From: Acidobacteriota bacterium
GTDB taxonomy: Bacteria > Acidobacteriota > Thermoanaerobaculia > UBA5066
Direction: 5' to 3'
Length of the DNA stretch: 64,000 nucleotides
Assembly: GCA_029781975.1 (NCBI GenBank)
Contig: JAKOVQ010000007.1
Span: 1-64,000 of the forward strand
Below the pieces are notes generated by a model. The model had not been told where the DNA came from and searched no databases. It worked only from the letters and a program-made list of their open reading frames with translations. Both the position numbers and the translations under genes were made by a program. Below are positions 1 to 64,000 of this stretch, piece after piece. Each line of letters starts with the position of its first letter. Within the stretch, counting starts at the first letter, position 1.

Positions 1-1
1 G

Positions 2-313
2 AGGCTCGGGATCCTGACCGAGGCGACGGTGAGGATCTCGGCCCTGCCGGAGGCCGAGGAGTTCCACGGGGTCTTCCTCCCCGACCTCCCGTCGGCCCTC
101 GACGCGACGCGCGAGCTCGCGCAGGCGCGGCTGCCGCTCTCGATGGTCCGGCTCGCGACGCCGGACGAGACGAGGACGACGCTCCTCCTCGCGGGGCACG
201 ACCGTCTGCCTCGCCGTCGCGCAGAATCAAACTTCCTATCCTTCGTCATTCAGAGTGCCCCGGCGGAATGGAACGGCGGCCTCCTCGTGAGCGGCGTAAA
301 CTGCCTTCAATGA
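2..313 (+). pseudogene. FAD-linked oxidase C-terminal fragment, 3' truncated
   Basis: The frame is open from base 2, so the 5' part lies outside the window. The first ~65 residues (LGILTEATVRISALPEAEEF, then ATPDETRTTLLLAGHDRL) match the start of the C-terminal substrate domain of FAD-linked oxidases of the alkyl-dihydroxyacetonephosphate synthase/glycolate oxidase group. After AGHDRL, near base 205, the protein turns into unrelated sequence and stops, where the family normally continues for about 150-200 residues. I infer a gene broken by a rearrangement at about 205, the left edge of the accessory region. Whether the N-terminal FAD domain is intact cannot be seen. Confidence 0.6.
297..302 (+). 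promoter_or_regulatory. -10-like hexamer TAAACT, leaderless arrangement
   Basis: TAAACT ends 7 nt before the ATG at 310 and there is no Shine-Dalgarno between them. The same geometry recurs at many genes in this window. No good -35 is visible. Confidence 0.4.
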
Positions 314-522
314 CCGAGGCGGCTCACTTCACGTTTGGCACGGGTCCAGGCCGGGCGGCGGAATCGCCACGGATCACCCCCGCCGAGATGTGGGACAACC
401 TGTGTCGGGCTGACGAGCTTCTCGAGGAGTGTGAAGCCCTGGCCTCCACACTCGATGCCCGAGGGCAGACGTCCGCGCTCCCTCGGACAGGCGAGCCGCC
501 CTCGTGCGACCCGGCCGGCTGA
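310..522 (+). CDS. Small hypothetical protein upstream of a nucleotidyltransferase
   Basis: A 70-residue protein starting MTEAAHFTFG. I do not recognise the family. The middle (TPAEMWDNLCRADELLEECE and onward to about residue 50) is predicted helical and acidic, and the ends look disordered. It overlaps the following nucleotidyltransferase gene by 19 nt, so the two are probably translated together; a toxin/antitoxin-type partner role is only a guess. A -10-like hexamer 7 nt before the ATG supports this start over the longer GTG/ATG options further upstream. Confidence 0.45.
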   Translation: MTEAAHFTFGTGPGRAAESPRITPAEMWDNLCRADELLEECEALASTLDARGQTSALPRTGEPPSCDPAG

Positions 523-1022
523 TCCGGGTCGCTCAGCGGCTCGCGGAGCTCCTCGGCAATGGCTCGGCGTTGGCCGGGGGCCTGGCGGTGGCAGCCTGGG
601 GGGAGATCCGGGCTACGCGCGATGTCGACTTCGTCAGCCTTCGGTCTCTTTCGGAGGTAGAGGAGGCGCTCAAGAATGCGGGACTCGACACCGTCACCCG
701 TCATGGCGATCCCTACAGCGACGACCTCCCGTGGGTCCTCAAAGGGGAGCTCGAGGGAGTCCCGTTCCAGGTCTTCGCACCGCGGGGAGGAAGGCTCTTC
801 TCGGTCGTGAGCGTGTCCCCCACGGGCGGGGGGGGAGAGACGATCCCCGTGGTTGGCCTCGAGGACCTCCTCCGGCTCAAGCTCGAGGCGGGAGGGCCGA
901 AGGACCTGTGGGACACCGCCCGACTCCTCCGGCGTCACCCGGATCAGGTCCCGTCCACGATGGCCTGCGCCTCGTCTCTAGGGGTTGAGACCGAGCTCCG
1001 ACGGTGGCTCGAGCGCGAGTGA
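504..1022 (+). CDS. AbiEii/DUF6036-like nucleotidyltransferase-fold protein
   Basis: A 172-residue protein with the GG...D-x-D signature of DNA polymerase beta-type nucleotidyltransferases: G25-G26 in ALAGGLAVAAWGE, then D40-x-D42 in RATRDVDFV. A later E-D-L-L-R-L-K-x-E segment (about residues 116-127) matches the conserved part of AbiEii/DUF6036-like proteins, where the third carboxylate and a lysine sit. Members of this fold serve as toxins, antitoxins or resistance nucleotidyltransferases; the substrate cannot be told from sequence. The GTG start at 504 lies inside the preceding small ORF. Relatives often come with a second partner gene, and the only candidate here is the ORF at 310-522. 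Confidence 0.7.
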   Translation: MRPGRLIRVAQRLAELLGNGSALAGGLAVAAWGEIRATRDVDFVSLRSLSEVEEALKNAGLDTVTRHGDPYSDDLPWVLKGELEGVPFQVFAPRGGRLFSVVSVSPTGGGGETIPVVGLEDLLRLKLEAGGPKDLWDTARLLRRHPDQVPSTMACASSLGVETELRRWLERE

Positions 1023-1097
1023 CCGGGCCATGGCCGGGACTGCACCCCCTGCCGAGTCTGCCTGATCCATCTTGATGCCGGCCGAGCCCTCGGCCGC

Positions 1098-1680
1098 GTG
1101 GGGGTCGGCCATCTTCGAGCGGGCTTCGCCCCTATCCGCTGCCCCGCCTGCGCCGCCGAGCACCTCGCCTCCTCCTGCAAGGGACGTGGCCTGGCTCCTT
1201 CACACCTCCTTCATGTACCACCGAGAGCTGCCTGGGCCGAGCGCCCTCCTCGTCCTCTCCTGCGCCCGTCCGGCTTCTCAGTCCACAACTCCGTGACCGT
1301 CCCCGCCGGTGACGGCCGAGCCCTCGAGGCACTCGCCCGCTATTGCCTGGGCAACCCCGTGAGCCTCGCTCGCCTGCGCTTCACGCCGGGCTCGGAGACG
1401 GCCTCTTACCTGCCTCGGGACGGCCACGACGGTCAGAAGGTCGAGACCCTCGACGCCCTCGACTTCGTCGCCCGTCTCCTCGCGCACGTTCCCGATCCGA
1501 GAAGGCACCTCGTGCACTGCTACGGCGCCTGCTCCAACGTCGTCCGCCGAAACCTGAAGGCCCAGAGCCGGCACGCAGAGCCGCCCGCCTCCGGACCCGG
1601 CGCTCCCCCTCCGCTGCCGCCCGCCCCGGTCCCCCCCCTCGTCATCCGCGGCATCCTCGACCACCTTGCCGCCTCGCCTC
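1098..1680 (+). mobile_element. IS91-type (Y2/HUH) transposase remnant with internal deletions
   Basis: Three blocks in one frame match IS91-family transposases in the right order. Block one is the N-terminal zinc-finger part (AGFAPIRCPACAAEHL, then SCKGRGLAPS) at about 1119-1200. Block two is the Y2_Tnp C-terminal domain (GFSVHNSVTVPAGDGRALEA, then LARLRFTPGSETASYLPRDG, ending LVHCYGACSNVVR) at about 1270-1555. Block three is the extreme C-terminus (VIRGILDHLAA) at about 1640-1675. The catalytic HUH/tyrosine part between blocks one and two, several hundred residues in intact members, is missing, so this cannot be active. Bases 1023-1097, between the nucleotidyltransferase stop and this remnant, hold nothing recognisable. 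Confidence 0.7.
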
Positions 1681-1719
1681 GCCGTCGCCGAAAATCGACC
1701 TTCCTGTCCCTGCGCCGGC

Positions 1720-2304
1720 TCAGGGGGCGAAGTCGGCGATCGCCCGGTCCAGCTCGGAGAGGAGGTCCTTCCCGCGATGGAGCCCGCGCGCTCCGATCGT
1801 CGCGAGCGCCGTGCGCGCGGTCTCGTGGTCGGCGGTCGTCGACTCGGCAAGGAGCGACCGGAGGTCCTCGGCGTCCCGGGGTCGCAGACGGTCGTCGCGG
1901 GCGAGGACCTTGAGGGCGAGGAGGTGTCCGAGCGTCGCCACGGGGACGACGAGACCAGGAAGGACCTCGATCCGTTCGGCGGCCTCGGCGACTTCCGTCT
2001 CGATGCCGGAGGAAGCGAAGAGGAGGTCGACGACGACCCCGCGGGATCGGCGCTCGAGGGGTGGACGAAGACGGGCGGTAGCGAGGCGTTCGGCGGCGTT
2101 CTGCTCCACGGCGGCGGTGACGTCCCAGCCCGAGGCGGAGAGCGCGAAGACGAGGCGTTCCCCCGCGGCGTCGTCAGGGACGGAGACCGCGACGTCGACG
2201 TCCCGTGTCGTCCGGGGCTCGGCGTGGGCCGCGACGGCCGCGAGCTCGAGGGCGAGCCGCAGACGTGCGGCGGGGGAGTCGGGCTCGAGGCCGGCGCCTG
2301 GCAC
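1720..2304 (-). CDS. AbiEii-like nucleotidyltransferase-fold protein
   Basis: A 194-residue protein with the polymerase-beta nucleotidyltransferase metal site D35-x-D37 (RTTRDVDVAV). A later GHLLALKVLARDD segment around residues 146-158 resembles the third catalytic region of the AbiEii/DUF1814-type group. The usual glycine pair before the aspartates is replaced by AAVAAHAE, which may weaken catalysis. The GTG start at 2304 is chosen because TAGAAT ends 6 nt upstream with no ribosome-binding site. It is oriented against the similar gene at 504, with the IS91 remnant between them. No partner gene is visible, so its role in defence, resistance or antitoxin function is open. Confidence 0.7.
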   Translation of the reverse strand: MPGAGLEPDSPAARLRLALELAAVAAHAEPRTTRDVDVAVSVPDDAAGERLVFALSASGWDVTAAVEQNAAERLATARLRPPLERRSRGVVVDLLFASSGIETEVAEAAERIEVLPGLVVPVATLGHLLALKVLARDDRLRPRDAEDLRSLLAESTTADHETARTALATIGARGLHRGKDLLSELDRAIADFAP

Positions 2305-2310
2305 GGGGCG

Positions 2311-2316
2311 ATTCTA
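2311..2316 (-). promoter_or_regulatory. -10-like hexamer TAGAAT, leaderless arrangement
   Basis: On the minus strand TAGAAT ends 6 nt before the GTG at 2304; no Shine-Dalgarno and no -35 match. Confidence 0.45.
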
Positions 2317-2373
2317 CGGGCCCCGAAGACGCTCCCGCCCGCCTGAGCGGAAGGCCCCGGGGGAACCCGGTTG

Positions 2374-2427
2374 GGGCTCGCCCGGATGCTCTTCGTCTCC
2401 CACGACCGGACCTTCCTCCGCGGCCTC
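2374..2427 (+). pseudogene. ABC-F ATPase fragment (H-loop)
   Basis: The frame encodes LARMLFVSHDRTFLRGL, the H-loop region of an ABC-F (Uup/EttA-like) ATPase, after which homology ends abruptly. Walker B and the D-loop, which should lie between LARM and LFVSHDR, are missing. The same junction is present in the copy at 8702-8830. The rest of 2305-2558 contains nothing else I can assign. Confidence 0.6.
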
Positions 2428-2558
2428 TGCACTTCCGGCAAGGCCAGGCATGCTGCCGAGCTCGCCGCTGCCTTGCGGGACGAGGCGGTCGTCGACGTCG
2501 CTTGCGAGCCTTCTTCGTCCCGTCTTCAGGCATCGCCGATTCACATCGACGATTCCGC

Positions 2559-2587
2559 TTGCCGCATCGACCTCACGGTGCTACAAT
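2559..2587 (+). promoter_or_regulatory. Sigma70-like promoter upstream of the magnesium block
   Basis: TTGCCG (2559-2564), a 17-nt spacer, and TACAAT (2582-2587). It stands out in this GC-rich setting and precedes a strong Shine-Dalgarno and a very short ORF. Confidence 0.5.
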
Positions 2588-2618
2588 GCTCCGCCCGAAG
2601 GGGCGAGGAGGCGACCGA

Positions 2619-2663
2619 ATGGACGACGGACCTACTTCGACCGGCTCGAGAGAGCGGAGATAG
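2619..2663 (+). CDS. 14-codon ORF behind a near-perfect Shine-Dalgarno
   Basis: GAGGAGG at 2605-2611 lies 7 nt before ATG at 2619, and the reading frame MDDGPTSTGSRERR ends at TAG. It follows the promoter at 2559-2587 and precedes the MgtC-like segment. A neighbouring frame reads YFDRLERAEIDARLG and stops at 2692, so this may be a frameshifted remnant of a longer protein. Alternatively it could be a leader peptide for the genes downstream. Nothing else recognisable lies between 2664 and 2841. Confidence 0.35.
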   Translation: MDDGPTSTGSRERR

Positions 2664-2841
2664 ACGCCAGGCTCGGCCGCCCAGGGTCCTGAAAGCGGCG
2701 TTTCGGCGCGCCTCCCCCTCCTCAGCCGACAGCGCATCGAACAACCAACCGACACGGACGAGCGGGGAGCTCCCACAGGGGCTCGCTCGTTCTCGATGTG
2801 CGTTCCCGTCGAGGTGTCTCGACGGAGACGAGGAGGGGGGA

Positions 2842-3265
2842 ATGCCGCTCTTTCCCGACGACCCGGCTGCTTACGACTTCATCCTCCGTATCGGTGCTGC
2901 ACTCCTCTGCGGGACGCTCGTCGGCGTACATAGGCCGGACAGGGGGCGCCGCGCAGGGCTTCGTACGAACGCTCTCGTCTCCATCCGGCCGCCGTTCTTC
3001 ACGGACCTGTCGACCACCGCTTCCGCGCCGCCCGGCCCGTCGCGCGTCGCCGCGCAGGTCGTGGAAGGCATCGGGTACCCCGGGGCCGGCGCCGTCCCGA
3101 GGCCGGAAGGAATCGTCCAGCGGCTCGCCACCGCCGGAGCCCTCCAGGCCGCCGCCGTGACCAGGACGCCGGCCGGTGCGGGCCTCGTCGGGACCGCGGT
3201 CCTCGCGTCGCTCGCCTTCCTCCTCGTCCGAAAGCCATCCCGTTCCCTCGGACGCCGGATCGATC
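2842..3265 (+). pseudogene. MgtC/SapB-family-like segment, degenerate
   Basis: From ATG 2842 the protein follows the MgtC/SapB pattern. It has a first membrane helix (DFILRIGAALLCGTLVGVHR), the conserved R-x-A-G-L-R-T-N-A-L-V block, then SRVAAQVVEGIGYPGAGAV and a late hydrophobic stretch (TAVLASLAFLLV). Several normally invariant positions have changed: the usual FLGAG reads YPGAG, RGLTTAA reads QRLATAG, and the following tryptophan is glutamine. A stretch between the first two blocks is missing. There is no stop codon: the frame runs on through low-complexity Arg/Pro/Ala sequence (3266-3492) into the beta-barrel-like protein. I read it as a decayed inner-membrane MgtC gene rather than a working fusion. 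MgtC proteins act in magnesium limitation, which fits the neighbouring mgtA. Confidence 0.5.
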
Positions 3266-3492
3266 TCACCGCATCACGGGACGAGGAGAAGCAGCGCTCC
3301 GACCTGACGGGCCGCGCGGGAGCGGGTCCGTCCGTCGCCGAAGGTGCCGATGCTCTCCCCCCTTCGTCCCGCGGTCGGGCAGAGCTCCCGAGAATGATCC
3401 ACGCGGTCACACCGAGGGCCCCGAGGCGTTCGACGGAGCCTCGGCACGAAAGCGGTGCGCCGGAGCTGCGCCGGGCAAGCCGCGTCGCTCCC

Positions 3493-4308
3493 ATGCCCGT
3501 GCGACCGTCCCGCGCCGAATGGCGCGCTCACGCACGCCGGACGAACCGTGCAGCGGACCTCGCTCCCGCCTCGAAGGGCGAGACCCTGCGCATCACCTGC
3601 CTCCGGGGTCCGTGCCGGCTCGTCGCAGCGCTTCCGCCGCTGCTGTCGATCCTGGCCGCCAGGCCCGCGACCGCCGCGCGGCCGATGATCACCGACGACG
3701 CCCGCACCGTCGATGCCAAGACCTGCCAGGTCGAGGCCTGGGCCAGGGGCAGCCGGAGCAGCACCGAGTACTGGGTGCTGCCGGCCTGCGCCTTCATCGA
3801 CGCCCTGGAGCTGACCGTGGGCGGAGCCCGCACGCGCGGGGCCGGCGGCAGCACGACCACCGACGTGGTGGTGCAAGGGAAGACGGTCTTCAAGCCCCTC
3901 GAGACCAACGGATGGGGCATCGGGCTGGCCGTCGGCATGGACCGGCACTCGCAGGCCGGTTCCTCCACGCCGGACTGGTACGCCTACGTGCCGGTCACCT
4001 TCTCGCTCCGCGACGACGCCTTCGCCCTCCACGCGAACCTCGGCTGGCTGCGCGAGGGCCACACGGGTCACGACCGCCTGACGTGGGGCCTGGGCACCGA
4101 GGCCAGGCTCACGGAGCGCACGGGGCTGGTCGCCGAGATCTTCGGCGACGACCGGGGCGTCCCTCACCACCAGCTCGGCCTTCGCCACTGGCTGGCGCCG
4201 GGTCGCCTTCAGATCGATGCGACCTGCGGCGGCCGCACGGGAGGCGGCAGTCGGGAACGATGGTTTTCCCTCGGCCTGCGGCTGCTGTCCGCGCGGCTCC
4301 TGCCGTGA
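3493..4308 (+). CDS. Exported beta-barrel-like protein paired with the Mg2+ ATPase
   Basis: The conserved part begins after a hydrophobic signal-like stretch (RLVAALPPLLSILAARPATA) with ARPMITDDARTVDAKTCQVE. It continues as short alternating strands (ALELTVGGARTRG, GWGIGLAVGMDRHS, FALHANLGWLREG, LTWGLGTEARLTE) and ends in RERWFSLGLRLLSARLLP. This looks like an outer-membrane barrel of the kind found as conserved hypotheticals in proteobacteria, though the resemblance is from memory. The start is uncertain: ATG 3493 is the nearest in-frame ATG, but CTG 3586, eight bases after a GAAGGG motif, would place the signal peptide right at the N-terminus. It lies 111 nt before mgtA on the same strand, so a role linked to cation uptake is likely but inferred. 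Confidence 0.6.
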   Translation: MPVRPSRAEWRAHARRTNRAADLAPASKGETLRITCLRGPCRLVAALPPLLSILAARPATAARPMITDDARTVDAKTCQVEAWARGSRSSTEYWVLPACAFIDALELTVGGARTRGAGGSTTTDVVVQGKTVFKPLETNGWGIGLAVGMDRHSQAGSSTPDWYAYVPVTFSLRDDAFALHANLGWLREGHTGHDRLTWGLGTEARLTERTGLVAEIFGDDRGVPHHQLGLRHWLAPGRLQIDATCGGRTGGGSRERWFSLGLRLLSARLLP

Positions 4309-4419
4309 CGGGAAGCAGCAACGGGACGCTCACGAACGCTGACGAGCCCTGATCCGAAAACGCCCGCCCGACCCCGCTCGCAAGCGCGGGAAGCCGGCGG
4401 GCCACGCCGGAGGACCCCG

Positions 4420-7185
4420 ATGAACCTCACATTCCTGAAGGAGCTCTTCGCGAGCTTCGTCCGCACGCACGGTTTCGGCCGCCACTTCCGCCGGCTTCTC
4501 CTGCTCGACAGCCTCTCCCGGACGACGGTCAGCCGCGAGCTGCCGGCCGAGCTGGGGGACACGCTGGCCGCTGCCGCGAGCGCCGATGCCGAGGCGGTCC
4601 TCGCGCAGCTCGGCAGCCGCCTCGGCGGCCTCAGCCAGGAGCAGGCCGAATCCATCCGCGCCCGCGTGGGCCTGAACGAGGTCGAGCACGAGAAGCCGCT
4701 CCCGTGGTGGATACACCTCTGGATCTCCTACCGTAACCCCTTCAACCTCCTGCTGACGCTCCTGGCGGCCATCTCCTGGCTGACCGACGACCTCAAGGCC
4801 ACGACGGTCATCGGCTCGATGGTGGTGCTCTCCACGCTCCTTCGCTTCTGGCAGGAAGCCAAGGCCAACGAGGCCGCTGACGGCCTGAGGGCGATGGTCA
4901 CGACGACCGCGACGGTGATGCGCCCGAACCCGTCCGAGGACCCCGCCGCGGTACCCGAGGGGCGCAACGGCATGCTCCCGCACGTGAACCCGGCCCGCCG
5001 CGTGGAGCTGCCGATCCGGCTCCTGGTGCCCGGCGACGTGGTCCTCCTCTCGGCGGGCGACATGGTCCCGGCCGACTGCCGCGTGCTCGCCGCCAAGGAC
5101 CTGTTCGTGTCGCAGGCGGCGATGACCGGCGAGTCGATGCCGGTCGAGAAGTTCGCCGGTCGGCGCACGATTCCGGCCGCCGGCCCGCTCGAGCTGGACA
5201 ACGTCGTCTTCATGGGCACCAACGTCGTCTCCGGCTCGGCCACGGCCGCCGTGCTCGTCACCGGCAACGCCACCTACTTCGGGGCGCTCGCCTCGCGAGT
5301 CACCGCCGCCGACCGCGCACCGACCTCCTTCCAGGCCGGCGTGAACAGGGTGAGCTGGCTCCTGATCCGCTTCATGCTCGTGATGGCGCCGCTCGTCCTC
5401 CTCATCAACGGCGTCACCAAGGGCGACTGGATGGAGGCGCTGCTGTTCGCTCTCTCCATCGCCGTCGGATTGACGCCCGAGATGCTGCCCATGATCGTCA
5501 CCTCGACGCTCGCCAAGGGGGCGGTGGTCATGTCGCGGCGAAAGGTCATCGTCAAGCGCCTGGACGCCATCCAGAACTTCGGCGCCATGGACGTGCTGTG
5601 CACCGACAAGACCGGCACGCTCACCCAGGACAGGATCTTCCTGTCACGCCACGTCGACGTCTGGGGCGAGGAGTCGGACGAGGTGCTGGCGATGGCGTAC
5701 CTCAACAGCTACTACCAGACGGGGCTGAAGAACCTCCTGGACGTCGCGGTCCTCGATCACGTCGAGGTGCATCAGGAGCTCAACCCCGCACGCAACTACC
5801 GCAAGGTCGACGAGATCCCGTTCGACTTCCAGCGCCGCCGCATGTCGGTGGTGGTGTCCGAGCGCGAGGACCACCACGAGCTGATCTGCAAGGGGGCGGT
5901 GGAGGAGGTGCTATCCGTCTGTGCGCGGGTGCGCCATGGCGCCGCGACCGAGCCGCTGACGCCCGGGCTGCTCGCGCGCATTCGCGCCGTCACCGCCGAG
6001 CTGAACGAGGAGGGTCTCCGCGTCGTCGCGGTGGCCATGAAGGAGGTGCCGCCGCGCGAGGAGCCCTACGGCGTCGCCGACGAGCTGGAGCTGACGCTCA
6101 TCGGCTACGTCGCCTTCCTCGATCCGCCCAAGGAGTCGACGGCGCCGGCCATCGAGGCTCTGGCCGAGCACGGCGTCGCCGTCAAGGTGCTGACCGGCGA
6201 CAACGAGCGGGTGACGGCCAAGATCTGCCGCGAGGTGGGCCTTCAGCAGCGGGGCGTGCTGCTCGGCAGCCGCATCGAGCGCATGAGCGACCGGGAGCTG
6301 GCCGAGGAGGTCGAGCGCCACGACGTGTTCGCCCGCCTCACGCCCACGCAGAAGGAGCGCATCGTGCGCGTGCTGAGGTCCAACGGGCACGTGGTCGGCT
6401 TCATGGGCGACGGCATCAACGACGCGCCGGCCCTCCGCACGGCCGACATCGGCATCTCCGTCGACACGGCGGTGGACATCGCCAAGGAGGCGGCCGACAT
6501 CATCCTGCTGGAGAAGAGCCTGATGGTGCTCGAGGAAGGGGTTCTCGAAGGCCGCCGCACCTTCGCCAACATGCTCAAGTACATCAAGATGACGGCCAGC
6601 TCGAACTTCGGCAACATGTTCTCGGTCCTGGTCGCCTCGGCCTTCATCCCCTTCCTGCCGATGCTGCCGATGCAGCTGCTGGTGCTCAACCTGCTCTACG
6701 ACATCTCCCAGATCGCGATTCCGTTCGACCGCGTGGACGACGAGCTGGTGCGCAGGCCGCAGAGGTGGAACCCCGGCGAGATCGGCCGCTTCATGGTCTA
6801 TTTCGGGCCGGTGAGCTCGATCTTCGACATCACGACCTTCGTCATGATGTGGTTCGTCTTCGGCGCCGGCTCTCCCGACCGGCAGACGCTCTTCCAGTCG
6901 GGATGGTTCATCGAGAGCCTGATGACGCAGACGCTGGTCGTGCACATGATCCGCACGCAGAAGGTCCCCTTCCTGGAGAGCCGGCCCGGCACGCCTTTGC
7001 TCGTCACCACGGTTCTGATCATGGCCGTCGGCGTCTTTCTTCCAATGGGGCCGCTGGCGCACTACTTCAAGCTGCAAGCGCTGCCGGTCCTGTTCTTCCC
7101 GCTGCTGGCGGTGACGCTGCTCGGCTACATGGCGCTGACGCAGCTGATGAAGAGCCACTACCGGGGCCGCTACGGATGGCAGTGA
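4420..7185 (+). CDS. mgtA: Magnesium-translocating P-type ATPase
   Basis: A 921-residue P3B-type ATPase, the usual length for MgtA/MgtB. The actuator TGES motif is in QAAMTGESMPVEKF, the phosphorylation site is D396 in CTDKTGTLT, the nucleotide-binding KGA is in LICKGAVEEVL, and the hinge is TGDN...GDGINDAP. The last third carries the C-terminal transmembrane helices. It imports Mg2+ across the inner membrane using ATP. A GGAGGA Shine-Dalgarno sits just before the ATG. In other bacteria MgtA is expressed under low Mg2+; no leader riboswitch is evident in the 111-nt gap. It forms a block with the MgtC-like segment and the barrel-like protein, and this block lies between two ABC-F pieces, suggesting acquisition by transfer. 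Confidence 0.95.
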   Translation: MNLTFLKELFASFVRTHGFGRHFRRLLLLDSLSRTTVSRELPAELGDTLAAAASADAEAVLAQLGSRLGGLSQEQAESIRARVGLNEVEHEKPLPWWIHLWISYRNPFNLLLTLLAAISWLTDDLKATTVIGSMVVLSTLLRFWQEAKANEAADGLRAMVTTTATVMRPNPSEDPAAVPEGRNGMLPHVNPARRVELPIRLLVPGDVVLLSAGDMVPADCRVLAAKDLFVSQAAMTGESMPVEKFAGRRTIPAAGPLELDNVVFMGTNVVSGSATAAVLVTGNATYFGALASRVTAADRAPTSFQAGVNRVSWLLIRFMLVMAPLVLLINGVTKGDWMEALLFALSIAVGLTPEMLPMIVTSTLAKGAVVMSRRKVIVKRLDAIQNFGAMDVLCTDKTGTLTQDRIFLSRHVDVWGEESDEVLAMAYLNSYYQTGLKNLLDVAVLDHVEVHQELNPARNYRKVDEIPFDFQRRRMSVVVSEREDHHELICKGAVEEVLSVCARVRHGAATEPLTPGLLARIRAVTAELNEEGLRVVAVAMKEVPPREEPYGVADELELTLIGYVAFLDPPKESTAPAIEALAEHGVAVKVLTGDNERVTAKICREVGLQQRGVLLGSRIERMSDRELAEEVERHDVFARLTPTQKERIVRVLRSNGHVVGFMGDGINDAPALRTADIGISVDTAVDIAKEAADIILLEKSLMVLEEGVLEGRRTFANMLKYIKMTASSNFGNMFSVLVASAFIPFLPMLPMQLLVLNLLYDISQIAIPFDRVDDELVRRPQRWNPGEIGRFMVYFGPVSSIFDITTFVMMWFVFGAGSPDRQTLFQSGWFIESLMTQTLVVHMIRTQKVPFLESRPGTPLLVTTVLIMAVGVFLPMGPLAHYFKLQALPVLFFPLLAVTLLGYMALTQLMKSHYRGRYGWQ

Positions 7186-7260
7186 GCCGTCGGCCTCTGA
7201 CAGGCGCGGCAATTTCGCTCGGCTGCCGCCCGATCGGCACGACCTCACGGCCTCTCGGGG

Positions 7261-7382
7261 TTCGGCGAGCGGGTCCTCGAGATCGGGGGCGAGGACGGCA
7301 CCGGGAAGCCGGTCTCCACGGCGGCACCTACGAGGAGTACGTGGCCCGCTCGGGTCACGAGGCGCCGGGCGTCCATGCGTAG
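7261..7382 (+). pseudogene. ABC-F ATPase C-terminal fragment, frameshifted
   Basis: One frame reads RVLEIGGEDGTGKPV (7270-7314) and the next reads HGGTYEEYVARSGHEAPGVH up to TAG at 7382. Together these resemble the stretch after the H-loop of ABC-F ATPases (a V-x-E-I-G-G segment followed by a G-T-Y-E-E-Y segment), broken by one frameshift. This piece would directly follow the H-loop fragment at 2374-2427 if the 4.8 kb between them were removed. The rest of 7186-7558 shows no gene, only the dispersed repeat at 7446. Confidence 0.5.
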
Positions 7383-7445
7383 CAGGCCCACCCGCGCGCG
7401 AAGGCCTCGAAAGCCGCGGCCCCGACCATCTCGCCGCCTCGAGCG

Positions 7446-7511
7446 CCACACGGTCTGGCCTCGTCTCCACCACGAGCCGGCAGACAGAGGCTCCCCTCGC
7501 TCTCCTCGTCG
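7446..7511 (+). repeat. Dispersed ~67-bp intergenic repeat, copy A
   Basis: Begins CCACACGGTC, then CCTCGTCTCCACC and CCGGCAG. By eye it is roughly three-quarters to four-fifths identical to 12022-12088. Both copies lie in noncoding stretches upstream of plus-strand genes. Confidence 0.45.
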
Positions 7512-7558
7512 ACCTCTCCCTCCGAGGTCCGGGCCTCGACGCCGCTGAACGAAGGCCA

Positions 7559-7596
7559 TTGACGCCGCGGAACGGACTCTCTACATTTATGTAGAG
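7559..7596 (+). promoter_or_regulatory. Promoter with overlapping palindromic operator of the RHH-GNAT operon
   Basis: TTGACG (7559-7564), a 17-nt spacer, TACATT (7582-7587). A perfect 8-bp inverted repeat, CTCTACAT-TT-ATGTAGAG (7579-7596), covers the -10 box and runs up to the Shine-Dalgarno-like AGAGG. This is where a ribbon-helix-helix antitoxin is expected to bind and repress its own operon. Confidence 0.75.
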
Positions 7597-7604
7597 GCGA
7601 CGCC

Positions 7605-7880
7605 ATGTCCACCGTTCAGATCTCCGCCCACATCTCTCAGACGACGAATCACGAGCTCGAGCGCTTCGCCGATGCGCGTGGCCTCAAGAAGGGCTTCGTC
7701 ATCGAGGACGCGATCCTTCACCACCTCCAGGCCCTCCGCGAGGTGCCTGAGGACGTCATCGTCCCTGTCCGGCTCGTTGTCAGCCCGGCCTCTCTGGCAA
7801 AGGTCGTCGAGCGTATCGAGCGACCTCGTCGACCGACAGCCGCGATGCGAAAGCTGATGAAGGGGAGCTCCCGAGGCTGA
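7605..7880 (+). CDS. Ribbon-helix-helix antitoxin
   Basis: A 91-residue protein whose first half fits an RHH DNA-binding domain: a strand (STVQISAHIS) followed by two helices (NHELERFADARGLKKGFVIE and DAILHHLQALREV). The C-terminal half (about 50-91) would wrap the toxin, ending in a basic, helical RRPTAAMRKLMKG. It is followed after 12 nt by a GNAT acetyltransferase, the standard order of TacA-TacT/AtaR-AtaT type II toxin-antitoxin systems. The antitoxin should neutralise the toxin and, with it, repress the promoter at 7559-7596. Start chosen at the first ATG after the operator, with AGAGG 7 nt upstream. Confidence 0.8.
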   Translation: MSTVQISAHISQTTNHELERFADARGLKKGFVIEDAILHHLQALREVPEDVIVPVRLVVSPASLAKVVERIERPRRPTAAMRKLMKGSSRG

Positions 7881-7892
7881 CGAGCCGTGGCG

Positions 7893-8417
7893 ATGTTCAT
7901 TCGGTCTCTGGCACCGGGGGACGACCGGTCGGCCTTTCGCTCCGGGAACATCGACCTTGACCGGTTCTTCCAGCGTTTCGCCGGCCAGAATCAGTTCCGC
8001 CACTACGTCGGTGTGACGTACGTTGCGGTGGACGGCGAGTCGATCCTGGGATTCGTGACTGTCACGGCTGCCTCCATCGAGGTGTCGAGCCTGTCTCCCC
8101 AGGCGCGGAAGAGGCTCCCGGTCTACCCGGTCCCGGTCCTGCGTCTCGCACGCCTCGCGGTGGGCGAGGCGGTGCAGGGCCAGGGGATTGGCTCGTCCCT
8201 GCTGCGCCACGTCTTTTCTCTCGCCCACGAGATGGCCAGCCGCATCGGGTGCGTCGGAGTCATCGTCGATGCAAAGGAGGCGGCCGTGCCGTTCTACGAG
8301 CGATATGGCTTCGAGGCGCTCGATGTCGAAGCCGGTCGCCTCGGCGACCGGCCGGTGCCGACGCCCATGTTCCTGGAGATAGGCGCGATCCCGAGGCCCA
8401 GGAAGGCGAGCCCGTAA
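7893..8417 (+). CDS. GNAT-family acetyltransferase toxin (TacT/AtaT-like)
   Basis: A 174-residue GNAT protein. The N-terminal block FIRSLAPGDDRSAF..GNIDLDRFF..GQNQFRH is characteristic of toxin-type GNATs. The acetyl-CoA pyrophosphate loop is Q95-G-Q-G-I-G100, and the likely catalytic tyrosine is Y135 in PFYERYGF. Characterised members acetylate the amino group of aminoacyl-tRNA and block translation. The antitoxin gene lies immediately upstream. GTG at 7887 is an alternative start adding two residues; ATG 7893 matches family N-termini better. Both genes look intact, unlike the other toxin loci in this window. Confidence 0.8.
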   Translation: MFIRSLAPGDDRSAFRSGNIDLDRFFQRFAGQNQFRHYVGVTYVAVDGESILGFVTVTAASIEVSSLSPQARKRLPVYPVPVLRLARLAVGEAVQGQGIGSSLLRHVFSLAHEMASRIGCVGVIVDAKEAAVPFYERYGFEALDVEAGRLGDRPVPTPMFLEIGAIPRPRKASP

Positions 8418-8701
8418 GGGCCGGGGAGCCCCGGGAGGGACCTACTCCTCAACGCCGGGACGTGGTCGCTTCGCCGCCGATCTGCCTGGCCGGAATTCGT
8501 CGACGAGGTCCGGCCATCGTCAGAACCCGTACGTCATCGCGGCGACGCTGACACCGGAGTCTCAGGCGAGGGGGAGCGCCGTCTTCCCGGGTCCGAGCGT
8601 CCCCGCGGCACGGGAGCGGTCGAGCGCGAGGGAAACCGACAGGTCGAGCTCCCCCGCCGCCGCAAGGTGGTGAGGTTCGACTGTCGCAGCCCCCGCGGTC
8701 G

Positions 8702-8830
8702 GGCGACGACGTCGCGGGCCTCTCCGGCGGCGAGAAGTCGCGCCTCGTCCTCGCCCAGATTCTCTTCGTCTCCCACGACCGGACCTTCCTTCGCGGCCTC
8801 GCATGCCGCAGCCTCGACGGCGGAGGTCAC
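8702..8830 (+). pseudogene. ABC-F ATPase fragment (signature plus H-loop, Walker B deleted)
   Basis: The frame reads GDDVAGLSGGEKSRLVLAQ, then ILFVSHDRTFLRGL. These are the ABC signature LSGGE and the H-loop of an ABC-F protein, joined without the roughly 35 residues that should carry Walker B and the D-loop. The junction matches the fragment at 2374-2427. The frame then ends in unrelated sequence at the convergent TonB receptor gene. The rest of 8418-8840 holds no gene I can support. Confidence 0.6.
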
Positions 8831-8840
8831 CCCCCTTTCG

Positions 8841-11066
8841 TCAGAACGACCCCGAGAGCGACAGGATCGCTCCGCGCCCCGGGGCCAGGACGTAGTTCTC
8901 GTCGGCCGAGTCGGCGTAGGACTTGTCGAGGACGTTCCGCGCCGCGAGGGTCACCGTGAGGAGGTCGGAGAAGCGCCAGCCCGTCGACAGGTCGACCCGG
9001 CCGTAGCCGGGGACGACGACCTCCGCCGCGCCGGGTCTCGTGTCCCGCGCCATCGCGACGAAGCGCGCCCGCCAGAAGAAGCCCGCGAAGGGCTCGTGGT
9101 CGACGACGACCTGCGCCGTGGGGGGAAGGACGTCGGCCGCCCACGTGCGGTCGTCGAGGATGCGTCCCTGCGAGAGCGAGCCGAGGAGGCGGATGACGAG
9201 GCGCGGCGTGAGCCGCACGTCGGCCTCGAGCTCGACCCCCGCGATCTCCGCCTCGCCGCGGTTCCGGAACAGGTTGTCGTTTCCCGACTTGTACCGCTCG
9301 ACGAGGTCCCGGATCCGGTAGACGTACCCGGAGAGGCCGAGGCCGACCGGGCCGCTCCGCCCGCGGAGCGAGAGGTCGTACTGGTTCGACGTCTCGGCGA
9401 CGAGGTCGGGGTTGCCGACGACGAAGCCGCGGCCGGAGACGCCCCGGAAATAGCGGTCGGAGAGCGTCGGGTCGCGGAAACCGCGCGCGACCTGCGCGGT
9501 GACCTTCCACTCGGGCGCGATCGCGTACGTGAGCGCCGCGAACCCGGAGAAGGCGCCGTCGGAGGTCGACCGGTCGCCGAAGGACCCGCCGGTGTTACGC
9601 GTCTCGACGTGGTCGCCCCGGAGGCCGGCGGTCAGGATCAGGCCGTCGCCCGCGATCGGCACGTCCCCCTCGACGAACGCGCCGAGGTCGGTCCGGGCCG
9701 CGTCCTCGACGGCGACCTCGATCGCGGTCGTCGTCGGGTTCCCGGCCGCGTCGTAGCTGTTCGTGACGTTCAGCGCCTCGAGGCCGGTCCGTCCGTTCAC
9801 GTCCACGCCGACGCGAAGCCCGGCGGCGCCGAGAGCGCGGCGCCCGAGGAGCCTCACCGAGAAGTCGTCCGCGTCGACGTCGGAGATCGAGTCCCGGAGC
9901 GTCGTCGTCGCGTTCGGCCGACGCTGGCGGTTCGTGGCGATCGCGTACGAGCCGTAGAACGACCGCAGCTCGACGGACGAGAAGCCGAGGACGTCCGGGA
10001 CGTCGAGACCGAGCGAGAGGCGCCGGGATTCCTCGGACGGGTAGAACGTCCGCGTCGTCGGGAGGTCGGCCTGCGGCTTCCCCATGTCGCGGACCTCGTC
10101 GAGCTCGAACCCGGCGAAGAGGCGGGCGTTCCCGAGGGGGACGACGCCGCGGACGAGAAGCCCGCGATCCCGCACGGCGGAGTTGTCCTGCGTCCCGGCG
10201 GGCGACTCGTAGTCGCGCTGGCTCCGCTGGTAGAGGTGGAGCGCGAAGGCCGCCGGGCCCACGGGGACGTTCACGCCGACGCCCGCCGCCGCTTCGGGGC
10301 TCCCCCCGACGCCCCCGGCGACCTGGTAGCGGAGCCCGAAGGAGCCGGTCTGAGGCAGGGGCGTCCGGGCGTGGACGATGCCGCCGAGGGCGTCGGAGCC
10401 GTAGGCGACGGAGCCGGGGCCGCGGACGACCTCGACGGACTCGAGGACGAAGGGATTGAGGTACGAGGCCGAGGGGCCGACGCGGCGCTCCGCCGAGACG
10501 CGCCCGTCGTCCAGCATCACGAGCGTCCGCCCGCGCGCGAGGCCCCGGATGACCGGAACGGCGCTCGTCGACTCGTCGCTCTTCGAGACGCCCGGGAGGG
10601 TCTCGATCGCCTCGACGAGCCGGGTCGGCTGCCGTTCCTCGAGCTCCCGCTTCGAGACGAGCGAGACCGGGTCCGCGGGAGGGGCGAGGAGCGAGGACGC
10701 GACGTCGGCGGAGACGAGGACCTCGGTGGAGCGGGCTGGCGGGAGGACGAGGTCGCTGACGTCTGCCGTCGCGCGGCGCTCCACGCGGACGATGCCGAGC
10801 CAGGCGCCGCTCGGCGCGAAGACGCCGACCTCGAACGGGGGGGCGGGCTCGGCCTCGAGCGTCAGCTCGCCTTTCGGGTCGGCAGCGACCGAGCCCGCGC
10901 GGCCGAGGATCGCGACCCGCGCGCCGGGGACGGCGCGGCCGTGCTCGTCGACGACGCGGTAGCGCGCCGCCTCGAGCGGACGGGTCGCGAGGAGAAGGAA
11001 CGCGGAGAGGAAGGCAACCCGGGAGAGCCGGGAGGGCCCGGACTCGCGGAACGACGGATGGGGCAT
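8841..11066 (-). CDS. TonB-dependent outer-membrane receptor
   Basis: A 741-residue protein with a signal peptide (LSRVAFLSAFLLLATRPLEA). Next come a carboxypeptidase-regulatory-like/Ig-like N-terminal domain (about 35-110) and a plug domain with the hallmarks LVEAIETLPGVSKSDE, PVIRGLARGRTLVMLDDGRV and VEVVRGPGSVAYGSDALGGI. The rest is a 22-strand-type beta barrel ending in LSLSGSF with the terminal phenylalanine. The ligand (siderophore, cobalamin, sugar or peptide) is not evident; the barrel has the general look of colicin-I/vitamin-B12-type receptors. A secreted protein gene lies 128 nt upstream on the same strand. No Fur box or cobalamin riboswitch was recognised in that gap. Confidence 0.9.
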   Translation of the reverse strand: MPHPSFRESGPSRLSRVAFLSAFLLLATRPLEAARYRVVDEHGRAVPGARVAILGRAGSVAADPKGELTLEAEPAPPFEVGVFAPSGAWLGIVRVERRATADVSDLVLPPARSTEVLVSADVASSLLAPPADPVSLVSKRELEERQPTRLVEAIETLPGVSKSDESTSAVPVIRGLARGRTLVMLDDGRVSAERRVGPSASYLNPFVLESVEVVRGPGSVAYGSDALGGIVHARTPLPQTGSFGLRYQVAGGVGGSPEAAAGVGVNVPVGPAAFALHLYQRSQRDYESPAGTQDNSAVRDRGLLVRGVVPLGNARLFAGFELDEVRDMGKPQADLPTTRTFYPSEESRRLSLGLDVPDVLGFSSVELRSFYGSYAIATNRQRRPNATTTLRDSISDVDADDFSVRLLGRRALGAAGLRVGVDVNGRTGLEALNVTNSYDAAGNPTTTAIEVAVEDAARTDLGAFVEGDVPIAGDGLILTAGLRGDHVETRNTGGSFGDRSTSDGAFSGFAALTYAIAPEWKVTAQVARGFRDPTLSDRYFRGVSGRGFVVGNPDLVAETSNQYDLSLRGRSGPVGLGLSGYVYRIRDLVERYKSGNDNLFRNRGEAEIAGVELEADVRLTPRLVIRLLGSLSQGRILDDRTWAADVLPPTAQVVVDHEPFAGFFWRARFVAMARDTRPGAAEVVVPGYGRVDLSTGWRFSDLLTVTLAARNVLDKSYADSADENYVLAPGRGAILSLSGSF

Positions 11067-11194
11067 GCGGCAGTCCTTTCAGGCTCGGGGGGACGGGCGG
11101 GACCTTGCGGATCGCAGCGCGTCGGCACGAAGGGGCGAGGCCTCCGCCGGCCGTCGGCGCGGTGAGACCCGGACCGCGAGGGGGGACCGCCGTC

Positions 11195-11869
11195 TCAGTT
11201 CCGGAGCGGGGTCGAAGCGCCGGGGAAGGCCGGCTCCCGAGCCGAGCTCGCGGTGCCGGAAGGCGCGGCGGGACTCTCGTCGCGAGGCCCGGATGCCTCC
11301 CCTGCGGGCGACGCCGCCGGCAGGGGGCGCGACGAGGGGACGGCCGGAGCGGCGCGCCCGGCCTCCGCCTCCGCGGCGGAGGGCGGCCGTCCGAGAGCCG
11401 GCGATGGGCCCTCGAGGGGCCGTCCCGCAGGCTCCGCCCACCATTCCATGGCCGCCCCCGGAACCGGCCTCGTGGCCGGGGCCCGCACCGGAACGCGGCC
11501 CGTCGCGGGAAGGCCGGCGAGCTCGAAGCTCTCCGACTGCGCGACGTCGATCTCCTCGCGGTCTCCGCCCCTGTGGTCCCCGTCGATCTCGCGGCCCGCG
11601 CGAACGACGAAGCGCGCCGAGCCGGCGAGGAGCGGGAGGACCACGACGACGCGGGGGTGATCGCCCCGGACCTCGTCCGTGAGCCTCACGCGCGGCCCGC
11701 CTTCGATCTGCAGGAGGAGCTCGCTCTCGTCGAAGCCGTGCGGCAGCTGCCAGGAGACCGCAATGTCGGCCGGCGACGCGCCCGGGGACGGCTCGACGAC
11801 GATCGCCTCCGCGCGCGCGAGCGTCGCAGACAGGAGCGTGGCGAGGAGCGCGAGGATCGGGACTCGCAT
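11195..11869 (-). CDS. Secreted hypothetical protein upstream of the TonB receptor
   Basis: A 224-residue protein with a signal peptide (MRVPILALLATLLSATLARA). A short folded part follows (about 22-115) that looks like a fibronectin/Ig-type beta sandwich: VEPSPGASPADIAVSW, LLLQIEGGPRVRL, RFVVRAGREIDGD. The C-terminal half is low-complexity Pro/Ala/Ser/Gly and probably disordered. I do not recognise a family. It is co-oriented with and precedes the TonB receptor, so it may be a periplasmic or surface accessory. Longer start options upstream lack protein-like sequence. Confidence 0.6.
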   Translation of the reverse strand: MRVPILALLATLLSATLARAEAIVVEPSPGASPADIAVSWQLPHGFDESELLLQIEGGPRVRLTDEVRGDHPRVVVVLPLLAGSARFVVRAGREIDGDHRGGDREEIDVAQSESFELAGLPATGRVPVRAPATRPVPGAAMEWWAEPAGRPLEGPSPALGRPPSAAEAEAGRAAPAVPSSRPLPAASPAGEASGPRDESPAAPSGTASSAREPAFPGASTPLRN

Positions 11870-12021
11870 CGGGGTGGAAGGAGGATAGGCCGCCGGAACC
11901 GGCCCTTCAAGGCGCATGCCCGGAACGCACCCCGTCCGGACGCGGACGTCCTCCAGGTTCCGGCCCGCGTCAGCCGCCGCTTCCTCCACCAGTTTGCCGC
12001 CCCCGGCGATCCGCCGCAGGC

Positions 12022-12088
12022 CCACACGGTCGAGCCTCGTCTCCACCGCGACCCGGCAGGCCGACGCTCGCCTCACCCTCCTCGAGAA
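12022..12088 (+). repeat. Dispersed ~67-bp intergenic repeat, copy B
   Basis: Shares CCACACGGTC, CCTCGTCTCCACC and CCGGCAG in the same order and spacing with the copy at 7446-7511. The interval 11870-12248 carries only this repeat and the hairpin that follows. Confidence 0.45.
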
Positions 12089-12125
12089 CGGACCCCGGGA
12101 GGCCCCCGGCGCTCCCTGAGCGTGC

Positions 12126-12166
12126 GCGCCCGGGAGCGGCGCCGCCGCGGTGCCGCCCCCGGGCGC
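12126..12166. terminator. GC-rich hairpin upstream of the DUF2059 gene
   Basis: Arms 12126-12140 and 12152-12166 pair over 15 bp with one mismatch, around an 11-nt loop. There is no U-tract, so it may be a structured repeat end or regulatory hairpin and not a classical terminator. Confidence 0.35.
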
Positions 12167-12248
12167 CGTTCGAGCCCGCGCGGCCCTGCAGACACTCGCG
12201 GTGTAGCATCGACGCAAAGCCGAACGGACCCGGAGAGCGAGGATCGAA

Positions 12249-13133
12249 ATGCGCCGAACCCTTCTTGCTGTCGTTGTCGTCGCCGTTGCCGCCGCCCTGC
12301 CGCTCAACGCCGTGGAACCCGAGCCAAGCAAGCGTCAGCGCGAGCTCATCGTGGAGCTCCTCGGCCTGACGGCCGGAGAGGGCACGATGCAGGAAGTCAT
12401 GAAGTCGGTCCTCGAGCAGAGCCAGAAGCAGTTCATCGCGAAGGCCGAGGCGCAGGGTGACGTGCCGAAGGACCTCGAGGAGCGGAAGGAGCTCTACGCC
12501 CTGCTTCACGAGGAGCTCGCGCGGATCGACGTCTCGGCGGCGCTCGCGGAGCCGGCGATCCGGATCTACGCGAAGTACTACACGGAGAGCGAGATCGCGG
12601 ACCTCGTCGCGTTCTATCGAACTCCGACGGGGCGGAAGTCGATAAAGGTGCTCCCCGCGATCGTGCGCGAGTCGGCCGAGGCGAGCGCGAAGAGCCTCGG
12701 GCCGCTCCTCGAGCAGGCGGCTTCGCGGGCGTCGCAGCGGCAGGAAGCGAAGCGGAGGCCGTGGAGGCAGGTGATGGCCGACATTCGGAGGCTGGGCATC
12801 GCGGTCCTGGCGTATTCGGTCGAGCAGGCCGATTCGAGCTACCCGCCGGGCGACTTCGCCTCGCTCGGGCGCCATCTCGTGCCGAAGTACCTCGAGTCGA
12901 TGCCGGCGAAGGACCCGTGGGGAACGCCCTACGGCTACTCCGCTTCGGCGGACGGCCAGCACTATCGCCTCGTGTGCGCCGGCTCGGACCGGAAGCTCGA
13001 GCCGACGAGCCTGCAGATCGTGCTTGCAGCCGACGGGAAGGACCCGCGGGAGAAGGTCAGTGACCGGCTCGAGGATGACATCATCCAGCAGGACGGCGTC
13101 TTCGTGCAGTACTTCGTGCAGAAGAGGGAGTGA
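12249..13133 (+). CDS. DUF2059 protein fused to a type II pseudopilin (GspG)-like domain
   Basis: A 294-residue exported protein (signal peptide MRRTLLAVVVVAVAAALPLN). Residues about 30-155 follow the DUF2059 pattern, including YAKYYTESEIADLVAFYRTP. After a basic linker, residues about 172-270 resemble the globular part of a major pseudopilin: MADIRRLGIAVLAYSVEQ, YPPGDFASLGRHLVPKYLES, then MPAKDPWGTPYGYSA. There is no prepilin helix or cleavage site, so the pseudopilin-like part is presumably a free periplasmic domain. TAGCAT (12204-12209) is a plausible -10, and GGAGAGCGAGGA precedes the ATG. DUF2059 function is unknown. Confidence 0.75.
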   Translation: MRRTLLAVVVVAVAAALPLNAVEPEPSKRQRELIVELLGLTAGEGTMQEVMKSVLEQSQKQFIAKAEAQGDVPKDLEERKELYALLHEELARIDVSAALAEPAIRIYAKYYTESEIADLVAFYRTPTGRKSIKVLPAIVRESAEASAKSLGPLLEQAASRASQRQEAKRRPWRQVMADIRRLGIAVLAYSVEQADSSYPPGDFASLGRHLVPKYLESMPAKDPWGTPYGYSASADGQHYRLVCAGSDRKLEPTSLQIVLAADGKDPREKVSDRLEDDIIQQDGVFVQYFVQKRE

Positions 13134-13220
13134 CCGAGCGGCGCGGCGAGGCTCGCGGGATCGCCGGCGCGGCGGTCCCGCCCCGTCTTCGTCCTGCCCT
13201 CGCACGTCCGTGCGGGCCGT

Positions 13221-13862
13221 CTACGACCGCGACATCGTCGAGAGCGCGGGGCTAAAGCCCGGGCCCCGGTACGTGAGCGTCGCGGTGCCGAGCCGGATCT
13301 CGTCCCCGTCGAAGAGGGACGCGCGGCCTTCCACGCGCCGCGACCCGACGAACGTCCCGTTGCGGCTGCCGAGGTCCTCGAGGTAGGCCTCGCGCCCGTC
13401 GACGACGACCCGCGCGTGCTGACGCGAGACGGACGGGTGCCCGACGACGACCGCCGAGGCCGGGTCCCTCCCGAGGAGGTTCTCCCCCTCGACGAGAACG
13501 ACCGTCGTCCCGGCCCAGACGAGCCCGTGCTCCTTCGGCGGCGCGGGCCCCTGCACCTCGCGGACGTTCCCGTCGAACGCGTAGCCGAAGGACGGGACGG
13601 TCCGGAGCCACCGGGGCGAGCGCGCGTCGTCGCCGAGGGCCCTCCGGAGCTCGTTCACGAGGACGGCGATGCTCCCGTCGGAGACGACGACGTCCGGCCA
13701 GAGCGTGTCCAGGATCTCCCGCCGCGAGACGGCCGCCGGCCTCCGGTCGAGGAGGAGCTCGAGCAGCCTGTAGGCGCGCGGCGAGACGTGGATCGCTTCG
13801 CCGCCCCGGAAGAGCCCCCGGCGATCGCGGTCCATCGTCACGTCGTCGAACCGGTACCTCAT
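13221..13862 (-). CDS. Winged-helix (OmpR/CadC-type) DNA-binding protein with C-terminal FHA domain
   Basis: A 213-residue protein. Residues about 1-92 are an OmpR/PhoB-type winged helix (LSP-type RAYRLLELLLDRRPAAVSRREIL..LWPDV..SDGSIAVLVNELRRALGD, closing with VPSFGYAF). Residues about 115-200 are an FHA domain with GRD, SVSRQHARV and LGSRNGTFV. FHA domains bind phosphothreonine, so a Ser/Thr kinase probably controls this regulator; a kinase gene lies divergently next door at 14133. There is no receiver domain. Start set at ATG 13862 (MRYRFDDV), with AGGAC 6 nt upstream; ATG 13877 would add five residues. Confidence 0.85.
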   Translation of the reverse strand: MRYRFDDVTMDRDRRGLFRGGEAIHVSPRAYRLLELLLDRRPAAVSRREILDTLWPDVVVSDGSIAVLVNELRRALGDDARSPRWLRTVPSFGYAFDGNVREVQGPAPPKEHGLVWAGTTVVLVEGENLLGRDPASAVVVGHPSVSRQHARVVVDGREAYLEDLGSRNGTFVGSRRVEGRASLFDGDEIRLGTATLTYRGPGFSPALSTMSRS

Positions 13863-14132
13863 GGCGTCCTGAATCATTTTCCGACAGGTCCGAAAGGAAG
13901 CGCCCTCCTCGTCCGCCCGACGTTCCGGGCGGGACGGCGCGAACGCTCCTGATCCGGAACGTCACACCCGCTTCCCGGCCGGAAGGAGGGCCCGATGCGC
14001 ATGCCCGTGCTTCGTGCGCTCTTCGCCGCGGCCAGCGCCTTCTTCCTGATACGGGAGGCGAGGTGCGGCGTGCGTCCGCGGGTTTAGACTCCGCCGAAAT
14101 CCCGGAAATCGCGACTCCGCGGGGGGACACGG

Positions 14133-16823
<2,691 letters not shown>

Positions 16824-16973
16824 TCCCCCGGCGGCCGCGCCCTGGACGGAGACCGCCGCGATTCGGTCCGGGCCGTCCGGTCTGGCCCCATCTACCCAAA
16901 AATGGCTGGTTTTCACCAGTCCAATATTCCTCTTGACCCCCTCCATTGAACCGAAATAGGCTTTCAATAGCCG

Positions 16974-16993
16974 ATCCAATCTACAGATTGGAT
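16974..16993 (+). promoter_or_regulatory. Palindromic operator overlapping the MocR start codon
   Basis: A perfect 9-bp inverted repeat, ATCCAATCT-AC-AGATTGGAT; its right arm runs into the ATG at 16992. Upstream, ATTGAA (16945-16950) and TTCAAT (16963-16968) form a second, looser inverted pair. Likely binding sites for the MocR protein itself. Confidence 0.6.
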
Positions 16994-18560
16994 GGCTACA
17001 CGAAGGAGGCCGATCGACGTGGAGCTGAGGCTGGACAAGGCGAGCGCCGTTCCCGTCTACCTCCAGATCCGCGACGCGATCCGCGAGCAGATCCTCTCCG
17101 GGCGCCTCGCTGGAGGGGAGAAGCTCCTGCCGGAGCGCAAGCTCGCCTCGGCCCTCCGGATCAACCGCTCCACGGTCCTCGCCGCCTACCGCGAGCTGAA
17201 GGACGAGGGGCTGGTCGAAGCGAGGGTCGGGAGCGGGACGGTCGTGAAGGCGCCTCCCCCTCGCCCCGGCGGGCCCGGCCCGTTCCCGGCCGCGCCGCTT
17301 CCCTGGCGGTCGCTCTTCGGCTCGAGCGCGGCCCGCGAGCACGACCCGCTCCTGAGAGACCTCCTCGAGCTGACCGAGCGGCGGGACGTCCTCTCCCTGG
17401 CCGCGGGCCTGCCCGCCCCGGAGCTCCTCCCCATCGACACCTTCTCGCGGATCGCCGTCGAGGTCCTCGCCGAGCACGGCGCCGAGGCGCTCCTCCACAG
17501 CCCCACGGAGGGGCTGACGCCGTTCCGCGAGTCGCTTGCCGCCCTGACGGCGTCCCGCGGGATCCCCTGCACGGCGGCAGAGGTCCTCGTCACCTCCGGC
17601 TCCCAGCAGGGGCTCGACCTCGCGGCCCGCGTCTTCCTCGACCCGGGCGACGCCGTCGTCGTCGAGGAGCCGACCTACTTCGGCGCCCTCGAGGCGTTCC
17701 GGACCGCGCAGGTGCGCCTCCTCGGCGTCCCGGTCGACGGCGACGGGATGAGGACCGACCTCCTCGAGGCCCTCCTCGAGCGCCACCGCCCGAAGCTGAT
17801 CTACACCCTTCCGACGTTCCAGAACCCCTCGGGCGCGGTGATGAGCCTCGCGCGGCGCCGCCATCTCCTGGAGCTCGCGGCCCGCCACGGCGTCCCCGTC
17901 CTGGAGGACGACTCCTACTCCGACCTCCGCTACGACGGAGAGCCGCTCCCGGCCCTTGCCGCCCTCGACGCCGCCGACGCGGGTGGCACCGGCGACTCCG
18001 GCGCGCGGGTCCTCTACCTGAGCTCGCTCTCGAAGGTCCTCGTCCCGGGCTTCCGGCTCGGCTGGCTCCGGGCGCCGGAGCCGGTCGTCCGCCAGCTCGC
18101 CCTCGCCAAGCAGGCGATCGACCTCCACTCGGGGACGCTCGGCCAGCTCCTCGTCGACCGGTTCCTCCGCGACGGGCTCTTCGCGCCGCACGCGGCGCTC
18201 CTCCGCAGGGAGTACGCCCGGCGCCGCGCGGCGATCCTCGGGGCGCTCTCGGAGCTGGCCCCCGGCCGCCTCTCGTTCGTCCGCCCGGCCGGCGGCTACT
18301 ACGTCTGGGCCCGCGCCGGCGTCGGCGTCCTCGAGGGCCGCCTCCTCGCCGAGGCGGCACGCGAGGGGGTGGCCTTCCTGCCGGGGGCGGCCTGCCACGT
18401 CCACCCGCCGGCGGAGACCTTCCTCCGCCTGAACTTCACCCACCAGACGCCGGAGCGGATCCGCGAGGGGGTGGGCCGGCTCGCCCGCGCCCTCGCCGCC
18501 GCCGAGGCGGAGGGCCCACCGAAAAGGCGCGACGGGGCGGGGACGCCCCCGATCGTCTGA
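16992..18560 (+). CDS. MocR/PdxR-type GntR regulator with aminotransferase domain
   Basis: A 522-residue protein. Residues about 12-80 are a GntR winged helix (VPVYLQIRDAIREQILSGRL, KLASALRINRSTVLAAYREL). A linker leads to a fold-type I aminotransferase domain with GLPAPELLP, SGSQQGLDLAARVFLDPGDA, YTLPTFQNPSG and the PLP lysine K348 in LSSLSKVLVPGFRLGW. MocR regulators use PLP or its adducts as signals and usually act on genes next door. The aminotransferase gene 20 nt downstream is its close paralogue and probable target. The palindrome across the start codon suggests autoregulation. Confidence 0.92.
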   Translation: MATRRRPIDVELRLDKASAVPVYLQIRDAIREQILSGRLAGGEKLLPERKLASALRINRSTVLAAYRELKDEGLVEARVGSGTVVKAPPPRPGGPGPFPAAPLPWRSLFGSSAAREHDPLLRDLLELTERRDVLSLAAGLPAPELLPIDTFSRIAVEVLAEHGAEALLHSPTEGLTPFRESLAALTASRGIPCTAAEVLVTSGSQQGLDLAARVFLDPGDAVVVEEPTYFGALEAFRTAQVRLLGVPVDGDGMRTDLLEALLERHRPKLIYTLPTFQNPSGAVMSLARRRHLLELAARHGVPVLEDDSYSDLRYDGEPLPALAALDAADAGGTGDSGARVLYLSSLSKVLVPGFRLGWLRAPEPVVRQLALAKQAIDLHSGTLGQLLVDRFLRDGLFAPHAALLRREYARRRAAILGALSELAPGRLSFVRPAGGYYVWARAGVGVLEGRLLAEAAREGVAFLPGAACHVHPPAETFLRLNFTHQTPERIREGVGRLARALAAAEAEGPPKRRDGAGTPPIV

Positions 18561-18580
18561 GGAGCCGCAAGGAGGCTGTC

Positions 18581-19810
18581 ATGGCCGTCTCGTTCGCCCG
18601 GAGGATGGAGGTCGTCAAGGCCTCGGAGATCCGCGAGATCCTGAAGATCACCCAGCGTCCCGGCGTCATCTCGTTCGCCGGCGGCCTCCCCGCGCCGGAG
18701 CTCTTCCCGGTGGCCGAGATGGACGAGGCCTCGCACCTCGTCCTGGCCGAGCAGGGGCCGACGGCGCTCCAGTACTCGACGACGGAGGGGCACCCGCCGC
18801 TCCGCGAGAAGATCGCCCAGCGGATGGACGCCAAGTGGGGGACGCGCCTCTCGGCGTCGGAGATCCTCGTCACCGTCGGCTCGCAGCAGGGGCTCGACCT
18901 CGTCGCCAAGCTCTTCCTCGACGAGGACGACGTCGTCCTCTGCGAGAGCCCCACCTACCTCGGGGCGATCTCGGCCTTCAACGTCTTCCGCCCCCGCTGG
19001 GTCGAGGTAGCGACCGACGGCGAGGGGATGGACCCGATCGCCCTCGACCGCGCGCTGGCCGCGAACCCGCGGGCCAAGCTGATCTACGTCGTCCCGAACT
19101 TCCAGAACCCCACGGGCCGCACCTGGTCGCTCGCCCGCCGCAAGGCGCTGATGGAGATCGCGACGCGGCACGCGGTGCCGGTGCTCGAGGACAACCCTTA
19201 CGGCGAGCTCCGCTTCGAGGGGGAGTCGCTCCCGGCGATCCAGTCGTTCGACACGGAGGGGCTCGTCCTCTCGGTCGGCACCTTCTCGAAGGTCTTCTGC
19301 CCGGGCCTGAGGATCGGCTGGGTCGCCGCCCCCCGCCGTTACCTCGACCGGCTCGTCATCCTCAAGCAGGGGGCCGACCTCCACACGCCGACCCTCGGGC
19401 AGATGCAGCTCGACCGCTACATGGAGCTCCACGACCTCGACGCGAACGTCGGGCGGATCCGGGCCGTCTACCGCGACCGGCGCGACGCGATGGCCCGCGC
19501 CCTCGAGCGCGAGATGCCCGCCGGGGTCACCTTCTCGCGCCCCGCGGGAGGGCTCTTCCTCTGGGTGGAGCTCCCCGACGCGCTCGACGCCCGCGAGCTC
19601 CTGAAGCGCTGCCTCGCCCGCGAGGTGGCGTTCGTCCCCGGCGGCGCCTTCTTCCCGAACGGCGGGCACGAGAACACCCTCCGCCTCAACTTCTCGAACA
19701 TGCCGATCGAGAGGATCGAGGAGGGGGTCCGCCGGCTCGCCGCCTCCGTCCGCGACCTCCTCGCCGAGGGGCCCGTCCCGGAGCGCGAGGCCGCGGTCGC
19801 GACGCCGTAG
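18581..19810 (+). CDS. PLP-dependent class I/II aminotransferase (2-aminoadipate transaminase-like)
   Basis: A 409-residue cytosolic aminotransferase of the LysN/2-aminoadipate/aromatic group. Features are ISFAGGLPAPELFP, VGSQQGLDLVAKLFLDEDD, YVVPNFQNPTGR, the PLP lysine K237 in VGTFSKVFCPGLRIGW and the C-terminal RLNFSN arginine. AAGGAGG precedes the ATG at 18581. It follows the MocR gene with a 20-nt gap and shares block-by-block similarity with the MocR aminotransferase domain, pointing to an old duplication. Substrate specificity (2-aminoadipate, branched-chain or aromatic) cannot be fixed from sequence. Confidence 0.9.
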   Translation: MAVSFARRMEVVKASEIREILKITQRPGVISFAGGLPAPELFPVAEMDEASHLVLAEQGPTALQYSTTEGHPPLREKIAQRMDAKWGTRLSASEILVTVGSQQGLDLVAKLFLDEDDVVLCESPTYLGAISAFNVFRPRWVEVATDGEGMDPIALDRALAANPRAKLIYVVPNFQNPTGRTWSLARRKALMEIATRHAVPVLEDNPYGELRFEGESLPAIQSFDTEGLVLSVGTFSKVFCPGLRIGWVAAPRRYLDRLVILKQGADLHTPTLGQMQLDRYMELHDLDANVGRIRAVYRDRRDAMARALEREMPAGVTFSRPAGGLFLWVELPDALDARELLKRCLAREVAFVPGGAFFPNGGHENTLRLNFSNMPIERIEEGVRRLAASVRDLLAEGPVPEREAAVATP

Positions 19811-19878
19811 GCTCGGCGCCGGGGGCACCGCGGGGTCGCCGGGGCGGCAGCGCTAAACTTCGTCCCGGAGAGCTCGCG

Positions 19879-20328
19879 ATGTCCTGGAACCTCACCGTCG
19901 CCGCGATCGTCGAGCGCGCGGGCCGTTTCCTCGTCGTCGAGGAGATGGACCCCGGCTACCCCCACCCCGTCCTGAACCAGCCCGCCGGCCACGTCGACCC
20001 CGGCGAGCCCCTCGTCGACGCCGTCGTCCGCGAGACGCGCGAGGAGACCGGCCTCGCCTTCACCCCCGACAGCCTCGTCGGCTTCTACCAGCTCCGGGCG
20101 CGCAACGGCGACGACTACTGCCGAGTCTGCTTCACGGGCACCGTCCCGGAGGACGCCGAGGCGCACCCGGAGAATCCCGAGGAGATCCTCGCCTGCCGCT
20201 GGCTCACGCGCGACGAGATCGCCGCCGGGAACCCCCGCTCGAGCGTCGTCCTCCGCTGCATCGACGACTACCTCGCGGGAGTCCGCCTGCCGCTCGCGGC
20301 GGTCGCGCACTTCCACGTGGACCGGTAG
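19879..20328 (+). CDS. Nudix hydrolase, NudJ-like
   Basis: A 149-residue protein with a complete Nudix box: G37-x5-E43-x7-R51-E52-x2-E55-E56-x-G58 (GHVDPGEPLVDAVVRETREE, then TGL). The segments FLVVEEMD, LNQPAGHV and ACRWLTRDEIAA resemble E. coli NudJ (YmfB), which hydrolyses nucleoside di/triphosphates and the thiamine intermediate HMP-PP. TAAACT (19854-19859) is a candidate -10, with GGAGAG before the ATG. It converges on the MNT/HEPN remnant. Confidence 0.88.
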   Translation: MSWNLTVAAIVERAGRFLVVEEMDPGYPHPVLNQPAGHVDPGEPLVDAVVRETREETGLAFTPDSLVGFYQLRARNGDDYCRVCFTGTVPEDAEAHPENPEEILACRWLTRDEIAAGNPRSSVVLRCIDDYLAGVRLPLAAVAHFHVDR

Positions 20329-20351
20329 GACGACCTCGCTGCGGAGCGATC

Positions 20352-20456
20352 GTCGCTGTCGAGATCCTCGCGACGGCGATCCCGGACGGCGCGCACCGCC
20401 TTCCTCGAGTGATCGAGCATGTCCGCCAGGAGGACGTCGTCCTCAGGCGGCCTCAT
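20352..20456 (-). pseudogene. Truncated HEPN (DUF86/HepT-type) toxin stub
   Basis: From ATG 20456 the sequence MRPPEDDVLLADMLDHSRKA, then VRAVRDRRREDLDSDD, matches the first helix region of DUF86/HepT HEPN proteins. It then turns into unrelated low-quality sequence; the catalytic R-x4-6-H motif is absent. It overlaps the end of the MNT gene by 14 nt, as in intact mntA-hepT pairs. It cannot encode a working RNase. Confidence 0.6.
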
Positions 20457-20748
20457 AAGACCGCACCGCGTCCCGGACGACCTTGTCGCGGAAATGGCGG
20501 CTGAGGGAGCCGGGCGTGTTCAGGTCGACCTTCCGCCCGAAGAGCGCCGAGAGCTCGTCCTGGAGGGTGATGAACCTCAGGCCGACACGAGCGTCCCGCT
20601 CGAACTCCACGAGAACGTCGACGTCGCTTTCCGGCTCCGGACGGCCGTGCCGCCTCGAGCCGAACAGCGCCAGGCTACGGACGCGGTAGCGCCGGCACAG
20701 CCGATCGAGATCGTCCTTCTCGACGAGGATGCCGCCGACGTCCACCAT
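20443..20748 (-). CDS. Minimal nucleotidyltransferase (MNT/MntA-type antitoxin)
   Basis: A 101-residue MNT protein with the GSx10DxD motif: G30-S31 in LALFGSRRHG and D42-V-D44 in ESDVDVLVEF. In intact HEPN-MNT modules the MNT enzyme AMPylates the HEPN RNase to silence it. Here the HEPN gene overlapping its 3' end is only a stub, leaving this gene without a target nearby. TAGCAT ends 7 nt before the ATG, so it probably has its own leaderless promoter. Confidence 0.82.
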   Translation of the reverse strand: MVDVGGILVEKDDLDRLCRRYRVRSLALFGSRRHGRPEPESDVDVLVEFERDARVGLRFITLQDELSALFGRKVDLNTPGSLSRHFRDKVVRDAVRSYEAA

Positions 20749-20755
20749 CGTGAAG

Positions 20756-20761
20756 ATGCTA
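20756..20761 (-). promoter_or_regulatory. -10-like hexamer TAGCAT, leaderless arrangement
   Basis: Minus-strand TAGCAT ends 7 nt before the MNT ATG at 20748. No Shine-Dalgarno is present. Confidence 0.45.
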
Positions 20762-20942
20762 ACTATGGGATCGTCTCCCCTGCTACCTGGGTGTCTTCGT
20801 GATCCAAGCCGGCCGACTCGAGATCCTGCAGAGCCTGAGCGCCATCGATGGGATCGCCCTACCAGCGGACGCCGTCGACCGGCGTCCGTCGATCCGGCCC
20901 GACCTCATCGCGACCGGGGAGAGGCTCGCTGCCATCCTGGCC

Positions 20943-21062
20943 TTAGTCGACCGGGTGATCGACCGGAGGAAGAGCTCCGAAGCGGGCTTGTGAACCTTCA
21001 AGGCTGAGGCGCGAGAGGTTGCGGACGAGGTCCCGGCGCTTCGTCGCCCGGACCTCGGGCAT
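20943..21062 (-). pseudogene. Truncated HicA-type toxin stub
   Basis: Starts MPEVRATKRRDLVRNLSRL, matching the N-terminal helix of HicA mRNA interferases (KRRDLIRxLxxLGF). It diverges after about 24 residues, before the conserved G-S-H-x catalytic histidine region, and stops at residue 39. The start overlaps the HicB stop as TGATG, the expected coupling. The stretch 20762-20942 upstream of the MNT gene contains nothing else convincing. Confidence 0.55.
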
Positions 21063-21304
21063 CAGGCGACTTCCCGGACCTTCAGCTCGATCCCGTCGAC
21101 CACCGGAAGCGGGAGGTTCCGGGAGACGCGGAAGAGGACCCACTCTTCGAGGACCTCTGCCAGCTCCTCGCGGCAGGACTCCAGGGTCTCCCCCGTCGCG
21201 TAGACCCCGGGGCAGTCCTGCAGCTCCCGGTAGAAACGGGGCCCCTCCTCGAGGATCTCGTAGCTCGCGCGGCGGAGGGCAGCCTGGAGGTAGCGGGTCA
21301 GCAT
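21062..21304 (-). CDS. hicB: HicB-family antitoxin
   Basis: An 80-residue protein with the HicB partial RNase-H-like fold: YEILEEGPRFYRELQDCPGV, then YATGETLESCREELAEVLEE and a C-terminal LPLPVVDGIEL. It lacks an added DNA-binding domain. The order here is hicB before hicA, with the toxin reduced to a stub. Minus-strand TAAGAT at 21325-21320 is a likely -10, 15 nt before the ATG. An orphan antitoxin could still protect against HicA toxins elsewhere; that is inference. Confidence 0.8.
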   Translation of the reverse strand: MLTRYLQAALRRASYEILEEGPRFYRELQDCPGVYATGETLESCREELAEVLEEWVLFRVSRNLPLPVVDGIELKVREVA

Positions 21305-21337
21305 CGTCGTCCCGCCGCGATCTTAGCGCCGCCGCCC

Positions 21338-23020
21338 CTACCCCGTCGTCAGCTTCCGGTACTTGATCCGGTGGGGCATGTCGGCGGCGGCGCCGAGGCG
21401 CTTGTGGCGGTCGGCCTCGTACTCCTGGTAGTTCCCCTCGTACCAGACCGTCTTCGAGTCCCCCTCGAAGGCGAGGATGTGCGTGGCGACGCGGTCGAGG
21501 AACCAGCGGTCGTGCGAGATGACGACGGCGCAGCCGGCGAAGCCGAGGAGCGCCTCCTCGAGGGCCCGCAGCGTGTCGACGTCGAGGTCGTTCGTCGGCT
21601 CGTCGAGGAGGAGGAGGTTCCCCCCCACCTTCAGCGTCCGCGCGAGGTGGAGGCGGTTCATCTCGCCGCCCGAGAGGTCGCCGATCCGCTTCTGCTGGTC
21701 GGCCCCCTTGAAGTTGAACATCGAGCACCAGGCCCGGCTGTTGAGCTCGCGCTTGCCGACGAGGATCTTCTCCTCGCCCCCCGAGACCTCCTCCCACACC
21801 GACTTCTTCGGGTCGGGGCGGTCGCGGTTCTGGTCGACGTACGAGGGGACGACGGTCTCCCCCACCTTCAGGACGCCGCCGTCCGGCGTCTCGAGCCCCA
21901 TGATCATCTTGAAGAGGGTCGTCTTGCCGGCGCCGTTGGCGCCGATGACGCCGACGATCCCTCCCTTCGGAAGGTCGAACGAGAGGTCGTCGAAGAGGAG
22001 GCGGTCGCCGTAGCCCTTCCTGACGCTCTCGGCCCGCACGACGACGTCGCCCAGACGCGGGCCGGCGGGGATGTAGATCTCGTTCGTCTCGCCGCGCGCC
22101 TCGGGGCCGCTCTCGGCGAGGAGCTGCTCGTAGGCCTGGAGGCGCGCCTTCCCCTTGGCGTGGCGCGCGCGGGGCGACATCTTCACCCACTCGAGCTCGC
22201 GCTGGAGGGTCTTCTGCTTGGCGCTCTCGGCCTTCTCCTCCTGCGCCAGGCGCGTCTGCTTCTGGTCGAGCCACGACGTGTAGTTCCCCTTCCAGGGGAT
22301 GCCGGAGCCGCGGTCGAGCTCGAGGATCCACTGCGCCACGTTGTCGAGGAAGTAGCGGTCGTGCGTCACGGCGACGACGGTCCCGGGGTACTCGGCGAGG
22401 TGGTGCTCGAGCCACGCGACTGACTCGGCGTCGAGGTGGTTCGTCGGCTCGTCGAGGAGGAGGAGGTCGGGGCGCTCGAGGAGGACCCGGCAGAGGGCCA
22501 CGCGGCGCCGCTCGCCGCCCGAGACCTTCGTGACGTCGGCGTCGGGGGGCGGGCAGCGGAGGGCGTCCATCGCCGTCTCGAGCGTCCGGTCGAGGTCCCA
22601 GCCGTTCGCGGCCTCGATGGCGTCCTGGACCTTCCCGTACTCCGCCATCACCTTCTCCATCTCGTCGTCGCGAAGGCTCTCGCCCATCTTCTCGCCCAGC
22701 TCGTCGAACCGCGCGAGGAGCTTCTTCACCGGGGCGACGGCCGCCTCGACGTTCTGGAGGACGTTCTTGGCCGGGTCGAGCCACGGGTCCTGCGCGAGGA
22801 AGCCGACGCGCGTCCCCTCTGCGGCGAACGCCTCTCCGTTGAACTCCTTGTCCAGCCCCGCCATGATCTTCAGGAGCGACGACTTCCCCGCCCCGTTCAG
22901 CCCCAGGACGCCGATCTTGGCGCCGGGGAAGAAGGCGAGGTAGATCCCCTTCAGGATCTCGCGCTGCGGCGGGACGACCTTCCTCAGGTTGACCATCGTG
23001 TAGATGTATTGCGGTGCCAT
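21338..23020 (-). CDS. ettA: Energy-dependent translational throttle protein EttA (ABC-F)
   Basis: A 560-residue ABC-F ATPase, the normal EttA length. It starts MAPQYIYTMVNLRKVVPPQR as EttA proteins do. It has two ABC domains with Walker A GLNGAGKSS and GANGAGKTT, signatures VSGGERRR and LSGGEMNR, Walker B LLLLDEPTNHLD and LLLLDEPTNDLD, and H-loops THDRYFLD and SHDRWFLD. The linker carries the EttA-type arm (ESAKQKTLQRELEWVKMSPR). It binds the ribosomal E site and gates the first peptide bond according to ADP/ATP. It is intact and clearly distinct from the ABC-F debris at 2.4-8.8 kb. Confidence 0.95.
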   Translation of the reverse strand: MAPQYIYTMVNLRKVVPPQREILKGIYLAFFPGAKIGVLGLNGAGKSSLLKIMAGLDKEFNGEAFAAEGTRVGFLAQDPWLDPAKNVLQNVEAAVAPVKKLLARFDELGEKMGESLRDDEMEKVMAEYGKVQDAIEAANGWDLDRTLETAMDALRCPPPDADVTKVSGGERRRVALCRVLLERPDLLLLDEPTNHLDAESVAWLEHHLAEYPGTVVAVTHDRYFLDNVAQWILELDRGSGIPWKGNYTSWLDQKQTRLAQEEKAESAKQKTLQRELEWVKMSPRARHAKGKARLQAYEQLLAESGPEARGETNEIYIPAGPRLGDVVVRAESVRKGYGDRLLFDDLSFDLPKGGIVGVIGANGAGKTTLFKMIMGLETPDGGVLKVGETVVPSYVDQNRDRPDPKKSVWEEVSGGEEKILVGKRELNSRAWCSMFNFKGADQQKRIGDLSGGEMNRLHLARTLKVGGNLLLLDEPTNDLDVDTLRALEEALLGFAGCAVVISHDRWFLDRVATHILAFEGDSKTVWYEGNYQEYEADRHKRLGAAADMPHRIKYRKLTTG

Positions 23021-23112
23021 GGTGCCGTCCTTCGGTTCCGCCGGCCGAGGCCGGGCGGCCGGGGAGAGTAGCAGGATCGTCTTCGGGGCGCGCCGGGACG
23101 GCCCGGCCCGCC

Positions 23113-23118
23113 TACAAT
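23113..23118 (+). promoter_or_regulatory. -10-like hexamer TACAAT before the PAP2 gene
   Basis: Ends 9 nt before GTG 23128; no Shine-Dalgarno. Supports 23128 as the start. Confidence 0.4.
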
Positions 23119-23127
23119 CCCCCTTCC

Positions 23128-23850
23128 GTGCCCGAAGCGACCGCCGCCGTCCCTCCGCCGCCCCCCGACGCGCCCGTTCCGCCGCCGGGCGCCGGCACGC
23201 CCGCCTGGCGGCGGATCGGCCCGGCCTGGGCCGCCGCGTGGCGCGAGCCCGGCTTCCGGGCCGAGGCGGCGTTCAGCTTCGCCTTCTTCTACGCGGGGAT
23301 GGTGGCCGTGACCCGCGTCGCCGGCTGGGTCGAGCACCGGCCGGGCGCCCTCCTCCGCGACCCCGTCCTGGCGCTCTTCCCGGCGGTCGACGTCACGGCG
23401 CCGCTCTTCTTCCTCGTCTACGGCGGCGTCCTCCTGTCGTTCCTCGCGCTCCTGCCGCACCCGCAGGCGCTCGTCGTCGGATTCCGGTCCTACGGGTGGG
23501 TCGCCTTCCTGCGCGCGGCGACGCTCCTCCTCACGCCGCTCGACCCGCCGGCGGGGATGATCCTCCTGCGCGACCCGATCGTGGAGGCGACCGTCCACGG
23601 CGCCGTCGCCCCGACGCGCGACCTCTTCTTCTCGGGGCACACGTCGACGCTCTTCCTCGTCGCCCTCGTCACGCCGGGCCGGAAGGTGAAGGCGGCGCTC
23701 GCGACCGCGGCCGTCCTCGTCGGCGCGATGGTCCTCCTGCAGAAGGTCCACTACACGATCGACGTCGCCTGCGCGCTTCCGTTCGCGCTGACGGCCGCCT
23801 GGCTCGGGCGGGCCTTCCCCCGGCGGCGCGCCGCCGCTCCCGCAGCGTAG
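23128..23850 (+). CDS. PAP2-like (sphingomyelin synthase-type) membrane phosphatase
   Basis: A 240-residue integral membrane protein with about six helices. The second phosphatase motif is S169-G-H171-T (LFFSGHTSTLFL) and the third is H208-Y-T-I-D212 (KVHYTIDVACA), as in the PAP2_C/sphingomyelin-synthase-like branch of the superfamily. It probably hydrolyses or transfers lipid phosphate head groups at the inner membrane; the substrate is unknown. GTG 23128 was chosen over upstream starts because the upstream frame is low complexity and TACAAT lies just before it. It diverges from ettA and converges on the ThDP enzyme gene. Confidence 0.78.
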   Translation: MPEATAAVPPPPPDAPVPPPGAGTPAWRRIGPAWAAAWREPGFRAEAAFSFAFFYAGMVAVTRVAGWVEHRPGALLRDPVLALFPAVDVTAPLFFLVYGGVLLSFLALLPHPQALVVGFRSYGWVAFLRAATLLLTPLDPPAGMILLRDPIVEATVHGAVAPTRDLFFSGHTSTLFLVALVTPGRKVKAALATAAVLVGAMVLLQKVHYTIDVACALPFALTAAWLGRAFPRRRAAAPAA

Positions 23851-23877
23851 CCACCGCGCCCCGCGGCGGCGAGCCCG

Positions 23878-25644
23878 CTACATCGAGATCGACCCCTTCC
23901 GGAACTCGGTCTTCCCGAGGTGGACGTTCACGAGCGCGGGGCGTCCTCCGCGCGCGGCGCCGAGCGCCTTCTTCAGGAGGCGGGGGAACGACGCCGCGTC
24001 GTCCGCCAGGAATCCCGCTCCTCCCAGCCCCTCCGCCGCGGCGTGGTAGTCGGTCTTCAGGAGGACGACGCCGACGTCGTCCTTCAGGATCTCGACCTGC
24101 TCGCGGGCGATCTGCGTCCAGCCCGCGTCGTTGCCGACGACCGCCACGACGCCGAGGCCGTGCCTGACGAAGGTGTCGATCTCGACCAGGCCGTAGCCCG
24201 CCGAGCCGTCCCCCCACAGAAGGACGACGTCCGCGCCGGGGCGGCAGAGGGCGGCGGCGAGGGCGAAGCCGGCCCCGACGCCGAGCGTCCCGAAGGCGCC
24301 CGGGTCGAGCCAGGAGAGCGGACCGCGCGGGCGGAGGACGTAGGAGGCGGTGGCGACGAAGTCGCCGCCGTCCGCCACGAGGACCGTCCCGTCCCCGAGG
24401 ACCTCCTCCAGGGTCCGGCAGACGAAGAGGGGGTCGAGGCCGCCGGGAGCCCCGGAGGCGCCCGCCCCGGCCTGCGCGGCGATCTCGGCGTCGCGCGCCG
24501 CGTCGCGCTCCTTCAGCCGCGCGAGCCACGCCGGCCGGCCGAACCCCTCGGGCGCCTCCTCCGACAGGGCGCGGAGGAAGAGCGCCGGGTCGCCCGCCAC
24601 GCCGAGGGCGGGACGCCGGTTGAGGGTGACCGCCTTCGGGTCGCGGTTCACGTTGACGAGGACCGCCTTCCTCCCGATCTGCCGCCCGTAGTCGAGGCGG
24701 AAGTCGCACGGCGTCCCGGCGAGGAGGACGAGGTCGGCCTCGCGGAGCGCCTCCTTCCGCCGGTGGCGGCACTGGAGCGCGTGGGCGGGGCCGAGGAGGC
24801 CGCGCGCCATCCCCGAGAGGTAGACGGGGATCCCGAGAGAGGCGACCGCTCGCGCCAGCTCCTTCGCCTCGCCGGGCGCGGCGAGCCCCTGGCTCCCCAG
24901 GACGAGGACCGGGCGCTCGGAGCGGCCGAGGAGGAGGCTGGCCGTCCCGACGCTCCCGAGCGGCGCCTCGGGAGCGGCCGGCTCGGCCCGGGGGCCGGCG
25001 GCGACCCCCTCGACCCCGTCGAACAGCTTGTCGAGGTGGCGGCCGAGGTACCACTGGACGGCGGACTCGACGAGCCCCTTCCCCTCGCCCCCCGACTTCC
25101 CCCCGTACCAGCTCCTGACGAGCGCCTCGTCGTAGAGGAGGTCGACCGGGCACTCCACGAAGACGGGCCCCGGGACCCCTTCCTGCGCCCGGCGGAACGC
25201 CTCCTCGACGGCGGGGACGAGCCCCGCCACGCGGTCGACGCTCGTCTGCCACTTGACCACGGCCTTCAGGAGCGCGAGCTGGTCGATGTCCTGGAGCGCG
25301 CCGCGCCCCTTCAGGACGGTGGCCGTCGCCCCGCCGAGGAGGACGACCGGCGACTGGGCGAGCCGGGCGTTCTCGAGGGCCGTCAGGGTGTTGGTCACCC
25401 CGGGCCCCGCGGTCACGGCCGCCACCCCCGGGACGCCGGTCAGCCGCGCCGTGGCGTCGGCCGCGAAGACCGCCGTCGCCTCGTGGCGCGTGTCGACCAC
25501 GCGGATCCCGCGCCGCTTCGCCTCCACGAGGATGGGGGAGATGTGCCCGCCGCAGAGGGTGTAGAGGAACCGCACCCCCTGCGCGGCGAGGACCTCGGCG
25601 ACCAGGGCCCCGCCGTTCGGCCGGGGCGCGGCGCTCGTCGTCAT
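23878..25644 (-). CDS. Thiamine-diphosphate-dependent enzyme, acetolactate synthase/ILVBL-like
   Basis: A 588-residue protein with the three domains of the acetolactate synthase family. The N-terminal pyrimidine-binding domain has E55 in [20 protein letters not shown] and [20 protein letters not shown]. The middle domain contains [20 protein letters not shown]. The C-terminal ThDP domain carries the GDG-N motif ([12 protein letters not shown] through VVGNDAGW). The catalytic pattern resembles 2-hydroxyacyl-CoA lyase/ILVBL more than biosynthetic IlvB, and no small subunit (IlvN) is adjacent. Start ATG 25644 is preceded by GGGAGG; minus-strand TACACT near 25690 may be its -10. Confidence 0.85.
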
Positions 25645-25743
25645 GCCGGCCTCCCGTCGCGGCCGCTTCCGGCCGCGGTTCAGGGGGCGAGTGTAGCGGG
25701 AGGGGAAACCGGCAGAATCGGGCCCCGGGAAGGAGGGACCGCC

Positions 25744-27432
25744 GTGCGCCTCTCGACCTCCGCAGCCTCCGCTGCCTCCACCGCCTCCGCCCTCGTCGTT
25801 GCCGTCGTCGCTGCCCTCGTCGCCGCCATGCTCCTCGCGGCTCCCGCGGCACGCGCCGCGATCGTGGAGCGGTTCGTCGCGCCGCTCGAGACCGACCCTG
25901 CGATCTCCCAGGGGCTCGCCGACCACTACGTCGCCCTCGACCCCGCGGTCCCGCCGGTGGGCGACCTCTTCGTCTTCCTGGCCGGAACGGGAGGGATCCC
26001 GAAGTACTACCAGCTGATCGTCCAGGAGGGGGCGGAGGAGGGGTTCCACGCGATCGGCCTGAGCTACCCGTCGAGCGCCGCGGTGGCCGGGCTCTGCGGA
26101 GCCGGCTCCGCCCCCGACTGCACCGCGAACGTCCGGCTCGAGATGATCACGGGGGTCGACGCGAGCCCCGACGTCGACATCCCGCCCCCCGACTCGATCG
26201 AGAGCCGGCTCCTCCACCTCCTGGCGACGCTGGCCGCGCGCTTCCCCGCCGAGGGGTGGGGGCGCTACCTCGTCGACGGCGCGATCGACTGGCGCCACGT
26301 CCGCGTCGCCGGCCACTCGCAGGGGGCGGGGCACGCGGCGTTCCTCGGGAAGCTCCACGACCTGGCCGGGGTCGGGTGCCTGGCGGGCCCCGGCGACTGG
26401 GACGTCGACCGTGGCCGCCCCGCGCCCTGGCTCTCGGCCCCGGGCCTCACGCCGGTGTCGCGGATCTACGGCTTCCAGCATCTCCAGGACGAGGCGATCC
26501 CCTGGGCCTACGGCCTCCTCTGCTGGAGGGCCCTCGGCCTCGAGGCGTTCGGGGCCCCGGCCTCCGTCGACGGCGCCACGCCGCCGTACGGCGGCTCCCA
26601 CGAGCTGACCACGAACCTCCCGCTCGCTTACGGGACCTACCACGGGATGGTCGCCCTCGACGCCTTCGCGCCGCGGAACCGGGACTCCTCCCTCACCTAC
26701 GCGCCCGTCTGGAGGACGGTCTGCTTCCAGCACGGGGCCGCCACGGCGAGCTCGTGGCTCCTCCCCTCCTCCGCCCGGGTCGCCGGGGGGGGCGGCGCCG
26801 TCTGGACGACCGACCTCTCCATCGCGAACCCCACCGCCGCCGCGGCCGAGGCGACCGTCACGTTCCTCGGCCACGACCGGGACGGCCGGACCGGCCCCAC
26901 GGCCACCGTCTCGATCCCTCCCGGCGCGACGATGACGTGGCACGACGTCCTCGCCGCCCTTTTCGGCGTCTCCGAGGGGTGGGGAGCGATCCTCGTCCGG
27001 TCGTCGTTCGCGGCGCTCGCCGTCTCGTCGCAGACCGCCACGCCCGGCGCCGGGGGAACCTTCGGCCAGGGAGTCCCCGCGTTCTCCGACGGAGACCTCG
27101 TCCGGGCCGGGGCGAGCCGGTCTCTCCTCGACATCCGCGAGGGGGGCGGCTTCCGGACCAACCTCGTCCTCGCGAACGCGACGGAGGCGCCGCTCGACGT
27201 CGACGTGACGCTCGTCTCGGCCGCGGGGGTCCCCCTCGCCTCGGCGCGGGTCCCCCTCCTCCCCCTCGGGATGACCCAGCTGACCCGGGCGGCGCGGGTC
27301 CTCGGCGTGGCGGGCGACGTCGCGGGGGCGCGGCTCGTCGTCGGGACCCAGACGGCGGGCGGGGCCTTCGCCGCCTACGCCTCGGCGATCGACGCGACGA
27401 CGAACGACCCGCGGACGCTCCTCCCCCGGTAG
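25744..27432 (+). CDS. Secreted alpha/beta hydrolase with C-terminal beta domains
   Basis: A 562-residue exported protein. After a signal peptide of about 40 residues comes an alpha/beta-hydrolase-like domain (about 45-325) with the nucleophile elbow at S192 ([13 protein letters not shown]). A likely acid/histidine region lies in the [18 protein letters not shown] segment. It resembles the BPSS1187-type esterase group. Residues about 335-562 hold a pair of beta-rich repeats ([20 protein letters not shown] and [20 protein letters not shown]), a module frequent in secreted acidobacterial proteins. The GTG start at 25744 follows AAGGAGGG. Substrate unknown; an extracellular esterase is a reasonable inference. 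Confidence 0.8.
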
Positions 27433-27507
27433 GCGGCGCGCCCCGGCCCGGTTCGGCTAAGCTTCCGCGGTCGCCGCCCCCGCGCCGGCCGCGACCGTGG
27501 AGGTCCG

Positions 27508-28092
27508 ATGAAGCTCTCGCGCCCCGCCCCGAACGTCCTCTCCCTCGCCCTGGCCGCCGCCGTCGCCGCGGCCGTCGTCACCGCCGCCGCGCCCGGCACC
27601 CTCCGTGCCGCGGACGAGAAGCCCGCGCCGCGGGTCTTCGTCTCCCCGCGGGCGGCGAGCGAGATCGCCGCGGGGACAGGCAAGGTCCGCGTCGAGTACT
27701 CGCGCCCCTTCGTGAAGGGACGGAAGATCTTCGGCGGGCTCGTCCCGTTCGGGAAGGTCTGGCGGACCGGCGCCAACGCCGCGACGTCGCTGACGACCGA
27801 CGTGGACCTGACGCTCGGCGGAGCGGCCGTCCCGAAGGGGAGCTACACCCTCTACACCCTCCCGGGCGAGAAGGGGTGGAAGCTGATCGTCAACAAGCAG
27901 ACCGGCCAGTGGGGGACCGACTACGACCCGGCCCAGGACCTGGTCCGGATCGACATGGCCGGCTCCGAGACGAAGGAGCCGGTCGAGGCCCTCACGATCG
28001 ACCTCGTCCCCGAGGACGCCTGGCACGGCACGCTCCGCCTGACGTGGGACCGGACGGTCGAGTCGGTCCCGTACGCCGCCGTAAAGAAGTGA
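27508..28092 (+). CDS. DUF2911 exported protein
   Basis: A 194-residue protein with an N-terminal signal peptide (about 1-36) followed by a complete DUF2911 domain: SPRAASEIAAGTGKVRVEYS, RPFVKGRKIFGGLVPFGKVW, RTGANAAT, PKGSYTLYTLPGEKGWKLIV and NKQTGQWGTDYDPAQDLVRI. The family's function is unknown and it is probably periplasmic. GTGGAGG precedes the ATG, and TAAGCT (27458-27463) is a candidate -10. It is followed by the S9 peptidase gene on the same strand after 64 nt. Confidence 0.9.
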   Translation: MKLSRPAPNVLSLALAAAVAAAVVTAAAPGTLRAADEKPAPRVFVSPRAASEIAAGTGKVRVEYSRPFVKGRKIFGGLVPFGKVWRTGANAATSLTTDVDLTLGGAAVPKGSYTLYTLPGEKGWKLIVNKQTGQWGTDYDPAQDLVRIDMAGSETKEPVEALTIDLVPEDAWHGTLRLTWDRTVESVPYAAVKK

Positions 28093-28156
28093 CGGCGGCT
28101 CCGCCGCCGCTGCCCCTCCCGTCCCCGCTCGCCCGCCCCTCGAGGAGGACCCGCCC

Positions 28157-30349
28157 ATGACGCGAACCTTCCGTCCCGCCCTCCCGGCGGCCTGTCTGGC
28201 CGTCTCGGCGCCCGCCTTTGGCCTCGCCCTCGGTCTCGCCCTCCTGGCCCCGCTCCCCGCCCGCGCCGCGGAGGGGGCTCCCGCTCGGCGCGCGGCGACG
28301 ATCGCCGACGTCTACGCGACGAAGGGGGTCTCCGACCCCGCGATCTCCCCCGACGGCAGGACGATCGTCTACACGCTGACGACGACCGACCTCCCCGCGG
28401 TCAAGCGCCAGTCCAACGTCTGGCGCGTCGACGCCGACGGGCGGAACGCCCGGGCCCTCACCGTCGCCGACAAGCGCGACGGCTCGCCCTCCTTCTCGCC
28501 CGACGGGAAGTCGATCGCCTTCGTCTCGAACCGCTCCGGCGACGACCAGCTCTGGTCGATGCCGGTCGACGGCGGCGAGCCGCGCAAGCTCACCGACGTC
28601 CCGGGAGGGCTCTCCTCGCCGCGCTTCACCCCCGACGGCAAGCGGCTCCTCTACGTCGCCGAGGTCTACCCCGAGTGCGGGGCCGACGCGGCCTGCACGA
28701 GGAAGCTCGACGAGGCGCGGGAGAAGGGGAAGCTGAAGGCCCACCTCGCCGACGCCCTCCTCTACCGCCACTGGGACTCCTGGAGCGTCGGCAAGAGGAG
28801 CCACGTCTTCCTCCTCGACCTCGGCGACCCCGACGCGAAGGCCCGCGACCTGACGCCGGGCGACTACGACTCGCCCGCCTTCTCGGTCGGAGGCGGCGAC
28901 GGCTTCGACGTCTCGCCGGACGGCAAGGAGCTGGTCTTCACGTCGAACCGCGACCCCTTCCCGGCCGGCTCGACGAACGTCGACCTCTACACGGTCGCCC
29001 TCGACGCGACGGACGAGGCGCTGAAGAGCCCGGTGGACCTCACGAAGGACAACCCCGCCTTCGACGGGTCGCCGAAGTACTCGCCCGACGGCCGGTTCAT
29101 CGGCTACCGGATGCAGACGAACCCCGGCTACGAGTCGGACCGCTTCCGCCTCGCCCTCTACGATCGCAGGAGCGGGTCCCGAACGGTCCTGACCGAGGGG
29201 TTCGACGACTGGGTCGACGCCTTCGCCTTCGCGAAGGACGGGAAGACGATCGTCTTCACCGCCGACGTGAAGGGGCGGACGCCCGTTCACCTCCTGGATA
29301 TCGCCACGCGGAAGGTGACCGCCGTCTCGTCGGTCGGCCTCGTCGACTCGTTCGAGCTCGCGCCCGACGGGAGCTGGGCGGTCGTCGCGCGGCGCCGGAT
29401 GGACCGGCCGACCGAGCTCTACCGGATCGCGCTGGCCGGCAAGGAGCCGGGCGCGGAGAAGGCGCTGACGACCCACAACGACCCGCTCCTCGCCCAGGTC
29501 GACTTCCGACCCATGGAGGAGGTCTTCGTCGACAGCCCGACCGGGCACAAGGTCCAGGTCCTCCTCGTCAAGCCGCACGGCTTCGACCCGTCGAAGAAGT
29601 GGCCGGTGATCCTGAACGTCCACGGCGGCCCGCAGATGCAGTGGGCCGACGCCTTCCGCGGCGACGCGCAGGTCTACCCGGGCGCCGGCTACGTCTGCGC
29701 CTTCCCGAACCCGCACGGGTCGACCGGGTGGGGGCAGGCCTACACCGCCGCCATCTCGGGCGACTGGGACGGCAAGGTGATGCAGGACGTGAACGCGGTG
29801 GCCGACTGGCTGGCGAAGCAGCCGTGGGCCGACGCGTCGCGGATGGGGGCGATGGGGTGGTCGTGGGGCGGCTACGCGATGATGTGGCTGGAAGGGCACA
29901 CCGACCGCTTCCAGGCGATCGCCTCGATGATGGGGGTCTACGACCTCCGGTCGATGTACTCCTCCACCGAAGAGCTCTGGTTCCCCGAGTGGGACCTGAA
30001 GGGGACCCCCTGGGAGAACCCGGAGGGGTACCGGAAGCAGAGCCCGTCGACCTACGTGCCGGCGTTCAGGACTCCGGCCCTCGTCATCACCGGCGAGAAG
30101 GACTTCCGCGTCCCGTACGTCCAGTCCCTCGCCTTCTTCACCGACCTGCAAAAGCGGAAGGTCCCCTCGCGCCTGATCGTCTTCGAGAGCTCGGGGCACT
30201 GGCCGGGGTGGTACGAGATGGTCCTCTACTACGCCGCCCACCTCGACTGGTTCCACCGCTACCTGGGAGGGGCCCCCTCGCCGTGGGACCCGAACGAGCT
30301 CGTGCGGAACAGGGTCTTCGGGACGGAAAAGGAGGCGGGGGCGAAGTAA
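28157..30349 (+). CDS. S9-family (prolyl oligopeptidase/acylaminoacyl) peptidase
   Basis: A 730-residue secreted serine peptidase. Signal peptide about 1-37. A WD40-like beta propeller (about 50-440) has repeated SPDG blades (AISPDGRTIVYTLTT, SFSPDGKSIAFVSN, DVSPDGKELVFTSN). The C-terminal alpha/beta hydrolase domain has the nucleophile S569 in MGWSWGGYAMMW, the acid near ALVITGEKDFRVPY and the histidine in VFESSGHWPGW. Such enzymes cleave short peptides in the periplasm, mostly after proline or release acylated residues. GGAGGA lies before the ATG. It converges on purQ with 17 nt between them. Confidence 0.92.
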   Translation: MTRTFRPALPAACLAVSAPAFGLALGLALLAPLPARAAEGAPARRAATIADVYATKGVSDPAISPDGRTIVYTLTTTDLPAVKRQSNVWRVDADGRNARALTVADKRDGSPSFSPDGKSIAFVSNRSGDDQLWSMPVDGGEPRKLTDVPGGLSSPRFTPDGKRLLYVAEVYPECGADAACTRKLDEAREKGKLKAHLADALLYRHWDSWSVGKRSHVFLLDLGDPDAKARDLTPGDYDSPAFSVGGGDGFDVSPDGKELVFTSNRDPFPAGSTNVDLYTVALDATDEALKSPVDLTKDNPAFDGSPKYSPDGRFIGYRMQTNPGYESDRFRLALYDRRSGSRTVLTEGFDDWVDAFAFAKDGKTIVFTADVKGRTPVHLLDIATRKVTAVSSVGLVDSFELAPDGSWAVVARRRMDRPTELYRIALAGKEPGAEKALTTHNDPLLAQVDFRPMEEVFVDSPTGHKVQVLLVKPHGFDPSKKWPVILNVHGGPQMQWADAFRGDAQVYPGAGYVCAFPNPHGSTGWGQAYTAAISGDWDGKVMQDVNAVADWLAKQPWADASRMGAMGWSWGGYAMMWLEGHTDRFQAIASMMGVYDLRSMYSSTEELWFPEWDLKGTPWENPEGYRKQSPSTYVPAFRTPALVITGEKDFRVPYVQSLAFFTDLQKRKVPSRLIVFESSGHWPGWYEMVLYYAAHLDWFHRYLGGAPSPWDPNELVRNRVFGTEKEAGAK

Positions 30350-30366
30350 GCCGGGGCCGTCCCGCT

Positions 30367-31077
30367 CTACCGCGCGACGAGGAGCGAGGCGGCGAAGGAG
30401 CGGAAGAGCTTCGCGCCGTCGGCCGAGCCGAGGAGCTCCTCGGCGGCGCGCTCGGGGTGCGGCATCAGCCCGACGACGTTCCTCGCCCTGTTGCAGACGC
30501 CGGCGATGTCGTCGCGCGACCCGTTCGGGTTGGCGCCCTCGCCGCGCGTCCCGTCGGGGCGGACGTAGCGGAAGACGACCTGCTCGTGGTCGAGGAGGTC
30601 CTCCAGCTCGGGCACCTCGAGCTCGTAGTTCCCCTCGCCGTGGGCGATCGGCATCCTCAGGACGTCGCCCTTCGTCAGCTCGGCGGTGAACGGGGTCCGG
30701 ATCGTCTCCACCCGGACGTGGACGTCCCTGCAGACGAAGCGGAGTCCGGCGTTGCGGAGGAGCGCGCCCGGGAGGAGCCCCGCCTCGCAGAGGACCTGGA
30801 ACCCGTTGCAGATCCCGAGCACCGCGCCGCCGCTCGCCGCGAACGCTCGCACCTCGTCCATGACCGGCGAGAAGCGGGCGAGGGCCCCGCTCCGGAGGTA
30901 GTCGCCGTAGGAGAAGCCGCCGGGGAGGACCACGAGGTCGGGGTCCCCGAGGTCGTGGTCGCCGTGCCAGACGAGCTTCGCGGAGGCTCCGATCGCCGCC
31001 TCCACCGCGTGCGCGGCGTCGGTGTCGCAGTTCGACCCGGGGAAGACGACGACCGAGACGCGCGGCCGGGCGCTCAC
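30367..31077 (-). CDS. purQ: Phosphoribosylformylglycinamidine synthase glutaminase subunit PurQ
   Basis: A 236-residue class I glutamine amidotransferase. It opens VVVFPGSNCDTD, has the nucleophile C90 in VLGICNGFQ, and places the His/Glu pair in GLMPHPERA. It supplies ammonia to PurL for FGAM synthesis in purine biosynthesis. The GTG start at 31077 overlaps the purS stop (GTGA), as in other purSQ pairs. purL is not adjacent within the window. It is the last gene of the long minus-strand run. Confidence 0.95.
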   Translation of the reverse strand: MSARPRVSVVVFPGSNCDTDAAHAVEAAIGASAKLVWHGDHDLGDPDLVVLPGGFSYGDYLRSGALARFSPVMDEVRAFAASGGAVLGICNGFQVLCEAGLLPGALLRNAGLRFVCRDVHVRVETIRTPFTAELTKGDVLRMPIAHGEGNYELEVPELEDLLDHEQVVFRYVRPDGTRGEGANPNGSRDDIAGVCNRARNVVGLMPHPERAAEELLGSADGAKLFRSFAASLLVAR

Positions 31078-31316
31078 CCCAGCACCTCGACCTCGTACTC
31101 CTCGATCACCGGGTTGGCGAGGAGCTTCTCGGCCATCGCGGCGGCGACCGCCCGCGCCTCGGCCGTGCTGGAGGCGGCGACGTCGACCCGGAAGACCTTG
31201 CCGGCGCGGACGTCGGCGACCCCCTCGAACCCGAGGCGGCCCAGCGCCCCGGCGATGGCCTTCCCCTGCGGGTCGAGGACTCCGGACTTCGGCGTGACGG
31301 TGACCTGGATCTTCAT
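31074..31316 (-). CDS. purS: Phosphoribosylformylglycinamidine synthase subunit PurS
   Basis: An 80-residue PurS: MKIQVTVTPKSGVLDPQGKA, then IAGALGRLGFEGVADVRAGK and VEEYEVEVL-type ending. PurS bridges PurL and PurQ in the small-subunit form of FGAM synthase. It overlaps purQ by 4 nt and follows the metallo-beta-lactamase-fold gene by 12 nt. Confidence 0.93.
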   Translation of the reverse strand: MKIQVTVTPKSGVLDPQGKAIAGALGRLGFEGVADVRAGKVFRVDVAASSTAEARAVAAAMAEKLLANPVIEEYEVEVLG

Positions 31317-31328
31317 GGCTCTCCTCGA

Positions 31329-32108
31329 TCAGGCGGCGTACCAGGGCGTGGCGGCGTCGGGGCGCGCCGCCGCGAGCGGGGCGTCGGCTCCGAGCGCGGC
31401 GAGGGCGTCCGCGACCGCCCGCGTCGCGAGGGCCGCCGTGTTGTTGTGCTGGGACAGGTGGAGGAGGACGACCCGCTTCGTCCGCGGCCCCAGGAGGCGC
31501 GGGAGCCCCGCCGCCGCGGCGTCGTTCGAGAGGTGCCCGACGTCGGAGAGGATCCGGCGCTTGAGGAACGCCGGGTACGGGCCGGTCCTCAGGAGCTCGA
31601 CGTCGTGGTTCGCCTCGAGCCCCAGGACGTCGCAGTCCTCGAGGGCCGCGAGGACCCTCTCCGACAGGTGCCCCACGTCCGTGACCACGCCGGCCCGCCG
31701 CCCGCGGGAGTCGGCGAACGTGTAGCAGACCGACTCGGCGCCGTCGTGCGGCGTCCCCGTCGTCCTCACGGTCAGGTCGCCGTCGCCCAGCGTCACCTCG
31801 GCCCCGTCGCGGACGGGCCGCCAGTCGAGGAGGAGCGGCCCCGGGAAGCCGGCCGCGCTCCCGGTCCCGCACGTGGCGTAGACCGGCAGCTCCCAGGCGC
31901 GCGCCAGGTCGATCGCGGAGCGGACGTGGTCGGAGTGCTCGTGGGTGACGAAGAGGGCGCGGACGTCGTCCGGCCTCACGCCGAGCTCGGCGAGGCGGAG
32001 CTTCGTCTGCCGCACCGAGAGGCCCGCGTCGAGGAGGACCGCGCTCTTCCCCGCCCGGACGACCGCGCAGTTGCCCGAGGAGCCCGAGGCGAGGAAGGCG
32101 ATCTCCAT
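31329..32108 (-). CDS. Metallo-beta-lactamase-fold hydrolase, YycJ/WalJ-like
   Basis: A 259-residue MBL protein with the zinc motif H56-x-E-H58-x-D60-H61 (FVTHEHSDH), an N-terminal FLASGSSGNCAVV typical of the YycJ/WalJ group and GLEANHDVELLR further on. Relatives are putative double-strand 5'-3' exonucleases tied to DNA replication and repair. It overlaps dut by 1 nt (TGATG), so the two are coupled. Function is inferred from family only. Confidence 0.85.
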   Translation of the reverse strand: MEIAFLASGSSGNCAVVRAGKSAVLLDAGLSVRQTKLRLAELGVRPDDVRALFVTHEHSDHVRSAIDLARAWELPVYATCGTGSAAGFPGPLLLDWRPVRDGAEVTLGDGDLTVRTTGTPHDGAESVCYTFADSRGRRAGVVTDVGHLSERVLAALEDCDVLGLEANHDVELLRTGPYPAFLKRRILSDVGHLSNDAAAAGLPRLLGPRTKRVVLLHLSQHNNTAALATRAVADALAALGADAPLAAARPDAATPWYAA

Positions 32109-32557
32109 CAGCCGTGCCCCGTGCTCCCGAAGCCGCCGGCGCCCCGCTCGGTCGCGAGGAGCTCCGGCGCGGCCTCGAAAGCCGCCCGGGCCACCGGCGC
32201 CACGACGAGCTGCGCGATCCGCTCGCCCCGCCGGATCGTCACCGGCTCCTCACCGAGGTTGACGATGATCACCCCGACCTCGCCGCGGTAGTCCGCGTCG
32301 ATGGTCCCGACGCCGTTGGCCAGGGCGAGCCCCCGGGAGAGCGCGAGCCCCGAGCGGGCGCGCACCTGGGCCTCGAAGCCCCGCGGGACCTCGAGCGTCA
32401 GCCCGGTGGGGACGAGCGCCCGCCCACCGGGCGGGACGACGAGGGGCGCGTCCACCGCCGCGCGCAGGTCCGCGCCCGCGGCCCCCTCCGTCGCGTAGCG
32501 CGGCGGGCCGACGTCCTCGCACCCCTCGCGGAGGCGGAACCGGACGGTGACGTTCAC
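32108..32557 (-). CDS. dut: Deoxyuridine 5'-triphosphate nucleotidohydrolase
   Basis: A 149-residue trimeric dUTPase with the family motifs in order: AGADLRA (1), ARSGLAL (2), [13 protein letters not shown] (3), [10 protein letters not shown] (4) and [11 protein letters not shown] (5). It converts dUTP to dUMP, keeping uracil out of DNA and feeding dTMP synthesis. It sits between the M16 peptidase and the MBL protein, 25 nt after the former. Confidence 0.96.
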
Positions 32558-32582
32558 GCTCCCGACGCCCCGCGCGGCCCGC

Positions 32583-33872
32583 TCACGCGGCGAGCTCTCC
32601 GGCGAGGTCCTCGAGGGTCGCCCCCGCGAGGGAGGGGCCGGTCACGCCCAGCCCCAGGCGGGCCGGCGCGCCGAACAGGAGGTGGACGACCGCCTCGACG
32701 TCGTCGGCGCGGACCGCGTCGATCTCGGCGAGCGCCTCGTCGGCGTCCCGAGGGCGCCCCCGGTAGAGCCACGCGCGGGCCGCCGACTCGCGGCGCGACG
32801 AGGTCGACTCCAGCGAGAGGGAGATCTCGGCTCGGACCTGGTCCTTCGCCCGGGCGAGCTCGGCCGCGCCGACCCCGGAGGCGAGGAGCCGCTTCAGAGC
32901 GCGGCCGGTGGTCCGGACGAGGCGCGGGAGGTTCGGGGGCTGCGTCGCCGCCTCGATGAGGGCCATCCCGCCGTCGCGGTGGAGGGTCAGGCCGGTCCCG
33001 ACGTGGTAGGCGAGCCCCTTCCTCTCCCTCACGTCCCGCCAGAGGCGCGAGGAGACGCCGCCGCCGAGGAGGACGGAGACGAGCCACGCGGCCGGGACGA
33101 GCGGCGCCCCGTACGGGAGGGCTGGGGCCCCCACGAGGAGGTGGGTCTGGTTCAGGTCGGGCCGCGGCAGGTGGAACGCGCAGTGCGCGGCGCGGGGCGC
33201 CCGGCGGGCCCGTCGCGGGAGCGGGGCGGGGAGCCGCGCCGGGGGGCGCCGGCGGGCGCGGCGGAGCCGGTCGACGAGGCGGAGGAGCTCCTCGGGCTCG
33301 AAGGCCCCCACGACGACGAGCGCCATCCGGTCGGGCCGGAAGGTCTGGCGGAACCGGGCGGCGAGGCGGGTCCGGTCGAGGGACCGCACGGTCTCCTCCG
33401 TCCCGAGGATCGGCGCGCCGAGGGGGTGGTCGGGCCAGAAGGCGCGGACGAACGCCTCGTGGAGGCGGTCCTCGGGGACGTCGTTCGCCTCGGCCATCTC
33501 CTCGAGGATCACCCCCCGCTCCACCTCGACGTCGTCGGCGGTGAACGCGGGCGCCTCGGTGATGTCGAGGAGGAGCTCGAGGGCCTCCCTCAGGCGCGTG
33601 GCGGGGGTCCGCGCGTGGAACGCGACCGACTCCTTGGTCGTGTAGGCGTCGCAGTCCCCCCCGAGGCGGTCGGTCATCCGGGCGAGGGCGATCCCGCCGC
33701 GCCGCCGCGACCGGCGGAAGAGGAGGTGCTCGAGGAAGTGGGTCGAGCCGAGCGCGGCGGGCTCCTCGTCGGCCGACCCCGCGGCGACGTAGACGCCCGC
33801 GGCGACGCTCCTCACGTCCCGCATCGGGTCCATCCAGACGGTCAGGCCGTCGTCGAGGGTCCGGGTCTGCAC
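32583..33872 (-). CDS. M16 family zinc metallopeptidase
   Basis: A 429-residue single-unit M16B-type peptidase with the inverted zinc motif H45-x-x-E48-H49 ([10 protein letters not shown]) and the downstream glutamate in [20 protein letters not shown]. The second half is the inactive M16 C-terminal domain. It resembles mitochondrial-processing-peptidase/PqqL/YmxG-type enzymes. There is no signal peptide. GTG 33872 is chosen because minus-strand TAAGAT ends 7 nt before it; this promoter lies at the end of the upstream pseudopilin gene. It probably starts a sub-operon continuing through dut and purQ. Confidence 0.88.
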
Positions 33873-33879
33873 GCCCCGG

Positions 33880-33885
33880 ATCTTA
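33880..33885 (-). promoter_or_regulatory. -10-like hexamer TAAGAT, leaderless arrangement
   Basis: Minus-strand TAAGAT spans the stop of the pseudopilin gene and ends 7 nt before GTG 33872. No -35 or Shine-Dalgarno is evident. Confidence 0.45.
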
Positions 33886-34488
33886 CTTCCGCCCGCCGCC
33901 GGCGCCGGGGGGGGCCGTGGAGCCGCCGATGCCGGGACCGGCGCCGCCCCCCGGCGTCTCCGGCCCGGTCGAGCCCGCGCCCTGCCAGACGCTCTGCTCG
34001 GTGAAACGCCACTCGTTGTACATGTCGCGGCCGTCGTAGACCCGGTACCCCTTCTTGGCGACCTTCGAGTAGACGCCCATCACCGGCCCGAGCGCCGCCT
34101 GCTCCCCCGGTCCCGGGGTCCGCTTCGGGCCGACGGGGGTCGGCGTCGGGCGGAGGCCCGTCCCCCCCGGGACCTGCCCGGGCACGGGGGCCCCCGCGCT
34201 CGAGATGATCCCCCACTCCCCGTCCGGGTCCATCGGGTCCTTCCAGAGCTTCCTCACGCAGCGGGGCCGCACCTCGTACATCTCCTTCAGCGTCGTCGGG
34301 TACCGCCCGTAGCGCTTGCGGAAGACGCGGATCCCCTCGGCCCACTGGAGGCCCCGGAAGATCAGCTCCTCCTCGCGGTCGCGCTGCGCCTGGGCCGAGG
34401 CCAGGGGGAGGACCGCCGCGATCAGCACGGTCATCACCGTCATCCCCACCAGGAGGGCGACGAGCGTGTAGCCGCGGGAGCCCTTCAC
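33883..34488 (-). CDS. Pseudopilin-like protein lacking Glu5
   Basis: A 201-residue protein with a type III signal: SRG followed by YTLVALLVGMTVMTVLIAAV, i.e. cleavage after Gly and a hydrophobic helix. Position +5 is alanine where major pilins have glutamate, a feature known from the tip subunit GspK. The globular part (FRGLQWAEGIRVFRKRYGRY, PTTLKEMYEVRPRCVRKLW) is pseudopilin-like, and the C-terminus is Pro/Gly-rich and disordered. It is third of three consecutive pseudopilin genes separated by 1 nt each. It may be a minor or tip pseudopilin of the secretion machine. Confidence 0.8.
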   Translation of the reverse strand: MKGSRGYTLVALLVGMTVMTVLIAAVLPLASAQAQRDREEELIFRGLQWAEGIRVFRKRYGRYPTTLKEMYEVRPRCVRKLWKDPMDPDGEWGIISSAGAPVPGQVPGGTGLRPTPTPVGPKRTPGPGEQAALGPVMGVYSKVAKKGYRVYDGRDMYNEWRFTEQSVWQGAGSTGPETPGGGAGPGIGGSTAPPGAGGGRK

Positions 34489-34489
34489 G

Positions 34490-34912
34490 TCACCACGTGT
34501 TGTAGGGCGTGTTGTCGAACGGCGAGACGTCCTTCGAGCCCGACTTCACGTCGATGATCCCCGGCGACTCCCCCGCGTCCCCCGCGTCGCTCGAGGCGTC
34601 GGCCGAGTCGGGCTCGTCGTAGACGACCTCCCACGTGTCGGACGACTTCGTCATCGGGTCGACCGGGATCTTGCGGATGTACTTCTCCTGGACGAGGACC
34701 TCGAGCGACTCCGGGTAGCGTCCCTTGTCGGCCTTGTACTGGTCGATGCACGACCGGAAGGTGAAGAGGTTTTCCCGGAGGGCCGCCTCCCGGGCGCGCT
34801 GCGGCGTCTTCACGAGCTGCGGGATGGCGATGCTGGCGAGGATCCCGATGATCGCCATGACGACCAGGAGCTCGACGAGGGTGAAGCCCCTCGAGGAACG
34901 AAGCCTTCTCAT
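34490..34912 (-). CDS. Type II secretion major pseudopilin (GspG-like)
   Basis: A 140-residue pseudopilin with a canonical signal (SRG, then FTLVELLVVMAIIGILASIA) including Glu5. A GspG-like body follows (LFTFRSCIDQYKADKGRYPE, SLEVLVQEKYIRKIPVDPMT). It would be processed by a prepilin peptidase (not in this window) and polymerise into the pseudopilus. It has the most standard sequence of the three pseudopilins here, so is the best candidate for the major subunit. Confidence 0.9.
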   Translation of the reverse strand: MRRLRSSRGFTLVELLVVMAIIGILASIAIPQLVKTPQRAREAALRENLFTFRSCIDQYKADKGRYPESLEVLVQEKYIRKIPVDPMTKSSDTWEVVYDEPDSADASSDAGDAGESPGIIDVKSGSKDVSPFDNTPYNTW

Positions 34913-34913
34913 C

Positions 34914-35369
34914 TCACCAGTCCTTGTACTTCGTCTTGTCGAGCGCCGTCCCGTCGGAGAGGGAGTAGACGTCGTAGACGTTCTGCCGTCCCCACGAGGT
35001 GGAGTCGGGATCGTCCTGCATGCTCCTGAGGCCCCACTCGGCCTTCCCCGTCATCGGGTCGATCGGGACCCGCCGGAGGAAGCGCCGCTTCTTCTTCACC
35101 TGCCCCACCAGGTCGACCCCCTCCACGAGGGTGTCGAGGTCCTTGGGGTAGCCGTCCGTGTCGTTCACGATCGGGATGAGCCCCTGGTCGGAGAGGCGCT
35201 TGTAGTCGTCGATGGCCGTCCGCATCGTCCGGAGGGCCTCCTTCAGCTCCAGCTCCTTCTGCCGCTGCCAGTGGAAGCGCGCCACCGGGACGGCCATCGC
35301 CGTCAGGATGAGCAGGAGCGCCACGACGACGACCAGCTCGACCAGGGAGTAGCCGCGGATCCGGATCAC
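34914..35369 (-). CDS. Type II secretion pseudopilin (GspG/GspH-like)
   Basis: A 151-residue pseudopilin with a short leader (MIRIRG) then YSLVELVVVVALLLILTAMA including Glu5. The body resembles GspG-type proteins (LRTMRTAIDDYKRLSDQGLI, GYPKDLDTLVEGVDLVGQ, RRVPIDPMTG). It follows the secretin gene by 16 nt and precedes the next pseudopilin by 1 nt, so all are one transcription unit. Confidence 0.88.
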   Translation of the reverse strand: MIRIRGYSLVELVVVVALLLILTAMAVPVARFHWQRQKELELKEALRTMRTAIDDYKRLSDQGLIPIVNDTDGYPKDLDTLVEGVDLVGQVKKKRRFLRRVPIDPMTGKAEWGLRSMQDDPDSTSWGRQNVYDVYSLSDGTALDKTKYKDW

Positions 35370-35385
35370 GGGGCGACGGACCTCC

Positions 35386-37956
35386 TCAGGGCTCCACCGT
35401 CAGGGGGACGGCGTCGACCGACGGCCGGACCGGACCGGTCCGGCTCAGGGCCGTCCCGGCCGACACGCGGACGACGGCCGTGCCGGCTCCCTTGGCGGTC
35501 AGCATGATTCGCGCCAGGACCCCGGACGGGAGGCCGGTGAAGCCGTTTGAGGTGTCGAAGGCGAGGCGGGCCCGCCCCGGGGAGTGGTCCGCGTCGAACC
35601 TCACGTTCAGGCCGTCGACCGTCCCGCGCCAGGGCCCGGCGGCGATCGCCGCGACGTCGGCAACGGCCGGGTCCCACTCGAGCGTCAGCTCGACCGAGCC
35701 GAGGTCCGCCGCGTCCGGCGGCGCGACGAGGGCGAGCGTCGTCGCCTCCCCCGCCCGGAGAGTCTCGGACTCGGCCACGAGCTGGAACCGGGCGGCCGGC
35801 GCCGGGGACGACTCGTCCCGGAACGCCGCTGCGGCGGGGGCCGGAGGATCGGCGGCGAACGACGTCGTTCCGCCCCCGCCGGCCGTGGCCACGGCCGGGA
35901 CGGCAGCGGGGACTGCCGCGAGCGCTCCGCCGGACACCGCCGCCGTGACGACGGGCGGCGCAGCCGGGTCGGCCTGGGGCACCGTGATCGTCTGCTCGGA
36001 GCTCTGTCCCCGGGGGACCTGGACCGGCCGCGACGGCGTGGCGGGAGGCTGGCTCCGCTGGAACGGGTCGTTCGGCGCCGTTCCCTGGATGACCGGCGCG
36101 TTGAAGGTCGGCGCGGCGGGCCGGCCCGGGTTCGGGCCGGTCGGGAGCGGCGTCGTCGGCGTCAGCGGCCGGCGGCCCGCGTCGGCGGGGGGCTCGAACG
36201 GCGACCCCGGGGCGGTCGGCGACTCGAGCCTCACGTTGAGCCCGGAGAAGCTGACGTTGTTCTCGGTCCCGACCCAGATCGGGAGGAGGTCGTCCTCGGT
36301 GATCTGCGGCGCCCGCGTGATGTGGGGCGTGATCGTCATGAAGATGTCGGTCCGGTCCTTCTGGGTCTTCGTGTTGCTGAAGAGAGGGCCGATCAGCGGG
36401 AGGTCGGCGAGGAACGGGATTCCGGACTTGCTCGTCGAGTCCACCTGCTGGAAGAGGCCTGCGAGGAAGCTCGTCTCCCCCTCCTTCAGCCGCACGTTCG
36501 AGGTGATCGTCCGCGTGGCGATGATCGGCTGCTCCTGCCCGTTGGCCCCCGTCACCGAGCCGTTCAGGTTCGACACCTCGACGGTCAGCTTCAGGGAGAC
36601 CTCCTTGTTGTGGTGGACGCGCGCCTCCATGTCCAGCTTGATGCCGACGTCCTGGTACTGGAAGGAGGTGATCGGGACGACGCCCACCTGCCCGATCGCC
36701 TGCTGCGTGTTGACGGTGGTCACCGGGATCGGGACCCGGTTGCCGATGACGAGCGTCGCCTTCTCCCCCTCGGCGATCCTCAGCTGCGGCTTCGCGAGAA
36801 GCTCGGCGTCGGTGTTGGACTTGAGGAAGTTCATCGTGACGCTCGGCAGCGTCAGCGCGAAGTCGGTGATCCCGCCGTTGATCAGGTCCTTCCAGCTGAT
36901 CGACCCCGAGATCGGCTTGCCGTCGTTGCCGGTCGCCGGGGTGAAGAGGGGGGAGATCGTCGTGGAGTAGGCCGAGAGCTGGGTCCCCAGGTTGATGACG
37001 TCGCTCGTGGCGATCTGCAGGAGCTCGACGTCGACGACGACCTCGGCCTTCGCCTTGTCGTTGACGTCGATCAGCTTCTCGGCCACGGCCACCTTGTCGG
37101 CCGTGTCCCTGATGACGATCGCGTTGAGCTGGGGGATCGTCCCCATGCGGCGGAGGTCGAGGATCGACCGCACCATCGCGGAGACGTCCTTCACGTCGCC
37201 GTTCGAAAGGAAGAACGTCCGGACGACGAGGTCCTCGTACTCTTTCCGGTTCTGCTGGGTGTCCTGGGCGATGATGATCGTCTTCTCGTCGATGACCTTG
37301 TAGAAGTGCCCGGCCTGGCGCATGGCGGTTTCGAGCGCCTTCTGGAAGCTGAGGCCCCGGAGGTCGAGCGAGAACTTGTCGTCCTTCAGCTGCGGGTCGA
37401 AGATGACGTTGATCCCCGCCGCGGCGCAGAGGCTCTGGTAGATCTTCTTGATCGGCGTGTCGGCAGGGAAGGAGACGTCGATCGGCTTGTCCGACGACGG
37501 CATCAGCATCGGGGGCGTCGCCCTCTTCCCCCGCGCCTTCGCCTTGGCGATCTCGGTCGGCGCCGCGCCGTTCGCCTCGCGCTGCCGCTCGGCGATCGCC
37601 TCCTGGACCTGCCTCAGCTCGTCGGCGGCGACGTCGTTCGTCGGGTCGAGCGTCGCCGCCTGCTCGAGCTCGATCTGCGCGAGGTCCAGCTGGTCGGCGC
37701 TCCGGTGCATCCGCCCCCGCGAGAGGTGGACGCTCGCAGCCTGGAGCCTGGCCCGCGCCAGGCTGATCCTGTACTTGGCGTTCTTCGGCTCGAGCGACGC
37801 CGCCTTGTCGTACGCCAGGACCGCGAGATCCCAGTGCTTGAGCTGCTCCTGTCTCTCCGCTTCGCGGAACGAGCGCTCGGCGGCGCACCCGATCGAGAGG
37901 ACCGTCGAGAGGACGAGGAGGGCGAGGAGCGGGAGTCTCTGGGCTCTTCGGGTCAT
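35386..37956 (-). CDS. gspD: Secretin (GspD/PilQ family) with N-terminal TPR and C-terminal cohesin-like domain
   Basis: An 856-residue lipoprotein-type secretin. A signal with lipobox (VLSIGCAAE) is followed by TPR-like helices (about 30-125) and an STN/N0-like segment (PIDVSFPADTPIKKIYQSLC). The N1 domain contains VVRTFFLSNGDVKDV and LNAIVIRDTADKVAVAEKLI. The secretin core (about 400-570) has VPIPVTTVN, LKEGETSFLAGLF and GIPFLADLPLIGPLFSN. A Pro-rich linker (about 585-725) leads to a cohesin-like beta domain (about 735-856: LTLEWDPAVADVAAIAAGPW, RARLAFDTSNGFTGLPSGVL). It forms the outer-membrane channel. The TPR-secretin-cohesin layout is unlike classical GspD. Confidence 0.9.
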   Translation of the reverse strand: MTRRAQRLPLLALLVLSTVLSIGCAAERSFREAERQEQLKHWDLAVLAYDKAASLEPKNAKYRISLARARLQAASVHLSRGRMHRSADQLDLAQIELEQAATLDPTNDVAADELRQVQEAIAERQREANGAAPTEIAKAKARGKRATPPMLMPSSDKPIDVSFPADTPIKKIYQSLCAAAGINVIFDPQLKDDKFSLDLRGLSFQKALETAMRQAGHFYKVIDEKTIIIAQDTQQNRKEYEDLVVRTFFLSNGDVKDVSAMVRSILDLRRMGTIPQLNAIVIRDTADKVAVAEKLIDVNDKAKAEVVVDVELLQIATSDVINLGTQLSAYSTTISPLFTPATGNDGKPISGSISWKDLINGGITDFALTLPSVTMNFLKSNTDAELLAKPQLRIAEGEKATLVIGNRVPIPVTTVNTQQAIGQVGVVPITSFQYQDVGIKLDMEARVHHNKEVSLKLTVEVSNLNGSVTGANGQEQPIIATRTITSNVRLKEGETSFLAGLFQQVDSTSKSGIPFLADLPLIGPLFSNTKTQKDRTDIFMTITPHITRAPQITEDDLLPIWVGTENNVSFSGLNVRLESPTAPGSPFEPPADAGRRPLTPTTPLPTGPNPGRPAAPTFNAPVIQGTAPNDPFQRSQPPATPSRPVQVPRGQSSEQTITVPQADPAAPPVVTAAVSGGALAAVPAAVPAVATAGGGGTTSFAADPPAPAAAAFRDESSPAPAARFQLVAESETLRAGEATTLALVAPPDAADLGSVELTLEWDPAVADVAAIAAGPWRGTVDGLNVRFDADHSPGRARLAFDTSNGFTGLPSGVLARIMLTAKGAGTAVVRVSAGTALSRTGPVRPSVDAVPLTVEP

Positions 37957-37966
37957 CGGGCTTCCT

Positions 37967-38554
37967 TCAGCGGGCGAAGTCGGGGGGGAGGACGGGGACC
38001 CGGCGCGAGACGTCGGGCGGGAGCCCGACGAAGCCGAAGTCGACCGATTCCCTGTTGACCTTGCGCAAGACGAACCGTCCGTCCAGGACGTCCCCCTCGC
38101 GGGCGTTGATCAGGCGCGCGCCGTCCTCGAAGGCGACGATCGGGCGTTCGCGCGGGCCGAAGATCCCGACGGCGCGGTACGGGATCGCGGGGACGACGAT
38201 CGGCGTCGGCCGCGGGGGCGGGGGGGGGAGGCAGGGGCCCACGAAGAGGGGCGTGCAGGGGGCCGGGAGCGGCGTCGGCACGGGGGGAGGCGTCGGGGGG
38301 ACCGGCGTCGGCCGGACGTAGAACGCGAAGATGTTTCGCTCCACCTTCGCCGACAGCTCGCCCCGCCCCTGGTTCAGCGCGAGCCGCGGGACGGCGTCCG
38401 CGGAGAGGTCCGAGGCGCCGCGCCGGCCCGGCCGGGACGAGGGGCGCGCCTCCCCCTCGCCCCCGCCGCGCGGCCAGAAGGAGAACGCGGCGACGGCCAG
38501 GAGGACGAGGAGGAGCCCCGCGAGGCGCTTGCGGGCGGGGGTCATGGCGGTCAC
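37967..38554 (-). CDS. PilP/GspC-like inner-membrane pilotage protein
   Basis: A 195-residue protein with one N-terminal membrane helix (LAGLLLVLLAVAAFSFW), then an Ala/Arg/Pro linker including a PTPVPPTPPPVPTPLP stretch. The small C-terminal domain (YRAVGIFGPRERPIVAFEDG, RLINAREGDVLDGRFVLRKV) resembles the HR domain of GspC/PilP, which touches the secretin N0 domain. GTG 38554 overlaps the pilO stop as GTGA and has GGGGAGG 7 nt upstream; ATG 38545 is the alternative. Confidence 0.75.
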   Translation of the reverse strand: MTAMTPARKRLAGLLLVLLAVAAFSFWPRGGGEGEARPSSRPGRRGASDLSADAVPRLALNQGRGELSAKVERNIFAFYVRPTPVPPTPPPVPTPLPAPCTPLFVGPCLPPPPPRPTPIVVPAIPYRAVGIFGPRERPIVAFEDGARLINAREGDVLDGRFVLRKVNRESVDFGFVGLPPDVSRRVPVLPPDFAR

Positions 38555-39201
38555 GGCTCGGCCTCCCCGGCGGCGGGACGGGGCCGGGCGGCGGCGGCCC
38601 CTGCCGCAGCGCGGGCCCCTCCGCGCTCGCGCCGCACGTGGAGCACGCCGCTCGGACGGAAGTAGTGGGTGAGCCGGAGCGAGACGCTGACGGTGTCGGG
38701 AACGCTGGAATCGGAGCTGAGCGAGACCTGGTCGAGGACGAGGAAGCGGGGGCTCTTCTCGAAGTCCGCCAGGAGCTTCTTGAGGTCCGAGTAGCGGCCC
38801 GTGACGTTGAAGGTGACGGTGACGGAGTCGGTCCCCGCCTCGTCCCGGTCCGTGTAGGAGATCGAGTCGGGCCGCATCCCGACGCGCCGGGTCGTCGCGT
38901 AGATCTCCTCGACGAACGACGCGAGCCGCTCCTTCCGCGTCCCGAGGGATTCGTTGAAGAAGCGGTCGAGCGCCTGACGGGCCGCGGCGAGCCTCGCCTC
39001 GGCCCCCCGGGCGTTGTCGGCGGCCTTGCGGGCGGCGTCCCGCCGGCTCCTCAGCTCCTGCTGCGTCTCGAGGAGCGAACGGAAGCGGGCGTCGTAGAAC
39101 GCCCGGTAGGAGACGAGGACGGCGGCGTTCAGGAGGATCAGGACGCCGAGGGCGGCGAAGAGGCCGCGTCGCCCCCGGAGCGCGGTCCACGCGCCGCTCA
39201 C
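38551..39201 (-). CDS. pilO: PilO/GspM-like inner-membrane protein
   Basis: A 216-residue bitopic protein with a single helix (GLFAALGVLILLNAAVLVSY), a coiled coil (FRSLLETQQELRSRRDAARK on to about residue 85) and a ferredoxin-like C-terminal domain (DSVTVTFNVTGRYSDLKKLL, FLVLDQVSLSSD). It is the usual PilO partner of PilN in the inner-membrane ring. It overlaps pilN and the PilP-like gene by 4 nt each. Confidence 0.85.
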   Translation of the reverse strand: MSGAWTALRGRRGLFAALGVLILLNAAVLVSYRAFYDARFRSLLETQQELRSRRDAARKAADNARGAEARLAAARQALDRFFNESLGTRKERLASFVEEIYATTRRVGMRPDSISYTDRDEAGTDSVTVTFNVTGRYSDLKKLLADFEKSPRFLVLDQVSLSSDSSVPDTVSVSLRLTHYFRPSGVLHVRRERGGARAAAGAAAARPRPAAGEAEP

Positions 39202-39824
39202 CGCCGCGCCCCCTTGTCGAGGTACAGGACGTGGAACGAGATCTGCGTCCCTTCGGCCGGTCCGCTGGCGCCCCCCGTCTCGCTCGAGGGCATGGGAGCG
39301 TCGAAGTACGGCGAGGCGTAGAAGGCCCGGATCAGGCGCGGGACCGAGTCGGGGTCGCGCGAGACGAGGAGCAGCGTGAGCGGGAGGGCCTCGTCCTCCC
39401 TTTGCGGGTCCCCGGTCGCGGAGGGGCGGCCGGGCGCCTCCGCCTTCTTCTGGAGCTGGATCGACACGACGCGGAAGTCGTCGGGGAGGGCCGTCTCGAG
39501 GCGCGTGAGGAACCGCGTCCAGGAGAAGGCCCTCAGGCGCGCGAGGGCGTTCGCCTCCTCGGCCTCGTCCGAGAGCCCGGCCAGGTCGAACCGCGCCCAG
39601 CCGGCCTCGGCCCGGGCGCGGGCCGCCTCCAGGTCCTCGATCTGGCGCGAGAGGTCCGCGATCGACAGCCGGGTCTTCCGCGAGCCGTCGAGGTAGCGGG
39701 TCACCGTCGTGACCGACAGGATCGTCAGGACGGCGGCCGTGAGCGTCAGGATCACGGCGGCCGCCGTCGCGGGCCGCGTGTCGACGAACGGCCGCCGGGC
39801 GAGGTTCAGTCCCGAGCGGGCCAT
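39198..39824 (-). CDS. pilN: PilN/GspL-C-like inner-membrane protein
   Basis: A 208-residue protein beginning MARSGLNLARRPFVDTRPAT, the conserved N-terminal N-L-A-x-R-P-F motif that PilN inserts into PilM. A membrane helix follows (AAAVILTLTAAVLTILSVTT), then a coiled coil and a ferredoxin-like domain (FLTRLETALPDDFRVVSIQL). It follows pilM by 2 nt. Confidence 0.9.
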   Translation of the reverse strand: MARSGLNLARRPFVDTRPATAAAVILTLTAAVLTILSVTTVTRYLDGSRKTRLSIADLSRQIEDLEAARARAEAGWARFDLAGLSDEAEEANALARLRAFSWTRFLTRLETALPDDFRVVSIQLQKKAEAPGRPSATGDPQREDEALPLTLLLVSRDPDSVPRLIRAFYASPYFDAPMPSSETGGASGPAEGTQISFHVLYLDKGARR

Positions 39825-39826
39825 CC

Positions 39827-40807
39827 CTACTCCTCCCCGGCGAGGAGCCCGACGCCGACCGCCACGGCGGGGTCCTCCTGGCGCCTGCCGAGCCCCCGGC
39901 TCTCGAGCGTCGACCAGAGCGACAGCGGCTCCGGGCCCCCGCCGTCCCGCCGGAACGCGCGGAAGCGCTCGACCGCCGGGGCGTTCCAGGGAGCGACGAC
40001 CGCGGGACCGTGGAGGTCGAGGCGGCTCGCCGCGTCCTCCGCGTCGCCGCCGACGAACGACGCGGCCAGCCGGATCTCCTGCAGGGCCTGCTCCGGGTCT
40101 CCGCCCGTCTCCGTCGTCCGGAGGAACCTCAGGTCGCGCCCCGACAGGAAGGCCGTGGAGACCGACGTCCCGTCCGCCCAGACGAGGAACCCTCCGCCGG
40201 GGAGGGCGTCGCGCGCGATCGACGTCACGGCGAGGCTCGCCGGCTCGAGCGCCCCGATCCGGATCCCCCGCGCCGCGAACGCGGCCTCCCACGAGGCCAC
40301 GGCCGGCTCGACGGCGGCCAGGACCAGGTAGCGCCTCCCCCCGCCCGCGGGGGCGTCGCCGGCCGGCTGCCACGAGAGCCTCAGCGCCGGCACCGGCTCG
40401 CCGAAGAGCCGTCCCACCTTCCAGCGGACGATCTCCTCGGCCTCGCGCGCGCCGCGCGCGTCGCCGTCGACGTCCACGGACGCGATCCTCAGGAAGTCGT
40501 CGGGGACGGCGAGCGAGGCCGCGGCGACCTTCGCCCGGGGGCCCGCGAGGAGGGCCCCGACCGCCTCGGCCACCGCCTTCCCCGCGAGCGGCTCCCCGTG
40601 CGCCCCGGGCTGCAACGCGCCGGGCGGGAGGTCCCGGGCCTGGACCTGGACCGTACCGAGCCTCTCCCGCGCGCTCCCGGCCCGGGGCGCGACGGAGACG
40701 TGGACGACCCGGTCGCGGGTCAGGACGAACGCGTGCGGGGGCCTCCGGTAGCGGAAGCGCCACGGCACGGCCTCCTGCACGCGGCGGAGGAGCCCGTCAC
40801 TCGACAA
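39827..40807 (-). CDS. pilM: PilM-like actin-fold ATPase
   Basis: A 326-residue cytoplasmic protein placed directly before pilN. Its body fits the divergent PilM/GspL actin-like group: VAAASLAVPDDFLRIASVDV, AREAEEIVRWKVGRLFGEPV, RYLVLAAVEPAVASWEAAFA and LEPASLAVTSIARDA. The nucleotide-binding motifs are weak, as in other T2SS-type PilM/GspL proteins. The TTG start at 40807 overlaps the gspE stop by 11 nt; a later GTG is possible. Confidence 0.8.
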   Translation of the reverse strand: MSSDGLLRRVQEAVPWRFRYRRPPHAFVLTRDRVVHVSVAPRAGSARERLGTVQVQARDLPPGALQPGAHGEPLAGKAVAEAVGALLAGPRAKVAAASLAVPDDFLRIASVDVDGDARGAREAEEIVRWKVGRLFGEPVPALRLSWQPAGDAPAGGGRRYLVLAAVEPAVASWEAAFAARGIRIGALEPASLAVTSIARDALPGGGFLVWADGTSVSTAFLSGRDLRFLRTTETGGDPEQALQEIRLAASFVGGDAEDAASRLDLHGPAVVAPWNAPAVERFRAFRRDGGGPEPLSLWSTLESRGLGRRQEDPAVAVGVGLLAGEE

Positions 40808-42428
40808 ACGTCACCTTGTTCACCTCGCGCAGCGTCGTCTCCCCTTCGAACACCTTCCGGAGGGCGGACTCGCGCAGGAAGGACATCCCCTCCTCCTTGG
40901 CGGCCTTCTTGATCTCGGCCGCCGGCCTCCGGTCGAGGATGAGGCCGCGGATCCGGTCCGACAGGTCGAGGAGCTCGGTGATCGCCATCCGGCCGTAGAA
41001 GCCGGTGCCGTTGCACTCGATGCAGCCGCGCCCCTCGTAGAACCGGACCCCCGCCACGTCGGCGGGCGAAAGGCCCGACTCCTCCAGCAGCTGGCGCGAG
41101 AGGGTGGCGTCCGTCCGGCAGTGCGGGCAGATCTTCCGGACGAGCCGCTGCGCGAGGACGCAGTTGAGGGCGGAGACGAAGTTGTAGAGCTCGACCTTCA
41201 TGTTGAGGAACCGGCCGAGGACGTCGACGACGTTGTTGGCGTGGACCGTGGTGAAGACGAGGTGTCCCGTCAGGGCGGCCTGGACGGCGATCTGCGCCGT
41301 CTCCTCGTCGCGGATCTCGCCGACCATCACCTTGTCGGGGTCGTGGCGGAGGATCGACCGGAGGCCCCGGGCGAAGGTCAGGCCCTTCTTCTCGTTGACG
41401 GGGATCTGCGTGATCCCCCGGAGCTGGTACTCGACCGGGTCCTCGATCGTGATGATCTTGTCCTCGACGGACTGGATCTCCGAGAGGCAGGCGTACAGGG
41501 TCGTCGTCTTGCCCGAGCCGGTCGGGCCCGTGACGAGGACCATCCCGTACGGCTCGCGGATGAACTTCCGCACGCGCCGCATCGTCTCGGGGTCCATCCC
41601 GAGGACGTCGAGGCGCAGGTTCTTGAACTCCGCGTTCGCGGACTCCTTGTCGAGGATCCGGATGACCGCGTCCTCGCCATGGACCGTCGGCATGATCGAG
41701 ACGCGGAAGTCGATCGTCCGCCCCTTCACCCGGATCTTGAACCGCCCGTCCTGCGGGATCCGCTTCTCGGCGATGTCGAGCTCGGACATGACCTTGATGC
41801 GGCTGATGATCGTCTGGTGGTGCTTCTTGTCGATCGGCTCCATCGCCGGGTAGAGGACGCCGTCGATCCGGTACTTGATGACGACGACGTTCTCCTGGGT
41901 CTCGATGTGGATGTCGGAGGCGCGGCGCTGGATCGCGTTGAAGAGGACCGAGTCGACCAGCTTGATGATCGGGCTCGCGTCCGAGGCGATCCGGTCGATC
42001 GTCAGGACCTCCTGGCCCTCCTCGTCCTCCCGCACCACCTGCATCCGGAACTCCTCGGCGGCCTCGTCGACGACGCGCTGCGTGGAGTCCGACTTCTGGA
42101 GCATCTCCTGGATCGCGGCCCGCGACCCGACCTTGACCCGGAGCCGGCGGCCGAGGAGCGCCTCCAGCTCGTCGCGCTTCACGACGTTGGTCGGGTCGGT
42201 CATGACGACCGCCAGGACGCCGTCCTCCTCCCGCTCCGGGACGAACTCGAACCGGAGCATCCAGTCGAGGGGGATCCGCCGGAAGAGCTCCGCGTCCGGG
42301 CGGAACGTCCAGAGGTCGACGTAGGGCAGCCCCAGGCGCTGGGCCGTCTCCTTGGCGCGGCTCTCCTCCGAGGCCGCGTCGAGGATGCGCGGCAGGGCGG
42401 GGGCGGCGGGCTCGGCGGCGGAACGCAT
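40797..42428 (-). CDS. gspE: Type II secretion/pilus assembly ATPase GspE/PilB-like
   Basis: A 543-residue hexameric secretion ATPase. The N-terminal N1/MshEN-like domain is LPYVDLWTFRPDAELFRRIP. The catalytic domain has Walker A GPTGSGKTTT, an Asp box (TIEDPVEYQL), Walker B (KVMVGEIRDEETAQIA) and a His box (TGHLVFTTVHANN). The tetracysteine zinc site is C-P-H-C ... C-I-E-C (KICPHCRTDA, GCIECNGTGFYGR). It powers pseudopilus assembly. A second, separate PilB lies at 51604, so this one most likely serves the secretion operon. Confidence 0.94.
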   Translation of the reverse strand: MRSAAEPAAPALPRILDAASEESRAKETAQRLGLPYVDLWTFRPDAELFRRIPLDWMLRFEFVPEREEDGVLAVVMTDPTNVVKRDELEALLGRRLRVKVGSRAAIQEMLQKSDSTQRVVDEAAEEFRMQVVREDEEGQEVLTIDRIASDASPIIKLVDSVLFNAIQRRASDIHIETQENVVVIKYRIDGVLYPAMEPIDKKHHQTIISRIKVMSELDIAEKRIPQDGRFKIRVKGRTIDFRVSIMPTVHGEDAVIRILDKESANAEFKNLRLDVLGMDPETMRRVRKFIREPYGMVLVTGPTGSGKTTTLYACLSEIQSVEDKIITIEDPVEYQLRGITQIPVNEKKGLTFARGLRSILRHDPDKVMVGEIRDEETAQIAVQAALTGHLVFTTVHANNVVDVLGRFLNMKVELYNFVSALNCVLAQRLVRKICPHCRTDATLSRQLLEESGLSPADVAGVRFYEGRGCIECNGTGFYGRMAITELLDLSDRIRGLILDRRPAAEIKKAAKEEGMSFLRESALRKVFEGETTLREVNKVTFVE

Positions 42429-42450
42429 CGTCGTCTTCCTTTCCCCCGGC

Positions 42451-43722
42451 TCAGCCCTTGATGTTCTGGAGGATGGTGAACATCGGGAGGTAGACCGAGA
42501 GGAGGATCGTCGCGATGACTCCCCCCATCACGATCAGGATCATCGGCTCGATGAGGTTGATGAGCGTCTGGAGCGACGTCTCGATCGACTCGTCGTAGAA
42601 CTCGGAGACGGTCGTGAGCATCTCCTCGAGGGCGCCGGTCGACTCGCCCACCTTCACCATCTCGACCGTGAGGGAGGTGAACTGCCCCGTCTCCTCCAGG
42701 CTCCTCCAGAGCTCGGCGCCCTCGCGGACCTTCGGCACGACCGAGGCGACCGCGTCCGAGACCTTCTGGTTCGCCACGGCCCCGGCGGCGATCTCGAGGG
42801 AGGAGACGAGCGGCGTCCCCGCCCCGACGAGCGTGGCGAGCGACCGGCTGAACTGCGAGAGAGCGAACTGATGGAGGATCTTCCCGACGAAGGGGGCCTT
42901 CAGGAGGAGGCCGTCCCACGTCCTGCGGCCCGAGGGGGTCGCCTTCCAGCGCCGGAACAGGACGACGGCGACCGCCGCCGAGAGGAGGATCTCGGGCGCG
43001 TGCCGCTTCATGAACGTGGCGAGGCCGACGACCGCGACCGTCAGCGCCGGCAGCTCGGTCTGGAACCCGGCGTAGAACTCGGTGAACCGGGGGATGACGT
43101 AGGTCAGGAGGATGAAGATCAGGCCGATCGAGAGGGCGATCAAGACGGACGGGTAGACGAGGGCGCCCGTCACCTTCCGGCGGACGGCCCCGAGGATCCG
43201 CTGGTACCCGAGGTAGCGCCGGATGACCTTCTCCACCTCCCCGGACCGCTCGCCCGCCTTGAGCGACGAGGCGTAGAGCCGCGGGAAGACGTCGCCGTGG
43301 GAGAGGAAGGCGTCGGAGAGGGCGACCCCCGAGACGAGCTGGGACCTCACGTCGCGGAGGATCTCCTGGAAGCGGGGGTTCTGCTGCCGCTCGAGGAGGA
43401 TCTCGAAGCCGGAGACGATGGGGAGGCCCGCGCGGAGGAGCGCCGCGAGCTCCTGGTTGAAGATCAGGAAGTCGTCCGGCCTGACCCCGCGGCCGCCGGG
43501 CGTCAGACGCTGCAGCCAGCCGGGGAGCCCGCCGCGCCTGGCCGCCGCGGCGGGGGCTCGCCCGCCCCGCGCGCCCCCGTTCCCCTCCTGGCGCCGGATC
43601 GAGAAGAGCTTCCCCCCCTGGCGGGCCACGTCGGCCCGGGCGGACTCCTCGTCCGGCGCGTCCAGGGTCCGGACGGCCACGGTGCCCTCGGCGGTCCCGA
43701 CGCGGCAGACGAAGGAGGCCAC
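42451..43722 (-). CDS. gspF: Type II secretion system inner-membrane platform protein GspF
   Basis: A 423-residue GspF/PilC protein: a small N-terminal domain (ASFVCRVGTAEGTV), then two T2SSF repeats. Repeat one contains LIFNQELAALLRAGLPIVSG and LKAGERSGEVEKVI; repeat two contains FALSQFSRSLATLVGAGTPL and VKVGESTGALEEML. Three transmembrane helices follow the family pattern. It anchors the ATPase and the pseudopilus base. It lies between the secretin-N-domain gene (touching) and gspE (22-nt gap). Confidence 0.93.
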   Translation of the reverse strand: MASFVCRVGTAEGTVAVRTLDAPDEESARADVARQGGKLFSIRRQEGNGGARGGRAPAAAARRGGLPGWLQRLTPGGRGVRPDDFLIFNQELAALLRAGLPIVSGFEILLERQQNPRFQEILRDVRSQLVSGVALSDAFLSHGDVFPRLYASSLKAGERSGEVEKVIRRYLGYQRILGAVRRKVTGALVYPSVLIALSIGLIFILLTYVIPRFTEFYAGFQTELPALTVAVVGLATFMKRHAPEILLSAAVAVVLFRRWKATPSGRRTWDGLLLKAPFVGKILHQFALSQFSRSLATLVGAGTPLVSSLEIAAGAVANQKVSDAVASVVPKVREGAELWRSLEETGQFTSLTVEMVKVGESTGALEEMLTTVSEFYDESIETSLQTLINLIEPMILIVMGGVIATILLSVYLPMFTILQNIKG

Positions 43723-44463
43723 CTAGCGCACCCCCGACAGCCCCGGGCCGGCGCCGCGGGGGGAGGCCACCAGGACGAGGAACAGGGCCCCCGACGCCGC
43801 CTCGTCCCGGCCCACGCCGAGGACGAACGGCTCGCCCATCGGGATGTTGAGCGACGTCCGGGCGATGTCGCGGGCGACCTCGCGCCCCGAGGCGTCGCGC
43901 CGGAGGCGGGAGAGCGTCAGGCCCTTCAGCCGGACGAAGGCGTCGTCGCCGCTCGGGTCGAGGACGAACTCCAGCCGGTAGTCCCCTCCCAGGACGTAGG
44001 AGATGGAATCCCCTTCCACGCCCTGGACCACCACGGCGTCGAGCCGCGAGTAGCCGGTGAAGTTGAAGAGCTTCTTCAGCCGGGCGCCGACGGCCTTGAT
44101 CTCCTCGGAGACCGGCTCCTGCGGGGCCGGGCCGTCTGTCGTGGCCTTCAGGAGGGAGACCGAGATCGAGAGCGCGCGCGGGGGGAGATCCCAGGCGGAG
44201 AGGGCCCGCGCGGCACGCTCCACGGCCTGCGGCGTGTCGCGGACCGTGAGCGTGTTCAGGCGCGGCTGCAGGAGGACGGAGCCCTGGTCCGACAGGAGCG
44301 GCCGGACGAGCAGGAGCGCGTCGTCGGCCCGACGGTGCTTCAGGGTGAAGACGCGCAGCACGGAGGCCGATGCAGGCGAAGGGGGCGGAGCCGCGGCCGG
44401 CGGCGCTCCGGCCGCGGGGACGGTGATCGCCACGAGGAGAGCGGCCAGGAGGGAGCGGAGCAT
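43723..44463 (-). CDS. Exported protein with a secretin N-domain (NolW-like)
   Basis: A 246-residue exported protein (signal peptide MLRSLLAALLVAITVPAAG). It contains one secretin N1/NolW-like repeat (VLRVFTLKHRRADDALLLVR, PRLNTLTVRDTPQAVERAAR) and then a beta-rich domain of unknown type (SVSLLKATTDGP, DYRLEFVLDPSGDDAFVRLK). It lacks the secretin channel domain, so it is not a secretin. It may line the periplasmic vestibule or contact the real secretin encoded downstream. It sits between the anti-sigma gene and gspF with almost no gaps. Confidence 0.75.
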   Translation of the reverse strand: MLRSLLAALLVAITVPAAGAPPAAAPPPSPASASVLRVFTLKHRRADDALLLVRPLLSDQGSVLLQPRLNTLTVRDTPQAVERAARALSAWDLPPRALSISVSLLKATTDGPAPQEPVSEEIKAVGARLKKLFNFTGYSRLDAVVVQGVEGDSISYVLGGDYRLEFVLDPSGDDAFVRLKGLTLSRLRRDASGREVARDIARTSLNIPMGEPFVLGVGRDEAASGALFLVLVASPRGAGPGLSGVR

Positions 44464-44468
44464 CGCCC

Positions 44469-45014
44469 TCAGAGGTCGGCGTTCCGGTCGACGACGAAGA
44501 CCACCGTCGGCTCCCCCGGGGCGGAGGAGGCGAACTGGTAGACGACCGCTCCGGCGCCCTCGACCTTCTCGACGGCCGGCGGCGCCGGACGGTCGGGGAG
44601 CTGGGCCGCCGCGGCCGGCTTCGACGCCGGCGGGACCCCGCCGGCGCGCTCCCGCGACGCCCAGAGGCCCGCCAGGCCGACGCCCGCGAGGAGGGCGGCC
44701 GCGATCCGGAGGCGCCGCGGGCCCGGCCGGAGCTCGAAGCGGCGGCGGGAGCGAAGCAGGGCGACGGCGGCCAGGGTCTCGTCGACGACGCGCCGTCCGG
44801 CGGCCTCGTCGGCGGGGAGGTCGCGCGAGGCGGCGAGCGGGAGGAAGAGGAGGGTGGGGTCGGCGGCGACGGCCGCGTCCCGGCAGGCCGCGCACCCCGC
44901 GAGGTGCGCGGCGAGGCGGGCCGTCCCCTCGGGCGGCAGCTCGTCGCCTTCCCGGAGGGCCAGGAGGGCCCGGATCTCGGCGCCGTCCGGGCAGGGCTTC
45001 GCGATGGCGCTCAT
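44469..45014 (-). CDS. Anti-sigma factor with zinc-finger (ZAS) motif
   Basis: A 181-residue membrane-anchored anti-sigma factor. The zinc-binding anti-sigma motif is H37-x3-C41-x2-C44 (LAAHLAGCAACRD). A single transmembrane helix follows at about 106-122 (IAAALLAGVGLAGLWAS), then a short extracytoplasmic tail rich in Pro/Ala. Its start overlaps the sigma factor stop as ATGA, the usual translational coupling. It should hold the ECF sigma factor inactive until an envelope signal is received. Confidence 0.88.
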   Translation of the reverse strand: MSAIAKPCPDGAEIRALLALREGDELPPEGTARLAAHLAGCAACRDAAVAADPTLLFLPLAASRDLPADEAAGRRVVDETLAAVALLRSRRRFELRPGPRRLRIAAALLAGVGLAGLWASRERAGGVPPASKPAAAAQLPDRPAPPAVEKVEGAGAVVYQFASSAPGEPTVVFVVDRNADL

Positions 45015-45658
45015 CGGCCGGCCTCCTCGGTCCGGGCGGTCGGAAGGTACTCGGGGAACCGGCGGCGGATCTCCTCGCGGAGGATCCGGCGCGCCTGGAA
45101 GAGGTGGTTGCGGACGGTCGACTCGCGGCACCCGAGGGTCCGGGCGATCTCGGAGCTCGGGACCTCCTCGAGCTCCCTCAGGACGAAGACGAGCCGCTGC
45201 TTCTCGGAGAGCGCGGAGGCGCAGGCCTCGAAGATCCGGCGCGCGTCCTCGCGGGCGAGGCTCGCCGGCGCTTCGGGCTCCTCGGCGCTCCGTCCGCCGC
45301 GAACGAGCCTCAGCCCCTCGGACTCGGCGCGCCCCCGGCTCGCGCGGCTCCTCAGGGCGTCGATGGCCAGGTTGCCGGCGATCCGGTAGAGCCACGTCGA
45401 GAACGCCCAGGACGAGTCGTACCGGTCGAGGTTCTCCCACGCGCGGACGAAGGTCAGCTGCGCGACGTCCCGGGCGTCCTCCGCGTTCCCCAGCATCCGC
45501 TTGAGGAAGCCGATCACGCCCGCCGAGCGGCGCTTCACCAGCTCCTCGAAGGCGTCGCCGTCCCCGCCCCGCGCGCGCAGGGCGAGGAGACGCTCGTCGG
45601 CGGGCGCGGCGGGTTCCGACACCGTGTCGCGTTCCTTCGGCACCAGACGGAGGACCAT
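45011..45658 (-). CDS. ECF-family RNA polymerase sigma factor
   Basis: A 215-residue sigma-70 family protein with region 2 (FEELVKRRSAGVIGFLKRML, DARDVAQLTFVRAWENLDRY, FSTWLYRIAGNLAIDALRSR) and region 4 (LSEKQRLVFVLRELEEVPSS, EIARTLGCRESTVRNHLFQA). Regions 1 and 3 are absent, as in ECF sigma factors (RpoE-like). It is the first gene of a minus-strand run that includes its anti-sigma factor and the whole secretion machine. ATG 45658 is chosen because TAGAAC ends 7 nt upstream. Confidence 0.92.
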   Translation of the reverse strand: MVLRLVPKERDTVSEPAAPADERLLALRARGGDGDAFEELVKRRSAGVIGFLKRMLGNAEDARDVAQLTFVRAWENLDRYDSSWAFSTWLYRIAGNLAIDALRSRASRGRAESEGLRLVRGGRSAEEPEAPASLAREDARRIFEACASALSEKQRLVFVLRELEEVPSSEIARTLGCRESTVRNHLFQARRILREEIRRRFPEYLPTARTEEAGR

Positions 45659-45665
45659 TCGTCGG

Positions 45666-45671
45666 GTTCTA
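45666..45671 (-). promoter_or_regulatory. -10-like hexamer TAGAAC of the sigma/secretion operon
   Basis: Minus-strand TAGAAC ends 7 nt before the sigma factor ATG at 45658. No -35 match at the usual distance. Confidence 0.45.
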
Positions 45672-45720
45672 CGGGCTCGGGGCCTCCGGCGTCTAGCCCC
45701 GGGACCCGGTTCCCGCCCCC

Positions 45721-45726
45721 TATAAT
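45721..45726 (+). promoter_or_regulatory. Consensus -10 TATAAT upstream of waaA
   Basis: A perfect TATAAT in the divergent 112-nt gap between the sigma factor and waaA. No -35 is evident. Predicted transcription start is near 45733, about 38 nt before the TTG start. Confidence 0.5.
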
Positions 45727-45770
45727 CACCCGAACGGACGCTGGAACCTAAGTTCCTTCCTCCCATTCGT

Positions 45771-46997
45771 TTGGAACACGCCCCCGGCCACAGGGCCCCG
45801 TCGCTCCCCGCGCTCGTCGCGAGGCGCCTCCTTCCCCGGCGTCCCGCCGGGCCGGTCGACGTCTGGATCCAGGCCGTGTCGGTGGGAGAGGTGGAGCTGG
45901 CCGGGACCTTCGCGGCCGCGCTCGAAGCCGCGCGGCCGGGCCTCAGGCTCCTCGTCACCTCGACGACTCCGGCCGGTGTCACCCTCCTCCGCCGGCGGTT
46001 CCAGCACCCGGTCGCGACCCACCCGTTCCCCGTCGACCTCCCCCTCCCGGTGCGCCGCCTTCTCGGAACGCCGGGGCTCCGCCTCCTGACCCTCCTCGAG
46101 ACCGAGCTCTGGCCCGTCCTCCTCCGCGAGGCCCGGAGGAGGAGGCTCCCCGTCCTCGTCGCCAACGCACGACTCTCCGAGCGGTCCGTGCGGCGCTACC
46201 TGGCGCTCGGCCGGCTCTTCCGCGGCCCGCTCGCCGCCCTCTCCGCCGTCGCGGCCCGCACCCCGGCGGACGCCGAGCGGTTCGCGGCGATCGGCGTGGC
46301 CCCCGACCGGATCCGGGTGATCGGGGACCTGAAGCTGGACCGCCCGGACCCGGCTCTCCCGGAATTCGCGGAGGAGGTCCGTTCCCTCGCGGCCGGCCGG
46401 CCCGTCCTCGTGGGGGGGTCCCTCGCGGAGGACGAGGTCGCCCTCTTCCTGGAGCTCGCCCGGGCCCTGGGCGAGGCCGGCCTCCGACCGTTCCTCCTGG
46501 TGGCCCCGCGGCGCCCCGACGCGTTCGAGGCCGTCGCGCGGAAGCTCGAGCTGGCCGGCGTCGCCACCGTTCGCCGCTCCCGTCTCGGCGAGGGCTCCTC
46601 GCGGGGCGCCGTCGCCGACGCCTTCCTGCTCGACACGATCGGGGAGCTGGCAGGCGCCTATCTCCTCGGCGACGTCGCGCTCCTCGGCGGGACCTTCGCC
46701 GACAAGGGGGGACACAACGTCCTCGAGCCCCTCCGCGCCGGGCTGCCGACGGTGGTCGGCCCCTCCACGTGGAACATCCGCGCCAGCGTGGAGGCGGCAG
46801 GGGAGGCCGTCGTCGCCGTCCCGGACCCCCGGGCGGCCGCGGCCGCGGTCGGTCGCTTCCTCGTCGACCCCGCGGCGCGCGAGGCCGCACGGCGCGCCGC
46901 ACGGGCCCTCTTCGCCGCCTCGCGAGGCGCGGCGAGCCGCGCCGCCGCGATGGCGCTGGCCCTCCTCGACGGAGAGGGGGAGACCCGTGGCCGGTAG
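45771..46997 (+). CDS. waaA: 3-deoxy-D-manno-octulosonic acid (Kdo) transferase
   Basis: A 408-residue WaaA/KdtA. The N-terminal glycosyltransferase domain has VWIQAVSVGEVELAGTF with the catalytic glutamate, TSTTPAGVTLL, METELWP-type LLETELWPVLL and VANARLSERS. The C-terminal domain has VLVGGSLAEDE, LVAPRRPDAFEA, LLDTIGELAGAYLLGDVALL and GGTFADKGGHNVLEPL. It transfers Kdo from CMP-Kdo to lipid IVA. The protein lacks the N-terminal membrane helix found in E. coli WaaA, and no ATG is available: TTG 45771 is the only reasonable start. It overlaps lpxK by 11 nt. Confidence 0.93.
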   Translation: MEHAPGHRAPSLPALVARRLLPRRPAGPVDVWIQAVSVGEVELAGTFAAALEAARPGLRLLVTSTTPAGVTLLRRRFQHPVATHPFPVDLPLPVRRLLGTPGLRLLTLLETELWPVLLREARRRRLPVLVANARLSERSVRRYLALGRLFRGPLAALSAVAARTPADAERFAAIGVAPDRIRVIGDLKLDRPDPALPEFAEEVRSLAAGRPVLVGGSLAEDEVALFLELARALGEAGLRPFLLVAPRRPDAFEAVARKLELAGVATVRRSRLGEGSSRGAVADAFLLDTIGELAGAYLLGDVALLGGTFADKGGHNVLEPLRAGLPTVVGPSTWNIRASVEAAGEAVVAVPDPRAAAAAVGRFLVDPAAREAARRAARALFAASRGAASRAAAMALALLDGEGETRGR

Positions 46998-48015
46998 CCC
47001 CCTCCTGGCCCCGGCGGCCGCCCTCTACGGCGCCGGGGTCGCGACCCGCCTCGCGCTCTACCGCTGCGGGCTCCTCCGGGTCGAGAAGGCCTCCCGCCCG
47101 GTCGTCTCCGTGGGGAACGTGGCGGCGGGCGGGACGGGGAAGACGCCGTTCGTCAGGTGGCTTGCGGGAGAGCTCGTCCGGAGGGGTCTCGTCCCCTCGA
47201 TCCTCACCCGGGGCTACCGGAGGCGGAGCCGGGGGCCCGTCGTCGTCTCCGACGGGGCGGGCGTCCTCGCGTCGCCGGAGGCCTCCGGCGACGAGGCCGC
47301 CCTCCTCGCCCGCGAGCTCCCCGGCGTCCCGGTCGTCGCCGACGCTCGGCGGGCCCGCGGCGCCCGGATCGCCGAGGGGCTGGGCCGCCGCGTCGACGTC
47401 CACATCCTCGACGACGGCTTCTCCCACGTGGCCCTCGCCCGGGACGTCGACATCGTCCTCATCGACGCGACCGCCCCGGACGCGGGCGGGGCGCTCCTCC
47501 CCCGCGGGCGGCTCCGCGAGCCGCTCGAGTCCCTCGCGCGCGCCGACCTCGTCGTGGTCACGAAGAGCGAGCAGGAGGACCCCTCCGCCGCCCTGGAGCT
47601 CGCGAGGCGATACGCCCCCGGCACGCCCCTCTTCAGGGCCCGGACCGAGGTCCTCGGGATTCGTGGTCCGGACGGGGCCGCCGTCGACGGGGCGGCCGTC
47701 CCGGAGCCCCTCCTCGCCGTCTGCGGGATCGCGCGGCCCGAGGCGTTCCAGTCGACCCTCGCCGGCCTCGGCCTCGCTCCCGTCCGCCTCCTCGCGTACC
47801 GCGACCACGCGGCCTACGGGCACGTCGAGCTGGCTCGCCTCGTCCGCGCCGCCCAGGAGACCGGCAGCGCGGCGATCGTGACGACCGGCAAGGACGCCGT
47901 GAAGCTCGAGGGGCGGGTCGACCTGCCGCTCTTCCGGGTCGACGTGGAGGCGCGGGTCGTCGAGACCGGCTTCGTCTCCGAGGTCGTCTCGCGCCTCGGC
48001 CGCCTCCCCTCCTGA
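46987..48015 (+). CDS. lpxK: Tetraacyldisaccharide 4'-kinase LpxK
   Basis: A 342-residue LpxK with an N-terminal amphipathic/membrane segment (APAAALYGAGVATRLALYRC) and Walker A G48-G-T-G-K52-T (VAAGGTGKTPFVRW). Further matches are ILTRGYRRRSRGP, GDEAALLAREL and ILDDGFSHVALARDVDIVLI. It phosphorylates the 4' position of the lipid A precursor. The GTG start overlaps waaA. waaA-lpxK-lpxL-type order marks a lipid A operon. Confidence 0.93.
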   Translation: MAGSPLLAPAAALYGAGVATRLALYRCGLLRVEKASRPVVSVGNVAAGGTGKTPFVRWLAGELVRRGLVPSILTRGYRRRSRGPVVVSDGAGVLASPEASGDEAALLARELPGVPVVADARRARGARIAEGLGRRVDVHILDDGFSHVALARDVDIVLIDATAPDAGGALLPRGRLREPLESLARADLVVVTKSEQEDPSAALELARRYAPGTPLFRARTEVLGIRGPDGAAVDGAAVPEPLLAVCGIARPEAFQSTLAGLGLAPVRLLAYRDHAAYGHVELARLVRAAQETGSAAIVTTGKDAVKLEGRVDLPLFRVDVEARVVETGFVSEVVSRLGRLPS

Positions 48016-48020
48016 CCGCC

Positions 48021-48911
48021 ATGCCGCGCCGCCGCTCCCCAGCCCGCGACCGCTTCGAGGCGAGCCTCTTCGCCGGCTTCCGCCGGCTCCTCCGCGCCCT
48101 CTCCGGCCCGGCCGCCGAGCGCCTGGGGCGAGGCCTCGGCCGGCTCTTCCGCCTTCTCGACGCGCGGCGCCGCCGGCTCGCGCAGGAGAACCTCTCCCGC
48201 GCCTTCCCCGACCTCTCCCCCCGCCAGGTCCGGGACCTCGCCCGCCGCGTCTTCGCCCACTTCGGAGGGCTGGCCGCCGACCTCGTCCGGTCGACGGACG
48301 AGCCGCTCGGCTCGGTCCTCTCGCGGGTCGAGCTCATGGGGGCCGAGCGGGCCGCCGCGGCCGCCGCGAGCGGGCGGGGCGTCCTCTTCCTGACCCCCCA
48401 CCTCGGGAACTGGGAGGTCGCGGCGCTGGCGACCGCGGCCAGCGGGCTCCCGGTGACCGTGATCGCCCGTCCGCTCGACAACGCCCTCCTCGACGTCCTC
48501 CTGACCCGGTTCCGGGAGCAGACCGGCAACCGGGTCGTCTCGAAGCGGGAGGCCGCGCGGGAGATGCTCCGCGTCCTGCGCAAGGGGGGCGGGATCGGGA
48601 TCCTCCCCGACCAGCACGCCCACCCTCCGGACGCCGTCCTGGTGCCGTTCTTCGGCCGCCCCGCCGCCACGACGTCCGCGCTGGCGCGGCTGGCGGAGAG
48701 GACGGGCGCCCTGATCCTCCCCGCCTCGGCCTTCCGGATCGGCCCCTGCCGCTACCGACTCGTCTTCGAGGAGCCGATCGACGTCCGGACGCTGCCCGAG
48801 GAGGAAAGGACGCCGGAGGCCCTGACGGCCCGGATCAACGCCGTCGTCGAGGCGATGGTCCGCCGACACCCCGACCAGTGGCTCTGGCTCCACGACCGCT
48901 GGCGGACCTGA
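48021..48911 (+). CDS. Lipid A acyltransferase, LpxL/HtrB family
   Basis: A 296-residue member of the lysophospholipid/lauroyl acyltransferase family. The H-x4-E motif is H127...E132 (LTPHLGNWEVAAL). Other family segments are FPDLSPRQVRDLARRVF, ARPLDNALLDVLLTRFREQT, GIGILPDQHA and the C-terminal RHPDQWLWLHDRWRT. It adds a secondary acyl chain to Kdo-lipid A. It follows lpxK by 5 nt. Confidence 0.9.
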   Translation: MPRRRSPARDRFEASLFAGFRRLLRALSGPAAERLGRGLGRLFRLLDARRRRLAQENLSRAFPDLSPRQVRDLARRVFAHFGGLAADLVRSTDEPLGSVLSRVELMGAERAAAAAASGRGVLFLTPHLGNWEVAALATAASGLPVTVIARPLDNALLDVLLTRFREQTGNRVVSKREAAREMLRVLRKGGGIGILPDQHAHPPDAVLVPFFGRPAATTSALARLAERTGALILPASAFRIGPCRYRLVFEEPIDVRTLPEEERTPEALTARINAVVEAMVRRHPDQWLWLHDRWRT

Positions 48912-49029
48912 CCCTCACTCCCGGGTCCTCCGGCGGGGGGCGCCAGGTCTCGGGTCGTTTCTTCCGGCGGGGGCCTGGAGGAAGCGAACACCCCTCGGTG
49001 ATCTCTCCCCTCAATGGAGGATGCGGAGG

Positions 49030-49097
49030 GATCGAGAAACCCCCGGGAATCGCTTCTCCGGGTTGGGGGGTCCGGGGGGATCGAGAAACCCCCGGGA
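49030..49097 (+). repeat. Two 19-bp direct repeats, 49-bp period
   Basis: GATCGAGAAACCCCCGGGA occurs at 49030-49048 and again at 49079-49097. Both are preceded by runs of G and lie in the 189-nt gap (48912-49100) between the convergent lpxL-type and HNH genes; nothing else is visible in that gap. Confidence 0.7.
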
Positions 49098-49100
49098 TCA

Positions 49101-49691
49101 CTACCCGTTCAGCTCGACGTTCCAGTACGCCACGTCCAGGAAGTTCTTCCAGGTAGGATGGATCCTGTGCGGGGCGAGGAGTCCGAGGGGGGTCGACTTC
49201 GGCTTGACCGGCGGGCGCCTGAGAGCCATCCCCGCCTCCTCCGGCAGCCGGCTCCCCTTCCGGACGTTGCAGGGGAGGCACGCGCAGACGACGTTCTCCC
49301 ACGAGGAGCCGCCCCCGCGAGAGAGCGGGACGATGTGGTCGAGGGAGAGCTCGGAGGTCGAGAAGCGCTTCCCGCAGTACTGGCAGCGGTTGCCGTCCCT
49401 CACGTAGATGTTGTGTCGCGAGAACTTGACGTCGTGCCGCGGGGGGCGCTCGCAGGAGAGGAGCTGGATGACCCGCGGGACCTTCAGGAGCATCGTGGGA
49501 GTCCGGACGACGTCCTCGTCCTCCGGCGGGACCGGGATGTCGCGCCACTCCTCCCAGTCGACCGTCGAGTAGTCGGGGAGGACGGCCCGCACGTGTCCCT
49601 TGTAGAAGAGGGTGAAGCAGCGCCTGACGTCGGTGAGCGTCAGGGCCGCGAACCCCCGGTTCAGGACGAGGACGGGCGATTCCAGCACCAC
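49101..49691 (-). CDS. HNH endonuclease
   Basis: A 196-residue HNH protein with zinc cysteines C103-x2-C106 (RCQYCGKRF) and C138-x2-C141 (CACLPCNVRKG). The catalytic core is D118-H119-I-V-P-L-S-R-G-G with N133 (SLDHIVPLSRGG, SSWENVV). The N-terminal half (VLESPVLVLNRGFAALTLTD, ARAVLPDYSTV-like) is the part conserved in the widespread stand-alone HNH family, which is often a housekeeping gene of unknown role. GTG 49691 is supported by a -10-like TATCCT 7 nt upstream. Confidence 0.88.
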   Translation of the reverse strand: MVLESPVLVLNRGFAALTLTDVRRCFTLFYKGHVRAVLPDYSTVDWEEWRDIPVPPEDEDVVRTPTMLLKVPRVIQLLSCERPPRHDVKFSRHNIYVRDGNRCQYCGKRFSTSELSLDHIVPLSRGGGSSWENVVCACLPCNVRKGSRLPEEAGMALRRPPVKPKSTPLGLLAPHRIHPTWKNFLDVAYWNVELNG

Positions 49692-49698
49692 CCCGCAA

Positions 49699-49706
49699 GG
49701 ATAATG
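49699..49706. promoter_or_regulatory. Shared divergent -10 region of HNH and GT9 genes
   Basis: Plus-strand GATAAT (49701-49706) ends 8 nt before GTG 49715. Minus-strand TATCCT (49704-49699) ends 7 nt before GTG 49691. Both starts would be leaderless and compete for the same AT-rich patch in a 23-nt gap. Confidence 0.45.
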
Positions 49707-49714
49707 GAAGCCAC

Positions 49715-50725
49715 GTGAAGATCGCGCTCGTCCGCCTCTCGTCCTTCGGCGACGTCGTCTTCACCCTCCCGCTCGCCCGGGCCCTCCGGGAAGCCCTCGG
49801 CGGTCCCCTCGCCTGGGTCGTCGAGCCGCCCCTCGCCTCCCTCCTCGAGGGGGCCCCCTACGTCGACGCGGTCCTCCCGGCGCACACCCGCGCGTGGCGG
49901 CGGGCTCCGTTCGCCCCGGCGACGCGCCGGGAGATCGCGGCGCTCGTCCGGCTCGGCCGGGAGTTCGCACCCGACCTCGTCGTCGACGCGCAGGGGCTCC
50001 TCAAGTCGGCCCTCGTCACCTTCGCGCTCCCCGCCGGCCGGAAAGTGGGCTTCGGGTGGAGGACGGCGACGGAGCGGGTCAACTGCCTCGTCACCGACGT
50101 CCGCGTCGAGGCCCTGGGCCGTCCCCACGTCGTCGACCGCGCCCTCGCCCTCGCCGAGGCCGTGACGGGCCGGACGGGGTGGCCGCGGGTCCCCGACGTC
50201 CGCCACCTGGTGGCCCGCCCCGACGCCGCGGTCGACTCGTGGCTCGACGCGAGGCAGGGGCGCCCCTTCGTCCTCCTGCAGCCCTTCTCGTCGCGGCCGG
50301 CGAAGGAGTGGAGCGCCGCCTCCGCCGCCGGCTTCTGCCGGCGGGCCCGGGAGGAGGCGGGCCTCGAGGGGGTCGTCCGCTGGGGGCCGGGAGAGGAGGC
50401 GCGGGCGCGGGAGGTCGTGGAGCTGGCCGGGGGCGCGGCCGCGCTCGGCCCCCCTTCGGCCCCCGCCGCGACGGCGCGCCTGGCGGCCCACGCCGCGCTC
50501 TTCGTCGGGGCCGACACCGGCCCCACGCACCTCGCCGCCGCCGCCGGGACGCCCACCGTGGCGCTCTTCGGCCCCACCGACCCGGAGCGCTTCGGGCCGG
50601 TCGGGCCCCGCGTCCGTGTGCTCCGCGACCAGGGCTCCCTCTACAATCCCGGAGCCGCGGGACTTCCCGGGCTCTCCCCCGATGACGTCCTCACCGCCGC
50701 TCGCCGCCTCCTCGTCCCGGTCTAG
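49715..50725 (+). CDS. Glycosyltransferase family 9 (heptosyltransferase-like)
   Basis: A 336-residue GT9 protein. The N-terminal ALVRLSSFGDVVFTLPLARA is the heptosyltransferase signature. Then come WVVEPPLASLLEGAPYVDAV, DLVVDAQGLLKSAL, a C-terminal donor-binding domain with LQPFSSRPAKEW and VGADTGPTHLAAAAGTPTVA, and LFGPTDPERFGP. It is WaaC/WaaF-like and probably adds an LPS core sugar (heptose or a substitute) in the cytoplasm. It overlaps the DUF3108 gene by 44 nt. Confidence 0.9.
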   Translation: MKIALVRLSSFGDVVFTLPLARALREALGGPLAWVVEPPLASLLEGAPYVDAVLPAHTRAWRRAPFAPATRREIAALVRLGREFAPDLVVDAQGLLKSALVTFALPAGRKVGFGWRTATERVNCLVTDVRVEALGRPHVVDRALALAEAVTGRTGWPRVPDVRHLVARPDAAVDSWLDARQGRPFVLLQPFSSRPAKEWSAASAAGFCRRAREEAGLEGVVRWGPGEEARAREVVELAGGAAALGPPSAPAATARLAAHAALFVGADTGPTHLAAAAGTPTVALFGPTDPERFGPVGPRVRVLRDQGSLYNPGAAGLPGLSPDDVLTAARRLLVPV

Positions 50726-51593
50726 GGGCGCACCGCCCCGCCGGAGGGGCCGGCTGGCCCTCGCGATCGCCGTCGTGGCGTGGGGGGCGGCCGCCAGCGC
50801 CTCGAGAGGCACCCTCCCCCCCGCCGGGCGCGACTCCCTCCCGAAGGACCGGCTCCTCCCGGTCCCGTTCGCGGACGGCGAGGTCCTCACCTACACGATC
50901 GCCTGGCTGAAGATCGAGGGGGGGGAGATGACGCTGACCACGACGGACGAGACCACCCCGGACGGCGTGCCGGTCCACCGGATCGCCCTGAGCGCGGTCT
51001 CCAACGAGTACGTCTCGAAGTTCTACCCGGTGAACACCCGCTACGAGAGCTGGGTCGACGCGCGCGATTTCCTCCCGCTCCGTTTCGAGAAGCACGCCCG
51101 GGAGGGGCGGTACGTCTCGGACGAGATCGAGGAGTTCGACCTCGGCCGCCGGATCGCCGTCTGGCGCGACGAGCAGTCGATCCGCGCGACCGGGCCGCTC
51201 CCGGAGAGGTTCCAGGACGTCATCTCCTCCTTCTACTACCTGAGGACGCAGCAGCTGGTCCCGGGCCGCGAGATCCGGATGGAGCTCTACTCCCGCGGGA
51301 AGCTCTACAAGCTGGTCGCGGACGTCCAGGCCAAGGAGCCGGTCGAGACCGACCTCGGGACCCTCGAGGCGGTGAGGGTCCAGCCGCGGATGCTCGAGTC
51401 GGAGTCCGCCGAGGACCGGAACAAGGGGAAGCTCTTCCTCTGGTTCTCCGCCGACGCGCGGCGCCTCCCCCTCATGGCCCGGACGATCCTCCCGATCGGC
51501 TCGGTCACCGCCCGGCTGACCCGGGTGGAGGGGGGCCGCCCCGTCGCCGCTCCGGCGCCGTCCCCGTCACCCACCGGACCGACGACACGCTAA
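50682..51593 (+). CDS. DUF3108 exported protein
   Basis: A 303-residue exported protein: signal/anchor helix (LALAIAVVAWGAAASA), then a DUF3108 domain with PVPFADGEVLTYTIAWLKIE, MTLTTTDE, KFYPVNTRYESWVDARDFLP, LRFEKHAREGRYVSDEIEEF and DVISSFYYLRTQQLVPGREI. The family is periplasmic, of unknown function and often near LPS or outer-membrane genes. TACAAT (50642-50647), inside the end of the GT9 gene, may give it its own promoter. The N-terminal ~40 residues are basic and low complexity. Confidence 0.87.
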   Translation: MTSSPPLAASSSRSRGAPPRRRGRLALAIAVVAWGAAASASRGTLPPAGRDSLPKDRLLPVPFADGEVLTYTIAWLKIEGGEMTLTTTDETTPDGVPVHRIALSAVSNEYVSKFYPVNTRYESWVDARDFLPLRFEKHAREGRYVSDEIEEFDLGRRIAVWRDEQSIRATGPLPERFQDVISSFYYLRTQQLVPGREIRMELYSRGKLYKLVADVQAKEPVETDLGTLEAVRVQPRMLESESAEDRNKGKLFLWFSADARRLPLMARTILPIGSVTARLTRVEGGRPVAAPAPSPSPTGPTTR

Positions 51594-51596
51594 TAT
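51591..51596 (+). promoter_or_regulatory. -10-like hexamer TAATAT, leaderless arrangement
   Basis: TAATAT ends 7 nt before the pilB ATG at 51604. There is no Shine-Dalgarno in front of this start. Confidence 0.5.
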
Positions 51597-51603
51597 CGTC
51601 CGC

Positions 51604-53331
51604 ATGGCGGTCAAGCTCGGAGAACTTCTCCTCAAGGCGAAGCTCATCAACGCGGACCAGCTGGCCCAGGCCCTGAAGGCCCAGAAGGACTCGGGCCTCA
51701 AGCTGGGCGAGACCCTCGTGCGCCTCGGCCTCGTGACCGAGGAGGACATCACCGAGACGCTCTCGTCGCAGTTCGGCGTCCCGTCGATCAACCTCTCGCA
51801 CTTCGAGATCGACCCGAACGTCCTGAAGCTCGTCCCGGCGGACGTGGCGCGCAAGTACAACATCCTCCCCGTCAACAAGACGGGGGCCACGCTGACGATC
51901 GCGATGGCGGACCCGACGAACGTCTTCGCGATGGACGACCTGAAGTTCATGACGGGCTACAACGTCGAGCCCGTGGTCGCCTCCGAGATCGCGCTCCAGC
52001 ACGCCATCGACCGGCACTACGGGGCCTCGCACGCCCTGGAGCTGAAGAAGGTCATGGAGGAGATGTCCTCGCAGGACGTCGGGGACACGTCCCTCGAGGT
52101 CGTCGACGACGCGGACCAGGAGGCGATCGACCTCGAGAAGCTCGTCGAGGAGGGGGAGGAGGCCCCGGTCGTCCGGCTGGTCAACATCATCCTGACCGAC
52201 GCCATCAAGCGGGGCGCGTCGGACATCCACATCGAGCCCTACGAGAAGGAGTACCGGGTGCGGTACCGCGTCGACGGCGTCCTGCAGGAGGTGATGAACC
52301 CGCCTCCGAAGCTGAAGGACGCCATTGCCTCGCGCATCAAGATCCTCTCCCGGCTCGACATCGCCGAGAAGCGGCTCCCCCAGGACGGGCGCATCAAGAT
52401 CAAGATGAAGCTCTCCGGGAAGGTGAAGGAGCTCGACTACCGCGTCTCCGTCCTCCCCACCCTCTTCGGGGAGAAGATCGTCTGCCGCCTTCTCGACAAG
52501 GACAACCTGATGCTCGACATGACGAAGCTGGGCTTCGAGAAGTCGAGCCTGCAGCGCTTCGAGAAGGCGATCCTCAGGCCCTGGGGGATGGTCCTCGTCA
52601 CCGGGCCGACCGGCTCGGGCAAGACCAACACCCTCTACTCGGCCCTTTCCCGCCTCAACACCCCCGACACGAACATCATGACGGCGGAGGACCCGGTCGA
52701 GTTCAACCTCCCCGGGATCAACCAGGTCCAGATGAAGGACGCCATCGGCCTGAACTTCGCCGCGGCGCTCCGCTCCTTCCTCCGGCAGGACCCCAACATC
52801 ATCCTCGTCGGCGAGATCCGCGACTTCGAGACGGCCGAGATCGCCGTCAAGGCGTCGCTCACCGGCCACCTCGTCCTCTCCACCCTCCACACGAACGACG
52901 CGCCCTCCACGATCAACCGGCTCATGAACATGGGGATCGAGCCCTACCTCGTGGCGACGTCCGTGGTCCTGATCGCCGCGCAGCGGCTGATCCGGCGGGT
53001 CTGCTCCAACTGCAAGGCCCCGACCGACGTGCCGCCGCAGGTCCTCATCCAGCTCGGCTTCTCCCCCGAGGAGGCCAAGTCGGTCCAGGTCATGAAGGGG
53101 AAGGGGTGCGAGCGCTGCAACGGCAGCGGCCTGAAGGGCCGCGTGGCGCTCGTCGAGGTCCTCGAGGTCTCCGAGGAGATCAAGGAGATGATCCTCTCCG
53201 GGGCCTCCTCGGTCGAGATCAAGCGGAAGGCGATGGAGGAGGGGATGCTCACCCTCCGGGGCTCCGGGCTCCAGAAGATCAAGGACGGCCTGACGAGCAT
53301 CGAGGAGGTCGTCCGGGAGACCGTCCTCTAG
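51604..53331 (+). CDS. pilB: Type IV pilus assembly ATPase PilB
   Basis: A 575-residue PilB. The N-terminal MshEN/T2SSE_N domain (KLGELLLKAKLINADQLAQA, QKDSGLKLGETLVRLGLVTE) may bind cyclic di-GMP in relatives. The catalytic domain has Walker A GPTGSGKTNT, TAEDPVEFNL, GEIRDFETAEIAVKASLTGH and the zinc tetracysteine CSNCKAPT ... KGCERCNGSGLKGR. It powers pilus extension. It heads the pilB-pilT-pilC-pilS-pilR cluster and is clearly distinct from the GspE at 40797. Confidence 0.95.
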   Translation: MAVKLGELLLKAKLINADQLAQALKAQKDSGLKLGETLVRLGLVTEEDITETLSSQFGVPSINLSHFEIDPNVLKLVPADVARKYNILPVNKTGATLTIAMADPTNVFAMDDLKFMTGYNVEPVVASEIALQHAIDRHYGASHALELKKVMEEMSSQDVGDTSLEVVDDADQEAIDLEKLVEEGEEAPVVRLVNIILTDAIKRGASDIHIEPYEKEYRVRYRVDGVLQEVMNPPPKLKDAIASRIKILSRLDIAEKRLPQDGRIKIKMKLSGKVKELDYRVSVLPTLFGEKIVCRLLDKDNLMLDMTKLGFEKSSLQRFEKAILRPWGMVLVTGPTGSGKTNTLYSALSRLNTPDTNIMTAEDPVEFNLPGINQVQMKDAIGLNFAAALRSFLRQDPNIILVGEIRDFETAEIAVKASLTGHLVLSTLHTNDAPSTINRLMNMGIEPYLVATSVVLIAAQRLIRRVCSNCKAPTDVPPQVLIQLGFSPEEAKSVQVMKGKGCERCNGSGLKGRVALVEVLEVSEEIKEMILSGASSVEIKRKAMEEGMLTLRGSGLQKIKDGLTSIEEVVRETVL

Positions 53332-53381
53332 GAGGGACGGCCGGCCCGCCCGACCAGGCCGATGCCCCGAGCGCTGGGGTA

Positions 53382-53387
53382 TGATGA
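53382..53387 (+). promoter_or_regulatory. Candidate -10 TATGAT before pilT
   Basis: TATGAT lies 27 nt before the pilT ATG, followed by AGGGGGAAC as Shine-Dalgarno. No -35 is clear. Confidence 0.35.
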
Positions 53388-53414
53388 GATGAAGTCCGGA
53401 ACAGGGGGAACCTC

Positions 53415-54545
53415 ATGGCGGTCACGCTGCACCAGCTGCTGAAGACTCTCGTCGAGCGCGGGGGCTCCGACCTGCACATCACCACGAACTCGCCCCCGAT
53501 GATCCGGGTCCACGGCGACATCCAGCCGCTCGACTTCCCTCCCCTGACGGTCCCCGAGACCAAGCAGCTCTGCTACTCGATCCTGACGGACGTCCAGAAG
53601 CACCGGTTCGAGGAGACGCTGGAGCTGGACCTCTCCTTCGGGGTCAAGGGGCTCGCCCGCTTCCGCGGCAACGTCTTCTTCCAGCGCGGGGCCGTCTCGG
53701 CGGTCTTCCGCCAGATCCCGTACGAGATCCTCGGCTTCAAGGAGCTCGGGATCCCGACGGTCGTCGAGGGCCTCTGCAACAGGCCGCGCGGCCTCGTCCT
53801 GGTGACGGGCCCGACCGGCTCCGGGAAGTCGACGACGCTCGCGACGATGATCGACAAGGTCAACCGCGAGCAGCCGAAGCACATCGTCACGATCGAGGAC
53901 CCGATCGAGTTCCTCCACACGCACAAGCGCTGCATCGTCAACCAGCGCGAGCTGCACGCGGACACGCACTCGTTCCCGAACGCTCTCCGCGCCGTCCTCC
54001 GCGAGGACCCGGACGTCGTCCTGGTCGGCGAGATGCGCGACCTCGAGACGATGGAGGCCGCCCTGAGGATCGCCGAGACCGGCCACCTGACGTTCGCGAC
54101 CCTCCACACGAACAGCGCCGTGCAGACGATGAACCGGATCATCGACGCCTTCCCCGCCAGCCAGCAGTCGCAGGTGCGGGCCCAGCTCTCGTTCGTCCTG
54201 GAGGGGATCCTCTGCCAGACGCTCCTCCCGAAGGCGAACGGCAAGGGGAGGTGCCTCGCGATGGAGATCCTGATCCCGACGCCGGCGATCCGGAACCTCA
54301 TCCGGGAGGACAAGCTCCACCAGATCTACTCGATGATGCAGACCGGCCAGAACAAGTACGGGATGCAGACCTTCAACCAGGCGCTCGCGACCCTCGTCCA
54401 CCGGAAGGTCATCACCCAGGACCTCGCCATGACGACGTCGTCGCTCCCGGACGAGCTCGGCGAGATGATCGCCCGGGGGACGGGACTCGTCGGCCAGGGC
54501 GCCGCTCCGCCTGCGGCGGCCGCGGCCGCCCCCAGGCGGGCGTAG
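53415..54545 (+). CDS. pilT: Type IV pilus retraction ATPase PilT
   Basis: A 376-residue PilT. The N-terminal PAS-like domain is LHQLLKTLVERGGSDLHITT. The catalytic domain has Walker A GPTGSGKSTT, TIEDPIEFLHTHKRCIVNQR (Asp box), GEMRDLETMEAALRIAETGH (Walker B and His box) and TLHTNSAVQTMNRIIDAFP. The C-terminal AIRNLIREDK retraction signature is present. It depolymerises the pilus for twitching motility. It is 83 nt after pilB and 21 nt before pilC. Confidence 0.96.
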   Translation: MAVTLHQLLKTLVERGGSDLHITTNSPPMIRVHGDIQPLDFPPLTVPETKQLCYSILTDVQKHRFEETLELDLSFGVKGLARFRGNVFFQRGAVSAVFRQIPYEILGFKELGIPTVVEGLCNRPRGLVLVTGPTGSGKSTTLATMIDKVNREQPKHIVTIEDPIEFLHTHKRCIVNQRELHADTHSFPNALRAVLREDPDVVLVGEMRDLETMEAALRIAETGHLTFATLHTNSAVQTMNRIIDAFPASQQSQVRAQLSFVLEGILCQTLLPKANGKGRCLAMEILIPTPAIRNLIREDKLHQIYSMMQTGQNKYGMQTFNQALATLVHRKVITQDLAMTTSSLPDELGEMIARGTGLVGQGAAPPAAAAAAPRRA

Positions 54546-54566
54546 CGCGGCCGGCAAGGAGCGGAC

Positions 54567-55772
54567 ATGGCCCAGTTCATCTGGAAGGGGAAGACCCGGC
54601 AGGGCGTGATCACGGGGGGCGTCCTGTCCGCGGACTCCAAGGACCTGGCGATCGCCGACCTCAGGCGCCGACAGATCGAGGTCACCTCGGTCAAGGAACG
54701 GGGCAAGGAGTTCGCCGTCCCCAAGTTCGGCGCCGGAAGGGTCGCGGCGAAGCGCCTCGCCATCTTCACGCGCCAGTTCTCGGTCATGATCGACGCCGGC
54801 CTGCCGCTCGTGCAGTGCCTGGAGATCCTCGGGACCCAGCAGGACGACAAGGCCTTCCAGAAGATCATCCTCGCCGTCCGGCAGGACGTGGAGTCGGGCT
54901 CGTCGCTCGCGGACGCTCTCCGCAAGCACCCCCGGGCCTTCGACGACCTCTACGTCAACATGGTCGCCGCCGGCGAGGCGGGCGGTATCCTCGACACCAT
55001 CCTCCGCCGGCTCTCGACCTACATCGAGAAGGCGGTCAAGCTGAAGGGGCAGGTCAAGACGGCGATGATCTACCCCGTCTCGGTGATCGGGGTCGCCGCG
55101 ATCGTCGTCGCCATCATCCTCTGGAAGGTCATCCCGACCTTCGCCGCCCTCTTCGCCGCCCTCGGCGCGCAGCTCCCCCTCCCGACCCGGATGGTCATCG
55201 CCGCGTCGAACTTCGTCGCGAGCTACATCCTCTTCCTCGTCGCCTTCATCGCGGCGGCGGTCTTCGCCCTCCGGCGCTACTACAAGACCTACAAGGGGCG
55301 GCGCGTCATCGACGGCCTCGTCCTGAAGGCGCCCGTCCTCGGCGACATCATGAAGAAGATCGCCGTCGCCCGGTTCTGCCGGACCTTCGCGACGCTGACC
55401 TCGTCCGGCGTCCCGATTTTGGACGGCCTCGAGATCACGGCCAAGACGGCGGGCAACGCCATCATCGAGGACGCCATCATGGCCGTCCGCAAGTCCGTCG
55501 AGTCCGGCCGGACCATCGCCGAGCCGCTCTCCGAGGCCAAGGTCTTCCCGCCGATGGTCGTCCAGATGATCGGCGTCGGCGAGCAGACCGGCGCCCTGGA
55601 CGCCATGCTCTCGAAGATCGCCGAGTTCTACGAGGAGGAGGTCGACAACGCGGTCGCGGGCCTGATGAAGCTGATGGAGCCCATCATGATCGCGATCCTC
55701 GGCGCGGTCATCGGGACGATCGTCGTCGCGATGTACATGCCGATGTTCGACCTGATCTCCAAGATCGGCTGA
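54567..55772 (+). CDS. pilC: Type IV pilus inner-membrane platform protein PilC
   Basis: A 401-residue PilC/GspF-family protein. The N-terminal domain contains FIWKGKTRQGVITGGVLSAD. Two T2SSF repeats follow: LAIFTRQFSVMIDAGLPLVQ with YVNMVAAGEAGGILDTIL, and ARFCRTFATLTSSGVPILDG with VQMIGVGEQTGALDAMLSKI. Three membrane helices are present. It is the platform partner of PilB/PilT. GGCAAGGAGCGG precedes the ATG. The hairpin just after its stop may separate it from pilS. Confidence 0.95.
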   Translation: MAQFIWKGKTRQGVITGGVLSADSKDLAIADLRRRQIEVTSVKERGKEFAVPKFGAGRVAAKRLAIFTRQFSVMIDAGLPLVQCLEILGTQQDDKAFQKIILAVRQDVESGSSLADALRKHPRAFDDLYVNMVAAGEAGGILDTILRRLSTYIEKAVKLKGQVKTAMIYPVSVIGVAAIVVAIILWKVIPTFAALFAALGAQLPLPTRMVIAASNFVASYILFLVAFIAAAVFALRRYYKTYKGRRVIDGLVLKAPVLGDIMKKIAVARFCRTFATLTSSGVPILDGLEITAKTAGNAIIEDAIMAVRKSVESGRTIAEPLSEAKVFPPMVVQMIGVGEQTGALDAMLSKIAEFYEEEVDNAVAGLMKLMEPIMIAILGAVIGTIVVAMYMPMFDLISKIG

Positions 55773-55792
55773 GGGCCGGGACGGCCGCGAGG

Positions 55793-55826
55793 AAGGCGCC
55801 GGCGGGGCGGCCCCCGCCGGCGCCTT
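55793..55826 (+). terminator. Perfect 15-bp hairpin between pilC and pilS
   Basis: Arms 55793-55807 (AAGGCGCCGGCGGGG) and 55812-55826 pair perfectly around a CGGC loop. No U-tract follows, so it may act as a partial terminator or as an mRNA 3' stabiliser for pilBTC. Confidence 0.6.
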
Positions 55827-55851
55827 CGCGTTCGCGCGGCCGCGGCGCCGC

Positions 55852-55857
55852 TAGAAT
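55852..55857 (+). promoter_or_regulatory. -10-like hexamer TAGAAT before pilS
   Basis: TAGAAT ends 7 nt before an in-frame GTG at 55865 and overlaps the ATG at 55856. The geometry favours GTG 55865 as a leaderless start. Confidence 0.45.
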
Positions 55858-55864
55858 GAGCGAC

Positions 55865-57580
55865 GTGCTCGAGCCCCGCGCCCCGGCCGGGAGCCCCAGA
55901 CCGGAGCTCCTCCGCGGGCTCCTCGTCCTCCGCGTCGTCATCGTCTCGACGCTCCTCCTCTCGGCGCTCCTCATCCAGCTGACGTTCAGCCTGGCCCTCC
56001 CATTGAGCCCCGTCTACTACCTCGCGGCGCTCGCCTACGGCCTCTCCATCGGCGCGCTCCTCGGGCTGACCCGGCTGTCGCCGACGGCGAACGCCATCCT
56101 GCAGATCCTCGGAGACCTCGGCATCGTGACGGGCCTCGTCTACATCTCCCGCGGCCCCGAGTCCGGGTTCACCTTCCTCTACCTCGCCGTCGTCACGTCC
56201 GGGACTCTCCTCCTCGGCCGCCGCGGAGGGCTGGTCACCGCCGGGCTCGCCTCGGTCTTCTACGCCGTCCTCGTCCACCTGATGTCCACCGGCGCGGTCC
56301 CCGCCGTGGAGAGCGACGAGCTCGCCCCGCGCGTCTGGTCGGCCGGCCAGCTCGTCGGGAACGTGGCGATGAACGCCGGGGCGTTCGCCGCCACGGCCCT
56401 CCTGGTTTCCGCCGCCTCCGAGAAGCTGCGCCGCGCCGAGGCGGACGTCGAGCGCCGGAAGACCGAGATCGCTCGCCTCCAGGCGCTCCACTCCTCCGTC
56501 CTCGCCTCGATGTCGTCCGGCGTCCTGACGACCGACCTCGACGGCGTCGTCACCTTCGCGAACCCGCCCGCGTTCGACCTGCTCCTCAAGGGGCGCGACG
56601 AGCTGGTCGGGCAGCACCTCTCGAAGACCGGCCTCGTCGACCCGGAGTCGATCGCCCGCATCGCCGCCCTCGAGAGCGACGCACTCCGGTTCGAGGGGAA
56701 CCGGACGGCGCTCGGTCCCGACGCCTACTTCGGCGTCACGGCGACGCCCCTGCGCGACGAGCACGGCCGCGTGACCGGGAGGATCCTCATCTTCCAGAAC
56801 CTCACCGAGCTCAAGAAGCTCGAGAGCGAGGTCCGGCTGAAGGAGAAGCTGGCGGCGGTGGGCGAGCTGACGGCGGCGATCGCGCACGAGATCCGCAACC
56901 CCCTCGCGTCGATCTCGGGCTCGGTCCAGGTCCTCTCGTCCTCGGCGGCCCCCGGGTCGGCGGAGCGCCGCCTGATGGACGTCGTCGTGCAGGAGTCCCA
57001 CCGGCTCTCGTCGATCCTCGAGGACTTCCTGAAGTACGTGCGGCCCCGCGAGCAGGCGATCGAGGCGGTCGACGGCGCCGCGGCGCTGCGTGACGTGCTG
57101 AGCCTCCTCGCCCACAGCGACGAGCTCGGCGCCGGGCACGCCGTCTCCTGGGACCTCGAGCCGGAGTCGGTCGTCCTGCAGGCGGACCCCGGGCAGCTCC
57201 GCCAGGTCTTCTGGAACCTGTCGCGGAACGCGGTCGCCGCCATGCCCGGCGAGGGGCGCCTGAGCGTCGAGGCCCGCCTCGAAGGCCCGTGGTGGATCGT
57301 GACGATGCGGGACGAGGGGCGCGGGATGACCCCCGAGGAGCGGGACCGCCTCTTCGCGCCGTTCGCCCACAGCTTCCCGGGAGGGACGGGCCTGGGGCTC
57401 GCCATCGTCCACCGGATCGTCGAGGAGCACGGAGGCTCCATCCGGGTCGAGTCGGCTCCCGGCCGCGGGACCGCCGTCGTCGTCTCGCTGCCGCTGGACG
57501 GTCCCCGGGGCCGGTCCGCCGTCCGCGAGCCGGCGGCGGAGCCGTCGTCCCGCGCCCGGGCGGGGACGGAGGCCGCCTGA
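55865..57580 (+). CDS. pilS: Two-component sensor histidine kinase PilS
   Basis: A 571-residue membrane histidine kinase. An N-terminal bundle of about six helices (VLRVVIVSTLLLSALLIQL and following) is followed by a coiled coil (about 180-205) and a PAS domain (HSSVLASMSSGVLTTDLDGV ... ILIFQNLTELKK). The HisKA domain has the phospho-histidine in IAHEIRNPLASISG (about residue 341). The HATPase domain has N, G1 and G2 boxes (FWNLSRNAVAAMP, DEGRGM, GGTGLGLAIVHRIVEEHGG). It is NtrB-like and pairs with PilR, whose gene overlaps by 1 nt. Start at GTG 55865 follows the leaderless pattern; ATG 55856 adds three residues. Confidence 0.92.
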   Translation: MLEPRAPAGSPRPELLRGLLVLRVVIVSTLLLSALLIQLTFSLALPLSPVYYLAALAYGLSIGALLGLTRLSPTANAILQILGDLGIVTGLVYISRGPESGFTFLYLAVVTSGTLLLGRRGGLVTAGLASVFYAVLVHLMSTGAVPAVESDELAPRVWSAGQLVGNVAMNAGAFAATALLVSAASEKLRRAEADVERRKTEIARLQALHSSVLASMSSGVLTTDLDGVVTFANPPAFDLLLKGRDELVGQHLSKTGLVDPESIARIAALESDALRFEGNRTALGPDAYFGVTATPLRDEHGRVTGRILIFQNLTELKKLESEVRLKEKLAAVGELTAAIAHEIRNPLASISGSVQVLSSSAAPGSAERRLMDVVVQESHRLSSILEDFLKYVRPREQAIEAVDGAAALRDVLSLLAHSDELGAGHAVSWDLEPESVVLQADPGQLRQVFWNLSRNAVAAMPGEGRLSVEARLEGPWWIVTMRDEGRGMTPEERDRLFAPFAHSFPGGTGLGLAIVHRIVEEHGGSIRVESAPGRGTAVVVSLPLDGPRGRSAVREPAAEPSSRARAGTEAA

Positions 57581-59055
57581 TGCCCGCGGATCCGGCGCGC
57601 CGTCCGGCGGGCAGCGGCCCGACCGTCCTCCTCGTGGACGACGAGGCGGGGATCGTGGAGATGCTGACGATCGTCTTCGAAAAGGAGGGCTACCGGGTCC
57701 GGAGCGCGCGGTCCCTGGCCGAGGGGACCCGGCAGCTCGAGGAGTCGGCCCCGGACCTCGTCCTGACCGACCTGAGGATGCCCGACGGCACCGGGCTCGA
57801 CCTCCTGCGGCGAAGCCGCGAGCTCTCGCCCGAGACGCCGGTCGTGATGATCACCGCGTACACGTCGACGAAGACCGCGATCGAGGCCCTGAAGGCCGGC
57901 GCCTACGACTACGTCTCCAAGCCCTTCGACGTCGAGGAGCTCAAGCACGTCGTCGGCAAGGCGCTCGAGAGGAAGCGGCTCGCCGACGAGAACGTCGCCC
58001 TGAGGAGCCGCGTGGAGGAGCGTCCCGCGCTCGGGCCGCTCGTCGGCGTCTCGCGGCGGATGCGGAGCGTCTTCGACATGGTCGAGCGGATCGGGCGGAC
58101 GACCTCGACGGTCCTCATCTCGGGCGAGTCCGGGACCGGCAAGGGGCTCATCGCGCGCGCCATCCACCGGACCTCCGCGCGCGCCGCGCGTCCCTTCGTC
58201 TCGATCAACTGCGGGGCCCTCCCGGAGAACCTCCTCGAGTCGGAGCTCTTCGGCCACGAGAAGGGGGCCTTCACCGGGGCCGTCCGGGAGAAGCGCGGCC
58301 TCTTCAAGGAGGCGGACGGCGGGACCCTCTTCCTCGACGAGATCGGAGAGACCTCGCTCGCGATGCAGGTGAAGCTCCTGCAGGCGCTCCAGGAGCGCGT
58401 CGTCCGCCGCGTCGGCGGGAACGTCGAGGAGCCGATCGACGTGAGGATCATCTGCGCGACGAACAAGGACCTCTCGCAGAAGGTCGCGGAGAGGTCGTTC
58501 CGGGAGGACCTCTACTACCGGATCGCGGTCATCCCGCTGCAGATCCCCCCGCTCCGGGAACGGCGCGAGGACGTCCCGCTCCTCGTCCGCCACTTCCTGC
58601 GGAAGGTGACGTCGGAGCAGGGGCTTCCGGAGAAGAAGATCTCCACCGAGGCGATGCGGCTCCTCGAGGCGCAGCCGTGGCCCGGCAACGTCCGCGAGCT
58701 CGAGAACCTCATCGAGCGGACCGTCGCCCTCGAGGCCGGGGACGTGATCACGTCGGCCTCCCTCCCGTCGCACTTCCTGAGACCCGCGGGCGTCCCGTCC
58801 GCGGCGCTCGACGACCGCTTCGACCTGCCGCCCGAGGGGCTCGCCCTCGAGCCCTACCTCGAATGGATCGGGAAGCACTTCATGCAACAGGCGCTGGACC
58901 GGACCGGAGGGGTCCAGACCCGCGCCGCGGAGCTCCTTCAGATGAGCGAACGCTCCTTCCGCTACTACGCCAAGAAATACGGCCTCCGCCGCGAGGAGGA
59001 GGAGCTGTTCGAGGAGCCGGGCGACCCCGTCGAGGGGGGGGAGGAGACGCCGTGA
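57580..59055 (+). CDS. pilR: Sigma54-dependent response regulator PilR (NtrC family)
   Basis: A 491-residue NtrC-type regulator. The receiver domain has the phospho-acceptor D64 (DLVLTDLRMPDG) and K near YDYVSKPFD. The AAA+ domain has Walker A GESGTGKG, the sigma54-contact loop GAFTGA (HEKGAFTGAVREK), Walker B GGTLFLDEIGE and LYYRIAVIPLQIPPLRERRE. A Fis-type HTH at the C-terminus includes TRAAELLQMSERSFRYYAKK. Relatives activate pilin transcription with RpoN. The start overlaps pilS (TGATG) and its end overlaps the DUF192 gene (GTGA). Confidence 0.95.
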   Translation: MPADPARRPAGSGPTVLLVDDEAGIVEMLTIVFEKEGYRVRSARSLAEGTRQLEESAPDLVLTDLRMPDGTGLDLLRRSRELSPETPVVMITAYTSTKTAIEALKAGAYDYVSKPFDVEELKHVVGKALERKRLADENVALRSRVEERPALGPLVGVSRRMRSVFDMVERIGRTTSTVLISGESGTGKGLIARAIHRTSARAARPFVSINCGALPENLLESELFGHEKGAFTGAVREKRGLFKEADGGTLFLDEIGETSLAMQVKLLQALQERVVRRVGGNVEEPIDVRIICATNKDLSQKVAERSFREDLYYRIAVIPLQIPPLRERREDVPLLVRHFLRKVTSEQGLPEKKISTEAMRLLEAQPWPGNVRELENLIERTVALEAGDVITSASLPSHFLRPAGVPSAALDDRFDLPPEGLALEPYLEWIGKHFMQQALDRTGGVQTRAAELLQMSERSFRYYAKKYGLRREEEELFEEPGDPVEGGEETP

Positions 59056-59525
59056 GGGCGGGCGGCGCGGCCCTCCTCGCCCTGGCCCTCCTCGGCTGCA
59101 GCCGCGCCGGCGGCGGTCCCGCGACGGCGGCCCCGACGCCCGCGGCCGGTCCGCGCGTCGTGACCCCCTCCGGAGCGGTCTTCTCCGTGGAGCTGGCCCG
59201 GACCGACGAGGAGCGGGCCCAGGGGCTCATGTTCCGCGAGTCGCTCCTCCCGGGCTGGGGGATGCTCTTCCTCTTCGACGAGCCGGAGGTCCGCCCCTTC
59301 TGGATGAAGAACTGCCACTTCCCCCTCGACATGGTCTTCGCCCTGAAGGACGGAACCGTGGTGGACGTCCTCCGGGACGTCCCCCCCTGCGCCGCCGACC
59401 CCTGTCCGAGCTATCCGCCGAAGGGGCCAGCCGACCGGGTCCTGGAGATCGCCGGAGGCGAGGCCAGCCGGAACGGGATCGTCCCCGGGTCGAAGCTCAG
59501 GTACCTGGACGTCCCCCCTCGGTGA
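59052..59525 (+). CDS. DUF192 lipoprotein
   Basis: A 157-residue DUF192 protein with a lipoprotein signal (ALLALALLGCSRAG, lipid cysteine about residue 16). The DUF192 core follows: FSVELARTDEERAQGLMFRE, GMLFLFDEPEVRPFWMKNCH, PLDMVFALKDGTVVDVLRDV and RVLEIAGGEASRNGIVPG. Function unknown. It overlaps the end of pilR by 4 nt, so it is co-translated with the pilus regulators, though a pilus role is not established. Confidence 0.88.
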   Translation: MRAGGAALLALALLGCSRAGGGPATAAPTPAAGPRVVTPSGAVFSVELARTDEERAQGLMFRESLLPGWGMLFLFDEPEVRPFWMKNCHFPLDMVFALKDGTVVDVLRDVPPCAADPCPSYPPKGPADRVLEIAGGEASRNGIVPGSKLRYLDVPPR

Positions 59526-59571
59526 GACCCGGGCGGGCCTCGCCCATCCTCAGGAGGCACAGGAGAGAGGG

Positions 59572-61530
59572 TCAGGGGAGGCGGCTGCGGAGGGAGTCCG
59601 GGGGGACCGGGAGCCGCGCGGGCGCCCCGGCTTCCTTCCCGTCGAGCTCCCCGGGAGGACGGACCGCGGCGCGGGGAGCCTCCCCCGAGGGAACGTACCG
59701 GAAGAGCCCCCGCCCGATGGTGGCGATGTAGAGGCCCGAGGGGAGCCTCGGGTTCCCCGCCCAGCCGGCCACCGCGAGCCCGCGCTCGGGGAGGGCCAGG
59801 GCGAGGTCCTCCCCCGCGTCCCCGTCCCGGAAGACCAGGGACGAGCGGGCGGCGTCGATGTCGACGCCGAACGGCTCGGGGGTGCCGTACCGCGTGACAC
59901 GCGGCCGCCCGAAGCCGCCGCTCAGCTTCCGGGGCGCGTCGGCCGGGAACGCCTCGAGCCCCCAGTCGCGGCCGTTCCACCAGACGGTCCGCCCCGCGAC
60001 GACCGCGGCCGCGGTCGCGCGGTCCGTCCCCGGGACGCGGCTCCAGAGGACGGCGTCGACCCTCCTCCGGAGCGATCCCATCCGCTCCCACGAGCGGCCG
60101 CCGTCCCGCGAGGCGAAGACGCCCGTCTCGGTCGCGGCGAAGGCCCGGCCGTCCCCTGCCGTGAGGCCGAGGACCCCGTCTCCGAGGACCCGGCTGAACG
60201 GCGCGTCCGGCCCGTCCGAGACGAAGAGCCCGTCCGGCGTCCCGGCGAGGAGCCGCTCGCCCGACGCGAGGAGCGCCCGAACGGTGGAGGGGGGGGTCGA
60301 GGCGAGGCGGAAGGCCTCTCCCGTCCGCGGGTCGAGCCTCCAGAGGCCGCCGCTCCCCCCGTCCGCCGCACGGGCCACGACGACCGTCCCGGAAGCCGTC
60401 TGGGCCACCGCCGAGACGCGCGCCTCGGCGAGCCCCACGTTCGACTCGCGCAGGGTCCTCCCCCCGTCCTCGCTCCTCAGGACCCCGTCCGTCTCGGTCC
60501 CGACGAGGAGGACCGACGGGTCGCGCGGGTCGAAGGTGAGGGTGTTGACGACCAGCTCCTGCGAGAGGCGCCGGAAGCTCTTCCCCCCGTCGGTGCTCTC
60601 GAAGAGGCCGCCGGTCGTCCCGGCGAGGACCCGCTGGGGGTTCGCCGGGTCGTGCCGCACCGCCTGCGTCCGCCGGTCCGTCAGCCCGTCCCGGTACCTC
60701 ACCCAGGTCCCCCCGCCGTCGCGCGAGCGGTAGACCCACCCGCAGGTCGCGGCCCAGATGTCGTCGGGGTCGCTCCCGAGGAAGTCGAGCGCGAAGACCT
60801 GCGTGTCCTCCACCATCCCGACGGCGATCCTCTTCCACGTCCGCCCCAGGTCCGTCGACCGGAACGGGTGGCGGTAGGAGCCGGTGTAGAGCGTGTCGGG
60901 ACGCGCCGGGTGGAAGGCGACGAACGAGATCCCCGCGCCGGGGTCGAGGGGAGGAACCGAGGGGCGCCAGCTGAGGCCGTCGTCCACGGAGATCTCGAGG
61001 CCCCGGTCCCCCCCGACGACGATCGTCCTCCGCCGGTGCCGGACCGCCACCGCCACCACGCGGGCGCCAGCCTCCTCGTCCCAGCGCTTCACGACGCTCC
61101 AGCTCCGCGCGGCGTCGTCCGAGCGGGCCAGGAGGCCGCCGCGGACGATCCCCGTCAGCCCGGCCCAGACCGTCCCGGGGTCCGACGGGTCGGGCGTCAG
61201 CGCCGTCACGGCATAGCCCGGGAACGGGGCGCCCCCGGCGGGCGCGCTCCAGCTCCGGCCCCCGTCGACCGAGCGGTAGACGCCCCCCTGGGCGGTGCCG
61301 ACGTAGAAGGCGCCCGGGACCGCGGGGTCGGCCGCGAGCGACTTCACCTCGGCCCCCGGCAGGGGATAGCGAAGCCACAGCCCGCCTGCGGCCGGAACCC
61401 CGGCGGCGAAGGCGGCCGACGACGCGCCGCCGAGGGCGAGCGCCCCGAGGAGGGGGACCCACGCGCACGCCCCCCTCCGCCTCCCGCGAGGCCGCGCGGC
61501 CCGCCCCGGCGACGAGGCGCCCGAGGTCAG
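59572..61530 (-). CDS. Exported BNR/YCF48-like beta-propeller repeat protein
   Basis: About 652 residues. A basic N-terminus and signal helix (WVPLLGALALGGASSAAFAA) are followed by many Asp-box (S-x-D-x-G-x-x-W) repeats: YRSVDGGRSWSAP, ISVDDGLSWRP, RSTDLGRTWKR, YRSRDGGGTWVRY, FESTDGGKSFRR, LRSEDGGRTLRE and ASRDGGRSWERM. These predict sortilin/BNR-type propellers outside the cytoplasm. No ATG, GTG or TTG lies in frame before the signal peptide within a sensible distance. CTG 61530, which overlaps the fmdB-like stop as CTGA, is the best placed start. Role unknown. Confidence 0.8.
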   Translation of the reverse strand: MTSGASSPGRAARPRGRRRGACAWVPLLGALALGGASSAAFAAGVPAAGGLWLRYPLPGAEVKSLAADPAVPGAFYVGTAQGGVYRSVDGGRSWSAPAGGAPFPGYAVTALTPDPSDPGTVWAGLTGIVRGGLLARSDDAARSWSVVKRWDEEAGARVVAVAVRHRRRTIVVGGDRGLEISVDDGLSWRPSVPPLDPGAGISFVAFHPARPDTLYTGSYRHPFRSTDLGRTWKRIAVGMVEDTQVFALDFLGSDPDDIWAATCGWVYRSRDGGGTWVRYRDGLTDRRTQAVRHDPANPQRVLAGTTGGLFESTDGGKSFRRLSQELVVNTLTFDPRDPSVLLVGTETDGVLRSEDGGRTLRESNVGLAEARVSAVAQTASGTVVVARAADGGSGGLWRLDPRTGEAFRLASTPPSTVRALLASGERLLAGTPDGLFVSDGPDAPFSRVLGDGVLGLTAGDGRAFAATETGVFASRDGGRSWERMGSLRRRVDAVLWSRVPGTDRATAAAVVAGRTVWWNGRDWGLEAFPADAPRKLSGGFGRPRVTRYGTPEPFGVDIDAARSSLVFRDGDAGEDLALALPERGLAVAGWAGNPRLPSGLYIATIGRGLFRYVPSGEAPRAAVRPPGELDGKEAGAPARLPVPPDSLRSRLP

Positions 61531-61841
61531 CCGTCCCCCTTCGGGGTGGGGGAGCTCCCCGTCGCCGCGGAGGAGTCGGCCGCGGGCTTGGCGGGCTCGG
61601 CCTTCTTCGCCTCTCCGGCGCCCGCGTCGCCCCCCTTCGCCTCGCCCCTCCCGCTCGACCCGGAACGGCCGTAGTCGGTCAGGTAGAAGCCGCTCCCCTT
61701 GAACTGGACGGCGGGGGCCGAGAGCAGCTTCTTCAACGCCCCGCCGCACGCTTCGCACCGCTCGGGGAGAGGGTCGGAGAAGGCGAGGATCGTCTCCAGG
61801 GTCCACCCGCAGGACTCGCAACGGAACTCGTACAAGGGCAT
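61527..61841 (-). CDS. FmdB-family zinc-ribbon protein
   Basis: A 104-residue protein whose first 60 residues are a typical FmdB/CxxC_CxxC_SSSS ribbon: MPLYEFRCESCGWTLETILA with C8-x2-C11, PERCEACGGALKKLLSAPAV with the second C-x2-C pair, then FKGSGFYLTDYG. The tail is Ser/Gly/Lys/Ala-rich and disordered. AAAGGAAA precedes the ATG and minus-strand TAAGAC is a likely -10. The family is a putative regulatory or zinc-binding small protein. Confidence 0.9.
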   Translation of the reverse strand: MPLYEFRCESCGWTLETILAFSDPLPERCEACGGALKKLLSAPAVQFKGSGFYLTDYGRSGSSGRGEAKGGDAGAGEAKKAEPAKPAADSSAATGSSPTPKGDG

Positions 61842-62008
61842 CGAGGGTTTCCTTTCCCGTCTTACGCCGCGGCTCCCGGCTCGTTCCGGACCGCGCCGCC
61901 CGCCGTCCGCCCCGGGGCGGGCCGCCGCGACCGCCGGCGCCTTCGCGGACGCTCCTTCGGGCCCGCCGCCCTGCATCCGGCGCCGGGCCCCCGTCAAGTC
62001 TGCCGCAC

Positions 62009-62803
62009 TCAGCTCCCTTCCGAGAAGCCTCCGCCGTCCGTCCTCCACTGGATCTTCCGGATCGCCGACCGGCTCCCCACGTCGCGCCGCCGGATCAGCT
62101 TGAGCGCGTGGAAGGCGTAGAGGAGCCGCGCGTTGTGGGCCGCGTCCCCCGGACCCACCACCACGAGGTCGCGGAACGTCTTCGTCCCGTCGACCGCCTG
62201 GAGGAACCGGGCCTCGCCGACGTCGAGGCCGACGTCCCCCAGGTCGGCCGGGTTGTAGCACGGGTCGAAGACCGTCCACCGGGGACCGAGGACGTTGACG
62301 AGGCGCGCGACGTCGCGCACCTGCTTGACCCCCGCGAGGATCGCCTGTCGGGTCGGGATGCTGAGCTGGACGATCTCGTCGGTCCGGTACTGGCCGACGG
62401 CGAAGGTGACCTCCCCCTCGGGCCACTCGAAGACCGAGTAGACCACGGTGAGGACCTGCTCGGTGACCCACTCGGTCAGCTCCTTCGGCGTCAGGAGCCC
62501 CATCCCGACGAGGACCTCGCCGTGACGGCGCGTCTCGTTCGGCGCCAGGAGGAGCTTGACCGACAGGTCGAGGTCCGCCTTCGAGATCCTCCCTTTCCGC
62601 TCGAGGAAGTTCCCGAGGGAGTCCTCGCGGTCGGTGGAGGAGGCGAAGATCACGTCCCCCTTCCAGATGTAGATCTTCTTGGTGACACCCTGCCTGGACA
62701 CGGAGACCACCCCAGGCACCTTGTAGTGATGGACCGTCTGGAGCACCTCTGCGAAGGGCGTGGTGGCGAGGTCCCCTCGGAACTCGAACCGGGGGTCTGA
62801 CAC
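62009..62803 (-). CDS. DUF4388 (PATAN-like) domain protein
   Basis: A 264-residue protein with an N-terminal DUF4388 domain (FRGDLATTPFAEVLQTVHHY, GVVSVSRQGVTKKIYIWKGD, FASSTDREDSLGNFLERKGR). A winged-helix-like middle follows (GEVLVGMGLLTPKELTEWVT), and the C-terminal part is helical. DUF4388 proteins are common in Acidobacteriota and Myxococcota and link to signalling or gliding systems; a specific role is not known. GTG 62803 is chosen because TAGAAT ends 6 nt before it. It diverges from moeA. Confidence 0.85.
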   Translation of the reverse strand: MSDPRFEFRGDLATTPFAEVLQTVHHYKVPGVVSVSRQGVTKKIYIWKGDVIFASSTDREDSLGNFLERKGRISKADLDLSVKLLLAPNETRRHGEVLVGMGLLTPKELTEWVTEQVLTVVYSVFEWPEGEVTFAVGQYRTDEIVQLSIPTRQAILAGVKQVRDVARLVNVLGPRWTVFDPCYNPADLGDVGLDVGEARFLQAVDGTKTFRDLVVVGPGDAAHNARLLYAFHALKLIRRRDVGSRSAIRKIQWRTDGGGFSEGS

Positions 62804-62809
62804 CCCCCC

Positions 62810-62815
62810 ATTCTA
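62810..62815 (-). promoter_or_regulatory. -10-like hexamer TAGAAT, leaderless arrangement
   Basis: Minus-strand TAGAAT ends 6 nt before GTG 62803, with a run of C between; no Shine-Dalgarno. Confidence 0.5.
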
Positions 62816-62841
62816 TGGGTTGCCCGGCCCGGCGCCCTTGC

Positions 62842-62847
62842 TAGGAT
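62842..62847 (+). promoter_or_regulatory. -10-like hexamer TAGGAT, leaderless arrangement
   Basis: TAGGAT ends 6 nt before the moeA ATG at 62854. TTGCCC at 62820-62825 is a possible -35 with a 16-nt spacer. Confidence 0.5.
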
Positions 62848-62853
62848 CCCGGG

Positions 62854-64000
62854 ATGATCGGATTCGAGGAGGCGCTCGCGGCCGTCGTCCGCTCGGTACG
62901 CCTTCTTTCGGCCGAGCCGGTCCCCCTCGCGGTCGCGGCCGGCAGGACCCTCGCCGAGGAGGTCCGGTCCGACGGCGACGTCCCTCCTTTCGACACGACG
63001 GCCATGGACGGCTGGGCCGTCCGGTCGCCGGACGCCTCGAAGGACGGCTTCGTCCTCCGCGTCGCCGGCAGTGCCGGGGCGGGGACGGCGCCCCCGCCCG
63101 TCGCTGCCGGGACCGCGGTGAAGGTGATGACGGGCGCCCCGATGCCGGAGGGGGCCGACTCCGTCGTCCCGGTCGAGGAGGCCGAGGAGCTCGCCCCGGA
63201 TCGGGTCCGCGCGCTGAAGGCGCCCCGCCCCGGGGCCCACGTGAGGCGGCGCGGCGAGGTGGTGGCGGCCGGGGACCGGGTCCTCCGGGCCGGCCGGCTC
63301 CTCTCCCCGGCGGACGTGGCCGTCGCCGCGGCGTCCGGCCGCGAGAGCCTCCTCGTCGCGCGGCGCGCGCGCGCCGCCGTCCTCGTCACGGGCGACGAGC
63401 TCGTCGCGCCGGGCGTTCGCCCCGGCCCCGCCCAGATCCGCAACACCAACGGCCCGCTCCTCCTCGCAGCGCTCTCGCGGGCGGGGTGCGACGCCGTCGA
63501 CCTGGGGACCGTCTCCGACGAGCCGGCCGCGCTCCGCGCCCGCCTCGCCGGGGCCCTTTCCGACGCCCCCGACCTCCTCCTGACGACGGGCGGCGTCTCG
63601 GCGGGCGACTACGACCTCGTCGGCGAGGCTCTCCTCGCCGCGGGGGCCGAGATCGTCTTCCACAAGGTGGCGATCCGGCCCGCCAAGCCGCTCCTCGTGG
63701 CGCGCGCCGGCGCGACCCTCGTCTTCGGCATTCCGGGGAACGCGGTCTCGGCCGCCGTCGCGTTCGACCTCTTCGTCAGGGCCGCGCTCCGCGCGGCCGC
63801 GGGCGCGGCGCTCCCGCTCCCCGTCCCCGTCCGGCTCGCCGCCCCCGCCCGGAACGGGGGCGGGCGGCTCGCCTTCGTCCCCGCCACGCTCGAGAGGGGG
63901 CCCGACGGCGTCGCCCGGGCCACCCCGATCGCCACGCGCGGGAGCCACGACCTGCTGTCGCACGCGGCCGCCCACGTCCTCCTGGTCGTCCCCCCGGGGA
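62854..64000 (+). CDS. moeA: Molybdopterin molybdenumtransferase MoeA, truncated by window edge
   Basis: 382 codons are visible and the frame is still open at base 64000. It has MoeA domains in order: the N-terminal FEEALAAVVRSVRLL, PPFDTTAMDGWAVRS, GTAVKVMTGAPMPEGADSVV and the MPT-binding domain with VLVTGDELVAPG, QIRNTNGPLLLAAL, LLLTTGGVSAGDYDLV and FHKVAIRPAKPLL. VFGIPGNAVSAAVAFDLFVR and part of the C-terminal domain follow. It inserts molybdate into adenylated molybdopterin. About 20-30 residues of the C-terminus are probably missing. Confidence 0.93.
   Translation, partial: MIGFEEALAAVVRSVRLLSAEPVPLAVAAGRTLAEEVRSDGDVPPFDTTAMDGWAVRSPDASKDGFVLRVAGSAGAGTAPPPVAAGTAVKVMTGAPMPEGADSVVPVEEAEELAPDRVRALKAPRPGAHVRRRGEVVAAGDRVLRAGRLLSPADVAVAAASGRESLLVARRARAAVLVTGDELVAPGVRPGPAQIRNTNGPLLLAALSRAGCDAVDLGTVSDEPAALRARLAGALSDAPDLLLTTGGVSAGDYDLVGEALLAAGAEIVFHKVAIRPAKPLLVARAGATLVFGIPGNAVSAAVAFDLFVRAALRAAAGAALPLPVPVRLAAPARNGGGRLAFVPATLERGPDGVARATPIATRGSHDLLSHAAAHVLLVVPPG

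Follow-up and report, generated by a model that had tools for sequence, protein, structure and literature searches.

Does the magnesium-transport block near the start of this contig interrupt a working ABC-F gene? The window (the whole stretch of DNA analysed, 64,000 nucleotides from an Acidobacteriota bacterium) carries the two ABC-F pieces that a sequence-only reading of it had claimed, with their common strand and their order as given there. They enclose a 4.8-kb block that encodes, besides a full-length MgtA (921 aa, TIGR01524 1321 bits), a barrel-like protein and an MgtC-like segment, and both pieces match one parent gene (43/43 bp for piece A, 92% for piece B). The tempting reading that mgtA split a working translation factor nevertheless has to be corrected, as the pieces, together with a third, are broken leftover ABC-F copies, ordinary genome debris rather than a split working gene. 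We put at roughly 70% the probability that these relics are additional copies of the chromosomal ABC-F gene's 3′ end, copied locally via an IS91-like element and then decayed, with a foreign cassette now lying between pieces A and B. The earlier reading had missed the third decayed copy (piece C, 8640-8822), a 108-bp deletion in piece A and the intact ABC-F gene elsewhere, which is found on contig C22 of the same genome. The ABC-F features of the window are as follows.

2377..2427, + strand: ABC-F piece A, 100% identical over 43 bp to C22:4460-4502(-)
7270..7426, + strand: ABC-F piece B, the C-terminal end and first 3′ flank, frameshifted; 92% over 158 bp to the C22 gene
8640..8822, + strand: ABC-F piece C, a third copy, scrambled and missing three internal stretches, each bounded by short direct repeats
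21413..22990, - strand: intact EttA-type ABC-F gene, an in-window paralogue unrelated to the pieces

The parent gene (G000:C22:4340-5974(-), 544 aa) is intact, with two ABC_tran domains and an ABC_tran_Xtn linker, and passes the ABC-F domain test, which asks for two ABC ATPase domains and that linker within a single open frame; the window pieces, which represent the C-terminal end only, fail it. Among solved structures it is nearest to YheS and YbiT, and not to the Uup type proposed earlier, although the motifs pointed out then (FVSHDRTFLRGL and TYEEYVARSGHEAPGV) are present in it. Set against this YheS/YbiT-like gene, pieces A, B and C retain 86-100% DNA identity but are truncated, deleted and frameshifted, and are not working ABC-F genes. 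In local comparison with the parent, E values were 8e-17 for piece A and 3e-61 for piece B; derivation of A and B from different ABC-F paralogues was ruled out, as both match the one C22 gene, whereas their match to the EttA-type gene is far worse. This ABC-F gene is present in 14 of the 14 genomes of the family, and pieces B and C are closer to their own genome's gene than to the orthologue in the nearest relative, L031 (92% against 88% for piece B; 87-96% against 81-96%, lower in most parts, for piece C), which indicates that the copies postdate the split from L031. In another relative, overlapping ABC-F parts with differing identities lie at the ends of contigs G001:C212 and G001:C132, and may represent a second copy or a strain mixture.

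C22 and the window contig (C47) share an 81-bp end, and the other end of C22, together with contig C15, gives an intact FAD-linked oxidase gene, which leaves the start of C22 for joining to C47. On this join, drawn from overlaps and gene integrity, the intact ABC-F gene is probably found on the same strand, some 4.3-5.9 kb before the first base of the window (negative coordinates below are on the joined C22-C47 sequence). The ends of C22, C47 and C15 share a 321-bp repeat, as might be expected if the fragments were an assembly or binning artefact of chimeric contigs; however, pieces A, B and C and mgtA all lie inside one 121-kb contig, away from the contig end, and the 5-14% divergence between copies is not what misassembly of a single gene would produce, making this explanation very improbable.

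All three pieces bear the marks of ordinary decay, with deletions in A and C and a frameshift in B identifying them as pseudogene relics. Piece A (translation LARMLFVSHDRTFLRGL) lacks 108 bp between 11-bp direct repeats (GATGCTCTTCG), a deletion that removes the Walker-B/D-loop segment and recurs, with an identical junction, as the second deletion of piece C. Piece C itself consists of four colinear parts of the parent gene at 86-96% DNA identity, its deletions sitting exactly between the direct repeats CCTCTCCGGCG, GATGCTCTTCG and GGCCTCGC in parent-gene coordinates. Piece B reads RVLEIGGEDG in one frame and, after a 1-nt deletion, GTYEEYVARSGHEAPGVHA up to a stop in another; a leftward extension to 7238, offered by a lenient BLAST alignment, was no better than shuffled sequence (p about 0.3), and the start of piece B was therefore set at 7270.

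Closing the gap, from which a near-continuous C-terminus had been expected, does bring the breakpoints close together: the last homologous base of piece A (-4378) and the first of piece B (-4371) leave a 6-nt gap on the parent. Abutment within 7 nt would arise by chance with a probability of 1-5% under a simple uniform-breakpoint model, which argues against the alternative that A and B derive from separate relic copies and that the arrival of the mgt cassette between them broke no single ABC-F copy. That alternative nonetheless draws on several observations: A and C have their deletion junction in common, their right ends are nearly equal (-4378 and -4376) with a GCATGC motif next in both, and at least three ABC-F relic pieces lie within 6.5 kb. 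The common deletion, however, uses one of the longest direct repeats there and could have recurred. As piece A is equally like piece C and a joined A-B copy, there is room for A and B to be parts of different copies, an account that we regard as a genuine contender without favouring it, and we see the descent of A and B from one relic copy, split by the block, as an evenly balanced proposition.

Whether the block could have entered such a copy as a unit depends on its composition; its features, and a gene pair beyond piece B, are these.

2842..3309, + strand: MgtC-like segment (PF02308 E 1e-16; NCBIfam profile positions 8-148 of 231)
3598..4308, + strand: barrel-like protein of the mgtA cassette, 68% aa to the hypothetical protein encoded ahead of mgtA on plasmid pSM0227-07
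3652..7181, + strand: barrel-mgtA cassette, horizontally acquired, 77.9% DNA identity over 3534 bp to pSM0227-07
4420..7185, + strand: mgtA, magnesium-translocating P-type ATPase, intact, 921 aa (TIGR01524); 79.7% aa to LC623903.1
7605..8417, + strand: toxin-antitoxin-like pair between B and C, with a RelB-like antitoxin (7605-7880) and a GNAT acetyltransferase (7887-8417)

The encoded MgtA passes the TIGR01524 equivalog test over residues 44-921, well above the cut-off of 610.75 bits, and the cassette carrying it is foreign: its DNA identity to the IncP-1beta plasmid pSM0227-07 (LC623903.1) is far above that of any acidobacterial relative searched (149 genomes of the class gave at best 69% over 2.1 kb, with 71% over short stretches), and hence we consider it horizontally acquired. 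Strong full-length MgtA matches occurred in only 5 of the 41 genomes searched, this one included; in the 14 family genomes, full-length MgtA homologues were confined to this genome and a distant one in G008. Among the relatives compared, which include no other member of the genus, none has an A-B copy lacking the block. The codon-usage comparison that had been suggested as a check put mgtA, at 0.068, moderately apart from four genes of the region presumed to be core (0.020-0.036), which is weak evidence of foreignness beside the plasmid match. At four relative loci, mgtA was beside neither ABC-F of the same kind nor IS91 sequence, with a distant ABC ATPase at one of them.

The mgt region of pSM0227-07 has been described as 'Tn402 with mgtAC' (PMC9499019), and the matching mgtA region adjoins tni genes. 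Plasmid and window have in common a barrel gene followed by mgtA, but the plasmid has an MgtC gene after mgtA and flanking tni genes, whereas the window has neither and carries an unrelated MgtC-like segment upstream instead. This segment, truncated relative to the 231-position MgtC model, matches the MgtC of the plasmid at 43% aa identity and sits on the opposite side of mgtA; the block is thus composite, and not the single magnesium-transport unit it had been taken for. No Tn402 25-bp terminal inverted repeats were present in the window at up to 3 mismatches, no tni genes were recognized between A and B in the list of open reading frames, plasmid matches for 2300-3660 and 7187-8840 were short and partial, and a search for known RNA motifs found none. 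As the block borders yielded no element terminus, transposon ends, target duplication, recombinase or Tn402 inverted repeat, insertion into a single A-B copy is something that we infer. The toxin-antitoxin-like pair was so named from a weak NF048017 match and Pfam GNAT matches, and two AbiEii-like nucleotidyltransferase genes (PF08843) lie on opposite strands beside the relics, at 504-1022 and 1720-2304.

The proposal that the block was inserted into an ABC-F gene therefore survives in part. The same parent, strand and order of A and B, their near-abutting ends and a foreign mgtA are all in keeping with it, but the working gene is intact and the target would have been an extra, deletion-bearing copy. 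In its full form, with the 4.8-kb block entering as one unit and splitting the working gene, it is hardly credible: the intact copy on C22 excludes the splitting of a working ABC-F gene, piece A had lost its 108 bp including the Walker-B region, the frameshift in piece B is independent of any insertion, and the MgtC-like segment and barrel-mgtA come from different sources.

How the extra copies arose is suggested by what lies around them. Within the ~16 kb that hold the ABC-F pieces, one IS91/ISCR-like rolling-circle element has left at least five remnants (numbered 1 to 5), the first being just after the intact ABC-F gene and the second also on C22; the window contains the remainder, together with a gene fragment at its left end.

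1..201, + strand: internal fragment of a FAD-linked oxidase gene, part of 321 bp; identical to C15:1-201, overlaps both C22 ends and continues upstream into C22
199..243, + strand: 45-bp repeat that includes an oriIS-like end (AATCAAACTTCCTATCC, 225-241); an identical copy ends element copy 2 on C22
1100..1709, + strand: transposase remnant 3, with a degenerate oriIS-like end at 1693-1709; ~87-89% DNA identity to copy 2
7434..7507, + strand: remnant 4, a 3′ tail of the element that immediately follows piece B; 82% match to the copy 2 tail
11996..12178, + strand: remnant 5, a 3′ tail of the element with its hairpin; 84% match over 183 bp to the copy 2 tail

Copy 2, the largest, encodes 288 aa of a Y2_Tnp transposase (PF04986 1.3e-26) without its N-terminal part (profile positions from 130 of 356), and scores 94.9 bits against the IS91 model NF033538, under the cut-off of 125, as a truncated copy; Y2_Tnp is also detected in the window at 1098-1913 (E 5.5e-12). 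The oriIS-like end of copy 2 lies 229 bp after the transposase stop, and copies 1 and 3 have a motif resembling it. The remnants thereby combine a Y2_Tnp domain with an oriIS 3′ of the transposase, as belongs to the IS91/ISCR group; in ISCR27, oriIS is GCGGTTGAACTTCCTATACC, 236 bp after the stop (PMC8894482). A complete IS91 element with HUH transposase and terIS was not found, all copies at the locus being truncated and terIS not identified. Elsewhere in the genome, the element tail and PF04986 subfamily gave only one 45-bp partial match, on contig C2, and the sole other PF04986 match, on contig C12, had no DNA similarity to the locus. An element remnant also lies 3′ of the ABC-F gene in the relatives L031/G004 and G009, and about nine short fragments of the same IS91-like transposase are scattered over several contigs of G001.

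We therefore propose, on the positions and states of these remnants, that an IS91/ISCR-like element just 3′ of the ABC-F gene probably copied the 3′ end of that gene locally, either through one-ended transposition running past the element end into ABC-F or through duplication between element copies; that the copies then decayed via deletions between short direct repeats; and that the barrel-mgtA cassette, kin to the Tn402-borne one on the IncP-1 plasmid, probably entered a dead copy that served as a harmless landing site. One-ended transposition moving adjacent DNA has been documented in the IS91 family for IS801 (PMC6354349), and the ABC-F 3′-end copies beside element tails are consistent with it, as they are with duplication between element copies. 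We lean towards the element as the copying agent; because its most complete copy is truncated, another copy may have supplied the transposase. Plain tandem segmental duplication, in which repeats cross over unequally, the copies decay and the IS91 remnants are mere passengers, would also yield local copies, the kept relative order of ABC-F and IS91 parts in piece B plus tail 4, and decay via short direct repeats, but only the last part of ABC-F recurs (no more than ~790 bp, and a shorter stretch in A and B), always the 3′ side and near IS91 remnants, and the upstream genes are not duplicated; we judge it rather unlikely.

The FAD-linked oxidase fragment offers a second case of host DNA beside the element. 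Its 321 bp are 100% identical to the intact gene and are flanked by two identical 45-bp oriIS ends (window 1-243 plus C22 1-246), which looks like a recent gene-fragment capture, misassembly being the alternative. The 45-bp repeats were also considered as a target duplication, a candidate rejected since the same motif ends element copies 1 and 3 and is thus the element's own end.

If the link to IS91 is true, the locus preserves, on a small scale and in an acidobacterial genome, the natural traces of three processes: rolling-circle elements copied the ends of neighbouring genes, the copies decayed through short direct repeats, and a magnesium-uptake cassette of plasmid type settled in the debris. 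The oxidase fragment, with an oriIS end on either side, would then be a rare and clean example of an IS91 relative capturing part of a gene. Although every copy here is truncated and the flanks of the oriIS-like ends hold no clear GAAC/CAAG tetramers, unlike ISCR27 and IS801, the locus resembles those elements in its Y2_Tnp domain, an oriIS-like end ~230 bp past the transposase stop, a hairpin tail and fragments of flanking genes nearby. Helitrons are eukaryotic relatives of IS91. A Helitron-like capture of internal host-gene fragments by the IS91-like element, in which successive aberrant rounds of rolling-circle transposition yielded the ABC-F pieces and the FAD-linked oxidase fragment and foreign cassettes, mgtA among them, landed at the locus afterwards, seems doubtful to us; ours is a bacterial case that we infer from remnants alone, but it has in common with Helitron capture the presence of host-gene fragments beside the ends of a rolling-circle element.
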